From Protonemura montana (taxonomy: Eukaryota > Arthropoda > Insecta > Plecoptera > Nemouridae), in contig OX387604.1 of assembly GCA_947568835.1 (NCBI GenBank), positions 12,429,076 through 12,493,075 of the forward strand: a DNA stretch of 64,000 nt. The letters are read 5' to 3'. The translations under genes were made by a program, and so were the position numbers. Below are positions 1 through 64,000 of the stretch, in pieces (the stretch's first letter is position 1; every line of letters begins with the position of its first letter). The notes beneath the pieces are model-generated. The model was not told the DNA's origin, ran no database searches, and saw nothing but the letters and a program-made list of their open reading frames with translations.

Positions 1-1839
1 GAAGTGGATAGGCACTAGTTATTTATTGCAGAACACATGTGTAACCTTGGAAGATTGCTAGCCAGCAGGGGATCATAAATGAAAGAGTGTACTATGTTGG
101 AGCATATCTAGCGTGATTTGCGTGAAAGATTTCTTACTCTAAGTTGTGTCCCCCTCGACCAGCAGTTGTCGAAGGTCCACTTTATTCACAAATAGCTGTG
201 ACTTGCTGAACGATGGTGGTTACCCTTGTGCATTGATAAATGAAAGCTGCAGCCGAAGCTCGATAACATTAGGAATTTAAATTATTATCGGTATTTAAAA
301 TGCAAACAAACAAACAAATAAGTAAAATATATATATTCGGTGATTACTTCTTTTTGTGATTGCTGATACTCATTATTGTGTGCTGATAAGAATGGTCACA
401 CTTTTCCCACCAATAATTGTGGCTGGACTGCAGAACAATTTATTTATCTATAATATATATATTATATAGTAAATATAACTGGTACCTTTATCTTTCTAGA
501 ATTCAACACACACATTTGTATTTGGCAGTTTAGGGGATCGATTGTTTTATGAATTTGTTCGTTCCCTTTTTAATGCAAATATTTTCAGTGTAATTTGTCC
601 TTAAAGTCTTTATTTACAGCATCAAGTTTTAAACATAGAAAACAAGCAACTAGATTTTATTTTATTGATTTTTTACTTGCAACTTTTTGCATTTTTCTGT
701 TATGATATTGTGATTTTTTACAAAACACTACACTTTCAAACCATACTTGTCGTGTTGAATGGCCAAATAATGTTACGTACCTACCTACCCTGCACAGCTG
801 AGCTGCACGTTCATATTTAAGGTGTAAACTAGTTACATGTATGAGTTGTTTGTATGTCAATGTCAATTTAATTTTGTTGATGAATTCTTTATCACTGTCA
901 CTTAATGCTGTATCGTCGAGCTAATATTTGTTGTGTTACGCACATTGGAAAGCGCAGAGCACATGCCAGTGGTGAATGCACCTATTTATGTTGCCAATTA
1001 GCACAAGAGCACAAAAATAATCACGGGACTCTGGGCTTTGTCTTTCATTGCAAATAAAAGAGTGAATGTGGAAATATTGAAGTTTTCAAACAATATATAC
1101 TAATATCTGATAGTCAATCTTGCTTTTAAAAATTGTTTTAAATTTTCCATCAGTTTCCACTCGAGAAGTCGACTTACTGCATTTATGTTGGTCTCAGTAT
1201 AATATCACGATAGCTACTCAACATGCCGTGGCAAGAACCAAACTGAGTGGGTTGAGTGAATGTTGACATGCACAAAACATTTTATAATTCATTGCTTTGG
1301 AACAATCAAATTATGAAATTAGTGTAGGCCTATATTTTTATGGATATTTGACAATATTTTTGTGAATCTGAAGTAGGTACTGCATAGTTACTATTATTAT
1401 ATCCATGAGGCCGTAATGCATGTAGGAGTTTAAGTATAATCGGTTTCTGTTGGAAAGCAAAGTCGAATCCAGTTGGGTACAAAGACCATGTATTAATTTT
1501 GTTTCTGATGTTTGTTTTGATGAGTCTGAAATGAATTGCTCGTCTGCGTACTGTACCTGTACTACTTTTATCTTTTAATATCCTGGCTATTACCTACTAT
1601 TATTATTATTTTCATTATTTTAATTGTACTATTTTATTCAGTCGTATTTATTCTCTGTATCCAAAATCAAAATGTCAAACTAATATCCCAAGTAAATGTC
1701 ATTTTTATAATTCCGGCATTATTTCCTTTCTTCAAAATCAACGCTTACACAATTATTACGTGCTAGCAGAAATATTCTGCTGGTGTTTTAATCCTGTTAT
1801 AAACACAAACTTCCTTAACCTTTCTTTCTCGTTGTTTTG

Positions 1840-2024
1840 TCATACTCCGTCTGTGCTTTTTGATCTGCCTCGGCCAGCCAATTGGCAGTTATTGCTACAG
1901 GGTCCACAATCTTCGAGTTGCTGGACAAATTTAGGGAGTCGGGGAAGTATGATAGATGACAAGATGCGATGCATTTTGGATCTTTTGCCATTGGAGAAAA
2001 ATTCAGTTGAGCTTTCATTCATAA
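1840..2024 (-). other. Open stretch behind a good acceptor; possible extra 3' exon or unrelated short ORF
   Basis: On the minus strand, a pyrimidine-rich stretch ending CTTTCAG at 2025 is followed by a segment open in two frames. One frame would join in phase to a donor at the end of the protease LDLa exon and runs to a stop at 1840, with cysteines but no LDLa pattern. The other starts MKAQLNFSP, gives 67 residues and stops at 1815. I recognise neither. The rest of 1-2690 shows only AT-rich noncoding sequence, with possible AATAAA signals for the minus strand near 2330-2345. Confidence 0.2.
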
Positions 2025-2691
2025 TACTGAAAGTCATAAGATGATAAAAATACATGTCTTCACTTAGCATTCAGAGCCCTGATAGGAAATAGTTTTTGGA
2101 AAACTAATGGGCTTAAATACTCCAAGCTCATGATGTGGTTATAAATTACAGTGAATGGATGTGAACATTTGCGCATCTCCAAATCCCCTTATCCGAGGTA
2201 CAACATTTTTGACCAGATTTGGCATTTTACTCGAGTGCCAAAATCTTAAATTGGACATGATTCAGATTATTGGGGAATCGTTAATGTATAAGTTGGGACC
2301 AAGAATGTTTGGATTGTATCTTTTTAAGTTTTTATTGTGGATTTTTATTTTTATGAGTGCTGCATTGATTGCCAATATCCCTTTGTATGCTATAATGGCT
2401 AAATAACACAAAAATGCACTGTATGTACAGGTAGGTACCAACTGGCACAGTTATCTTAACAATCACTTATTTCTCTATTTCAATACCATATCAAATACAT
2501 CCTTTTTTAAGTGAAGATAAATTAAATATAAAAAAGAAACAGGACATAATTTCGATATGAAGATCAAAATATGGAATGTGTTTAATTAATTAAACACAAG
2601 TGAATACTAACATTGAAAATTACCGTGATAGCTTTCTTCGTCGTTTATATTGAAAATCACAGAACAATGATTATGTCATCTGCAATGAGTG

Positions 2692-3956
2692 TCACCAACA
2701 GTCTTTTTCATCGCTACCGTCTGAACATTCCATATACCCGTTACACACTCTACTTCTGGGCAAGCACTCTCCTAGCGGACATCTGTGACCTTTACACGCT
2801 GCTTTCGACTCTCTTAGCTGCATCAGGAGATTCATTGAAGTCCGTATCCACACGACATATTTGGCCACTTTCGTGTAAACGCCGGGGCGATTTGCTCTGG
2901 CACAACCGTACCCGTTGCTTGTTACACCGTAGAGAGACCAGTGTCCATCGGCTTCTTGACACATGAGAGGACCTCCTGAATCACCGAGACATGCGTCACG
3001 GCCCCCGCGGTCAAATCCGGCACAGAACATGTTGTCAGTGACTCTGTACAAAGGCAGGAACAACGTCCTCTTGCGGCATTCACCAGTCGAGATGATCGGC
3101 AGTTGCACTTCTTGGAGAGTATCAGCTACAAACCAGAAATAATTGATCGTGAATTTACTTTCTGGGAAGTGAAAAGAGTCATTTCATGTGCTCATGGATT
3201 TCTGGAATGCTCATGGAATGCTTACGGAATATCCTGCCGACTTCGAAGAGCTGACCCCAACCGACCACAGTGCATAACTTTCCATCTTTTAACACGCTGT
3301 TCGGTTGCGGCAAACAAATAGGCCGCACATAGTCGCTGAAAGCGACTGGTTCCTTCATTCGTAGTAAAGATATGTCGTTGATAAACCCTGAGTCCACATA
3401 GCGTGGATGGAGAATTATGTTAGAGATCGGTCGGAGTTGTTCGTATGGGGATGGAAAGTTCGTTCCTCTTCGAAGTGTGCCCAGTCGTGCCACCCAATAG
3501 TCATCCAACGCACTAGAAAATAAGATGAATTTTAGCAGAAAACCAGGAAAAAACCTCGTCAGTTTCATTCTAGGCCCAGTTATCCAGAACAGCTGATAAG
3601 AAGGAAAAATCTTAAGGGTCCCATATTCTTCTGGTCTGGGGGCCAGCCAGAAGCCACCATCTGTATATTATAATGCATAGCCTCAGTTTTTATTTTTACT
3701 TACTACTTTTGCAATCTATTCAAGTCATATATAGACAATTATACCAATTAGACAATTATGCTTTAATTTATATCTCTACGATAAGGATTTTGAAGCCAGC
3801 ACTTACTGATAGAAGCAATGTCCTGCAGAAACCAGCCACTGCTCGGAGATTAGAGTAGCCCCACACTGGAATTCGCCCTCTTTATATAGGGCCGCTTGCC
3901 AAGGCCAGGACCCTGGCCCTGAATTTCCACCACCCACAATCCTGGAACGCCGAGAT
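2692..3956 (-). other. ndl: Catalytic S1 protease domain plus closing LDLa (last three exons)
   Basis: Exon 3956-3807 carries the activation site and the histidine loop (SAGHC rather than the common SAAHC). Exon 3512-3226 carries the aspartate. Exon 3125-2692 carries the Asp189-equivalent, the serine loop GDSGGP, the closing helix and a six-cysteine LDLa ending DEKDC. The catalytic residues therefore sit on three exons. Directly after DEKDC the reading frame meets TGG TGA; a weak GTGACA donor overlaps this stop. Whether the protein stops here or is spliced onward cannot be settled from sequence alone. Confidence 0.85.
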
Positions 3957-6900
3957 CTGGTTACAAACAACAGTGCTTAACATGACGTGCAACAAGGGAC
4001 TAACCGAAATAGACGAACTTTTCTTGCAAATCAAGCTTCCATGAGAATTGGAGAAAACGATGATTATTTTAATGAATTATATAGATAATGTACTGCCTTA
4101 CCTCGCCCATTGGCTGACTGCTTGAGGTCGAATTCCACATTCTAAATCTCGGCACTTGACATGGACCACCTCTTTTTGAGCACAGGGAGACTCGTGGAAT
4201 GTTAAACTTGATCTACAATGACAAACAATAATCAGGGCTGTGGGTTCTGGCAGAACAATAATATTCCTACACTTCACTTAATGTTTACTCTATCTACGTT
4301 GTGAGAGGGGGGGGGGGGGGGGGGAGGGAAAGGGGTTATTTGGGTATTGTGGTATGAGACTACTAAATGATTGTAGTATGGTCATGTACTTGGTTGCAGA
4401 TGTGGTAGTATGATTGTTACGATCTGCTTCTAATCAACATTTAGAATCTCGTCCACATACCTCGCTGTAGATGCATTTGTGTCCTCGGGCGAGTAGCTCA
4501 GTTCATAATAGAGGGAATCGTCGTCAGATCTACCTGTCGCATCCACCATTCTTTCGACTCGATCAAAATCACTGGAAAACAACTGTCTGGTAAGTAATAC
4601 TTATCTACAGTCAGCCTGGAATTTATAGAGCCGAGATGTGGTAAAATATAATAACGATATCGTCTCAGACAGGCATTTCTGCCAGCAAAGAATGAATGTG
4701 CTAAGAGTCTGTAGAGTAAAATAAATTGCAGTAGTTTCACTTTCTAATGCCTCCATCTAATGAATGCCAGACCCGAAATGATCAAAGAAAGCGTTAGAAT
4801 TTAAAACAAAAGTTGAAAAACTTTTTTAAGACTGAAGTTCATTGCTTACCTAAAGGTCATTGCTTTGCAAACGGCCTTCCCCAAATCTTTCACCTCCCAT
4901 GTAGTGTGCGAGTCCGAAACGACGCTGTTAAAATTTTGCAGGCATAATTTGCCCCATTTTCCTTGTTTCCTGACCATGAGATAACCCTCCTGGTGGTACG
5001 GGAAATCAGTAGCATTGCTGAGTGTGGGAGCAATCGTGACGCATTGCTTTTCATCGTCTCCGTAAGGGCAATCGCGATTCCCGTCGCACAGTTTGTTCCG
5101 ATCGATGCACATCTGGGAGTTGGGGCAAACGAACTGTCCAGGAGAACACCATTCTAAAATAGGTATAAAGCTCATCAAGTTTTTTCTAAAACATGGTACA
5201 GGTCAGCAGATAGTTCCAATCAAAAATTATGAGCGATGTAATTTATGTGACGATAACTGAATTTCAAAAAAATCAAATTAATTCCCTGTTAATTTTTCGG
5301 CATCTCTTTTGTAAAACATATTTATTTATTTTTGTTAAATAATGTTATGCATTTCGTATTTTCTTCGTGCTGAGATGCCGCATGACCGATCCTTGCAAGC
5401 AGCTGAATTCATTGTCAAACTCAACTCACCACAGTTATTTTCATCCGTAAAGTCCCAGCAGTCGACCACTCCATCACAGAGTTTTCTGGTCAGGTACTGC
5501 GCTTTTAAATAATCGGCACAAGTGCAGTCTTTTTCGTCAGCTCCGTCCGAACAGTCCACCAGCTGATTGCATCTGGACTGCAATGCTACACATTCGTTGT
5601 TGCCGCAAATGATTCCGGTGCATTCTGGAAGAAGCAAAAAGTACACTATTGTCGCTGCTCATTAAACAGTGGGTTTACGGGTACTGACTTAGCGGGAAAT
5701 CGAACCCAAATCCAAATTCAAACCCGAATATTTTAGATTTGGAATTTTTTTAGTTCCAATTGGAATTTGAATGTTTTTTTTTAATACTCTTGTTTGGCAC
5801 ATGCAATTTTTGCACTTGCTTTGATTGATGGGCAATTAGGGTCTTGTGCCTTGGGATCCGTCTAATTGGGTTATTTCTAGTGCTGCCTCCTCACTATAGC
5901 TATATCTGGAGTCTTCGCATTTTCATGTACTACGTACACTAAATCAATTAATTCTCTGTCCCCAAACACTGACGCTGACCGATGTCAAAGTCCCCCCCCC
6001 CCCCCCCCCCCCGCTCTTCCTGCCCCCCCCCCCCCCCCCCCCCCCCCCCTACACACTCTCACCGTCCCACCCAGACCCGTTCCGTCAATTACTTTCTGGC
6101 GGCACGTAAGTGCCAGTAAAAAACATTATTTTATAGTATTCTGAGACGTCATGCATGCAAAAATGAACTACTGCTCACAGTCGTTGCAGTTATTTGTACA
6201 AAAATATCTCTTGAAGTCTGAAACTGAACCCGTCACTCGCAACCAGAATTTTCGCTAAGCCGTAACTTGAGCCAAAAATCCGACCCCCAACCAAAATTTG
6301 TCAACATGCCGAATCTGAACCCGGACATTTTTATTACAGTTTTTTTGGGGTGGGTTGAGGTGGGGGTGAATTCGCACAAAGAGCGAATTTATTTTGCCTT
6401 GGTTTGCTTAGTACGTTTTTCTGTTGTCACTTACCGGTCTGGTTTTTACTTAGTTCTGTTTTTATCCCGTCTTGAGTTACGTTCATATTAGTCAACTCAG
6501 CATCAGTGGCCTTCGTGTAGATCTTCGTGAGAATTGGTATTCCATTTTGATTTAGTGTAAAGTTCGGGCGTAATTTTTCACCTTGTTCCGATGAAATTTC
6601 CTTTGAGTTGCCTGGTAACCAAGTACTGTTAGCTTTGCTCCATTCTTTGTGGCTGGTAGTGTTCAGTTTGTCCTGTTTGTTGGATGTCATATTTATACTT
6701 CCTTCAGTTAGGTTGTTGCCTGCAATGTCGACATTTGCATTCTGGCTGTTGAATATTCCCGAACTAGTGTTTTTCACCACAGCACTTACGTGAACAGTTG
6801 CAAATTTGCTTATTGCATTAACAATAGCATCCTCTAATGGAAAGCTTAAATCTTTAAATGCATCGTAGTTCATGTCTTTATCGTTTTCTCGATGAGAAGG

Positions 6901-9900
6901 TTTGCTTATTTCAAGCGAACTAATAATTTTCTCCTGTATCGTTGGGCTGTGTTTTGTACTCTCTTTGTACGAACTGTGAAACGATTCCGTGAACCGATTT
7001 TCGTCTGAAGTTTGATTTATTCGATGGATATTATTATTAGGCAAACCTTTGGTAGTAGATGTGAAAGGTAAATGTGTAGTGAGCTTGCTGATATATTTTT
7101 CAGAACTTGAATTTCGTATGCCGATGGCTGAGTTCTGCATTCCGGGCGAAAAACTTTGGATTATTTTTGGGTAGTTTTGAAACAGTTTTGATGTGCCTGG
7201 ATCAGTTGCTTTGTTGTCACTGTTGGATGGTGATAAAAGGTAGTGTCCTGAAGTCCCGGATGGCTTCGTCTCCACAGTTCGGTCTTGCACTCTCGACGAC
7301 GCTGAGACAATCACTTTCGGTGTATTTTGAGTCGGCTCCGGCAATTCATGGTCGTCCTGTACCAATGGTTTACTCTTGTTAACCGATGTTTTATGCTGGT
7401 GGTGGACTTGCGACTCTTCTTCTTTGGCTGCACTCTCAATATCCGGTGTATTCAAATTTTGTTTATCCTGTAACTCTTCGTATGTGATACTATAATTCCT
7501 GTTAGATTTGCTGTTCTGTGACGATGTAATCTTAGTTCTGTAGTTTCTTACTATATCTTCAAGCGACATCCGAATCTCCGTGTCACCAGCCACTTGTTTA
7601 TCAGAAGCACCCTCTGTCACCTGACTTTTTGTCGCTGGACTGGGTGACTTCTGTAGACTCGAGCCCGAACTTGCAGTCGTATCGTTGAAGGAGCTCATTT
7701 TGGGATGTCTATTACTTTCACCCACATGTTTGGTAGAGTTCATCAGGAGTGGGAAATAAGTTACGGGATAAAAATTGGTTTCTGTAATTTTCGAAGCGAT
7801 ATAACTTAGATCGTGATTAGATTTCGTTGAGACTGGCAGGGTTGTGTTTTCTTTTCGCTGGTTTGAAGTTGGTTTTGCGCCTAACGACGTACTATTTCTT
7901 CGTTTGGGTGGCATGGTACTGATACGCACCGTACCATTGCTAGATGTGATTCTAACTGGACCCTTTGGTTTAGGCCTAGTGGTGGTTGCTGTCTTAGGCG
8001 GAAGAATATGATAAGCGTTGTGTGAGCCCACCCCATTGGACCTGTTCGGCACTATTTTGTTTTCTTGTCGGACGTTTATCTTTACGTAATGCGTTGTTTC
8101 ATTTCTCCTGTCGTCTTTATTGGTCTTGTCGCTAAACGACACGTGTACGCTCTTCCTGGTTACAACGTCTGACTGAGTTGACGAACTCAACGCAGGTCGC
8201 GTGGTCGTTGTTTTCGTTCTGTTTGACCTGATAGCTGTCGACTTTAAAGGAGTAGTAATTTTGCTTGTTTTCGTTGTTGTTATGGAGTAGATACTAGGTC
8301 GCTGATGCGCCTTCGGCGGGGTTTGGCGGGGAGGGCTTGTTGTCGATAGAGGCAATGCTTTGGTTGGAGCGGGGGTGGTGGTGCTGGAAGTTGTGGGGGT
8401 AGTGATCCTGATGGTCGTGGTGGTGGTGGTGGTGGTGGTGGTGGGAGCTGTGGTATCAAATTTTGGTCGGGGGCGTAAAGGTCTTCCGATACCTGAATTA
8501 GATTTTGGTGGTTTCAAAGTAGCCACAACGACTCCAATGTCTTTATCTTCAGTAACAACTGTTATCGCAGACTTTTCTTCGACTAGAAGCTCTGCGGGTA
8601 TGCCATCAACCGGAAGGGCTATCCCATGATTTTCAAACTCGTCTTCAGGCTCTGAGCGCACGGGAGTTGAGGTTTTTGGTGCCTTTGTCGTCGTTGATGA
8701 CACCACTTGTTTGGTAGTCTGCGGTTGAGAGAATTCGTTTGGTTTGTCATCTTTTCTCAGAAAATTACCTAAATTTGAAAATTGTTGCATGATTGGCAAT
8801 TCTGGCCAATTATACGAATCTGCGATGATTTTTCTTATCACTTCCGCCGCATTACTTTTCGAAATATTTCTCTCGTTTGCGTTTCCTTGCGAAGTCAATA
8901 ATGTTCCGGGTTTACCTGTACTTGAACTGTTATTCCTCGTGAAACTCACGCTTCCATTTACATCGGCAGTCAAGACACTCGTCGGCATGGCTTGATTTGC
9001 ATTACTAACTTGTAGATGGACGTGTGATAACTGATCGCTTGTCTGAGGCACCGGGGTGTGTTCGTGCAGATCCATATCCGGACGATGTGAAGCTATCGCG
9101 AAGTCCATAGGCACCATCGGTCGCCAGCCATCCTCTATGCTGCTGACTGTGTCCTGCGACGGTGCCGGTGCTGGTGCCAATGCCGGTTCCAGTCCCGGTG
9201 CAAGTGCCAATGCACTAGTCTCAACGTCCGCAGCACTCTTCACTGCAATACCGCTAAGCCGTTGATCAGAGTCTTTCGTATGCTTATCAAGCGTTATACC
9301 CTCTTTGCTTGGGTTCGTATCTCTCACCTGCGCGTCAACTATTTTGGTGCCATAATGTGGACGAATCTTAGAGCCAGCACTTAGATGTTGGTACCTATCT
9401 TTATAAGTATTCGTGGACAGCACAGCTGGATTCATGGGGTTATTTTGGCCTATTGGGCTCGCAGGGTTTAGTACCATAGCGTTTCCGCGGTCCCCTTGGC
9501 TAGGATCTGAGTAACGAATCTGCGTTCCTTTTCCAAGGTCTTGCTCAGGAGCGGGGAGGATAGGGCCCATTCGACGTAGCATCGAGTTTGGATCAAGATC
9601 CACGCCTCCGTCTTCCTCACTGTCAGTTGAAGAAGCATTCTTCGTCTCAACGTTGACACTCGCGTTATCAGATACATTGCGTTGTTCTGGAAGTACTGTT
9701 ACTCGCTGTCTGGGAGGGAATCGTGTTTGAAATGTTGCCTCGTCAGATATTGACGTGGAAATTGTACCATTCGAGAGAGATCGCACTGCTGAAGTATCGG
9801 GAAGCCCAGCGGGTTCAGAGTTTATTTTCTGATTTATTTTTGGCAGATCCGAAACAACTCCTCTTGAAATTTGATCCTTTTCTGCGGATGGTATGGAGCC

Positions 9901-12900
9901 ACCCTGCTTCGCAGCACTCTCTTCGGAATCAGTCACGTGTGTTCTTTTAGTAGATGCAGGTGGTAATTTGGTAGTAGACGATAATGTATTCGTTGTGCTC
10001 TCATGTTTTTGTAAGCCCAGTCTTTCGGTTTTTGCACCACTTACTTGGAACAACGCTTGATCTTTTTCTTGAATAATCTGAGTGGGTAATGGCTCGAGCA
10101 CCAACAGGGTTTGCGTGGAGCCCGACTCAACGCCGGCCGAACTGTTTGTTACAATTTCATCTCTTTGAGGGTAAGATCTTTCCTCTGATTCACGTTCATC
10201 CACTTTTGTGTTTTCCTCCCGAATAACCGTTACAGCGTTGGATTGAGTTGATTCTTCGTGAATACTTCCACTTTGATGCCTTTCAAAATTTGAGGACTTT
10301 GTGAAATTTTCATCATTTTCTTCCCTTCCCTTTACCTCCATGACTTCTCCTACGATGAATAAATCATCCACGGTCACGTTTTTGCCTTCAGCCCCTGCTG
10401 TACCCGACGATTGCTGACTATTTTCAGCAAATATTGCTGAATCAACATCAGTTTGATTTTCGGCCGAATCGTTTCCCTTACTGAGTTCTACACCCAATAC
10501 ATTAAAAGAGCCTTCTATTATAGGTAAATCTTCAACGGGTTCTGTTTCCGACGCGTTCAACTTTTTGAGGTGTACTGTGTGTGGAGCACTTAAATTATGG
10601 CTGCTTGATACTTTGCGGAGTACTCCATTTCGTATTTCTAAGGACCTATCGTCCTTAATTAACTTTTGCTGCTTGGTGTTGTTTCTGTTGCTGGCTGCGT
10701 CGATTCGCAGAGCTGCAACAAGAGATTATCCCATGTTAAGAAAATCAAGCGGAGGCGGCCTCAGTGCTCTCACGCAACATACGAGGCTACAAACCTATTA
10801 TCGAATATTAATTATTGCTAATTATCATAATTCCAGGCAGGACACGTACCACCCATGTAGACGGCGAGTCCTGCGATTGCTAATACTGCAACGATGACTA
10901 GAAACACGACGACCGCCAAAAGAACTCCGCAGAGCCTGTTTTTGTTCTCTCCTTGATAATATGCTGGACTATTTGGATCTCGCCACAACATCCAAGACGA
11001 AGAGCCGCTTCCGTGCGACGGGTTGAACGACTGCAGAGAATCACTCAAACACTGTAACAAAGGTAATCGAAGTCAGGCTCAACTCAACACATCGATTCAA
11101 ATTTCAACCATTTCCCAATCATGTCTGCCATTTTTGTGCGGTGAAGCATCGTCGTTGAACTATATTTGCATTCGTTTCGAACGTGAATTCTAATTTTTTC
11201 TCTTTTTTCTCTCTTTCATATTGTAATACTACTTGCGGTTTCTCATCGGCTGCGGTTTGCGTAGCGAATGGGCGCATTGTTTCGCAATGTTTTCCCGCAC
11301 TTAAACGTGCTAAACAAATTTCAATGGCAGTCAATAAGCCAATAATGTCCAATGATGAGTGTCAGACCCTCCGCATGCTTAGTATGCAATATGTGTCATG
11401 GCCGCGGCCGCGGCTGTAAAGTCATTTGGTTTCAGAATAGCTAGCTAAAATCTTGAGCGTTGACGTTTGATATTCGTGGATGTATGAATAGAAACAAATG
11501 AAGCAGGCAGAAAATTTGGGTTCGAATGTGCGAGGCTTTCCTTATTTTCGAATGAAGATGGTATATGGCTACATGTCACGTAGCCGCCACTACGTGGGAC
11601 CCCTTGAAAAATTGTGTATGAAAAGCTAACGCAAGACAAATAAAAATAATATTAAAAAAAAAAAACATAAACATAGAGGAAGACTTACTTTAAGTGATAG
11701 AATTTCGCATTTTTTATTTGAAGGTTGTTTGTATAGCTCGCGAGATGAGCCTCTATAAGCAATCGCTAATCAAACAAAGTGTAATTAATTATTCAAAGTC
11801 AAGTGTCTACCTGGAGTATTATTTCCTACATCTAACAAAGAGACTAAGATAGTAAGCAATATGAAATAATGAAACCCCTGAAGACAGTTTTCAAAGTATG
11901 ATGCGGACATCAGGTGGTAGCATCTTTGACTCCTTATGCCTGCTTACGCAGAAACTTTAGTTTCCAGGATTCAGAATCAAATGCCAACACATTTAATACA
12001 TTTCCAAATGCAAGAAGAAAAAATGTACGCTCAAACATTAATTTGCATCTGTCTTAAATTAAAACAAATTAAGCAAAATAATGCTCCAAAATTGTTGCAT
12101 GCAAATGTACATCGAAAGTTACGTTGGCATTGCACGTTATTTAACCAGCTATACACTTTTCTGTAACTGTTTATTTTTCATAAAAATTACTCTTGCAAGC
12201 AAGTTATTTAACTATATAGTATAACAATACTTCCGTAAGCCATGAAAAAAGATAGGTAGAGGTCTGGTATCGCAATTAGCGGCAGCAATCTGGCGAAGCC
12301 GCGTGCTCGCATGGTGTGATGAGTTCGCGCGTGCGCTTGTACAAGTATTCACTTCCTTCCGGTTCGGCACGTGGAAAAATGCGATCATTAATTTTATAAT
12401 GCACCACTGTTGTTTGGCGCCTAGACGCGAAGAGCCACCAACCTATCTTGGACGGTAATTAAAAATCTGACGGTAATGATCTTGAGATCACTATGCACAT
12501 TTCTAATGAGATCTAACTGAATCGTGTGTCCGTTTGGGCAAATAAAATTTTCTTTGATTTTTTTTAGCATGTAGCATAAGTGTGGGAGTTCACGCTATTT
12601 TCAATGCTAACGTTTATAATATGATGATAGTCAGAAACTTACTTTCATTGTACGGGCCAGAACGGCCAAGAATGTTGAAGATTTCAGAGACTTAACAACC
12701 AATATCTGAGGATAAATATATCCCGCAGGGTCATCGTATCTCAAAGCGGTAGGTATACCGTTTTTTAACTAATTTCAAGAATGTGTATACTTAGCACATT
12801 ACTCAGATTATATTTTTCTGAGCTCACTGATGATTTAATCGAGCCCATAGTGATAGCCCTCGGCAGCATAATACCAGATACCAGATGATGCCACCGATGA

Positions 12901-15900
12901 TTAATTCTCAGCGAGGCCGTCACCACTAGATTCATTATAATTATACCAGTTGATCGGGCCGTATATACATATCCATCGACCCATTAATATATTCACACCA
13001 ATCAAGCTGTCCAAGTAACGTGCTTAGATGCATCACATACAATTTGATTAAACCATGCAGACATGCAGGAATAAAATGTCCTTAAATATTGTGTCATGGG
13101 CAATTTTTAACAACGATTACTCGAAAACTGTCCTTCATTAAACCGAGAAGACTTATCATCAAAAATCATATCAGCGTGAGCCAATAATTAGTTATGCATT
13201 CCGAATTGTTCTGGCGGTCCGAGGTAGTACGTGCGCAGTACTCGAGGAAGGGTATTCCAGTTCATCTGGTTGCTGTGTTACAAAGACATCGACAGGCTCA
13301 GACCGCACCGCCTCCGCAGTGTCTTCTTGGCCCTGGCCGTTCTGGCACAATGTCACCGCTCAATGTGAATATTTCTCGTCTCAGGATCACGATTTTGCCT
13401 TGCTTATTGGCTGGCAGTTCCCCATTTATCCGCAGTTTTCCGACTCGTAGGAGACGTCTGGTGAAATGTCTTCGAAATAACGTAGAGACCAACGACTGAC
13501 GAGGTATCCTCATGCTTGCAACGATAACGAAATTTTCAACGGTTATTTGTCTGCTAGTTGGCGCATAATCTTTAAAACGATTCAACTCATAGTCGACCGC
13601 CTGCGAAAATCTTTGTCTTGCATACCAAGTGCATGTAGATACGTGGAACTAAAAGCGTTTCGAATCTTTTCTGAAGAGCTCAATTCGCGATTCGTATTTA
13701 ATTGCGCGAAAACTTATGCTCGTCATTCTCTTTAGTTCCAAACACATCTAATTAATGTCTGACAACAAGTTTGTCATCAATCACCAAACGGGTATCTCGT
13801 ATAGAATGCAGAAAAGTAGCCTTCCTAATTTGTAGTCGCGTTGAACAATTTTTATTTCTGGCTATACCAAAACAATATCAGAAATGTTGGACCTGTGGAA
13901 ACCAAGAATGGAAACCCAACAGACTTGTACGTTTTGTCTTACTTTTTTTTTAAGTGGTGCCTGGTGGTCTCTCCAATAATGAAGGTAATTAATATTTGGG
14001 TCGGGTGTCTAAAACTCGAATATCCCTTAACTGGCTGTCAGTTTAGGGCCTTCATGAAATAGTTTTTGCACCTTCTGGCAGACAAGAAAGTGCAGATGGG
14101 CAAGGAATAGCACACGGATTTAGTTTGGTAACTCATGCATGATGAACACAAGTGTCGAGTAGTTTTCAAGGGTAATGACCTACCTAGTACAAGGTGCTAT
14201 GACTGGCTTCCTCGAGTGTTATAGAAGGTAGTAGATGGATAGAATAGATAATTCTGATATGATCATATCACCAATTCCAATTGTACCGGTGAAAATGAAA
14301 CGAGAAGATTGTCGAATGGGCCTAACATGTAGATTAGATTGATTGGCCCTGAAATTGTCTGAAACGGTGAATAACATAACCAGAATCACAGGAAACAATC
14401 TTGAATATCAATTGAAGGGCACGTGCAAGAGTACTTGCGTATTCCCGTTCATAATCTGTTCACACAATAGATGGGCAATGCCAATGTCTTCAGACTTGAG
14501 TCTCTAAAATTGAAAAGTAAATAAAACGTCTTGTTCCCTCCACTCTCCTTTATAGCTGGTAAAGATTGAAAGTGACTTGACTTGCCCAAGTGATACTAGT
14601 TCTAATTAATGGTTACCTGCCCGATTTAGTTACACATTGTTAGATCCGCCGTTGGGTTTAATTGACTTATACTGTTAAAAATAGTAAAGCGTAGAATTAG
14701 ACGGCAATTTGGTATTATAGACCCCCACCTCATTTTCTTTTCGGTTAAGGAACCTTAAACACCGTTAATTTCATGAATAAAATATTTGTAATCAAATTGA
14801 ACTGTTTTAAATAAAGGGTCAGTAAATCCCAGGCGAATAATTCACTTTCGGTCAATACCCTTTTACAAACATTTTTTTTTGTCTGCTCCTTCTTTATATG
14901 GCGCAATTTCAGAATGTACTCGTTTTTTTTTTGTTTTAACCAAAAATCATGATAATATAATATGAATAAATTACTTTGATTAAATATTTTGCTAGCCCAG
15001 GGGCAAGGTTTTTATATTTTTCCAGGGCTGAATCCATAAAAAGTTTTTTTCGGCCATGTTCTGCATATTTGTAGGCAGGCAAAGGTACATCATGATGGTG
15101 TATTTTAATTCATGCGAATACAAGACAGCTGAATCCTCTTATTTGGTAACCACAAACCTTGAACTCGGCAGTGAAATTCTCAATTTATCATCGTTTTTTG
15201 TGATCTCTTAGCCAATAAATAATGAAGCACTCAGATCTGCTCGTTACTTTACTGTGTTGTAAGGAGGAACACAAATATGCAGCCTTGTATGTAATTGCAC
15301 ATTTTCCATGGTGACATGGAACTCTCTCATTTTCAATATTGTACTCCATGCAGATTCTCATGAAATTCGAAAAACTTTTATTACAGAAGCAAATATGCCG
15401 TTCGTAAGCCAATACAATTCTGGCTTTTAGAATGAAACCACAACAGCGTCAGTTTAATCAAAGGAAATCTCACCTTTTCTTTAGAGATAGCACCTATCAA
15501 ATTTGGCACAAGAAAGCTTTTTCCCTCACCAGTGACCTAAACATTCAATCTGTTGTTACTTGTCACACTTGATCGCTTCAAAGGACAAAAATTAGCTTCA
15601 CTTTCAGCTTGCTCGAGCGGAAAGTTAACCGATTTGATCAATCTGATCAATGCTTACAACTCTTTAAAATGCGCAAATTCACATCGCTTGCCGATTGTAA
15701 TGTCAAAGTATTTCCAATTACTGTGTGCACACAGAGTTTTAATTTCTCAATTAAAAAAAAAGTTTGGGAAAAAAGACCGTTTTATTTCACAAATTTTAAT
15801 TAAATTTAAATTAGTAACCGCATACTTTAAATAAATCAAAGAATTCACTCGCGAATTGAAATAAGATACGATTATCAGTGACTTCTATGTAAAATACTTG

Positions 15901-18157
15901 CAAATGGGATAAAATGACTTAGCCAATAAATGCCCGCTAAGCAATTGAGTGACTCGAAAGGGAAAGCACGAGGCAGTTTTATTGTGGTTGGCTTTGGGAT
16001 CCTTCCATTCACGATCAACTTTAGTCAAGTACAAGGTCAAGATCGCACCTCATCTTGCTTATGCTTTAGCACGTGAATATAATTGTCATTGGATACTTTA
16101 TAACCGAAACCTAATTGTCCTCGCTGCTTGTGGGGTCAAGCAACTATCGCTGATACCTACTGTCTCTATGAGCTTATTTAATTTGCTCGAATCCTAAGAT
16201 CGTATCGCCTTCTAACATATTTTGCCGCAAACGGGTTTGTAAATTTTATGTAATATCCAAGTAAGAACATCTAACTGCCACGCCGTGTGATCTTGTAATT
16301 TTAATTCACTCCTGCAAGTTGCGCTTCTATTCGTTGACTATATTCGTTGCTTTTGTTGTTTACTATACCGATAGGATAATTATAATTGTCAAGAGTCATA
16401 ACACAAAGATTGACAGACTTTTTTGAGTGATAGAATACACCATCTTTCATTTATTCTTTTCGTGCATTGAAATCGTTCGAAAACAAACTAGGAAGTTTCT
16501 ATCCTGACATTGGACAATATTGTCTCACCTATTAGTGTGTAAGCTGAGCACCCTGAGAAGACGAAACCTTCTTGATAAAGACTCTCATGACCCGTAGCGT
16601 GAACGCTTCCAGGTTTAAAGATTAAATCATTTTTGCGACTTCTGATCTAGATGAAATGACCGTTGCAAAATCATCCCAAATTCGAAGAAATTATAGTGCT
16701 GATGGCATCAAGCAAGATTGTTATACCCAGTAACTAACAAGAAAATGCAACTGGGAAATAGCCCTTAGCAGTTTAACTTTTCAATGGGAGGGCTTCAACG
16801 AGAAGATATAATTATATTTATAAGGTAAGTAGATGTTTAGTTGCAGTGGATCTCGTTTGTTGCTATATTGGCATGGACATAGATTTGGAAAATAGATTGC
16901 TCAGTGGAGCTTGAAGTTTCATTGTGTGGAGATGAGCAAAAGATCTAATGTGTTTATATCTAGTTAGTATTTTTTATGTAAGACGTCATTAATGAGTGAT
17001 TTCCACCCAGACAGTTTTAATTTAATAGGTTGTGACAGGCAAAGATGTTCAGTCTGACCAATTTACTGGAAAAGATTCATTTTTTGTCGACAACAGCCAG
17101 GCTGAACGATAATGGTTTCTCGACTATCCTCAACAGAGAGTGATTATTTTTTATACTAGGTAGAATATGATTGTTGTCTAATTATGGCGGATGTCGCAAA
17201 AGAAGCCCAGAGATACGTGTGAGTGGGATCAAGAACAAGAAGAAGATTCGTCTACCTGCTTCTTCATATTGCAATAAGACGGCAAGGTCGTCCGTATTCT
17301 TTTGTGCCGGACCTTGAGACCCATGGGATCATCTTCAATCTTGCAAACAATAAAACATTATAGCTAACTCTCATTTTTTTACACCAGGTACATCATCACC
17401 GATAATTCTGAGACATAGGATAGACCATAGACCATCATTTTTCAGGGTTCAGTCGATTTTTTTGTCTAGTAGTCTCGTCTCATCTAATTCAGACGTTCTT
17501 TGCGCTGGTTCGTACTGTGACATGGGAAATGATCATTGAACAGGATGACTTGCCACTTATTCTACGGGTTACTATTTGTAGACGCCAATGCAAATCACAA
17601 ACCAAACATTTGTAGGGGCCAATTAAGTGCATATATCAAATTTCTCACATCTAATCGTTCAGAATCTATGCCATTTGCACATTTGTATATTTTTGGTTCG
17701 AGCAAGTTGGTCGGGCCGCGCAGTACGAATCCGTTATCAAATCGAGTGTCACAAGAACTTGTTATACTCTATTTCTCATCAGCTGATGAGTTAATATTAT
17801 TCTAACTGGCTAATATTGACGTTTATAATTTACTTTCAAAGGCCGCGGTGGTGTGCAAATGGAGAAAGTACAATTTTGGCGCGAATCTTTAAATACGAAG
17901 TAATTCATTGTGTATCGAGTAAATATAAAAATATTGCCACAAATATGTTTCTTTGCGTGTGCTTTTTTAGGATACTGCTACTCGTTCTTCTCATGAATAA
18001 GTGGACGTTAGCAGTGGCGTCTTGTGTGGACAATCTTTCAAAGAAGTCTTACCTGTCTTTGCAAAGGTGGTGTCGTGTAAGGGGTTGGCAGATAGATGTT
18101 GTTCGAAGTCGCCAGTGTCGCTCGGTTGTTCCTCTTGTTGCTTGAAATTGACGCCAT
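2692..18157 (-). CDS. ndl: Nudel-like type II transmembrane mosaic serine protease (10 coding exons)
   Basis: Exons, all minus: 18157-18053, 11051-10850, 10712-6435, 5624-5430, 5153-4850, 4571-4461, 4212-4102, 3956-3807, 3512-3226, 3125-2692. Phases agree at every junction and the sum is 2058 codons plus stop. Approximate order: cytoplasmic residues 1-76; signal-anchor helix 77-99; Thr/Ser/Pro/Asn-rich stem 103-1528; LDLa 1529-1562; four-cysteine LDLa 1563-1593; LDLa 1594-1631; SRCR-like domain to about 1760; activation site RRSR|IVGG near 1774; trypsin fold with His1815 (SAGHC), Asp1865 (NDISLL) and Ser1964 (GDSGGP); Asp1958 predicts cleavage after Lys/Arg; C-terminal LDLa. In flies Nudel acts in the perivitelline space, starting the dorsoventral protease cascade and helping eggshell cross-linking. 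The name rests on module order and on motifs such as GGRDAC and NDISLLR recalled from Nudel. Corin is the alternative but would carry Frizzled domains. The end is uncertain because Drosophila Nudel continues with more modules. Confidence 0.8.
4307..4324. repeat. G18 homopolymer
   Basis: Eighteen G in a row lie in an intron of the protease gene between the exon ending at 4461 and the exon starting at 4212. Confidence 0.9.
5992..6049. repeat. Double C homopolymer (C21 and C27)
   Basis: Runs of 21 and 27 C are separated by ten bases, in the intron between the giant stem exon and the first LDLa exon. Such tracts slip easily, so their lengths are not reliable. They could form i-motif or G-quadruplex structures. 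Confidence 0.9.
6435..10712 (-). other. ndl: Giant 4.3 kb exon coding the mucin-like stem of the protease
   Basis: One uninterrupted exon of 4278 bases codes about 1426 residues between the membrane anchor and the first LDLa module. It starts after the acceptor ATCTCTTGTTGCAG and ends at CCG|GTAAGTG. It has no recognisable fold. It is rich in Thr, Ser, Asn, Pro and Lys, with many Asn-x-Ser/Thr glycosylation sites, an Ala-Pro stretch, and a poly-Thr run near residue 860 coded by a GTG/GGT-type repeat on the plus strand around 8405-8447. It is probably an extended, heavily glycosylated stalk. The poly-Thr tract is likely to vary in length between alleles. Confidence 0.8.
11052..18052 (-). other. 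ndl: First intron of the protease gene (7 kb, no gene seen)
   Basis: AT-rich sequence lies between the phase-0 donor at 18052 and the acceptor at 11052. A more GC-rich patch at 13,190-13,590 is open for about 95 codons on the minus strand and about 100 on the plus strand, but neither product is recognisable. No other coding exon, RNA gene or transposon could be supported. Confidence 0.5.
18053..18157 (-). other. ndl: Predicted first coding exon of the Nudel-like protease
   Basis: On the minus strand an ATG at 18157 opens 35 codons ([15 protein letters not shown]...) rich in Asn, Thr and Pro. They end exactly at a strong donor, CAG|GTAAGA, in phase 0. The next coding exon, which starts at 11051 behind the acceptor TTTGTTACAG, is also phase 0, and no in-frame ATG precedes the membrane anchor there. 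The 35 residues would complete a short cytoplasmic N-terminus, as expected for a type II anchor. The link is inferred from phase and splice signals across a 7 kb intron; no transcript shows it. Confidence 0.55.
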
Positions 18158-19160
18158 CGCAGGAATTTACTACAGAAATCACCTTTTACACGTTTATTTA
18201 CAACGAGTCATTTTTACAAAATAAAATATCAATCACTACGATCCTTCGTGAATGCATTTTCACATCGTTTATAATAAATTAAGTCCGATCTAATTAATGA
18301 AAAAAAGTCTTAATAAAACTGTCAAAAGATGAGAAATTCTACGTGTGCGCGCAAATATTTAAACAGTGTTCGTTCAAGTCACCCCGTTAAAACTTATTAC
18401 AGAACAACTAAAAACAACGAACGATTTACAGGAAATGTTCAAGTTTTCTTCCCACTTCGCCTCGTGCGTATTAGAGACCACAGCTTTGCTAGATGTGTCT
18501 TCGAAAGTGAATTTATATTTACTAAACCATCTTCATATAATTCAGTCGGTGCTATCCCTTCCGTAACCATCTTACCTCACACTTGAATATTACCTTCAGC
18601 CAATCACGAGACAGCGAAGAAGAATAACGCTCCTGGCGGACAAATGCGTTTACCAAGAGTTCATTGTCATTAGGCAAGTTTACCCAGTGCGGCAAATCAT
18701 ACAACTAGAAGTTCCTTCACCTTCAACGAATCTTTCAAGACCAATGACTTTTTGCTTTAGGGCGAGAATCGATTTCGTTTACTACCGGAGTATATACCGA
18801 ATTAATTATTTTATTTTCTGTTACGCTTGTATTAAAAGCTCTGCACTTAAATGAAATCATTGATCAATGGATTGCTGAAGGCAACTTGATTTCGAGCTGA
18901 GTTTGCTCGTGTGCTGAGCCGAGGTGCGCAATTATATTGACAAAACAAAACAAAAATAGAAGCAATAATAAATAAAGAAGAGTGGGAACGCGATGAATGG
19001 AAACAGTAACTGCTGCCCGCTTTGTGTAGACTTGCACGTTCATTTAACAGTGCGTTAAGTGCCTTGACATGAAATTTCATGCGAGAGCATAGCGTAGCAG
19101 TTGATGGCAGGAAACAAGAACTTTAAGGATCCAACACAGGACGCAGGACGTGCTTTTCCA

Positions 19161-19545
19161 CTGCTGAATTCTGAGTATCTAACGACGCACTGTCCTTCAG
19201 AATCCTGTGTGTCTAACGATGCACTCCCCATCTGAATCCAGCGTGTATAACGACGCAATGCCCTGTTGAATCCTACGTTTAAAACGACGCATTGCCCTCC
19301 AGAATCCTGATGTCCAACGACGCACTGGCCTGCTGAATCCTGCATGTATAACGACGCAATGACCTGCTTAATCCTGGGTTCTTCACGACGCATTGCCCTG
19401 GTTAATCCTGCGTGTCTTACGACGCACTTCTCTGTTGAACCCTGCTTGTATAACGACACACTTTCCTGCTGTGTCCTGCTTGTCTAACGACCTATTGAAC
19501 TGCTGAATCCTGCGTATATCACGACGCACTGGTCTGACTAAATCA
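19161..19545. repeat. 34-bp minisatellite, about 11 copies
   Basis: Units of about 34 bp carry the core TAACGACGCACTG followed by a CCCTGCTGAATCCTGCGTG-like stretch. About 11 diverged copies follow one another. Since 34 is not a multiple of three, a minus-strand frame through the array repeats every 34 residues (recurring GQCVV), so this open frame is a by-product of the repeat. Flanks 18,158-19,160 and 19,546-20,262 hold no supported gene. Confidence 0.85.
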
Positions 19546-20262
19546 TAGACACCATTGTGCCCAATCAATATTGCCAGGATCATTCCAAGGACGACGTTTG
19601 GTGCGCCTTTGGCAATTTAGTCTTCAAAGCAGCCAGATGAGCCAAGGTTTGATGGTTTACACCATGGATCCTCTCCTTACCTTATTATCCCTTCCTTATC
19701 CTTATTAGACCATGGGGCGCATCCTTTGGTCGTCTTTGAACCAAACTAAAATCAACCCTGTCTGTCCAGGTTACATAGACACATAAAAATGAAAAAAAAT
19801 CAAGAAAATACAAATATACACACACACTATTACCGCCAGTTTTTCTGAGGGACGATTAAAAGCATTGTTAAGTTCACATTGTTTGCAGTTTTAATAATCA
19901 GTAATTGATACCTAGAGAAACTTTGACACGACGGAATAATGAGCAATTATGGTTTTGTGGGAAATAAATCGAATCCCTTTACCCAACAGGGCGAATAGGT
20001 GCTATTCAAAACAACACTTACAAAAAGAAAACTTATTTCTATGAAAGGTTATAAAGAAAAGTAGCTTTAATTGATATTGAGTTCGATATGGATCTTCTTA
20101 AAAACAGAGCCCTACCAAACTCACAATAAAGAATTGTACTAGCCGTTTGTCGTATTCACCGCCAGAAATCAAAATGTTGCTAAGAAATACTACAATATTC
20201 TTGTTTCTGAGGTAATGCATAGGCTTAGTTACATTCTTTAATGCTAATTTGAGTCATTGAGT

Positions 20263-21514
20263 CTACGAGTACTTTTTCGTTGATAGAGCATCCATAATAT
20301 GTTGAAATGTCTGTGAGCTGAGACCTGTACTTTGGGAAGGCTGATACATGTTTCCAGACCTTTTCCAAAGTATATCTTCATCAGCCTCGTCTTCAGCTGG
20401 TGGCTCATAATTGTACTTGGCATAGTAAACTGCTGCAAACCCAGAATATATCAGTAGAGCTGCTGTGAATATTTGAAACACTGCCCAAAATTTATATGAG
20501 CCTTCGTTGATAATAAAATCGTAGTAGCCATTGGACGAGTCGCTTACACCCCCTGCTTTCCCCATTTCCCGAGACTCGCTGGAAAAGTCGTTATCTTCAT
20601 GGTCGGCTGTGTCTTCAGTTGAACGCTTCACCCTAGAAAATAGCAAAAAAATCCTAAGTGCAATAGTTATGTGCATGAATTATGAATGTTGGTATTTATT
20701 TATAAACATTATTAATAAATAGTAAATATATGAATATGAATAATCAGACACCCTCTAAAATTCTATTCCTGTCTGGGAATAATTGAAAGGGTAAAAGCGT
20801 TGAGTTTATAGGTACATAAATAGGTTAATAGATAATAGGTTTAGAGCCAGCGTTAATGTTAAACTTTCTGCTGAGTATATGTGCCGGCAAAACGTGGTAA
20901 CAGTAGGTGCCACCCGATGGCTCTTGAGACAAACTTTTGACTCTTTTGACTCTTTTGTTCTTTAAACAAACCTCTATAATTAAATAATCACTACTCAAAA
21001 TATCGACATGTGTGTATCAATCGTTGTGGTTATCATTACTAAAGATTAATTTAGCCCAAATCAGACTCAAATGCGAGTAATCACCGAGAAATAACGAAAT
21101 GATATTTCTTGACAATTGAAACGACGGTGACTCCATCTAGTAGCACCCTCCAATTTTCTCGGTAAAGTAGTTTTTTGGTAACCATTTTTTGCGAAGCAGT
21201 TTAACCGTTGAATTAAAAATGAATGCTATGGTATTATGGTTACTAAACCGCGTTAACAAAACAAAATTTTGATAATAACATAAAAATAACTCAATAAAAT
21301 ACTTCATGTACTTCAATAAAGTAGGTAATTTTCGTACGTACCTCTCAATGGGTGCAGGATACTGCAAAGATGAGGTGTTCGTTTTATTAATTTGGTGCAG
21401 TTGCGATTGAATTGGCACTCTGATATAAGTTGCATCATTCCTCGGCAACGTAAACATCATCACGCATAAAATGAAAAGTGCCCTCAATGGCCAGAGCACT
21501 GAAGTTGGCGCCAT
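20263..21514 (-). CDS. Small secreted-type single-pass membrane protein, 180 residues, unknown family
   Basis: Two exons, 21514-21342 and 20632-20263, join in phase 2. The start is the ATG of MAPTSVLWPLRALFILCVMM, a clear signal peptide. An acceptor (poly-T then CTAG) lies only two bases upstream, so a 5' UTR intron is likely. The mature part has Asn-x-Ser/Thr sites, then a dibasic RVKRS at about residues 58-62 that a furin-like protease could cut, an acidic Ser-rich stretch, a membrane helix at about 107-129, and a 50-residue acidic and Ser/Thr-rich tail. A minus-strand ATTAAA lies at 20237-20242, about 20 bases past the stop. I do not recognise the family. The layout resembles the upstream neighbour at 23.5-25.8 kb, without evident sequence similarity. 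Confidence 0.65.
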
Positions 21515-21516
21515 CT

Positions 21517-23464
21517 CTAGAAAAAAAAAATAATAATAATTATGGTTGAACACTCATTTTTTAGTTTGTGTAACAGCCTGTGTTGGCAGATTTTTCGTTG
21601 CTATGCAACCCGCGATACATTAAACCAGTAAAAGTTGCATACCTGTAGCTTGAAATAGAAAAATAAATTAACGGTCTTAACCAAACTTATAATTTTAAAA
21701 CTAAGTGAAGGTGGTGACTTATTATGGTAACTCGGTATAATGGTAACCTAATCGTTGCAGGTACTGGAATGACGTCATCAATTAGCAATATTGTTAAGTT
21801 ACACAAATTTGTGCTAATTGTCAAACAATTATTGGTCGAGACTGTTTTTTTCCCGAATCTAATGAAATACCGCTAGGCACACACACGTGTCAATCACATT
21901 GGTTTTGCAACAGCAATCATTAACAGTTACCCACATAGGCACTGTTTTCAAGTTTGTATATTAGAATCGTGACATATCTTAGAATGAGATGAAGACGTCA
22001 AGGTGCAAACTGCATTATGCAAATGCACACGAGAAATTGCTGTAGCCTGTATGACACGTACCATCATAAAAAAAGTAAAGTGATTTTACGATTTTCAAAA
22101 TAGCTTCCATATAAATACAAAATGGCAGCTGTAACGGTTAGAAAAGCGATGAAAACATTCGGGAAAAGCCTTAATATTTATAAAAGCATCCGGACTATCT
22201 TCACAGTGCCAATGGATTTTTACTGTCGATTTGAAATCTGGCGTAGCAAGAATTTGAATTGCACATTAAATTATTTTAAGCATTCTATGCGTACATTGTC
22301 TTAATTCAAGCATTGAAAAAAAACACTCGATAAACTGACAGAAATTGTATGATTCCCTCGTGATGCCATTAGTGAGCATGCCAGCATTCAACAGTGAATA
22401 TTGTGAAAAAATGTGTACGTACCCTTTTCAATATTATTGTCGCCTCACTTCAGTAGCATTTCTGATAATCTTCATAAATACAACTGACTAATTAAAAAAA
22501 AAAAACTTTAAATAAGAATTGTTATAGAAATTACCCAAAAAGCTTAGAGATGCTCATCGGCCTAAGTCTTGGAGAACGACTGAATATCTAATTCTCTTTT
22601 ACTGATATTTTCTTGTATTTTCCCCTCACTCCCCCTCCACCACGGCAACTCATACTTTGGCTAATAATTAATGCAGATCGATTTTCTACTGACTAAGTTC
22701 ATGCATCTCGCCAAACAAACAAGATAACGGCAGTAGCTGATGCCGTGACCAGATATGTGACACTTCTAATTTATTACGTCTACGCACACGTTTCCATTTT
22801 TCTCAGCGAAAATTGAATTCTGATACGAAAATCAAACAAGTATTTGTCTTATCCTAGTTTGTATGTACGTTACGAATTCCTTTCTTATTTTCACTGCATT
22901 ACTTTATTTTGCAAATTTAAATGTATAACATTTATAATGAATTTTTAATAATAAGTAAAAAATACACCTGTCAATCAACCATAGTGTGTAACATTTTTTT
23001 AATCAGTGCAAATACAGCCCCAGAAAGTATTTGACATTAAAGAAGGTGCTTGACACCATGTTAAATTGAACAAGACGAGGAAATGGACCAAATTCTACAT
23101 ATTCGTGAATTTATTTCTGCGTTTGTTATTTTTTTCTGTGGCAATCAGTCTTTTCAATGCCTTTCTCGTAATTTACAGTCACTACAGTCGTTTTTTGTTT
23201 CTTGTTTTTTGCGTTTATTGTGTTCGCTTGCATTTACTATTGCTGTTGCACAGCGTTCAACAAAACATCAATTAATTAACCACCAAGGGCTCATTCGAAT
23301 GAATCGAGTTACTATGAATTGTTATTCGTCAAAAAAATGAAGTATTTGCCTTTTGGAAGCTTGCATCGGCTAACAATTGCTTATGTATAAATCAGGATTT
23401 TTCTGGACAGGGGTTCAACAAAAATGTAATCAGTTCAATTTTCTTTTATTACAACAAAAATGTG
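21517..23464. other. Noncoding stretch between two membrane-protein genes
   Basis: AT-rich sequence with no supported coding exon. It should contain the 5' UTR and promoter of the 20.3-21.5 kb gene (minus strand), but no core promoter motif stands out. The plus-strand open frames at 23,066-23,340 overlap each other in different frames and look random. Confidence 0.4.
23445..23450 (-). terminator. Poly(A) signal AATAAA for the proline-rich protein gene
   Basis: The plus strand reads TTTATT here, which is AATAAA on the minus strand, about 15 bases past the stop codon. Confidence 0.5.
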
Positions 23465-25800
23465 TTACATACTAGGAATATATTTATTTGTCGCATTTTG
23501 CAATCCGCGTATAACTTGGTCGGTCGTGTCATTCAAGAGCGACCTGGAACTTCGGCCAGCCCAGTCAGCGGGCTCGCTGTGGTGAGGATAATTTATTTTG
23601 TGCCTTGCTATTGACTTCAAAATCAGGGCTGTCACGTAAATGATAAAATAAATACTGAAATATAGCGGTACAAACCAAAGTTTCCTTCCAATATAATAGT
23701 AACTGTACGGCTTCTTATTGAGTCGATCTTCACTCTCGTGATCTTCTATAATTTCCGGTTTCTCCGGTTCCTTATCTTGGTGATGATGATTATGATGTGC
23801 GTGATGTTCATGTTCAGGATATTCATGTTCATATTCATCAGGACCCTGATGATCTGGAGGTTCGAAAAATAATTTTTCGTCCTCATGTTTCGGTGGCTTC
23901 GGTTCTGCCGCTTCCTTTGCCTTTTGTGGTTTTTTTGGCTTTTTCATCTGTTCTTCGTCAGGATGATAGTAGTACTCATTTGTTTCAGGCTGGAAGAGCC
24001 ATTCGTTATGACTCGAATGGTGATTTTTGTACCCTTGGTGAGGTGGTATTTCGGGGCTGGGAGGCATCAATTTTTCAGGAGGATGGTCTCCATGGTCGCT
24101 ATGAAAGAAGTTTTCTGGCTTCGGTTTTGGTTTCGGTTTCGATTTGTGTTTTGGCTTAGGTGGTTTGTATGTGTCCTCGTACGGAAGATGTTCCTCGTGG
24201 ACCATAGGTTTACTTTTAGGGTTGCCATAAGGATGATCCTCATAAGGATTTTCTTCGTACATGGGAGGTTTCTTGGGAGATTTGTAAGGATGATAAGCAG
24301 GAGGACTACCGTCAGGACTCATCGGGCGCTCTTCTGGGGTTGGATCGTACGAATATCCTTTAGGAGGACCTGCTTCGGGTATAGGCTTGTTGGGAGGCAA
24401 AGGAAAAGCCGATGGATTACCATCAGGACTCATCGGGCGCTCTTCTGGGGTTGAGTCGTACGAATATCCTTTAGGAGGACCTGTTTCGGGCATAGGCTTG
24501 TTGGGAGGCGAGGGAAAAGCCGATGGATTACCATCAGGACTCATCGGGCGCTCTTCTGGGGGTGGTTCGTACGAATATCCTTTAGGAGGACCTGTTTCGG
24601 CCACTGGTCTACTTCCTGCCGGAGTATCTAAGAACTTGGCAGGCGAATTTTCTTCCATTATTTCGGAGTTTTGCAGATTATATTTTGTAGGTCCTGATTC
24701 CGATTGCAAGTAAGGAGGGCTTTTCTCAGGTTTCTTTGGTACTGCTGCATCTGAGGGTGGGTAATCATACCCACTGTCGGAAGGTACTGCATCAGATGGG
24801 TTGTAATCAGGTGCGTAGGGAAGAACTGGACCCTGCTGTGGTGGCTTCGCATCTTTAACGTCGTAGCTGGTTATTGGGGAGTCATCACCATACGTTTTCT
24901 GAGGAGGTGGAGGCAAATAAGTGTTTAAAGAATCACTGAAATCGGGCTGGTAAGGAAGCTGCACCGATATTGGTCTTCTCGCCGGTTTTCCTCTACTGAA
25001 CTCAGGTTTCTTAACTCTGTTCCGCGTGCCTGTATATCTTTCCTGAGCGAACTGCGGAATGTTTACAGCCTCTGGTTGGAAAAATGAGTCGTATGACAGT
25101 TTCTTTGGAGGCGTGAAGGCCGCGTCTTTGTAGCTGCGTCCGTCACTAGCTGCATCTTGGAACAGAAAAATCAATGATTGAATAATAAAAAATAATGTAA
25201 AAAACAGGCATTACGCTGAAGGCAAACGCTGTTTGATATTCTTTAACCCTAAAGTTTGTAATTGGAAGCGCTATATACAGTTTTACTTTTATTTGTCCGT
25301 TACAGCGAGCGTCATTAAAATGGAATGCAAACAAAATACGCGCAGTATTTGATTTTGAACAAATATTTCCGTTCCTGCCGACATGCGTTGAAATATTTGA
25401 ATATAGTTTATTAGTATTTTGAAGCATAAACATTCACTTTACCTACGCTGGCTGCTTTCATCGGGGTGTTCTCCATCGTATGGTTATCTGGATAAACTGT
25501 CAAATAAACACTGGAGTTGTCTGGATACACTATTTGTTGTAGCCCGGCGCCTCCACCTTCACAGCAACTGCTATTAGCTGTCACTGGTTCTTCAGTTGTT
25601 GGTTTCACGTTTTCAATCGATGCATTTTCGGCAGGCAGGACACCCGACCTTGATACCTTCGCATAATTTGTCGCAAACATGGACGTGTAGTCTGAGGGAA
25701 GGCTAGGTTTTGACTCACTCTGTCCCAAAACTAGCAGATATAACCCACAAAATAAGAAATTGACTCTGACTCGCCATGTTCCTTCCATGACGATTTCCAC
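23465..25800 (-). CDS. Proline-rich, repeat-bearing single-pass membrane protein, 682 residues, unknown family
   Basis: Exon 25800-25443 ends GTA G|GTAAAG and exon 25155-23465 follows the acceptor CTGTTCCAAG; the junction is in phase 1. A second in-frame ATG at 25788 (MEGTWRVR) places a signal peptide (VNFLFCGLYLLVLG) closer to the N-terminus. The ectodomain is disordered: N-glycosylation sites, then Pro/Tyr/Lys-rich sequence with three tandem 36-residue repeats (PPKGYSY...EERPMSPDG), a Lys-Pro tract (KHKSKPKPKPKP) and a His-rich acidic stretch (HHAHHNHHHQ). A membrane helix (WFVPLYFSIYFIIYVTALI) near residues 610-635 leads to a basic tail of about 45 residues. The composition suggests a cuticle- or matrix-facing surface protein, but that is inference. 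I do not recognise the family. Confidence 0.7.
24301..24600 (-). repeat. Three in-frame 108-bp tandem repeats within the proline-rich gene
   Basis: Three head-to-tail copies of about 108 bp encode 36-residue units sharing PPKGYSY, EERPMSPDG and NKP. They differ at few positions, so the duplication is recent or the copies are kept alike by gene conversion. Confidence 0.85.
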
Positions 25801-27227
25801 GTTTATGGCACATGAAAGATGAAAAACACATCCTTTTTATAAAGATGATCGTGAGTGATGTGTCCCTGTGAATTGTCTGGTGTGGTGGGGGTTGTTTTGA
25901 GTCTCCTTCCCTTCATTCAAATGCACGACACACGTTATCACGAAGGCATTACCATATGTACGGTACATATATATCGGTACATGCATTAGCATAGAATATC
26001 TCCGTTAGCGACGGCCAACGCGGTAATCAGGTGTATGCATCTTCTGGACATTGCCGGCCATGTGTTGACCAGGTAATTAGGAAACAGCGATCTCTGCGAG
26101 TTGCGACTAAGTTCCCCCTCGCGCCTCCGCCGTAGCCACCTCTTATCTCACTTCCCATTGATAATGAATGTCGAAATCCATTGCAAATGCCAAGAAAAAA
26201 ACAAAACGGGAGACTCAATCATAAGGTAATGTCGATGCCACGAATTTTATGTCAGAGAGCATATTTTCAGTTTCCATCATTTTAAATATTATTTATTTAC
26301 AGAATAATTTCACAAAACATAATGCAGAGTTACACTTGGTACTATTAGTAAAATATATTTTACAAGTTGTGTAACTTCTAGTATAATCATTATCATTTAA
26401 ACGTGCATCTTGTTTCACGGCCTTAGTTACACTAAAATACTGAATTCGTGCTAATGAAAGACATATTACTTGCTATTAGTGCACAAAGTTACAACAAAAA
26501 ATAGGTAATTTCGATTTGTACGGACATAAAAAAAATATTAATTGTGCTCTTGCAAAATTGCGAGTGCCATCCCTTTTCATAGCATCAGGGAATGGTCCAC
26601 TCACGTAAATATGCAGAATCAAAAAATGTGCGGTGCCTTATTGTAAATAAAAGTATACAGTATTAAAGCAGGTTACGGCTTATGATCACAGATTGGAAAA
26701 ACAAATATTCTGTGCAACGCAAGGAAATAGGCTCATAAGAAGTAATATCCGTAATAAATATATTTTTGATTAAAACTGAGAACAGTAAATAATAATGCAG
26801 TTCTTTTAATTATCTGCGTGCTTCAACTCCTGGTCATCGTGGTTTAGGTTATAAGTTTCACATGGTTTACGATAGGTGCAAGGCTATTCTAGAGGAGCAC
26901 ATGGGCATCGAATTCAGAATCTTGTCTGATTCCGTAAATGACCGATCCGGTGACAAAATAATATAATTTGATTTCGAGTGAAAATTTTATACTTTTAGCG
27001 GAGATATTGAAGTGTCTTTCAATGTCTGTTCTATCCAAATATTGATACCAACCACTCTTTTGTAGTAATTTGAAAAACAAAAAACATCCCTCGGTAAATG
27101 TCAGTAAATAATCGGGAGAATGCATTTTATGCTTTCTGATTCATTTTAATTTGCAAATAAGCCCCTGCTTGAGTCAACTATTCGCGAAAATATTCTTGAA
27201 TCAACCTACAGTCCACAATCTACTTGC
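25801..27227. other. Noncoding stretch upstream of the proline-rich gene
   Basis: AT-rich sequence holding the presumed promoter of the proline-rich gene and the 3' UTR of the MFSD6-like gene. No coding exon is supported. Confidence 0.4.
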
Positions 27228-30200
27228 TCACTCCTTTTTTTCTGTGGAGCTAGGCCCACGCTCTTCCAAAATGTTCCCGTCCTGTTCATTATCAGAAACA
27301 AATCCAAGGTTTACTTCCTCCTTTCTTCTTTCGTGAGATTGTTCTTCTTTAATCACATCGACACTAAGGATTCCATTTTCTTTCACTTCACTCCCTACGT
27401 TGCCGTAAGTTTTATTTACTTCGATTTTATTAATGGGTAAGATTTCATTTTTAAAGTCGTTACTTTTAGGAACTCCGTTTGGCTTTGCTTGCGTAGTCAT
27501 GGCGTTCAAACTGCCCAGATCTACCGCGACTACATCAGCCACCGTGGTCTTTGGCTTCTTCTTCACTATATCATTACCCTCCCTCATCGGCCGCTTTAGC
27601 AAAAAGAACTTGTTGAAGAAGAAATAAATAAATCCAACGATTAGACACATGACGGCAAATATTCTGTAAGTCTGACGTGTTCCAAAACCTTTCATCAAAT
27701 AGCCGCCGACCAAACTCCCAGCTCCTTTGCCTGAAACAGAAACGCAAAGATTGTAAATTCTCCATTGAAAGATCCTTCTTAGCAACTATGGCTTCACAGA
27801 ATCTCCGTCTAGGTTAGGCTAATCATCATCCTAATCATCACCCAGTCATTCCCCGAGCTATAACACCAGTGCCACAGGGCCCTTTGTTAAGACAATGCGT
27901 CGTTAAACTCAATAAAATCAACCAACCAATAAATCCATCAGAACCTCAAATAGAATTTCATTTCAGGATATGTATTACACGGAGTTGTATTTTGTGCAGA
28001 GCAGTGGATTTTATAAGTCTATCGCCTGGAAATATATCCGTTACTTTGTGAAATTACCCTGGGTACCTGCCACCAATGTACCACCAATGTACGGTGAGAC
28101 CCATTGTAGAAGTAGGGGTCTTATTCTACATATTTTCTTTATCTTCTAGAACTTTTGAGAACTTTTTGGGTAATGATAAGTGGTATTGCCCACGTTCTTA
28201 ATCTGGATGCCGAAATGGAAAGGGTTGACACTCACCAACGCCGTAGTAAAGCCCTCCAAGCAGCCCTTGGATGCTGGTGTCTGTTGTTGTCGTTGAAAGC
28301 TTTGCAGCGTAGGTCACAGCGGCGGTAAAGCTAAGAGATGAAGTGACAGACTCCATAGCTTCAAAGATCAGGCACAGCCATGGGTTGTAGATCAGAGAAT
28401 AGCCTGAAAAGGAATATTTCACAGTTTCACTATATTGGCAAACACAAAACGCTGCCTTCGACGACAGCAAGGCACTTGGATAGACAACTTTAGATACAGC
28501 AAAGTATTGCTGAGTGCATACACTGCTGACTCTAAGTTACACTTCGATTTTAAATGTCCAATATGGCATGAATATGGAATGCTTTGGCAAATTGCTATCA
28601 CATTTACCTGTAAGTCGAATTGCGTAGAATATAAATCCGATGAATAGCACATTAGCATGGCCTATTCGATTAATAATTGGTCCAGAGAGAACTAAAAGGG
28701 GAATTCCCGCGATTCCACCCACTGTAATTGTGATTCCCATCAAGGACCTTGAAGCGCCAAGGTCCTGCAGAAGCCAAAACAGGAAGCTTTCCAAATATCC
28801 CCACGCGGTTCCTGTAAGTAACAATGACATAATGAATGATTATAACAATTAAATCGCGCGGTGCGTTGTATTTCTGCATGCGGCTAATTGCGGCTTGTCG
28901 TATTTCTTGATGAAAGGCAAATAAACATAATGACAGGGAATTTAAGTTCAGAACGACACAGACGTGTCATTGTTTTATAATTAGCATGGTAATTTTTTAG
29001 TTTTCGGAAAAAATGTATTTAAGTAGACTTTTCGTATTACCCAAAACGAATATTGCAACAAACAATGCCACAATTTCTGCGTTTCTCAAAACCGCAAGTA
29101 CATCCTGAACCACGTTAGTTGCCGGTGCTTTGAATTCCAGATTAATAGTCAACATTAAAAACGCACTCGCTATTTTCAGGAAAGCATACAGATAAAATGC
29201 TGGTCTGTAATGAAGATTGTACATGTTGTTAGCAAGTCATTATCTCTGCAATTGGTAAAGGTGCAACACCGAAACGCTATACTGATTGTCGCTAAATTAT
29301 ATTTCTCACCTGAAGTCAGTGTAACCTTTTCCTTGACTCGCATAATCAATCAGCATGCCAGACAATGGCGAACTAATCATTCCGCCGATTGTAGCGTAGA
29401 TCCTTTGTAACCCGTAATCGGCATTGTGCTCTCTCAATATCGCAATCACTGCTCCTTCGAACATGGCAAACGCCGTGCCTCCAATCACGCCGATAAATAC
29501 GCGAATTATTAAGTACACCCAGAAGGTCAGTTGCGGGTCATAGACGATTTCGGCTTTTAGGTTCGAACACAGCTGTTTGCGCGGCACAGTAAGCAGGCAC
29601 CTTGGTTGACACCGTCCGAGAACCAGCGTCTTTTCGATCTCTAGATTATTGTCTGGATTACGTACAGGGACGCTCACCAAGACAGTCTGGCCCAGCTGTA
29701 ACCCAAGACATTAAGTACATATTATCTATCCAAAGAACTTCGAATAATTTGTATTTTTTGAGGAAACATTTTAGAGGAGCTTGATTGTGTAACAAATGAT
29801 TTTACATACTTCGTTATAAACGTTGTTACATGTGACATTTTGCATGTGGCGTATGCTTTCTGGCTCTTTTCTCTTCAGAGCGTCGTGCCATTGCTTGATA
29901 CTCAAAGATTGGAACTCCTCTCGGCTTGAAACAGAACTATGGGCTTTTTTCACTTGCATCAAGTTGAGATTGTACATCTTCTTTCCTTGGAAAAACGACG
30001 ACACGCCTTCCTTGACGTCTCCCCTCATCCCAAAATCACACCGATGTGAATTACCCGTTGCATTATCAGAACAATCCATATTGTACAAGCCAGTTGTCGG
30101 GAAAAAGTATAAAGAGTTAGTTAAATTTCGAATCGATGTCCTGTAGTGGACATTGTTTTCCATGTTCCGAAAATCCCTCATATCATTTTTCTTCGCTGGC

Positions 30201-31828
30201 ATATCATCAAGTGTCAGTTTATAATAATAGGTGTCAGTCTTATTTTCAGCAGTGGTTTTAATTGCTACATCATAGCTTCTTGCACTCAAAACTCTTTCAT
30301 ACTCGCGAGAGTCGCTGTTTTGTAGAGGCTCGCACGCAAAACCACATGACTCGAGCCTAGTTTCGATCTCACGAGAAGACGCGCTCCCGTGGTCACAAGG
30401 CTCGCTTTCCACGATGCTGAAGCTGAGAGGGTACTGCGATGATCCTAGTATGTTACTGCCGCCTCCGCCGCACCCTACGTCCAGAATGCTGCGGTCAGGG
30501 TACGTGATAGTAATTCTTCCCACCGGCACCAACAGCAACAGCAGGGCAGCGCCACCCCCAAGCGCAGAAAATATCGATAGCAGAATCTGCAAGGAAATGT
30601 GAATTTTGTTACATAGTGGAAGGGCTAGGCGCAAAACGTATTCACACTGAAATCGGCGCGATAATATGTTAGATATTGGTAAGAATCCGTTCGATCATTT
30701 AACTTGACCTTACACGCAAATCATTTGGTATGCAGGTCACATTTCTTTCGCGTAATACAAATGCAATGCAATATAATGGACGTGGCCACGCTGTGCAGGT
30801 GCTTTTTCGGTCATACCTATTATTTGACAAATAACCACGCCTAATTGGAAAAATAATACTTATTATATGAGCGAAGTATCACGTCAAAGAATCGACTTGC
30901 AAAATTTCACCGTTTCAAGGCAATTACTAATATATCTCAAATCATTTAATCCAAATTGTTGCGGCATGTGTGCACCACCTATGGACTATTGTTAAGTTTT
31001 TTTACTCGAGTTCATTGGCTAATTTTATCCACCACACAGAATGTGTCGTATTGTTTAATTATTCATTGTTAGATTGACTTTTCAGTCACAATTTTTTGCA
31101 AGTTGTTGCGAAATTTATCGTCTCTGGAGTTTAGAGAGCCGTGTGTAACTGTGTCAGGAGGTCGCCTCTTGGTTTTATTCACTCTGGCCAGTGGGTACGC
31201 ATGGTCCATCGTTCAAAAATTGGGCTTTGTTCATCAATCAGCTACTGATTGGATAATTCATTTATTTATAGTAATAATAATAATAATTCCGTTTATTATC
31301 AGCGAGTATTAGGTCAGATACCATTTTGCTCTAACCGTTTGGGAAATTGGCGCATAAAGGCAGCACATGCAGGGAATTTTTGCCTGTGAAACTTGAAAAT
31401 TGTTCAGGATGAGAGTTGATACCTTAAAATTTCCGATTTTATCAGCTACCATCCCAGCCAGTGGGGGCATAATGATGGCTATCACCGGAGTAACGGCAGA
31501 CATAATTGCTGTCTCTTCCACATTGATGCCCAGCTCGCGCATGTGGATTGTAAGGTAAGGGTACAGCACAAAGATAGCTAGAATCAAAAGAATCTTGTTA
31601 TTCGTTGGTCTGGTTGTTGTGACCATAGCCAAGGAATCGCATTGAATCGATTTCCGATCCCCCCCCCCCCCCCCCTCTCCTATTTACCCAAAACCAAATA
31701 GTATAAGTTCACTTACTCGATGCATGGACGAAGAAAAGTAGTTTTAGTGGTAAAAGTTGTTTGTACTGGAAATCCTTGGTTATCCGCTGGAAGAATTTCT
31801 TCGTGAAAGTAGAGGCAACGGAAGCCAT
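27228..31828 (-). CDS. Mfsd6: MFSD6-like major facilitator superfamily transporter, 822 residues
   Basis: Eight exons, minus: 31828-31717, 31577-31423, 30586-29810, 29695-29310, 29204-29041, 28811-28608, 28403-28236, 27730-27228. All phases match and the total is 823 codons with the stop. The N-terminus has the MFSD6 pattern: LPLKLLFFVHA, then FVLYPYLTIHMRELG, then PPLAGMVADKIG, the conserved loop between helices 2 and 3. About 225 hydrophilic residues with N-glycosylation sites follow helix 3, matching the large loop typical of MFSD6. Later motifs include PLSGMLIDYAS, GYLESFLFWLLQDLGAS and QGLLGGLYYGVGKGAGSL, the MFSD6 glycine-rich signature. About 12 helices are seen, then a charged cytoplasmic tail of about 120 residues. 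It is a multipass membrane protein and its substrate is unknown. The start MASVAS was chosen; MCKM just upstream is possible. Confidence 0.85.
31659..31675. repeat. C17 homopolymer
   Basis: Seventeen C in a row lie in the first intron of the MFSD6-like gene, between the exons ending at 31717 and starting at 31577. Confidence 0.9.
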
Positions 31829-34800
31829 TTTACACATGTATTTGACAAGAAATGGAAGTAAATATGATATCGTGCTGTCGTGATCTGTGCTTTGCTTCAA
31901 TTCAAAGCACAGAAAATGGGCATCATATTTCTTCTCTGATAACTTATATGATTTCAGTGATGGCTCCTGGAAAAAAGAAATAATATTAAAAGTTCATTGC
32001 ATATGCTCAATTTTTGGCGTCGTCTTACGGCTACGAAAACTAGTGAGCTAAGAAATTGGCACCTTGAAGACAAAAACTTTAATCAAATATATCTACTAAA
32101 TTGACGAAGCAGAACAATAGGTATCGAAAACAATCGTTGAAATTTACCTAAAGTGTCTGATCTATTAATGATTGAAGGTTCGATTTGAGTGATTTTAACT
32201 TTCTCTTTAATGATTAGTTGTTACCAAATGGATGGTGAATGTAACAGATGCAATCGATATGTAAGGCATGCAGCAGATTATGCATTGTAATTGCGTTTAT
32301 TATTACCTATCACGTTCACAACACAAGTCTTATCGCGCCGCTGCCTCGATTGAGGTGTTACTTGTATAAGTGTCAAGTTCATTGCCAGCGCGCTTAGCTG
32401 ACATTTATACTTTCACTCAGCTGATTCTTAGCCAACGTTTTCAATTTTATTTTAATAAGTCACACGAGATCTGTGATTTAATATGCCGCACCGAATTAGC
32501 GTAAAGCAAGTTTTTGTTTGTTATAAGATTATTACCTATCACCATTTTTATCGAGTTTTTAAAAGATCTTTGGAAAGAATGTGTTTTAAATAAAATCAGC
32601 TATTGAGTCTCGATTTTTTTCCAGTGCATCATATTCCCTGTTTGCTTCATTATATTTCTCCCGGAAAATAGCTTCGAAAGCTAGTACATACGTGGTCAAC
32701 CCATGCAAGCACTAGATCTACAAAAAGGATAAAGACTTATTACATGCAATTATCAGAGAAATACAGGATATATAATAATCTTCTGGCAAACATTGTTGGT
32801 GTTGAGTTCCGAGCATGGTTCGGTGGGCAAGCCGGCCGCTAGCATTGGTACAGTGGATTTAAGGTTACACTTCCTTGTTTGAATAATTAGATGCTGTCTT
32901 ATCGCCGTGTTCGCTAAAAAATAGACTCCTTGCTTTCGCGACTTTCTGGCCAAACGGATACAATTGATTGAACTCGCTCTAGCATCGTACTGTTTGCTGG
33001 AAGGAGTTGTAAAACACGATCAATTGTAGCGCCGGTGAAACTCATAACTAATTTCGATATAAGATAATATTTATACTTTTGCCGATGATTTTATAATAAT
33101 ATGATAGATTATATCGAATGAGGCATAAATCTATACATAAAAGATAATTTATGACAAGAAGAGAGAAGTGACCCCCCAGTTCAGAGGCCACTGCGCCCTA
33201 GTGTCTCCTAATGTGTCCCAGTCTGCCCCAGTGTGCTCCAGTTGGACCCAGTGTGCCTCAATTTACCCCATTGTGCCCTATTTTACCCCAGTGCACCCCA
33301 GTGCCCCCCAGTGCCCCAAATGCACCTCAGTGTGCCCCAGTTTGCTCTAATGAAACTCCATCCAGCGACCACTGTATCCCAGTTCAGTCGCCAATGTGCC
33401 CCAATGTGCCTCAGTATGCCCCAGTGTCCCAGTGGCCCAATGTGCCCCAGTGTTTCACAATTCAGTCGCCCGTGTGCTTTAGTGGGTCCGGTACTTCCAG
33501 TGCGCCCCAGAGCGCCCAATGTGCTCTAGTGTGCCCCAGTGTGTCCTAGTAGCATCTGAGTTCGAGCCATCAAATCAAAGGGAATTAAATCTCATGGTCG
33601 CTCTCCTTGGCTATATAAGAGCAATCTCCCATGAAGATCATGCAAATTATTGTATAATACTAATCTGCCCATTGCATGGCAGCGCCCCCTCCTCCTCTGT
33701 CAATCTGCTTTCTTAGAAGCCAGCCGGCCTTATCCTTCTTCGTTCCGACCTACACTTGCTCAGTGCGCCTTGCAGGGACAAAAATGCAACCAAATAGAAT
33801 ATTTCCGTAGACAAGCTTATCTTATATTAACTCTAGGACATAGAACACTTTATTAATCGCCTAGGTCATATTAGAAATCTCTGTCTCCCATGGACATTTA
33901 CGAATGACCTGTGGTTTTACTGTACCTGTCAAGTTAAGTTCTTCAAGGCAACTATGCGTGTAGAATGACCAGATGGTTGCGTAAAAACATTCGAGTAAAT
34001 ATTGCCAAATACAATTATGCGTTAAGGATTGTCCACATAATGCATTTATCATTACTGTTATTGGAATGCCACTTTTTGATAAGTTTACTCCTCCTGCATT
34101 GTAGCGATATCCCGGATACCACGCGAATCTCATTATCGCAGAATGCGATGTCAATTGAACATACGGCGTATTCACAGTCACATACCGTGATCGTTTTTCA
34201 TTGAGGTAATCATTCGATCCATTCCTCCATTTCCCTTTAATCACTCTAACACTTTTTCATCCAAATCAGCTGATTATCGGATTGAACTGGCAATACATTT
34301 GTCATTAATTGGTGCATTGTGACGACTAACTAACTGACTAACTGCATCAATGAATAATTGACCGTTTAGATATTTTGGCTAGAGAGTCATTGATGTTTTG
34401 AAATTCAAATGCAACGTCATTACGCTCGAGCGCCCATGCAGTTCGATCGGTGCTATCAACAGTCGCAGAATGTAGATTGCACATTTCAGTTTTCCGAACG
34501 CTTCAAATTAACCCCCATTAAAGAAACGGAAACGCCATGATTTCATCATGTTGGAAAAGTGAGCGGCTTTTAGTTGAGGCGGAATGATTTGAAAGCGATC
34601 ACTATTGGATTGTGCTTCGTTGCGTTCTGTGTTTTACTTATTTCTTATTATTTACTTATATGTCTTATATATTTTATACCTGGGGCTGGCGCGGAAACGG
34701 GAACGGGATCGAAAATTCGTCTAGAAAATGTGTCTGGTGTTTGTATAGTTTCAGACAAGCTTATTTTTACCGGAAATAGTCACAGAGTTATAATGAATAT

Positions 34801-37800
34801 CCAAATCCGGTCACTGGGACAAAAAGTAAATTTTTGTTCCAGAGTTTGTACATTTTTCCTGCCCACGTTTTTTTTTCTCTTATGTATGCTGCTTGCAGCC
34901 GGTAATTTTGATTTTCTTCTGCGTCCTTGCAGGTGTTTGCTTTATTTATAATTGTCCTCCAAAAGTTTTTTTTTTATTACATCATACCTAGCGTTGATGT
35001 GGATTGGGATCTGATTTCGTGCGCGACATGATGGCATGAAAATATAATATGTGCACCTAGCTCGTAATTTTTTTTTCATCTAAATTAAATGAAAATATGA
35101 CCTTGACAGATAATTTTTCAAATGTAGGCAAAGTATAATGACAGAAGCATAGTGGTGTTATTAAATTAATTAAATATTAATCGAGTCGAGTATAGCAAAG
35201 CAATCAACGATTCTTCTCTAAAACAGCTCAGAGACAGGTGCATTTCTGAAATAAGTTTCTCGTTCAATTTATTTTACTTAGCCAAAAGACAGGCTAAAAA
35301 TTAATTTAGTTGTCTTCTCGTCAGACATCTCATCTCCTAAGAGTGAAGCAAAATGTTTTGATTCTTCCCTTTACTAAATTCGTGTATACTTTACTTAAAG
35401 ACTTAACTTTCGAACTAACTTACATTTTGCAAATGCATGCAACGTCTACAATTTAGCGGTGACAAAAGTGTTGGCCTCAATTTACCTATCTTAATTGTAC
35501 CTTCCACCTGATCTACACCGTTATTAGAGAGATGCGATATGAAGTAACTTGAAACTGACTCCTGGAAGAGTAGCCAGGTCACAGAAACGGCATGCCAGAG
35601 ACCCAGAAATCCTGCGTAGAGGACTCGTGCGGTGACCAGTTAGTATGTTTTGACTTGACTAAAATGTAAGTCTCATTGATATTGTCATATTGTGACCTGT
35701 TTACCAATTGTAAACAATGTGTGATAACAATTCCTTTCGGAAACTTTGTATCAACTAAACCAACAGTAACAGATCCAAAAATAGAAACATTATTAATTTA
35801 GAATGACGAAATCACAGTTGCATAGCTAACATGAAGCTAAAAATTTAATTGGAAACTGTGTTACAGAACGAAGTGTATTATTTTCATGTAACCTTACCTC
35901 ATTTTCGTACCACTATTCAAACGACAGATGAATATCGGTGAAACAATACCACTCACATGGTAGTAAGCCGCCAAAATATTGAAGCACTTTTAAATAAACA
36001 ATTCGAAAAATTAGAACAATTTCGCTTGTGTTGCGTACAGAGCACTTACGGAGCAAGCTGCGGTTATGTGAAGACTAACAGTTACTTATTTTATTTGATA
36101 CTAAATAAGACATTATGCCTACCATTTTCCCCACCTCTAGCGGACGCCGTGGACATTAGGTCTGCAATTGTGCACTGGTTGTAGCAGGGATTGAGGAGAA
36201 ACGTACTACGGCTAGTAACCAAACCAGCACCTACCTACTGAGCAAAGTGACATTTTGTTGCAAAAATGAGATACGCTTCGTAGGAAACCTTGCGTGATTC
36301 GAGGTATTGAAATATAGGGACTCTTTCGGTCACGTGTTGGAGCTATCAATATATCAGTTTATCTCACGCTGTTGGTATTGATAATTACGAGAAAAACGCT
36401 TGTTAAAATCATGGCGATTTTAGTCCAGTCATTCCGCTTTTGACGAAAATGCCATTTCGGTTTGTACACACGCGATTTGTGTATTCAGTAATTATTCAGT
36501 AAAAATATCAGCAAATTAAATTAAATTATTGCATAACTTATACATTGTAACACAGTGACTGACATTTTTGAAATGCAATTATCTTTATGCTGGATCTTTG
36601 TCATACAACTTCATAGCTGAAAAAATATACCCGGGTCAGGAACAGAAGGATACTGGTGATTTTTTCCCAAGGATAAATAATTGGTAGAATGAATTAAACA
36701 CATTTTTGATGCTTAGTATCATAGTATGTAATCCGATCATTTTATTGATTGTATTATTTTGCCTTTAGTATGTACATCAAGTCATTCATAAGTCATAAAT
36801 ACTTAACCATAATAGGCATTATCATTTCCCACTTAAAGTATGTTTTGGATGGAATGTAGCAATTAAAAATATTGTAATTTTATTCGCCAATCTATACCGT
36901 AATTCGATATTACCTTTTGCAAATTTACCTAAGTTAGCAAAAAGATCAAGCTTCATGGCTGAGCAAGTATTTGAGTAATAGATGAGAATCTGGTAGCCAA
37001 ATATTAATGGAGATTCTCTTCCCATAAGATGGTCGCAAGTCTCGATCAGATCCTTCCGAAACTGACCGAAACGAATGGGAATTCATAATAATTTAACACA
37101 TTACACATTCTGTGCTATTTGACCAGAGATATATTATTTAAAAAAGCAGCTTAGCACGATTCATCACTTTCTCTTTAAAAGATTGTGAAGCAAAATGTGT
37201 ACCGTATTCTCTCAGGTGATGAAAATGCAACTCGTTGGAACGACGGTTAGTTCGTCGTCAATGAAAATAGCCGTGCGTGTGAAAACGATGAAAAGTTACA
37301 AAATTTCTGTGCAATCACGTGTTAATATTATTACAATTGTTATGTTATATAATGTTATTAATATTATTATTATCATTACATTTGATTCCTACACCATTTA
37401 TTAAATGACATGAGGAGAGAAAACGAAGCTACAGTTCAGAAAGATTTTGGTGTTCAAACGTGAAATGCACTTAAAATAGGCAAAAACCGTTACAATATCG
37501 ATCCAATATTTGGCGAGAGTGTAGTGAAATGTGGTGGTGGTGGGTACGCACTTTTAGTTTTGCTGAGAAGACAATGTCAATAAAACACATGTTTTCTAAA
37601 AGCACACACTTATTATCGGAGAACAATGATCATACAAAAATTCCCGTGATCACAATTTCGTTCTTTTTCGTTACGTCATCTTAATTGGCTTTTATTAGGA
37701 TTGACTGAATTTCTTTGAAATGTTTGAGCATTTTGATAATATAGTGAACAACAAACACTAATAAATTACCAATTATTTCCCTCATTTCTACTAAAATTTG

Positions 37801-38095
37801 GCACACATACACGGAGGAAACGTATTACATAAATCAATCATCTATATATACGATTATAAAATAATATTACATTTGGATACCACACTAAAATTTAAGAAAT
37901 GATTTCAACTTTTGACTACATTATTACTAATGCATTTTCACCTGCTAAATTTTTGAATGCCAAACCAATGCAATAACGTACGGACATTTGCTAGCGCTAT
38001 TGAAAATCCACGTTCCTACACAGCCTAGCAAGTTCTTTTTGAAAATGGCAACTATTACTAAAAACAGTGGTCTCCTATTCATTACAGATCTATTT
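31829..38095. other. Intergenic stretch between the MFSD6-like and EGF-receptor-like genes
   Basis: About 6.3 kb of mostly AT-rich sequence. Apart from the decamer minisatellite at 33.2-33.55 kb I see no feature that can be supported. Open frames near 34,574-34,951 (plus) and 33,861-34,244 (minus) have no ATG in a sensible place, no recognisable domain and no splice context. Confidence 0.4.
33195..33550. repeat. Decamer minisatellite, core CCCCAGTGTG
   Basis: About 35 diverged units near 10 bp long (GTGCCCCAGT and variants) cover 350 bp. All plus-strand frames and one minus-strand frame are open here because the unit lacks stop codons; the encoded Cys/Pro-rich strings are not real proteins. 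Confidence 0.85.
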
Positions 38096-41000
38096 CTACT
38101 GGATTAGAGGTGAGCTTTGGCTGTCACTAAAATCAAGTGTATAATACATTTCCGAGTTGTCCATGGCTGGAAAAGACCTGTGCTCCGCCTGTCCATTACT
38201 GCTCTTGTCGATGGGTGGGTGACAGAGTCTGGCGCTGCGAAAGTGTGCAATGTCAGAACCATCTTCGTAATTATCATCTTACGTCACTACATGCAATCGG
38301 CACTTTGACCATGCTGCGACAAATTTCATCTGTAGGTATAAAAGTATAGCTCTCACCTGCTAGGACTCGGTATTTCTTCCAAACGGGTCACTTTGCATGG
38401 CAAAAGTGGCGTCGCATTCAAAAAGCATCTCTTGTAGGTTTCGTGGACACGACAATGACACGCGGCCACCTTGAAAAGCATAAAGATTCGCTTGTTTTTC
38501 AATCAGAAATATATTAGCAATACAATAACAAACAAACAACCACAAATATTTATTTTAACGAGTAAGTCCAGTACACTTATCAGCACACGTGGAGTAGCTG
38601 CACTTTTTACTTTATTGGTCATTGGTAATCTTACCGTGAGCATAACTATCGTGACCGCACAAGCCAACGTCCCGGCAGCCACGTAAAGGTTGTGGAGGTG
38701 GTCCAAGTGAACTGAGACAGGTATTTGGGCGTCGATCTCATTGTCAGCGCCGTTGTCTGGGTACGCGCTGGGCATCGTCTCCAAAACGAATTCATCTGAA
38801 ATTACTTATTTTATTCGTCATCCGCTTATTGATTTATTTTTAGGGTTTAACGACGCACTTTTTTGACAACGTGGCCTGTGACATTAGTCTAAAGGCGTCG
38901 GTGAATGAGTGGATGAGGATGAGGATCCTGAGAGCCGGTGTTTCCAACACTCCAACCGTTTGGTTTTCGTCCGCTTATTCGTCCGCTAATAACAAGAATG
39001 ACTAGTCTTCTGGTGCCCTGTGATTAATACAGGTGACAAAGAGCACCGCAAGTGGGTGTAAGGATGCATCACTTACCTTGACACGTTTTGCCAGTGTACC
39101 CTGGTTTACACGCGCAGTAGAATGACTGAACACTGCTCCAGCACGTTCCACCGTGATGGCAAGGATTTACGCTGCACGCCTATTAACAGAATAGCCACTT
39201 ATCTTAGAGGATGATTGACTTTCGCAACAATTTCTGTTCAATTTTACTTTCATGAAAAGAGTAAAACAACGGTGTGTGTTATATTACTCACGGCTCTAGA
39301 AGGAATCAAGCAGTCTGGTCCCGAAAATCCTTTGGGACACTCGCATGAATAGTTGTTTCCCCTGTCCACACAGTAATGGTGGTTGTGACATGGATTTGGA
39401 TCGCAGAGATCAATCTGAAAAGAGGATCATTATAAGTAAGCAATGTTAATCACACGTTAATATGTTATTTTTGTGGCAATTCCGACTCACCTTCACGTGG
39501 CAACGTTTCGCCGTGAACCCCCTGCCACAGATGCAAGTGTACCCATCGATATGGTCCATGCAGGTGCCACCGTTGATACAGGGTGAGGACTCGCACTCGT
39601 TGTATTCGTATTCGCATTGTTGCCCGGCAAAACCTAATATCAGACAGGTATAAGTATGGAGGTGGGCACAAATTACGATTGCCGAGTGCATGTGAGCATT
39701 CCTCATTCAAGACTTAATGCCAGAAGTACGTCTGGCGAAAGCTTGCCTGAGGAATGGATCTGCTGATCTGTCTAGTTTGTTGTGGGTGTCATTACCAATC
39801 TTCATATTGGCAATTACAAGCATAGCAATGCAACGGATTCAATCCGTGGATTAGCTACCTGACGAGCTTACAATTGGCACGTAATTAGCTGTATGTATAT
39901 GATTTACGAGTGGATTTCAAAAATAATTTTCCATGACTGATATGTTTTCTTCATCAAAATAACGCAATCGTTGTATTATCTCGCAAGCTCTGTTGTGAAC
40001 TACACTTCCTTGTATTTTATGTCCCATATTTAAGTCAGATGTTTTATTTTAAAAATACAGAAAATCTGTAAGAACTGTATGATCGTCCCTTAATAATAAT
40101 AATAATAATAATAAAACTAGTTTTTTATTCCAGATTGATTACATTGTAATATTAGAACGTCGTGCATCATACAATATCCGCTATCCCTTGTGTTTTCTCG
40201 TCATACCTGGTTGACAGAAGCACCTGTACCCGTCGTCCTCATTAACGCAGATCCCATGCACACACGGGCTCGATTCGCATTCCTGGCCATGTTGGCAAAG
40301 CGCCCCCGCAAACCCAGGCTCGCAATCGCACCGGAACTGCCTCGTTGTCACTTTCCGGAAGCAAGTGCCCCCGTTCAGGCACGGGGATGAATCGCATGGG
40401 TTCGTCTCCTCTTCACACGTTTTTCCCGTGAAGCCTGGAAGGCGAAGAAAAATCACGTAGACTTAGGCTTACCGGTTTCGATATGAATTTATCAGTGCAC
40501 TCTCAAACCCCCTGTGATTATTATTGCGTATTGTGTTTTATTCTCAGCTGTCGTGTCCAGGCAGAGAGTTATTTGGTATGGTTCCGTCTGTTTCATTCGG
40601 AAGTATGGAAATGGTAACCTTTGAGCATTTGGGGTTAATAATGCAGAAGCTATGTGTAGGAAGGTGATTTTAATTTGAACGAACTATTAATGCTGACTTT
40701 TTAATGCTTTGAAATTAGTTTAATATTCAAGTGAAGATTAATATGCGTGCTCCCGAAGAGGTGGATGCTGCGTTTCATACAGCAATCGTTTATTTTCCCT
40801 TTTGCTGAGCTCTGTTAATGGCGTAGCTTAAACTTTTTTAATATGGTTCTGCTAAAAAGTTGTTTTAATTAATAAATGTTTCCGTTTCTATCTTTGAGAC
40901 GGCTTGGCCCACGTCTTTTCTGGGCAAAGTCTTGGTCAAATTATACAGACCCGAGCTGATGCTGCCCCGGTGATCGCTTTTATTCAGGAACGTCCCAGAA

Positions 41001-44000
41001 CAACGTCCTCTAGTGCTCGATTCCATATTTATTGTTTTATCTGAAACGGACACTGGCATCGAAAATATCTGCCTGCCATCCGTCGAAGATGGATGTTTTC
41101 CTTCAAGATAGGAGGGTGAGGCGGAACGGGGTGGGCAAAATGCCGACGAGGTGATATCGGGATGTGTATTGTGTACCTACGGTGTGGTGGGGCAGCTTTT
41201 TTGGCAGTTTGTCTTGGTGTTGAGAGGGGTACAGCATCTTGGCCACCCAGTGCCGATCGATATCCTTACTGCCATACGAGGGAAATGCCCCAGCTAGGAT
41301 ATAAGATAGGTACACCGAGGACTGAAAGCCAGCTGCCAGCTACCGATATGGGACGTAGCACGTGGAAATAAAATTATGCATGCACATTCGACGGTATCGT
41401 TTTATGCATGCAGCGATGTAATTGAGAGGATATTTAAAACGGAACCTGCTCTGCCGGGAAACTCTTCTGAGATAGCTTTCTGTTGCAATCGCCCAGTAGA
41501 GGTGAGAATTTGTGTCAGAATGTAAATCTTTTAAATCTTTGACGAGATTTACCCTTTTTTTTAATATATCGAGACATTTCAAAAAGCTTTGAAAATGTAT
41601 TTTGAAAAAAAAAACGACAACATATTGTGGGTTTTGAATGCACCATTGGGCCAAGCTAGAAACCAGTGTTCGGACCTGAATCGTGCACCCCTAATTTATG
41701 CTGCGCTGTGATACATTCTATTAAACATTAGGTAAATTAGTTTCAAACTTTATAATTTGATTTCGGAAAATGTCCACGAGATCACGGAGGAGAGTATAGC
41801 CTCGTGTTAACAGATTGTGAGACTGGTGGCGACGAATCCATTATCGAGTCATTAATCCTTTACGAATGGTACATGCTCGAGTGTTAATTGCGAGGTGAAT
41901 TAATAATCTCACTTACCATAAGGACATAGACACTGAAATATATTCCCATCGTGCCCCTGCGATATATCGACGCAAATGCCATTATTTTTGCAAGGACTTG
42001 GGAAACAGGCATCCTTTTCTTCACAGTGAGGACCAACATATCCTGGACAACATTGGCACTCGTAACCTTCCTGTAAATTTAAATCTTCGTTAAGTCTTTG
42101 CATAATTATGCCGTGCGCGTCAACTTGGTAGGTAGTCACTTGAAGTAAAACTACTAACTAATTGGGTAGCCAGAGTGAATTGAGTAAGTGGTTTGAGACC
42201 GCACAGGCTTGCGTTTCCAAAATGGGCTCGCGCTAGAGTTTCCCTTCGCGGTTGCCTACCATAGAAACGTTAGAGAAGCAGACGCCTTTGGTTGAGCACT
42301 CCTGGTTATCGCCGCAAGTGTCGGATTTGACCACCACCCGGAGGCGTACGCATTGACCTCCCCATTTCGCTGACACCACTGAAATACCGAGACACACGGT
42401 CATTACCCGTGAAAGGCTCAACATTCACCTCGCCAGGAACTCCTTAGCACCTTTTATGCACCCATTTTTAGATTTTTTCCTATTTAGGTACATGAATGCT
42501 GAATTGCAGGATCATTATTTTCATTTCAGTTTACTAACAGGATCGGGAAAAACTTATTATTGTGAGTGATTAGTAGCCAGTTTGTAAGCCAATTTTAAGA
42601 GTGAGTCACTTAACAATTTAGGTTTGAAAGTCTGCTAGAGCTGCTGGGTGTAACTACGTGTCTAGGTAATTGGCAACGTACGGATTACTTTTCAGCTCAG
42701 TAAAGTATTCATGCAGTGCATTGTTCCAACAGAAAGAGGTGCTACATGGTTTTGATCGTCAGCGTTCCTCAAGTGGTACAAAATGCTAGCGTATACAAAA
42801 TATTTATACCTGACTGTGCAAATTCAGAAAGCAACAATAAAACCGTAATAGAAAGCAAGTAATGTTCCGAAAATAATTACGGTTAGTTGAGAAAGCTTAC
42901 CTATAAGAAGATTGACACCTTCAGTCAAGTCTTTGTCGTAAAGCGTGACTATTTTCCTCCCGTCCACCTCCAAGGGGGTGATGTCCAAAAGTACCCCCTC
43001 TGTAACGTCGCAGTGAGCATGCCCAGGTCTGGTCACTTGGTAGACGGCAGTTTCAGGCTGTCGCCTGACAAAAGCACAACACACTGTTTCGTTAATATCT
43101 GCTAGAGTTGTACCTGTTTACGCTATGTTGATCCCTACAGAAACTCTCAGCGCAAATTTCAGTATTTTGTTAATGCATTTTTTAATGACCATCACGCCTT
43201 GTTTCTTTCATGTTGCTCATTACTTCTTCAGTGGGCTGTGCCATGTGAGGGGTTTTTACAGAAAAGAAAATAACAAAAATTCGTTATACATCTACGTCTG
43301 CGAATTATTCCTCATTTGGCTTAAAAAGACTTCCTATAGGTGCATATTCTCCTTTATTTCTCTTTGCAATGTTGGTACGAACAATATTTTCTTATGATGA
43401 GCCTCTCAAGTCAAAAGCTATTTTTCAGATTCCTTTGAGCTGTTTTGTGGCCTTTCTCAGTTATAAGGATTGCCATGCCATTCTCTGTATTGATATCTTC
43501 TTTGAAAGATTGTGAAACAGCAAAGTACGCGAGTTTCCTTTTTCATGAACAAAAAAGAATTCCCTGACAACTTTTTCTCTCATTTATTGCGTCGAGCCTC
43601 GAGCGGAATCTGTCACCTACACGAAAACAGCATGCCACCCTCTGCAATTGAACATTTTTTCCCTGGATTTTCAGATTTCATTATTTTTTGTTTGAAGTTG
43701 TTTTTATAATTTTAGCGTATTGTAATAATGGCTTCGAAAATATTTCGAACGGAAAATATATTTCTTTGTATAGGTACTTCACTATCGTGATGCTTTCAAC
43801 TCTGTGTAAACGTGTTGAGAATCCGAAAGAAACTTTCAATACTTGGTTTTCTTTCCCCAAAGACCAAAAATGTTTGCGTGTTTGTGGCACGTTTACCTCT
43901 CGTCAGTCGGTAGGTTTTGCTTTGAGCGTGCAGGCATTTTACTGGCTAGCTTGACGAGTCTCTCCTCGTCAATTCGGACTAGCAAGATGTCGCCACTCTG

Positions 44001-46530
44001 CATTTCAGCAGTGCCTGCCCAGCTCGCAGAAGAAGCCTTGTTGGGGTCACAGTCGTTTTCCTCATTCTCATTGGCATCGCAATCGGGAGGCACCTAGACA
44101 AATTGAATATCTCGAGTTACGTTTGCGGGTAAAAGCTATAAGAATTTCAAATACTAAAGTCAAAATAAACGACGTGCATATTTTCACTCTGTTAAAGTTG
44201 GTATCACTTGTACGCCCATGAATATTTGGACATACACAAGCCATGCTTTTATTAACGCTCCATTTTCTTATGCATAATTCATATTTCCATACAAAATTGA
44301 ATTTTAGTTGAAGCTTGTATGCGTATTATACCCTAACCAATTTACTGTAGCTTCAAGAGCTTAAAATTACATATTTCCCGTCGTTTAAAGAGACCTCCTG
44401 ACGTTAGAACGTTATCTCTAACTAATTTCCTGCCACTTCTCCCGTTCCATTCCTTTTGTGTTTGAATATATCACTCCAGTCTTCCTAACTCGTTCCCGTG
44501 CCGTTCTCGCACTGCCATGCCCTTTCCGCAGGCTTTCTGGAGTTTGTCCCAGAGTGTAGATGCGAGAGGCTTAAATAGTTTTAACTCCTGGTCGCAGATC
44601 CTTTCAATAGCATTTGTAATTCAAGCACAATATCGTTTCCATTTTCCATCTTCTTATAGTTCAATGAGAGAGTAGCGTGAACTACATTGACTTTCATGAC
44701 AAGACAAGATCACGTTGCCTCCATTCGGACATCTTTGCTTATATAAATAGCATGCAAGGAAGTAATTTATTCATTCAATAACTTTGTGTAAGTACCTCCG
44801 ATTGAAAATAACGATTAGATGATTTTTATCAGGGATTTCGCGTGTCAATAAATCGAAACGCGATTTTTAAAAGTAATGGCTATAAAATAAATGTTTATTT
44901 CGGGTGTTTTGAATATGTAAAGACGAGTAGCGTTTTTTCTGAATTACATACTAAATCAAGCTTTAATACCACTGGTTGCGGATTCACAATGCGGAGTCCG
45001 ACAAAAAAACGGGCTTAAAATGTTGTGGACTCGGTCAGATTCTGCGTGCAGTGAATTTAAATGGCTGTCACCTCATGGCGATACTAAAATTACAACCGGG
45101 TAACATAATAACCTCGGATTCCATTACAAACCAAGTTGTGTACTGTAAGTTTATATTAAATAAGAATGTGGCCATTGGAAGGTTTTCAAATTATTTCAAT
45201 CAAGGTATATAAGTACAAGCCCACACATCAGTAAAAATCTAATCCATATAACCAGCAGGCTAATATTCAGTGGAAGCGTATACGTTTCAGCACCGGATGA
45301 GAATGTTTCATGTAGCAAAGCACACAAGCGGGAAATCGATAATGTTTTCGGGAGTCTGGATGAGTAGGTCCACTATCGGAACAAGCTGTAATGTAATCGC
45401 CGACAAATTAATCGGAGAACACTTCTCTTATCTGCATAACTTATTGGATATCTATATTACCCGAATGCAACTAAGGAGCGTCTCTTTGACGGTACAACGT
45501 TGCAAATGAGGTGGAGCTATATTAGCTGTAATACCGATTTCGATTCGCGGGAATTTTTCAATTTTTCTTCCATGAATTTATTTATTCCTGTTCAGCTATA
45601 CTGAGTTTTTTTATATTTTTTACGTCTTCTCATACCTTCCTGGGCTCATTCCGCTAATGAAGCACTAAAGGAATCATGTTTTCTACCCGATATCTAGATC
45701 GGGTCGAAAAAGTTTCAGCTAATGCATACCCTACTTCCGCTCAACATTAAATGACCCCGGCCCACGGTCCACTCGCTTTGATTCGGGAGTCATATATTTT
45801 CCAGCATGTATCTCATCAGGTTATTCAATACCTATTCCCTAAGTCAAGCGGAGGTAGGTTCATTATTAAATTATTTAAAGCCCCCAGGGGAATCTCCATG
45901 TTGCGCTTGCATTCAGCAAAATCGGAGGTAGACGTCTAAAAGCTAATATCATAACATTTGGCCATGCTCATGCTAACACCTTATCAAGCAACGAGCAATA
46001 AATCTTACCATAATCGGCAGCATCAGTTCCTGGGTTTCGTTGCCTTTCCAAAGCCGAGACTCAGAAGGCAAAGGAAGGATGTCACACGATAAACTCTCCA
46101 GCTTCTCCTCCAGTCTTGAAGGTATTCGGCGTTCCAAATGCTTCGTCGAGATTTCTACCGGAATTGACGAAACCTGACTAAGAGCATCTTGAACACCAAT
46201 TTTTTGGCCTTCTTTGGTTGTGAATTCTTGCGGTATTGACTGACTGCTTGAGCCGACCAACGACGTTGCAGTTGATGGCGATGGCGCGGGTGTGGTTGAT
46301 GGTGCATGTGTTGTTGAAGGTCCTTGTGCAGTAGAACTCGTTGAGGGAACAAATGTTGTTAATGGAAGTTGCGTTGTTGACTCCAAGGGGACCGAGGACC
46401 GCATTGTCCGAGAAGTGGTGTGGGTGATGGCACTCTTTGTCGTCATCAGCTTGGTATCCATCATGTGTGAAAGTGTGAGCAGATGGAAAATTGCCAATCG
46501 CAATATTATTTTTTTATCCATAGAAGCCAT
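38096..46530 (-). CDS. DNER/Notch-ligand-like single-pass EGF-domain receptor, 721 residues
   Basis: Twelve exons, minus: 46530-46009, 44093-43897, 43064-42901, 42378-42260, 42070-41917, 40434-40207, 39633-39491, 39414-39292, 39179-39077, 38795-38635, 38469-38357, 38234-38096. Every phase matches and the sum is 722 codons with the stop. Order: signal peptide; about 150 Ser/Thr-rich residues; a conserved-looking globular part with [16 protein letters not shown] and [12 protein letters not shown]; a Cys-rich junction; seven EGF domains of the C-x-NGGTC type; a membrane helix ([18 protein letters not shown]); a tail of about 85 residues ending [17 protein letters not shown]. It should sit at the cell surface and could bind Notch-type partners. 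DNER, or an insect relative such as weary, is the best guess; the family is sure only as far as EGF-type membrane protein. It has no DSL domain, so it is not a classical Delta or Serrate. Confidence 0.75.
38831..38969 (-). mobile_element. Internally deleted 5S-derived SINE copy with 10-bp target duplication
   Basis: Both ends of the SINE found complete at 58,779-59,215 are present: the tail (TTTAACGACGCACT...TTGACAAC on plus) and the extreme head (CCGGTGTTTCCAACAC on plus). The middle is missing, including most of the 5S-like promoter. The copy is flanked by TCCGCTTATT at 38,821-38,830 and 38,970-38,979. It lies in an intron of the EGF-domain gene. The perfect duplication suggests it integrated in short form or was shortened afterwards. 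Confidence 0.8.
40092..40114. repeat. AAT microsatellite
   Basis: About eight TAA/AAT units lie in an intron of the EGF-domain gene. Confidence 0.85.
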
Positions 46531-48990
46531 AATAAATCTGAGTTAATCGAATTATATGATCAGATTTTTTTTAATAGTAGTATAGGTACTTGAGAATAGT
46601 TATGAAATTTATATAGGACGGATGTTGCGTTTGATTGAATAAGCGGTTAGGGAAGTTAAACGAATATTTGAATCTTCACAGCATTTCCATCCCAATTTTT
46701 TTCCTGGCGCAATACCTGAAATAAAGGTTTGAATTAAAAGGACGTTTCTTTAGTTTGATGAACGCTACAAGGACTTCGACAGAGTTGACAACAACAAATA
46801 CGTAAAAACCAAACTACATTAACTTAATTTCGAGATCAGTGATTTTCCCCTTGTAAATACGCACGAAGGTACAAATAAATATACTGCTGCTGTATCCAGA
46901 AAGTTCTATTCATTTTTGTTTAAATTCATCGATCATTTTATCAAAATTACATCATGCACCAACCAAAATAAATTTCTTGTTTGGTGACTTAGTGGTAAGG
47001 AATGTAATCAAGAAACATGTTCAACATCTTCTTAAAGCGACGCTTTGATCTTAAAATTATTCAGAGTGGGAGAGCAAAGTGTACGTCTCACACAATTTCC
47101 AGTGCTTGCTTAAGAAGATGTTCTACATAGAAATCGAACTCGAAATCAAGAGACATGCCCGCGTATCAAAATTATTCGTCGAAAAAATCATACCACAAGA
47201 TCTGTAAAAAAGGAAACCACACATAAGAAAATTTCAATTCGCTCTTAAAGAATGAAAATAGATTAAAAGACAAATGTGCGTGGAATTTCCATAAATTGCG
47301 TCTATCGTTCCATGAAAAAGAGCAAATAATTTGCTAAAATTTGAATATATTGCGTACCTGCGTGGCTACAGACTGGTGGTTTAACTGCAGCGATGTTTCA
47401 CGACGGTTGTGAACCAGCGAGCACATATACGTTGTCCAACGACGCCTGTCACACTGCTGTTGTAGCGTCGCGACGCCCGTTTACACGACGCTCTCGACGC
47501 TCTCGACGCTCTCGACGCTCTCAGATCGCAGTACGAATACGCGGCACTCTTGCTAGCATCTCTTGAACACATTGCGCATGCTTGTCGATCGATATTGTGG
47601 CTGCAGACTTTCATCTCTTCGAATTCAGTTCAGTTCATTAATTAATTGCATTTAATTATGACAAGCTCCATTAGATACGAAGTCTAATATTAAGTTTAAA
47701 AACGAATTCAGCTGTTTTTTACACTTAATCACATGGCATGTACGTATTGTTATATTTAAGCTCGTTCTCAGCTCCCGGTGAGATCATATAAATGGAGCCC
47801 ACGGAAAGGTAGAATTTATGTGAAATATTTGCATAAAACTGCGTGGAGATATGCTCTGTGAACACCCACGTTTCAATAGTTAGGACTAAATGCCCAATTG
47901 ATATGAACAAGAAGCGCCGTGCACACACTGCTCTTTTTTATCATCGTAATAAGTCGATTGTAAAAAAAAATCTCCACGTGTAAACTGTTAAAAAAAAAAG
48001 AGTTCTACGCATCTTCCATCGCCGTGTGATATTACAAGCGTTTTCCCATCAAACCCGTTTCGCTATTATTTTTATTCTAATTTAGGGTTTGTTAAATAAC
48101 TTTAAATGTTTAAATGTTTTCCATACACATAATTAGTTAGTTAAAAAACGCCAATGTGTTCGAGTTCTTATTTCAGAAAATACACAATACATTAGTTTTT
48201 AAGTTATTGACCCTGATTATTTTGTTTAGATGCATTTAGGATGCTTGAACTAGGTGATTGTTATAATTTTATGTGGTTCTTTTGTTATCGGAAAATTGTC
48301 AGGACTGCTCAAACCTCTGAAGAAGTAACTAGTATATGTTACGAAACGTCGGGAAATTTAGTAGCCCTTTACTTATCATTCAAAACCCAGTTCAAATAGT
48401 TTTTCTAAAAACTTGTGCTAAGGATAAATTAAGTAGACATGAGTCTAAAAACCACCATAACTTTAAATGTGATTTCACGTGTACTTACTCCAATCTAGGC
48501 GAGGATAGGTTCATGTCGACCGTCAGAATCAGTTTTTCTCTTCATACTTCGTTCAGCGAGAGAATATACTTATCCGCCAGAGGCACAATCGGTCGTCTTA
48601 ACGTGACATGCAGGCCATCCGTAATTAAACAATAATGATAATTTTAAAATAATCAAAAAAAAATAAAAAAATAAACACTTCAAATCATTTCCGCTAGTGT
48701 ACATTTTTATTTGGCTCAAAAGCGTTGTCGTGTGAAAACGATTTGTTTTTCGGCCAATCAAAATAATTTGTCTAGCAATTATAACAATCTTGTGAATTAT
48801 TTTTCAATAAAATAAGTATTTTGAAATCCCGCCACTGTCACCAAAACTAAAATTTCTTTCCTGAGTTGGTAGCAATGCTGGGGTTCCTTTTGCTGGTCTC
48901 TTCTCTCACAGTCCGAACTGTCCGTGAGGCTAGGTATTTGTCGAAGGACAGCCTCGGATTCTCTCTTTAAGGCGAGGCTAGGTTAATGTC
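46531..48990. other. Noncoding stretch upstream of the EGF-domain gene
   Basis: Probably holds the promoter and any 5' UTR exon of the EGF-domain gene. A more GC-rich patch at 47,370-47,620 is a candidate first exon but no start or donor can be fixed. Otherwise AT-rich with nothing recognisable. Confidence 0.35.
47486..47521. repeat. Four copies of the 9-mer CGACGCTCT
   Basis: Four perfect tandem nonamers sit in the GC-richer patch about 1 kb upstream of the EGF-domain gene's start codon. On the minus strand they read as an open Arg-Ala-Ser repeat. Confidence 0.85.
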
Positions 48991-49020
48991 GGCCGTCAGC
49001 ACCGGGATCTCCCTTCTAGT

Positions 49021-49450
49021 TGATTGATTTATTTATGGTGCTATAACGACTCATTATTTTGACAACAGTGAATGAGAGAGTAATGAGGAGAACTATAATA
49101 AACCTTACCTAGTCTTGAAGGGAGGAGGGGCAACCCGGTGCCGGCACGTAGCCTACTCCCGTCGAAGAGCACCAAGGGGACCACCGGTTTAACGTCCCTA
49201 CCGAAGGACGGTACAACCGTTGAGTGTCGGTACAACGTCACAGGCCACAAATCCATGCTGTCAAGAGGTTGATACGCAAGGCGAATAAAGTTGCTGTACT
49301 AACTTTCATCCCTCCAACCTCTCTCTCTTTTGCTAGAACAGTTCTTGTGTATGTTGGCCACCCATCTAAGACCTGACCCAGGGCAGCGTTGCTTAACTTC
49401 GGTGTACTCATGAGAACCGGTGTTTCCAACACGCCGCACAGTTCGGTTTA
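49021..49450 (-). mobile_element. 5S rRNA-derived SINE (SINE3-type), near full length
   Basis: On the minus strand the head contains ACACCGGTTCTCATGAG, then CACCGAAGTTAAGCAACG, then CTTAGATGGGTGGCC, in the spacing of the internal promoter of animal 5S rRNA (box A, intermediate element, box C). The body is about 250 bp of unknown origin. The tail is TTGTCAAAATAATGAGTCG and then TAAATAAATCAATC. It is about as long as the copy at 58.8 kb and alike throughout. A clear target duplication was not found, only a possible CTTCTA. Confidence 0.8.
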
Positions 49451-49954
49451 CTTCTAACTAGAAGGCTTCTTGCTTCGAAGAGTGTCGTAGAGCATGTAGT
49501 CTGTCAGACCTCATGGATAGATCTAGAGGAAGTAACCCTAACCTAACATAACCTTAGAGCAGTGTTTCCTAAAACATTCGACAAATGTATAATTTTCTAC
49601 AATTCTATAATTTTCGTGACACCGATTACCCCTCGTCAAAAAAAAAAGAAAGAAACGCAATTGCGTAATTCTATGTCAAACAAACCAAAAACTAAAACAA
49701 AAAATGAACCAAATGTAAAACGTAAAAACCTTAAAAGACGAAAAAGAACATTTGCTTCACAAATATATCTGGCACTAATCTTAGGAAGTAGAAGTCCGAT
49801 TTAAGGCACTTTTCAGTGGTACTATAGTGCGCCTTCCACCATTTTTGGGCTAACGAAAATTATGAAAAGTTTTTTTTTTTCAGACATGTGCAAACCGTGA
49901 ATATTTCCAACTATGCAACTATTCAGATATTTGACCATACTACTTATTACAATG

Positions 49955-50175
49955 AAAAAAAATATAGACGCGGGAATCCAACGCGGGCCTTGCGACCTGC
50001 AATCGGATACTGTAACCGCTCGACTACGAGAGCAGTTGAGCATTTTGAAAGTTTTAATGTAAATATTAATTACTGAACTATGAAGAAGAGAAGAATGTTA
50101 GTAACTAGGAGAGGTATAGGTTACTTCGGAATGCTTAATACTCGTGGAGCTTAGCTGTGTGGTAAGCGCTGAGCT
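49955..50175 (-). mobile_element. tRNA-like repeat, copy 1 of a local pair
   Basis: On the minus strand, 50,037-49,969 reads like a tRNA: box A TAGTCGAGCGGTTA and box B GCGTTGGATTCCC. A shared flank (TTTATGTAAATATTAATTRC on plus, then ATGAAGAAG) and a second tRNA box-A-like motif (TGTGTGGTAAGCGCTG, plus) occur in the same order in the copy at 50.5 kb. It is a SINE or SINE dimer, not a functional tRNA gene, since no acceptor stem closes. Confidence 0.55.
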
Positions 50176-50208
50176 TTTTGGTTTCTTACCATCGAACTAG
50201 ATAACACA

Positions 50209-50436
50209 GATATCCAACAGATTGCGCTGAGGTGCGACTTAACACGTCTGCATGTTCGGTGAAACATTTACAAATAGGGGAACCTGGAGACACAGTGATC
50301 CGGCAACGAAGCTCGTCTGGCGTTCCTCCAGTCGGGCTGAGTTGCTTACATCATCGCGATAGTTTTTGGTAAACGGTGAAAGCCCGTAGTCATAGAGTGG
50401 TTGATCGCCGCTGCCGAGGGTTGGGGTAGGGTGCAA
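50209..50436 (+). repeat. Dispersed repeat family R2, copy 1
   Basis: Shares GATATCCAACAGATTGCG, GGCGTTCCTCCAGTCGG and GGTGAAAGCCC in the same order with 54,879-55,121. An inverted relative lies at 56,989-57,160. No coding capacity was seen. Confidence 0.6.
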
Positions 50437-50501
50437 GTAATTTTTTCTCGGCGCTGTTATAGGAATTTTAATCGCCTGATGGCATACTACAGATAGCGAA
50501 G

Positions 50502-50745
50502 AAAAAAATATATTTAACCGCGGGATTCGAACACGGGCCTTAGCGAAAGGTCACTGGAAACCGTATCTGCTGGACCACGAGAGCAGTTAACAGATGTCTA
50601 TAGTTTTTATGTAAATATTAATTGCTGAATTATGAAGAAGGGAAGCATGTTGGTAATTAAAAGAGTTATTGGTCACTTGGGTAGAGTATACAGTTTAGTT
50701 GGTTTATTTCCCGCGCTGTTGAACCGTGGAGCGTAGCAGTGTGAT
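50502..50745 (-). mobile_element. tRNA-like repeat, copy 2 of a local pair
   Basis: On the minus strand, 50,588-50,519 carries box A CGTGGTCCAGCAGATA and a good box B, GTGTTCGAATCCC. Its flanks match copy 1 at 49.95 kb in the same orientation, so the two form a local direct duplication or two insertions of one family. Confidence 0.55.
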
Positions 50746-51592
50746 AAGCGCTGTGATTCGTGTTGCGGATGTGTTGTACGATGTGTAGCCTACCCATCGG
50801 GATTCACAAATAAATGTTACCGCTATAGTTGCACCTAGTTTAATTTACTTCCTGCGAAAGGTTCAATAAATTACGGAAGATAATTTTACTAAGTAATGTT
50901 TATAATTATAATATTTGTATTGAAATAGTCTTAAACCAGTTGTTTGTCCTGTCGACTTGTGACTTGCCTTTTTGGCTGTATGGCAAGATTTTTTCTAGGA
51001 TTGGAGACCAAATAAGTTAGTACCGGGTTTGTATCTCGTCTGGTACGCTATATAAAATTTAGAAACAACTAACTACTTTATCATGAAATTCGTTAGTCAG
51101 TTCTTCTTGCCATTTGGCGGTTTCCAAATCCTAACTTCTTCCCGGTGTCAGGAAAAGTGAGTTGCAAGTTCAAAGCCCGGTCCGCAGATTTTTTCTGCCC
51201 GGTAAATGGTAAGTAAAATGTAAAAAAATTCCTGTGTGAATAAAATGCTTGCAGAAATGTTCTTTACAGAGAATACTTTTAGGTAATTTCTTGTACTTGC
51301 CATACTCTGAGACCCTCTTCTGCTATTCAAGTTTGTGTTATTTGCTCTTGTGGAAATGTCGCGTCTCGATGGCTGATTGCAAAGATCGCTTCTCCACCTG
51401 CGTCATCCAACGGTCTCGAGTTGAAATCTCTACCGGATTGTTTTTTGTTATTCAGAAAGGGGCGACTGGAATATCACTGTCGAGAAATTGCATTATGTGT
51501 TTAGTAATAAATCCGTAATCATGGGTTAGCTATCGTAGTTCTGCTGAATAGTTTGGGTCGACGGTACGTAAGGTATGAAGTTCAGCTCCTTG

Positions 51593-53096
51593 CAGTGGCG
51601 TAACTAGGTATCCCTGGGCCCGGGGGCAAGATTTTTCGTTGGGCCCCCTCCCCAACACTATAGAAGGTATACGTTCACTTGCGAGTGCTGAAAAAGATAC
51701 AAAGAAAGTATGGTAGCTAGAAATAAACAATTATTTGCGATTAAGTAATTATTCGAGATCGCAGAAGGCGATCCAAGGTGAAAAATGACGTGTAGATGTT
51801 TCCAGACACGAATTCCATTTGCCCCGGGGTAGCTGCCCTTGATATAAACGGCTACTTGTCTTTTTTCTGTCAGCAAATAGCCAACACAGTTGACAATACG
51901 CGACATCAAGTGCAGTTGATTAGCCAAGCCCCGTTTTGGATTTAGTTTCTTAGTAGCTAGCAGAAAATCTTCGTTTTGACTCAGTACAAGTAGGAAAAGA
52001 CAACGAAGCACGACACAAGCCCTTATCAACAAGGAAATATTTCGTACGGGCAACAACGATGTCCGGTTTATGCTTGCGAGCAGTTGGATTCTTCATTATT
52101 TCTGCGTGTCGGGAAATTTGGGCAGTCCTGACATGACGAGAACCCAAATATTTCAGTCTCATTCGCGTTCTGAGACAACTGAAAGTTAGTGTTATCAAAC
52201 CTAATATGCAGTGATATTCACATCAAAGTGACGACAGATTGAGAAAGTATGAAAGATTTAAGATCCAAGGGACCGCATACTAAACTTTATATGGGAGGAA
52301 ATAAAACAAGGCACCTTGCGCCAAATTTGATTGAAAATAACTGAAACTGGGATTATTATTAATTAACCCCCGCCATACCTATATAAGTAAAGTCTAACAT
52401 ATTCTCGCCGCATTATCTCGTAGTGAACGTCAGACAAATGTTCAGTGTTCTAAGAAGGTCTTTTGTTATGGCCAAACTATCACTGCATACGGGAACACTT
52501 GAACCAGTAGACACGAAAAAGCTGCCGGTTTCAGAAAGTTCTTTCACTTTCTTGTTAAATTGTCACATTTATTACGCCTTTTTTGACCTAGCGATGTCCC
52601 CGCGGTGACTGCCGTCAGCCACTGTAGCCCAGTGAACAGTAACTACTAAACTACTTACTATATTGTGTAAAAGCATTTTTTTCCCACAATTGGTAAAAAT
52701 AAGTTACATATACCCGCAAAAATAACGCAAATTCGGTCTTTTGCGCCGACAAAGAGTAAGGCAGTAGCGTTAGTGTGTAGCCTACGCACTCAGCGGCAGT
52801 AGAAACGTAGTAACTATGTAACCATTACCAGGAGTAGGCAAGTCCCACAGCCTCAATGGGGTAGTGAGAGTGCCTGAAATGCAACTATTAACTAATAGAT
52901 TATTTTGGCAAACACAACAAATACATTTAGCGGGGTCGTGGGCACGGGCTCGTCGGCCGGCCTGAGTACGGAACGCGTCAAATTTTTTCCCTTTTGGTAG
53001 GCCCACGACCCATCGCTCGTGGGCCTCTCTTTCAGGGAAAAACCTCTGGGCCCGGGGGCGGTCGCCCCGCCTGCCCTGCCGGTAGTTACGCCACTG
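51593..53096. mobile_element. hAT-type DNA transposon, non-autonomous, 8-bp target duplication
   Basis: The left end is CAGTGGCGTAACTA and the right end its exact inverse, TAGTTACGCCACTG. Both termini continue inward with GGGCCCGGGGGC-like sequence. GCTCCTTG flanks the element at 51,585-51,592 and 53,097-53,104, a perfect 8-bp duplication as made by hAT transposases. The 1.5 kb interior has open frames up to 132 codons on the minus strand but no recognisable transposase, zinc finger or dimerisation motif. It is taken as non-autonomous. Confidence 0.8.
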
Positions 53097-53895
53097 GCTC
53101 CTTGTGCCACTGAATTTGGGACCCGGAGGACTCCATTAATGGGATGACGAAAAAATAGTAAGAAAGTTTTTTTAACTAATTTTTTTACAGGATATATAAA
53201 GAAAATAAAACCACTTATATTTCAGAGCGCATACTGGTCCAAAGGTAACTATCCCGCGTCGTGGCTTGAGGTGGAATTGTATATAGTCGAGTACAAAACC
53301 GGGTGGATTCAGCATTTTTAAATCGTCTTTTAGACTTTTTTCGGGTGGCGGGGGCCAATGTCAAAGTTGTGGTGCTTGGGTTACAACCGTCAAAATTTCC
53401 AAACCAGTGTGATAAAGTGCAAAAATGTGCTTTGCAGCTGACGGCTGCGGCGGTGGTTTTGAACTACACGTAGTCGTAAGTGGGTGGACTCAGATGAGTC
53501 GACCAATTCTGAGACATCGATAAGGACAAATTTATAGCATTTGTGGCGTATGATTATTTAGGACGGCAGTTTTTCGTCTAGAGAAAAGGTCTAGGAGCCA
53601 TGATTAAACGTAAACGCCAGTTCAAATAGTTTTTGTAAATTTCGTGAACATCGCAGATCCTCATTTCACTGATCGAACCAGCTACTGATAATGAAACTGG
53701 TTTATCAAAAAGTGTTTTAGACCCACTAAAAGCGCATAGCATAACACGTGTCCATGTACTCTTCTTCTCTAAACTGTGTTCCATTTAACGCAGCTCGGGG
53801 CTTTACATTTTTGACTGGATCGATTTCAGTGTACCTATAATATTTTATGAAACATGATTTAGTCAATCAATAGCAGAGTTGATGAACGAACCAAC

Positions 53896-54020
53896 CGGAA
53901 TGTCTCCCAAGTACAGTTTTGTTTGTCATTAGTACTTCCAATATTACCTCGCAGTCAAAAACATTGTACGTCCGTCAGGTTTTGCGAGGATGGAGGGGTA
54001 TTTACCCGAGAGACGACCGA
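53896..54020 (+). repeat. Dispersed repeat family R3, copy 1
   Basis: Shares ATTACCTCGCAGTCA, AACATTGT and GGTTTTGCGAGGATGGAGG in order with 60,711-60,830 in the same orientation. The two copies stand on either side of the 6.3 kb hAT-type insertion. Confidence 0.6.
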
Positions 54021-54393
54021 AAGAGGGTGGTGAAGCGAACACTTTAAGTCCGAGATCGAAACAGGAGCCCTAGCCAGTGTCGGACTGGCCAGGGCAGCCA
54101 GGCCTCCAGCCGGCCGGGGCCCCTGGGGCCCCCATTTACAATAAGGAAGTTTTTTAAAACATTTTGTAATTTATAGTCATTTGATTATTTTGTCTTAATG
54201 TTGCAAATAGCCAGTGCTTGTTATCATTGAGCCACGCTGCCCTGATGGCAACAGGTTGGTGGAAGTCGTATATAAACACTTGATTTTAGACTTGGTAAAA
54301 AAAAATCATGAAAGTTATATTTCGGATCATCTCTCCCCATCCCTTCTCTTGATCCATGTTCCAGGTGAAGGGCTTTGAAAGACAAAATTAGGA

Positions 54394-54530
54394 GGTGCCG
54401 GGAAGCGAACTGCGGCCCCACGCGTTGGAACTCACGACCATCCCACTGCGCTACGAGGACACATATGCTGTTATTGATTTGTTATCAACATGCAAGTCAA
54501 TAAAACAAGATGTAAATAAATCACTACTAG
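54394..54530 (-). mobile_element. tRNA-like SINE head with AAGTCAATAAAACAAGAT tail
   Basis: On the minus strand, 54,463-54,394 reads TCCTCGTAGCGCAGTGGGA (box A) ... CGCAGTTCGCTTCCCGG (box B). The adjacent plus-strand segment AAGTCAATAAAACAAGAT recurs at 57,938-57,957 next to another box-B-like sequence, so both probably belong to one SINE family. Confidence 0.5.
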
Positions 54531-54878
54531 CAGTAATATTTATGTGTGAATCCTGATGGGTAGGCCACTCATCGTACACGTGTGCACTGACGTCGTGTTT
54601 ACAGTCCAGGCGTTGGGTGTGCAGTCACTTCAATTTCCACTCAAAAAATATTGAAAAATCAATGGACGTTTTTTACGTTTCTTACGTTTATTCTTGATTT
54701 TTGAAGATTCGCCCATACTGTGGTCTATAGGGTAGTTTGCACCCCCGAACACGATGGGCTATTATGGGCACGATTCCGTTATTTTATAGCTTCAAGGTTG
54801 GCAGCTAAGCAAGGTGGGTACACGGGTCACCGACCGATGGCCGTGATTTATCGACATTTCAATTGATCAAGTACATTT

Positions 54879-55121
54879 GATATCCAACAGATTGCGTTTG
54901 CGATCACTTTGTGCTTTAACTCGACTGCTGGTTCGGTGATACTTGTTTGGTATGGTTGACCAGGAGACCTGCTATCGAACAACGGGGTTCGACTGGCGTT
55001 CCTCCAGTCGGACTTCAAGGCTTGCATTTTCGCGTTAGATCGTGGCAACTGGTGAAAGCCCATTTTTTGGAGTGGCCGCGTGCTTCAGCACTGCTTGGTG
55101 TTGGGGTCCGGTCCGGCATTT
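54879..55121 (+). repeat. Dispersed repeat family R2, copy 2
   Basis: Same ordered blocks as 50,209-50,436: GATATCCAACAGATTGCG, GGCGTTCCTCCAGTCGG, GGTGAAAGCCC and GGTGTTGGGGT-like sequence. It lies inside the 6.3 kb hAT-type element. Confidence 0.6.
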
Positions 55122-55174
55122 ACACATTGTGTAGAAGCGAAGCCTTCTTTCTCTAAAAGCGCATGGTTGATATC

Positions 55175-55240
55175 ATGGTGGTGGTGGTGATGGTGATGGT
55201 GATGTTGGGGATGTTGGTAATGTTGGTGATAATTATGTTA
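55175..55240. repeat. Impure GGT/GAT trinucleotide repeat
   Basis: Tandem TGG, TGA and TGT trinucleotides over about 65 bp, decaying to the right. Confidence 0.8.
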
Positions 55241-55920
55241 ATGTTGATATTGTTATTGATATTAGTCTACGTTGTCTTTGTTATTTTGCTTGTGGTGATG
55301 TTTGTTAATTTCTGTATATATGTCGCATGATTATATCATATAATTATAATTCCGAATAATTCCTGTATATATTCATTTTTCCCCCTTTTCCTACTTCTTC
55401 TTATATATTTTCTTTATATAATTTTCTTACTTAAGTCACATTTTCTTTTAGTAACAGTAGCCATATTTTCATATGGCGTTCCCCACCATGGCCAATATTG
55501 TTTCGTCGATGCTTTCACCCCCTGGTCGCCAAGCTAGGAACTAAAACATAATTTGAAATTTTTTTTTCTTGCCCTGGAGGATGATTGGTGTGATTAAAAA
55601 AAGATGTAGGCAACGAGGAACGTAAGAACGCAGGACGTTTGATACCTGATGCACCCACATAAACCGCTCGACCATAATTCCGTCAAAAAATCCGAAAAAA
55701 ATCTCAAACACTGTCTCCATGATTTTCAATAAAAGATATTTCGATGAAACATTATAAACACCACCTTCAGAAATGCCCATAATCGTACTAAATAAAAAAT
55801 ACGTTCGAAGTCTTGTGCAGTTTACTCATCCTGGATAATTCACTATGTATGAACAGACAGTCGCATAACATCACTTGGTCACCCAGGACGACGGTGCCAT
55901 ACTCTGGCGCTGGCCCTTAG

Positions 55921-56203
55921 GTCTAGCAACAAGCGTATAGGAACGATTATAATGAGTGTTACGCATCATCAGCGCCACCTGTTGACAGGATTTTGTACTA
56001 CACTTTAGACAAATATTTTGATATTTTCCTGCTGTATTTTCATAGTTATTTTCCGATAAGTTAATGAATTAGATTAAAAATCAGACTTGGAAAATGTCTT
56101 CAATTATTACAAGTCCAGAGTATAGTACAAAATCCTGCCAACAGGTGGCGCTGATGATGCTTAACACTCATTATCGTTTCTATATACTTGATGCTAGACG
56201 TAG
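55921..56203. mobile_element. Foldback/MITE-like inverted-repeat element
   Basis: Arms of about 90 bp at 55,921-56,010 and 56,113-56,203 are inverse copies with few mismatches. Blocks such as GCATCATCAGCGCCACCTGT and ATTTTGTACTA on the left match ACAGGTGGCGCTGATGATGC and TAGTACAAAAT on the right. About 100 bp of AT-rich spacer separates them. No coding capacity. Weaker pairing may extend outward into the first bases of the adjoining hairpin array. Confidence 0.7.
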
Positions 56204-56211
56204 GAGCCCTG

Positions 56212-56480
56212 GTGCGTGAGCGACTGGCGCTCCGCGCCAGTCGCTCACGCACGCTGCTGGGCCCTGGCGCTCCGCGCCAGGGCCCAGCAGCGTGCCGGTG
56301 AGCCCGTGCACCTAAGCGCGCTTCGCGCGCTTAGGTGCACGGGCGCACCGGTGGGCGTTCAAGCGCGCTCCGCGCGCTTGGACGCCCGCCTTTGTGCGCT
56401 CACGCGCGCGAAGCGCGCGTGAGCGCTCCAAAATTGCGGAGCGCGACTGGCGCGAAGCGCCAGTTGCGCTCCGCAATTTT
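56212..56480. repeat. Array of six contiguous GC-rich hairpins with 3-base loops
   Basis: Six inverted repeats abut each other. Stems and loops: 56,212-56,252 (19 bp, TCC, perfect); 56,253-56,291 (18 bp, extendable to about 22 bp, TCC, perfect); 56,295-56,351 (27 bp with one mismatch, TTC); 56,353-56,387 (16 bp with one G.T, TCC); 56,396-56,426 (14 bp, GAA, perfect); 56,430-56,480 (24 bp with one G.T, GAA). Stem tops share GCGC or GCGCGC, and the first and sixth stems share ACTGGCGC. The block is about 70% GC, unlike its AT-rich neighbourhood. Nearly every base is paired. No known function; nothing here resembles an RNA family I recognise. Confidence 0.9.
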
Positions 56481-56540
56481 CGTGGTATCTACACTGTGCG
56501 ACTCAAAAAAAAAAATAAGATGTGTGGCACTGCAGTAGTT

Positions 56541-56627
56541 GTGCTGACGGGAATCGAACCCGGGATCCCGGCAATCTCATGATTACTCACAAGAGGTAGT
56601 GCATTGTACCGCACGACCACGCGGACA
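56541..56627 (-). mobile_element. tRNA-like SINE head
   Basis: On the minus strand: CGCGTGGTCGTGCGGTACAA (box A) and GGTTCGATTCCCGTC (box B, canonical), about 85 bp in all. The 3' end CAGCAC has no partner at the 5' end, so no acceptor stem forms and a functional tRNA gene is unlikely. Confidence 0.6.
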
Positions 56628-56988
56628 TCTAGCTCGGTGGCATTTTTATGGTATATAATTTCTTCAGACTGCAGCTACCATATGTGAATACTTTGAATGT
56701 CGTATTCCAATAGAAAAAATATCCTGTCGGTGAGCGGGATCGAACCAGGTCACAATGTAGCTTGATGGTTCCGATGTAACGACATGTCCATAGTGCAACG
56801 CAGACGGTCGCCCGTGCTGTGGTAAACTGAATATATTTTAATTTCAAACCTGATGTCCCTGTTTACCGGGTTGACTATAGGCACATGTCACTGACGGCAC
56901 TCAATGTATACTACGGTTCGGAGTCGCATTCTTCTTTGCGTTTCAGTGAACCATCATTTAAGAAATTCAAGATATTATGACCGACTAT

Positions 56989-57160
56989 GACAGACTTACG
57001 CAGCGAGCAAGAACTGGACTTGACCCCCGCACCAAGTAATGCAGGGGCAATCGTCCACTCCAAAGATACGGGCTACCACCAGTTGCCGCGATCTAGCGTG
57101 AAAGTGTCAGCTGATAGCGCCCTCTGCAGGGACGCGAGCCACACCCAGTTGCTGGTTTAT
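56989..57160 (-). repeat. Dispersed repeat family R2, inverted relative
   Basis: On the minus strand it matches 55,030-55,121: TAGATCGCGGCAACTGGTG, then TTTGGAGTGG, then TTGGTGCGGGGGT-like sequence. It is more diverged than the other two copies. Confidence 0.5.
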
Positions 57161-57531
57161 CGTTTTTTTTTTTTTTTGCCTTCTTATCCGACCCCGGCAG
57201 CATGGAGATCGCTTCACACTACATCGCCTCTGCCATGCACTATCAAAGATTGTGCAAGCAATGTCGTGAAGAACAAAAAGCGGAGCGGACAGCGAACTCG
57301 AACGCGGTCACATCCGAATTGCTCTTTCGTGGAGCGACTTTTCCAACCGGCCATCGAGACGAGGTGGGTAATAATGGAACAAAGAGATACATGAATAGCA
57401 GAAGACGACTACAGTGTGATAATGAAAAGAGTCAAAAATACTTTGAGAGTTTCGATGGATGAACGAGCGATGCAATATTTGCAGCATTCAATGAATGCCA
57501 GTCGCCACTAGATGAAGAACAAAATGAGGAT

Positions 57532-57605
57532 TGGGCAGGATTCGAACTCGAGACATTTAAGCAATGTCCTCATGAAGAAGTGGCCGTACCTCACGGCCAC
57601 TGAGA
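57532..57605 (-). mobile_element. tRNA-like sequence
   Basis: On the minus strand: CTCAGTGGCCGTGAGGTAC (box A) and CGAGTTCGAATCCTGCCC (box B) about 50 bases apart. It is probably another SINE head; the stems do not close as in a functional tRNA. Confidence 0.5.
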
Positions 57606-57721
57606 TGTGTTGCAATACCAAAATTGCAGCTGGCGGGGATCACGGTACACCATCGAGAAGAGATGTTAGTTTTCTCTGTAAAGATTAATACATATCCAGC
57701 AGTTTTACACACATGTGACTT

Positions 57722-57800
57722 ACCTGCTTCGAACCAGCGACCCTCTGCACCCTGGCGCTGAGCACGAGAGCGATCTTCACTCGCCGCCGAATGGACGCTA
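57722..57800 (-). mobile_element. tRNA-like sequence
   Basis: On the minus strand: GATCGCTCTCGTGCTCAGCG and then CGCTGGTTCGAAGCAGG. Box B is good, box A weak. It is probably a SINE head. A further box-B match (CGGGTTCGTATCCCGC, minus) lies at about 57,884-57,899. Confidence 0.4.
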
Positions 57801-57977
57801 CGAAGACCGGCGAGAGTTGCATGACAATACTTTAACAATCTTGGTAGGTGATTGATTCTTAGTTAAAAATAGTGCACCAAGCGGGATACGAACCCGGCCC
57901 CGTTTATCCTCCGTTCCACTTTCATGTACCTTTTGCAGGAAGTCAATAAAACAAGATATAAAGAAATCACATCTAGC

Positions 57978-58040
57978 CAGTGTCGGACTGGCCAGGGCAG
58001 CCAGGCGGCAAATGCCGCCGGGGCCCCTGGGGCCCCGACC
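57978..58040 (+). mobile_element. Additional left terminus of the CAGTGTCGG hAT family
   Basis: CAGTGTCGGACTGGCC, GGGCAGCCAGG and GGGGCCCCTGGGGCCCC repeat the left end found at 54,075. It could be the end of a second, nested copy that used or lost its right end. The eight bases before it (CATCTAGC) match the right-hand duplication GCCCTAGC only in part. Confidence 0.6.
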
Positions 58041-58778
58041 GACTGGATTTTTTAAATTTGATTTTCATGTTTAAACCCACAAATCATGGTTCCAAACATA
58101 ATTTTGGGAACATGTTTAAGATCACTTTTGTAGACTTACGGAATAACATTATACGCCTGTCATTCGGGCCTCGCGACACCGACACAAACGGGGCGCCGGT
58201 TCAACCCGTTTCAATCGCCTCTCGCTCTTTCAACGCGACACCAAAGTGAATAGTATTTTATACAACGCACTTGTGTAGCACTTGTAGCACATACAAAGAA
58301 ACTGCACACTCAGGGGGCCCCAAAATGCATGGGGTGGTCGCCGAATTGGTTTTTCTTTTAAATGTAAAGTAAAGAAGTCGAAGTAAAGTAGTAAGTGATG
58401 TTGGACAACATTTAGAAGTTACGATAAGCATGGTAGTTGATAATCGAATAAGAATTACATGAATTTCTAAATTATAACTTCCAAATTTGCATCGTATGGG
58501 TTATTAAATTATGAGGGTTTGCATTGAGCTAACCACATATTTGCAGTGGAGCTAGACGTCGACCACGCGCTTATTTCACATTAGCAACAATAATTATTGG
58601 CGTTTCTACGGGGAAATTAAGATTTTTATTTGTCAGCTACACGGGTCTGGCGGATTTACTCTTGCTTTGCTGTCTACAGATTGTTGCCTGAATGATGACC
58701 CCGAGCAAGCCTTAACTCTAATTTGAAGTCAGAGCTGGCTACAGAATGTGTTTAAGAGTGATGTTTCGAACAGCTGTT

Positions 58779-59215
58779 ATTATTATTATTATTTGTGGTG
58801 TTTAACGACGCACTGTTTTGACAACGGACCCTGCGGCACTGGTCTATGATGAGGGATGATGATGAGGATGATGATGAACCTAACCTAGCCTAGAAGGGAG
58901 GAGGGGAAACCCGGTGCCGGCACGTAGCCTACTCCTGTCGAAAAGCACCAAGGGGACCACCGGCTTAGCGTCCCTTCCGAAGGACGGTACAACTCGAACA
59001 GCAGGATTCCTCCACAAATCCATGCTGTCGAGAGGTTGATAAGCGAGGGGAATGAAGTTGCTGTACTAACTTTCATCCCTCCAACCTCTCTCCCGAACAG
59101 AACTGGTCATGTGTATAATGGTCACCCATTCAATACCTGACTCAGCGCAGTGTTGCTTAACTTCGGTGATTTAACGAGAACCGGTGTTTCCAACACGCCA
59201 AACCGTTCGGTCAAA
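58779..59215 (-). mobile_element. 5S rRNA-derived SINE (SINE3-type), full length with 12-bp target duplication
   Basis: CGAACAGCTGTT flanks the element at 58,767-58,778 and 59,216-59,227. On the minus strand the head has ACACCGGTTCTCGTTAAATC, CACCGAAGTTAAGCAACA and GAATGGGTGACC, a 5S rRNA-like polymerase III promoter. A body of about 250 bp shares long identical stretches with the copy at 49.0 kb. The tail TTGTCAAAACAGTGCGTCG, AACACCACA and (AAT)n closes it. The clean duplication fits LINE-driven retroposition. Confidence 0.88.
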
Positions 59216-60261
59216 CGAACAGCTGTTGTGTCGGTATGTGTGTATCAGTATCTTGAAACAGAACAGTTCCAGAAAAAAAAAACGGCTAAAATTACAGCGA
59301 ATTTGTCATTGAATTAACATTGAAACAATATCCACACTTTTGAGTGTTGCAGTGCTTTGTTGGCGCTGCGTCGAGCCTAGATAGTTTGATCGCTTTGCGT
59401 TGTCATCATATTAGCTTCATATCATTGTACCATATCATACAACACTTCGAGTTTCGGGTGTTGGCATATTATTTTCAGAATGATAAGATCCTATGAAAAT
59501 ACGTAGGTACGTTATCGCAGATTTCCACTTACAAATAAATTGTTCACTAACACGTAAAAAAATAACACGTGCTTTTTGAATATCAGAGCAGAGAAGAGCA
59601 AACCTTTCCGGAAATGAATGATCGATTTACACTATCGCAAGAAAAATTGGGTACGCGGGGCTAACGTGAGCTTACGCCAAAAATAACCTCTGCAGTGGGC
59701 AGAAAATGTATCGTATTCCAGACAAAGAAATGCACCAGTATGTTTTTGCCCCAGCACAAGCATTTTTCTGAAAAGTAGATAGACGATTTCAAAAAGGCTT
59801 TATTTTCAGTAATTCCAAAGGCAATTAATATTGTGTTGTAATATCGTGTTAATATCATGTATCGTGTTTCTACGATTTCGTAGAGTCCTGTAGCCTGGTT
59901 GTAAATCGTCTTTTCAATTTTATGAATCGTCGACGTGTTGACTCTTGTCGACAAATTTTTTCATTTAATTTTGGCGTGTGAGGTGCTGCCTGAGTTTTTT
60001 TCGGGGCACAAAATTTGGGTTTTGCTTCGGGCGTCCAAACCCTACACTGTGCGTACACGACACAATCGTATCTCAAGTCGGTACGTCACAGGTGTATAAT
60101 TTTGGTTTAATTAATTTCAAATTGGCCATTGATCGATCATTGTATCTGTACAATCTCCATTCTCTAACGCCGGACTTGAGCGCTGCTACCAGTTTATGTG
60201 TATACAACCCTTAGTTTACCTATACACCACCTTGCATATACATTCCTTTCCTGCTTAGCGG

Positions 60262-60262
<1 letters not shown>

Positions 60263-60294
<32 letters not shown>
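60263..60294. repeat. C32 homopolymer
   Basis: Thirty-two C in a row just inside the right terminus of the 6.3 kb hAT-type element. Confidence 0.9.
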
Positions 60295-60296
<2 letters not shown>

Positions 60297-60710
60297 GGCA
60301 TGGGCTTTGCGGGGCCCCAAAAGTCTCATTGCCGCCGGGGCCTTTTGGAGCCAGTCCGACACTGGCCCTAGCTCAGGCCTTCGCGCCTTCAGTTTCATTG
60401 CAACTGAGATTCAGCTTTTGCCATTCCATTTCAAGGTGATCATTCGCTGCTTCGGCCACTGTAAGTTGTGTTGAGCCCGTCGTTTGCTTTTAAATTGCAG
60501 ACCCACGACAATGCAGTCAGGTTGCCCGACGCCACTACTATCTAGGTAGTTCCAACGCCATCAACAGATCTAGATAAATTAGTTAAATTCCATGAAACGC
60601 AGAGTTCTCTAGCGTTCCCTTAAGTTGTCCGCTTTCATGCGCTTTTCATGAGTAGATTGCTCAGGATCACCATACTTGCAAGGAAAATGGGGCAGAGAAA
60701 ACATGACCCA

Positions 60711-60830
60711 AACCGGAATTTCTCTCAAATACATTTTTGTTCAAATATTCCAGCATTACCTCGCAGTCAGAAACATTGTTCGTCTGTCAGCAGAGAGCAG
60801 GTTTTGCGAGGATGGAGGGACCCGCGAGAC
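60711..60830 (+). repeat. Dispersed repeat family R3, copy 2
   Basis: Same ordered blocks as 53,896-54,020 (ATTACCTCGCAGTCA, AACATTGT, GGTTTTGCGAGGATGGAGG), same orientation. 60,831-61,350 holds nothing else recognisable. Confidence 0.6.
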
Positions 60831-61350
60831 GAAATATATCAGAGTTTGACTTTTGCTTTCTTGATTATTGGAACAAATTATACTTGGGTACAAAAGATAA
60901 GCTTAACGTTTCAAATTGGCCAGGCACAGAATACTTAGGCACGATTTGCTGTTTTTTCAAGCACTGAAAACTTTAGCACAGAACAAGGTCACCCAGCCTC
61001 ATCTTAGTATTGTAGTTTCATTTATAAATATTTACTATTAATGCAGCATATATGCTGCATGTTATGTGAATTTAATTAAAAAGTTAGGCAAGAAAGATAT
61101 GATGATTTTAGAAGTTCAAATATCAACATTATCCATTGGTCTGCATCAGCTACCATTTGACCAATTGCACTTATCCCAATAATAAAAAACATATCTATAA
61201 ATATTGCTGAAAAAATCCGTTTCCTAGGTTTGTCTGTGTAACATTTGTAAATACTGTCAAACAGCAGGTTTTGTGATTGTTGAAAAGAGAAAAATATTTT
61301 TCTTTAATATATATCTTCACAATTCAAGGACTTCACAAGCTTTAGTTTTT

Positions 61351-61356
61351 TTTAAT
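61351..61356 (-). terminator. Ndg: Possible poly(A) signal ATTAAA for the nidogen gene
   Basis: TTTAAT on plus, ATTAAA on minus, about 45 bases past the stop codon. Confidence 0.35.
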
Positions 61357-61401
61357 TAAATTAATCTTCTTGCACATGCATGTGTACCAAGTTCCCGTGT
61401 A

Positions 61402-64000
61402 CTATCTTGGACAGGTTTCAGGCACTGCTACAATCCCATATAATTTACCACTTCCTCCAAGAGGAACACTTATTGGATCATTTCTTCTCCCAGATGGCCT
61501 TGCGGCTGTCTCAATCTTGCGCCTGTCAAACAAGAAAATTCAGGTAAATGTGTCGTCAATCAAAACCAACATTTCAATCAGAACTGTCAAAATAGTTAAC
61601 TCACGTGTCCCAATCAGTCCAGTAATAATTTTCTGAAGTAATAGTTAGTCCAAAAGGGTAACTACAATTTGAAACAACAGTGCGTTTTATCAAAGAGCTT
61701 ATGCCAACACATTCTGAAAAACAAATTAGTAACAAATATTTAAAATAACTTCACAATTAATTTAAAAAAATATATCTGTATTCTTTGCAATATTTACGAC
61801 ACTTGCAGAAAAGTGGTTACCAATTTTTTTTAATCCTGCATCCGCCCAGCAGAGTTCATCTCTTTCGACATCAATTGCCAAGGAGTTGGGAAGTTGGACT
61901 GCAGCTCCCTCTAAGAAGACGGCACGTCCAGTTCCGTCAAGATTTGCCCATTCGAGTTTGGGTGCTGCACGGTTCCAATCCGACCAAAATATTTTGCTAG
62001 AGATGATGAACAGAGAATTAATCAAATTCATAGAGTATTTTGATTTTTTTGTGTGTATTTGCTATTTTGCTGTGACTGATAAAATAAATTAAGTAAATTT
62101 AGCATACTTCATTCTAGGATACACAGCAATGCCCCGAGGGTTAACCAATCCAGTTTTCGCAATCACTTTACGCTCTTTAGTGTCCAGATTTGCCACTTCT
62201 ATGGTATCTTTCAAAGAATCACTCCAGTAGATGTTTCTTGATGCCCAGTCAATTGCAATGCCTTCAGGCGAGCTAATATCTAAAATCAAAAAAAAATTAA
62301 ACCAATTTAAGAAATTAAACGATCTAACGAAGATGCTTGTTAAAAATTGCACTTCTAACAAAAATCGGGCAGATTATTCCTGCAGAATAGAGTTTGTTTA
62401 TAAGAGTTACAAAGTTCAGTCCTACCTTCTGCTAAGAAACTGATGACATCCGAACCGTTATAGTTTGCACTTTTTATTGTGCTGCCCGTAACATCGCTCC
62501 AATACACTCTTCCGTTCATGCAATCCACACCAATACCTACACAAAAGTAACCACACGTTAAAGCCACATGTTTTCACCAAGAAATCTTTAGCCATATTTC
62601 ATATCAAACAAACTCAATTTGAAATACTTGAACATCAAACAAATTATCCCACCTATTGCCATTTGATAGTATTGGATAGCAATCGGCCATCCAGGGTTGC
62701 TGGGCGTTGGTCTGAACGGGATTCGTAAGGTAGCCATTCCTTGATTGAGCAGCAAAAAGTTTCCTTCGTATTTGGGCGTAGCTAAAAAAGACAAAAGTGT
62801 ACTGAATTATCGAAAAAAATACTGATTTTCAAAGTTATATTTTTAGTTTAGCTACAATATGAGCATACAATCATACTTATACAAAATTCAGTACATGGGA
62901 AGGTTGATGGAAAATTCCCCAAAAATTTTTAAACAGGTCCTAATTATCATTATTTATCAATCATTAATCTATACAAATTCATAATTCACAATGAATGAGG
63001 TAATATGAAATAAGTAAATTCTAGAAGCCTCTGGCAAAACTTTTCTGCAAGTGGTAAATAAATTAATTAATAAGCAATGTTATAAACTACAACATACTTT
63101 TACAGATAATTCCATTCCCAGACATCCCTTCTCTACAGCGGCATATGTGATAGCCTCTCGAACTTAGAACGCAGTTTGCATCTCGGCCGCACATGGAAGG
63201 ATTCTCACGACACGTCTGTTGCGGTATGCACGTTATTCCGTCCCCGTGGTAGCCTTGCTTACAGACACACCTAGAACCTGATGCTTCACTACTGTACACA
63301 CAATCTGCAGCTGCAGCGCAGTTGTTCAAAACGTTACACCCAACAATTAGCGCTGTGCAAGTCATGCCATCGCCATAAAATCCTTGGTTACACTGGCAAT
63401 GGTATTTAGAGTCGGCAGACAAAATGCACTGTGCATTAGCATTACAATTGTTAACATAGTTGCAGCTAGAAACTTGCTCTTGAAGGCAAAGTGATCCTTC
63501 CCGACGAAATCCTTCCAGGCAAACGCACTCGTGGCGATTGGTTTGAGAAACCCATTGGCACCTTGCATTGCCATCGCAATCACTGTCAGAACTACACTCT
63601 TCTGTAATAGAAAAGATGCAAAGGGTTAATTTCTTTGCCTCCTTGTAAGATTACACTTCTGGGATGACCTTAGTAAGAAATTCACAACTCAAAATTACCT
63701 AAGAGTGAGCAATGTATGCCATCCCCTTGGTATTCTTGGTTGCACATGCAGGTTGCTTTTGAAGTATCGTCTTGCATTGTGCATGTTGCATGTATGTGAC
63801 AGATGTCTACTTGAAGACATGATACATTCACCTCGTTACATTCGTAACCGTCGCCTTCATATCCAACGTTGCACTGGCACTGGTGACGGCCTGCCACGAA
63901 AATGCACTGCGCATACGGGTGGCACGTATTCAGAGAATTGCACGAAACTAAAAAGAAAAGATTCTTTGTCAGAAGTATTTCAATTGCTCAGATAAAAGAA
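61402..64000 (-). CDS. Ndg: Nidogen (entactin), C-terminal half; 5' end beyond the window
   Basis: Eight exons, minus: 63947-63699, 63601-63098, 62781-62653, 62536-62426, 62279-62108, 61996-61821, 61713-61605, 61522-61402 (stop). All phases match, giving about 523 residues. The first two hold six or so EGF modules of the GDG type ([27 protein letters not shown]). Then comes the propeller entry [15 protein letters not shown] and YWTD repeats ([48 protein letters not shown]). The end is [13 protein letters not shown]. Nidogen is a basement-membrane glycoprotein whose propeller binds the laminin gamma chain. The WNRAAPK phrase and the LYGI...CP ending support nidogen over LRP. No final EGF domain follows the propeller, unlike vertebrate nidogens. 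The N-terminal NIDO and G2 domains should lie past 64,000. Confidence 0.88.

Follow-up and report, generated by a model that had tools for sequence, protein, structure and literature searches.

Six abutting hairpins with an invariant GRA tip in DNA of animal nuclear character: a possible case of foldback-primed stem growth

Repeated scans of the window, the whole 64-kb stretch of DNA analysed here, show a block of 269 bp (56212-56480) that is made of six abutting, near-perfect hairpins. All six tips are one 11-mer, GCGC-G[A/G]A-GCGC (GCGC-GRA-GCGC), when read on the strand whose loop begins with G. The best reading we can offer, a tentative one that falls short of an even chance, is that the array grew by repeated foldback-primed synthesis from these GRA tips. 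Arrays of compact palindromes have been described in organelles and at the telomeres of bacterial linear replicons, and their origin and spread are unsettled; word searches of an incomplete open-licence literature returned no recognised account of an animal nuclear genome with this kind of array. With an invariant loop and with sharing confined to the adjoining stem, a nuclear array would make loop-seeded stem growth directly testable by strain comparison. The hairpins, and the element at their left, are these:

55912-56208: MITE-like palindrome; complementarity 92% in the inner 62-nt arms and about 74% over its whole length
H1, 56212-56252: 19-bp perfect stem; loop TCC on the plus strand (GGA on the minus strand); top GCGACTGGCGC also in H6
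H2, 56249-56295: 22-bp perfect stem; loop TCC (GGA on the minus strand); top CTGGCGC also in H1 and H6
H3, 56295-56351: 27-bp stem with one A.G mismatch; loop TTC (GAA on the minus strand)
H4, 56353-56387: 16-bp stem with one T.G; loop TCC (GGA on the minus strand); top AAGCGCGC also in H3
H5, 56396-56426: 14-bp perfect stem; loop GAA on the plus strand
H6, 56430-56480: 24-bp stem with one G.T; loop GAA on the plus strand; six outermost pairs A/T

The original prediction, of six hairpins with stems of 14-27 bp and with these loops and mismatches, was reproduced by the repeated hairpin scans. The stems (19, 22, 27, 16, 14 and 24 bp from H1 to H6, all with 3-nt loops) hold 122 pairs, 119 matched and 3 mismatched, and 257 of the 269 bases lie inside a hairpin, with 12 outside any. 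Adjacent arms can run into one another, as H1 and H2 overlap by 4 nt and H2 and H3 have 1 nt in common. The arms of H6 bear an additional GCGGAGC / GCTCCGC. GC content is 0.72 for the block (59-81% hairpin by hairpin) against 0.40 for the rest of the window, where no further stretch of 269 bp, taken at 5-base steps, exceeds 0.60; the CpG ratio is 1.34 in the block against 0.96 in the whole window. Folded as DNA, the plus strand of the block has z = -22.4, and none of 200 shuffled versions folds as well, which excludes a chance origin. When the single bases of the block were shuffled 5000 times, the longest 3-nt-loop stem with perfect pairing reached 12 bp (mean 4.5). Elsewhere in the window, at a net score threshold of 9, there is one 3-nt-loop hairpin only, an AT-rich one at 20693-20721.

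The contig around the block is nuclear in character. Of the 132 frames listed in the window, ten were scanned against Pfam: eight gave matches at E 0.001 or lower, and the other two did not. The matches are to trypsin, LDL-receptor A and B repeats, EGF and major-facilitator families (one of the two major-facilitator matches is under Pfam's own cut-off), and frames of this kind fit an intron-bearing animal genome. None of the coding pieces identified includes the block.

The regularity of the tips goes beyond what had been predicted: the six loops are a single motif read on either strand, and the block has a likeness to actinobacterial telomeres. Every loop is GRA on one strand, closed by a C-G pair, and H1-H4 bear the GRA tip on the minus strand, H5 and H6 on the plus strand. 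Yoshizawa in 1997 and Hirao in 1994 reportedly found exceptional stability for this class of triloop as DNA. C(GNA)G is described as an exceptionally stable DNA mini-hairpin loop, of the type d(GCGAAGC) (PMC11292364, PMC6479982). An energy comparison of all 64 triloops found that the folding parameters give GNA loops no bonus, and the extra stability of such loops therefore rests on the literature. As a control for loop composition, 129 three-nt-loop hairpins with a stem score of at least 5 were collected from six actinomycete loci, each hairpin counted once. GRA/TYC loops make up 10 of these 129 but 6 of 6 in the block (Fisher p = 1.1e-6, which assumes independence and is weaker if the tips are related by descent). 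The control loci had been chosen for holding GCGCTYCGCGC, so that the control is biased towards GRA/TYC loops. The rest of the window has 8 such loops among 95 three-nt-loop hairpins.

Sharing between the hairpins is strongest at the loop and fades away from it. With arms aligned at the tip, pairwise identity is 60/60 at positions 1-4 and 39/90 at positions 5-10 (p 0.04); with arms aligned at the base it is 45/150, which is chance level (p 0.71). The expectation that tops would be shared and bases differ, so that the block is no tandem repeat, is thus upheld. CTGGCGC is common to H1, H2 and H6, and AAGCGCGC to H3 and H4; the six bases adjoining the loop are TGGCGC in H1, H2 and H6 and GCGCGC in H3, H4 and H5. 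The closest pair is H1 and H6, with 11 bp in common and a 25-nt top that has 2 differences when H1 is read on the other strand. Ordinary transposition conserves the ends of an element, and the pattern in the block, with the top shared and the end not, is the reverse.

Since H1 and H6 have the same top, H1 gives the mismatch in H6 a direction: where H1 reads GCCAGTCGC, H6 reads GCCAGTTGC. Within H6, GCGACTGG is found opposite CCAGTTGC, and the corresponding H1 sequence is CCAGTCGC. Judged from this comparison, the mismatch is likeliest a C-to-T change at a CpG, in one arm and uncompensated. The G.T pairs had been taken as a hint that pairing is preserved as RNA, and this part of the original prediction was not supported: the H6 change is one-sided, and G.T on one strand is A.C on the other. 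Because the other strand has A.C, G.T gives no support for RNA unless the plus strand is the RNA. All loops are GRA, a class stable as DNA, which argues for a DNA-level process. The block points to a DNA-level hairpin array, with single-stranded DNA folding back, rather than to an RNA gene.

Foldback-primed growth builds on features observed in the block, namely the near-perfect stems, the invariant tip, the sharing of tops but not of bases, the abutting arms and three mismatches, one of them clearly one-sided. The source would be single-stranded DNA, such as arises when a nascent strand stalls, a strand is displaced or an end is resected. On such a strand the 7-11 nt of GCGC-GRA-GCGC would fold into an unusually stable mini-hairpin, and the folded-back 3' end would prime synthesis on its own strand, copying the preceding 14-27 nt before the copying strand goes back to its normal template. 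Every foldback event would in this way extend a small tip to a long, perfectly paired stem. Now and then a tip would be copied to a neighbouring site, where its stem would regrow from the new flanks; tops would be shared and bases not because copied tips regrow their stems from new flanking sequence. The foldback priming, the copying of tips and the order of the tips are what we infer.

Several published observations bear on such a process. Template switching can yield perfect stems in one event, and GNRA loops, which are stable in both DNA and RNA, are enriched among template-switch footprints, as TNCG loops are not (PMC8794818). Two terminal pairs suffice for Pol theta to prime stem-loop synthesis, and inverted templated insertions have been described in Drosophila (PMC11292364). 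The block has the near-perfect arms over a short stretch (119/122 pairs) that mark template-switch events. It resembles template-switch (quasi-palindrome) hairpins in that there a single event gives a perfect stem and stable loops are favoured; it differs in being a six-hairpin array with an invariant tip, where the account cited here describes single events (PMC8794818). Other observations count against foldback growth. Drosophila Pol theta foldbacks are reported to favour 6-nt loops (PMC11292364), and 3-nt loops are under-represented among template-switch footprints, at 3.52% versus 6.11% (PMC8794818). The model leaves unexplained a starting material of 72% GC in a region of 40% GC, and six side-by-side events require a special cause. 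Stems of 59-81% GC in an AT-rich region were not copied from ordinary local DNA, with the perhaps exceptional A/T base of H6. A bolder form of the same idea, which we think rather unlikely, is that the animal nuclear genome harbours self-spreading GCGC-GRA-GCGC tips, copied to new sites where foldback synthesis regrows their long perfect stems. This would be a parasite of single-stranded DNA that needs no transposase and shares its loop chemistry with the telomeres of bacterial linear chromosomes.

A somewhat unlikely alternative is that short palindromic mobile elements landed beside or inside one another, as a nuclear counterpart of the hairpins of placozoan, sponge or algal organelles or as a transfer from them. 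The comparison with organelle palindromes had been part of the original prediction, and the literature on all three groups bears it out. In placozoan mtDNA a GC-rich family with 3-nt loops, GGVBCC-N3-GGVBCC, is classified by the six stem bases adjoining the loop (PMC7813641); sponge mtDNA has tandem hairpins (PMC2800124); and in Volvox organelles palindromes are nested in one another and have nuclear copies, held by the authors to be inert transfers (PMC2670323). The placozoan family and the nested Volvox palindromes serve as precedents, and the 25-nt top that H1 and H6 have in common is a further point in favour. Other features of the block tell against such insertions. Comparing 56186-56216 with 56476-56510 gave no target duplication above 5 bp at the edges (the sole 5-mer repeat there is near chance expectation for such lengths, by our estimate). 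The tips alone are shared and the ends are not, hardly any host DNA lies between the hairpins, and the hairpin scan gave no further copy in the window.

Placozoan mitochondrial hairpins are nonetheless the nearest animal parallel to the block. Like it, they are GC-rich hairpins with 3-nt loops in an animal, and their families are set by the stem adjoining the loop. Unlike it, they are mitochondrial, occur in up to a few hundred copies and have another six-base tip, and no loop rule is described in the portions of that account cited here (PMC7813641). GGVBCC is found in none of H1-H6, whose loop-adjoining bases are TGGCGC or GCGCGC. The placozoan type calls for ten or more copies per genome; the window has six hairpins. 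For the spread of the placozoan hairpins, the authors state that the mechanism awaits investigation (PMC7813641). The sponge and Volvox palindromes are compact hairpins, tandem or nested, as in the block; they differ in being organellar (the Volvox nuclear copies are held to be transfers) and in repeating copies of the same element, and their loops are TAAA/TTTA in Volvox and 5-7 nt in Vaceletia and Hippospongia, as far as these sources describe them (PMC2800124, PMC2670323). Two standard element types were considered for the block and rejected. A Helitron end (a hairpin followed by CTRR-T) was not seen by eye, and for the whole block as a DNA transposon with a target duplication there is no credible direct repeat at the edges.

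The likeness to actinobacterial telomeres presents another alternative, that the block is a captured end of an actinobacterial-type linear replicon (an invertron telomere), or its left and right ends fused, or comes from a linear element with like ends. We consider this improbable. Streptomycete telomeres fall into six classes with stems little alike and loops usually of 3-4 nt, GAA, GGA and GTA being commonest (PMC8743542). They are tightly packed palindromes with sheared G:A loop closure and have been likened to parvovirus ends (PMC4513846). Rhodococcal telomeres have a central motif GCTXCGC, with CGTXCGC also printed (PMC7276702). Our comparison set consists of eight streptomycete ends and three rhodococcal ones, each represented by its first 300 bp. 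GCTNCGC/GCGNAGC occurs 8 times in the 269 bp of the block, as against 6-9 times in the streptomycete ends and 2-4 times in the rhodococcal ones; per 300 bp it occurs 0.5-1.3 times in the six actinomycete loci and 0.07 times in the rest of the window (14 in 63,731 bp). Further points in favour are the GC content of 0.72 and the presence of GGCGCTCCGCGCC, found in H1 and H2, in the end of pRHL3 as well (a 13-nt tip, and the sole sequence in common). The loop strands run TYC four times and then GRA twice, and the outermost hairpins share a top, as joined left and right ends would. This single strand switch and shared outermost top are weak signs of fused ends.

In common with invertron telomeres of Streptomyces and Rhodococcus, the block has packed GC-rich palindromes of the sort found there in 150-300 bp, GNA triloops (frequent in those ends) and GCTXCGC, the latter two at 6 of 6 tips, and those telomeres likewise have stems unrelated between classes. 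The palindromes of the block are packed more densely than in all 11 fetched ends: 3-nt-loop hairpins cover 6-32% of 300 bp in the streptomycete ends and 11-16% in the rhodococcal ones, and almost the entire block. Stems with 3-nt loops reach at most 8-9 bp (streptomycete) and 7-11 bp (rhodococcal), as against 14-27 bp in the block, whose near-perfect stems are mostly two to three times longer. Loops in the block are GRA only, on both strands, whereas GRA/TYC accounts for 6/33 and GNA/TNC for 17/33 of the streptomycete loops, and for 1/6 and 4/6 of the rhodococcal. This count of loops and packing in the fetched ends speaks against a telomere. Palindrome I of a fetched streptomycete end is absent, by eye, from both edges of the block.

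As a telomere, the block fails on two defining points, position at a replicon end and sequence similarity. It is internal, at 56.2 kb of the 64-kb window, with genes and repeats of animal type around it, and no bacterial gene was noticed beside it (one nearby frame, 56981-57391, was scanned, with no hit). The genes tpg and tap, for the terminal protein and the telomere-binding protein, gave no Pfam match among the ten scanned frames of the 132 listed in the window. No similarity to a known telomere class emerged from plasmid records or from Streptomyces genomes: a search of 72,556 plasmid records gave 8 records with a best E of 0.3, 392 Streptomyces genomes gave one weak 62-bp match (E 3.8e-6, with two candidates scored per genome), and a loose search of three such genomes gave weak matches only (best E 0.0018). 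The block may function, or may formerly have functioned, with telomere-like loop chemistry.

Searches beyond the telomere set likewise gave no similar array. A phage BLAST search gave 7 records with a best E of 0.02, at most 14% of the query being covered. The H1/H6 top with any loop was found in 7 viral contigs, all of them lacking a hairpin array; six represent variants of a single coding-looking region. Three GCGC-TYC-GCGC tips in a row occur in 11 viral stretches and at least 116 prokaryote stretches. At a net score of at least 10, 3-nt-loop hairpins with GRA/TYC loops are absent from 124 of the 127 listed loci, with one in each of two loci and two in one. Two copies of GGCGCTCCGCGCC in a row occur in 2 viral contigs, as short spaced repeats with no long stems. 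One viral contig (L153, 1-120) has three spaced GGCGCTCCGCGCC copies near the start of the stretch, beside repeated GTGTCCTGTCAGACA units. The MITE arm had 0 matches in the viral contigs.

It is decidedly improbable that the block is a transcribed structured RNA, such as a source of small RNAs or a set of regulatory hairpins. The minus strand would be very stable as RNA (z = -22.3, 0 of 200 shuffles as good). Against this, Rfam gave no match to the block at gathering scores, the loops track a DNA-stability class and lie on different strands, and the polarised mismatch of H6 lacks compensation. Loops of 3 nt on stems of 14-27 bp are unlike miRNA precursors. The only Rfam matches in the window at gathering scores are two to 5S rRNA, both outside the block and on the minus strand, at 59091-59211 (58.3 bits) and 49336-49443 (40.8 bits), about 9.6 kb apart.

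An artefact of assembly, chimerism or contamination, for which the difference in GC between block and surroundings would speak, as would the difficulty of sequencing such hairpin DNA, is hardly probable, as the MITE-like element lies 3 bp to the left, on the right come an A-run after 25 bp and a tRNA-like stretch after 60 bp, and we know of no adapter or amplification product that consists of six different stems with an invariant tip.

Those neighbours merit a description of their own. The right end of the MITE-like element is 3 bp left of H1, and a possible but weak 8-bp target duplication of this element is formed by CTGGCGCT (55904-55911) and CTGGTGCG (56209-56216), alike at 6 of 8 positions, the right copy overlapping the base of H1. 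Arm mismatches number 3/122 in the block versus 5/62 in the MITE core, which does not separate their relative ages (Fisher p 0.12). No tRNA was called in the window by ARAGORN. By eye, tRNA-like stretches with a B-box-like sequence are found on the minus strand at 56540-56626 and from about 56723 on; the first is followed by a T-run on that strand, and both are perhaps SINEs. The block region is flanked by an inverted pair, 55033-55114 and 57016-57098 (83 bp, 77% identity). Farther away, the window has about eleven copies of a 34-bp tandem repeat at 19161-19531 (74% matches) and a run of 32 C at 60263-60294.
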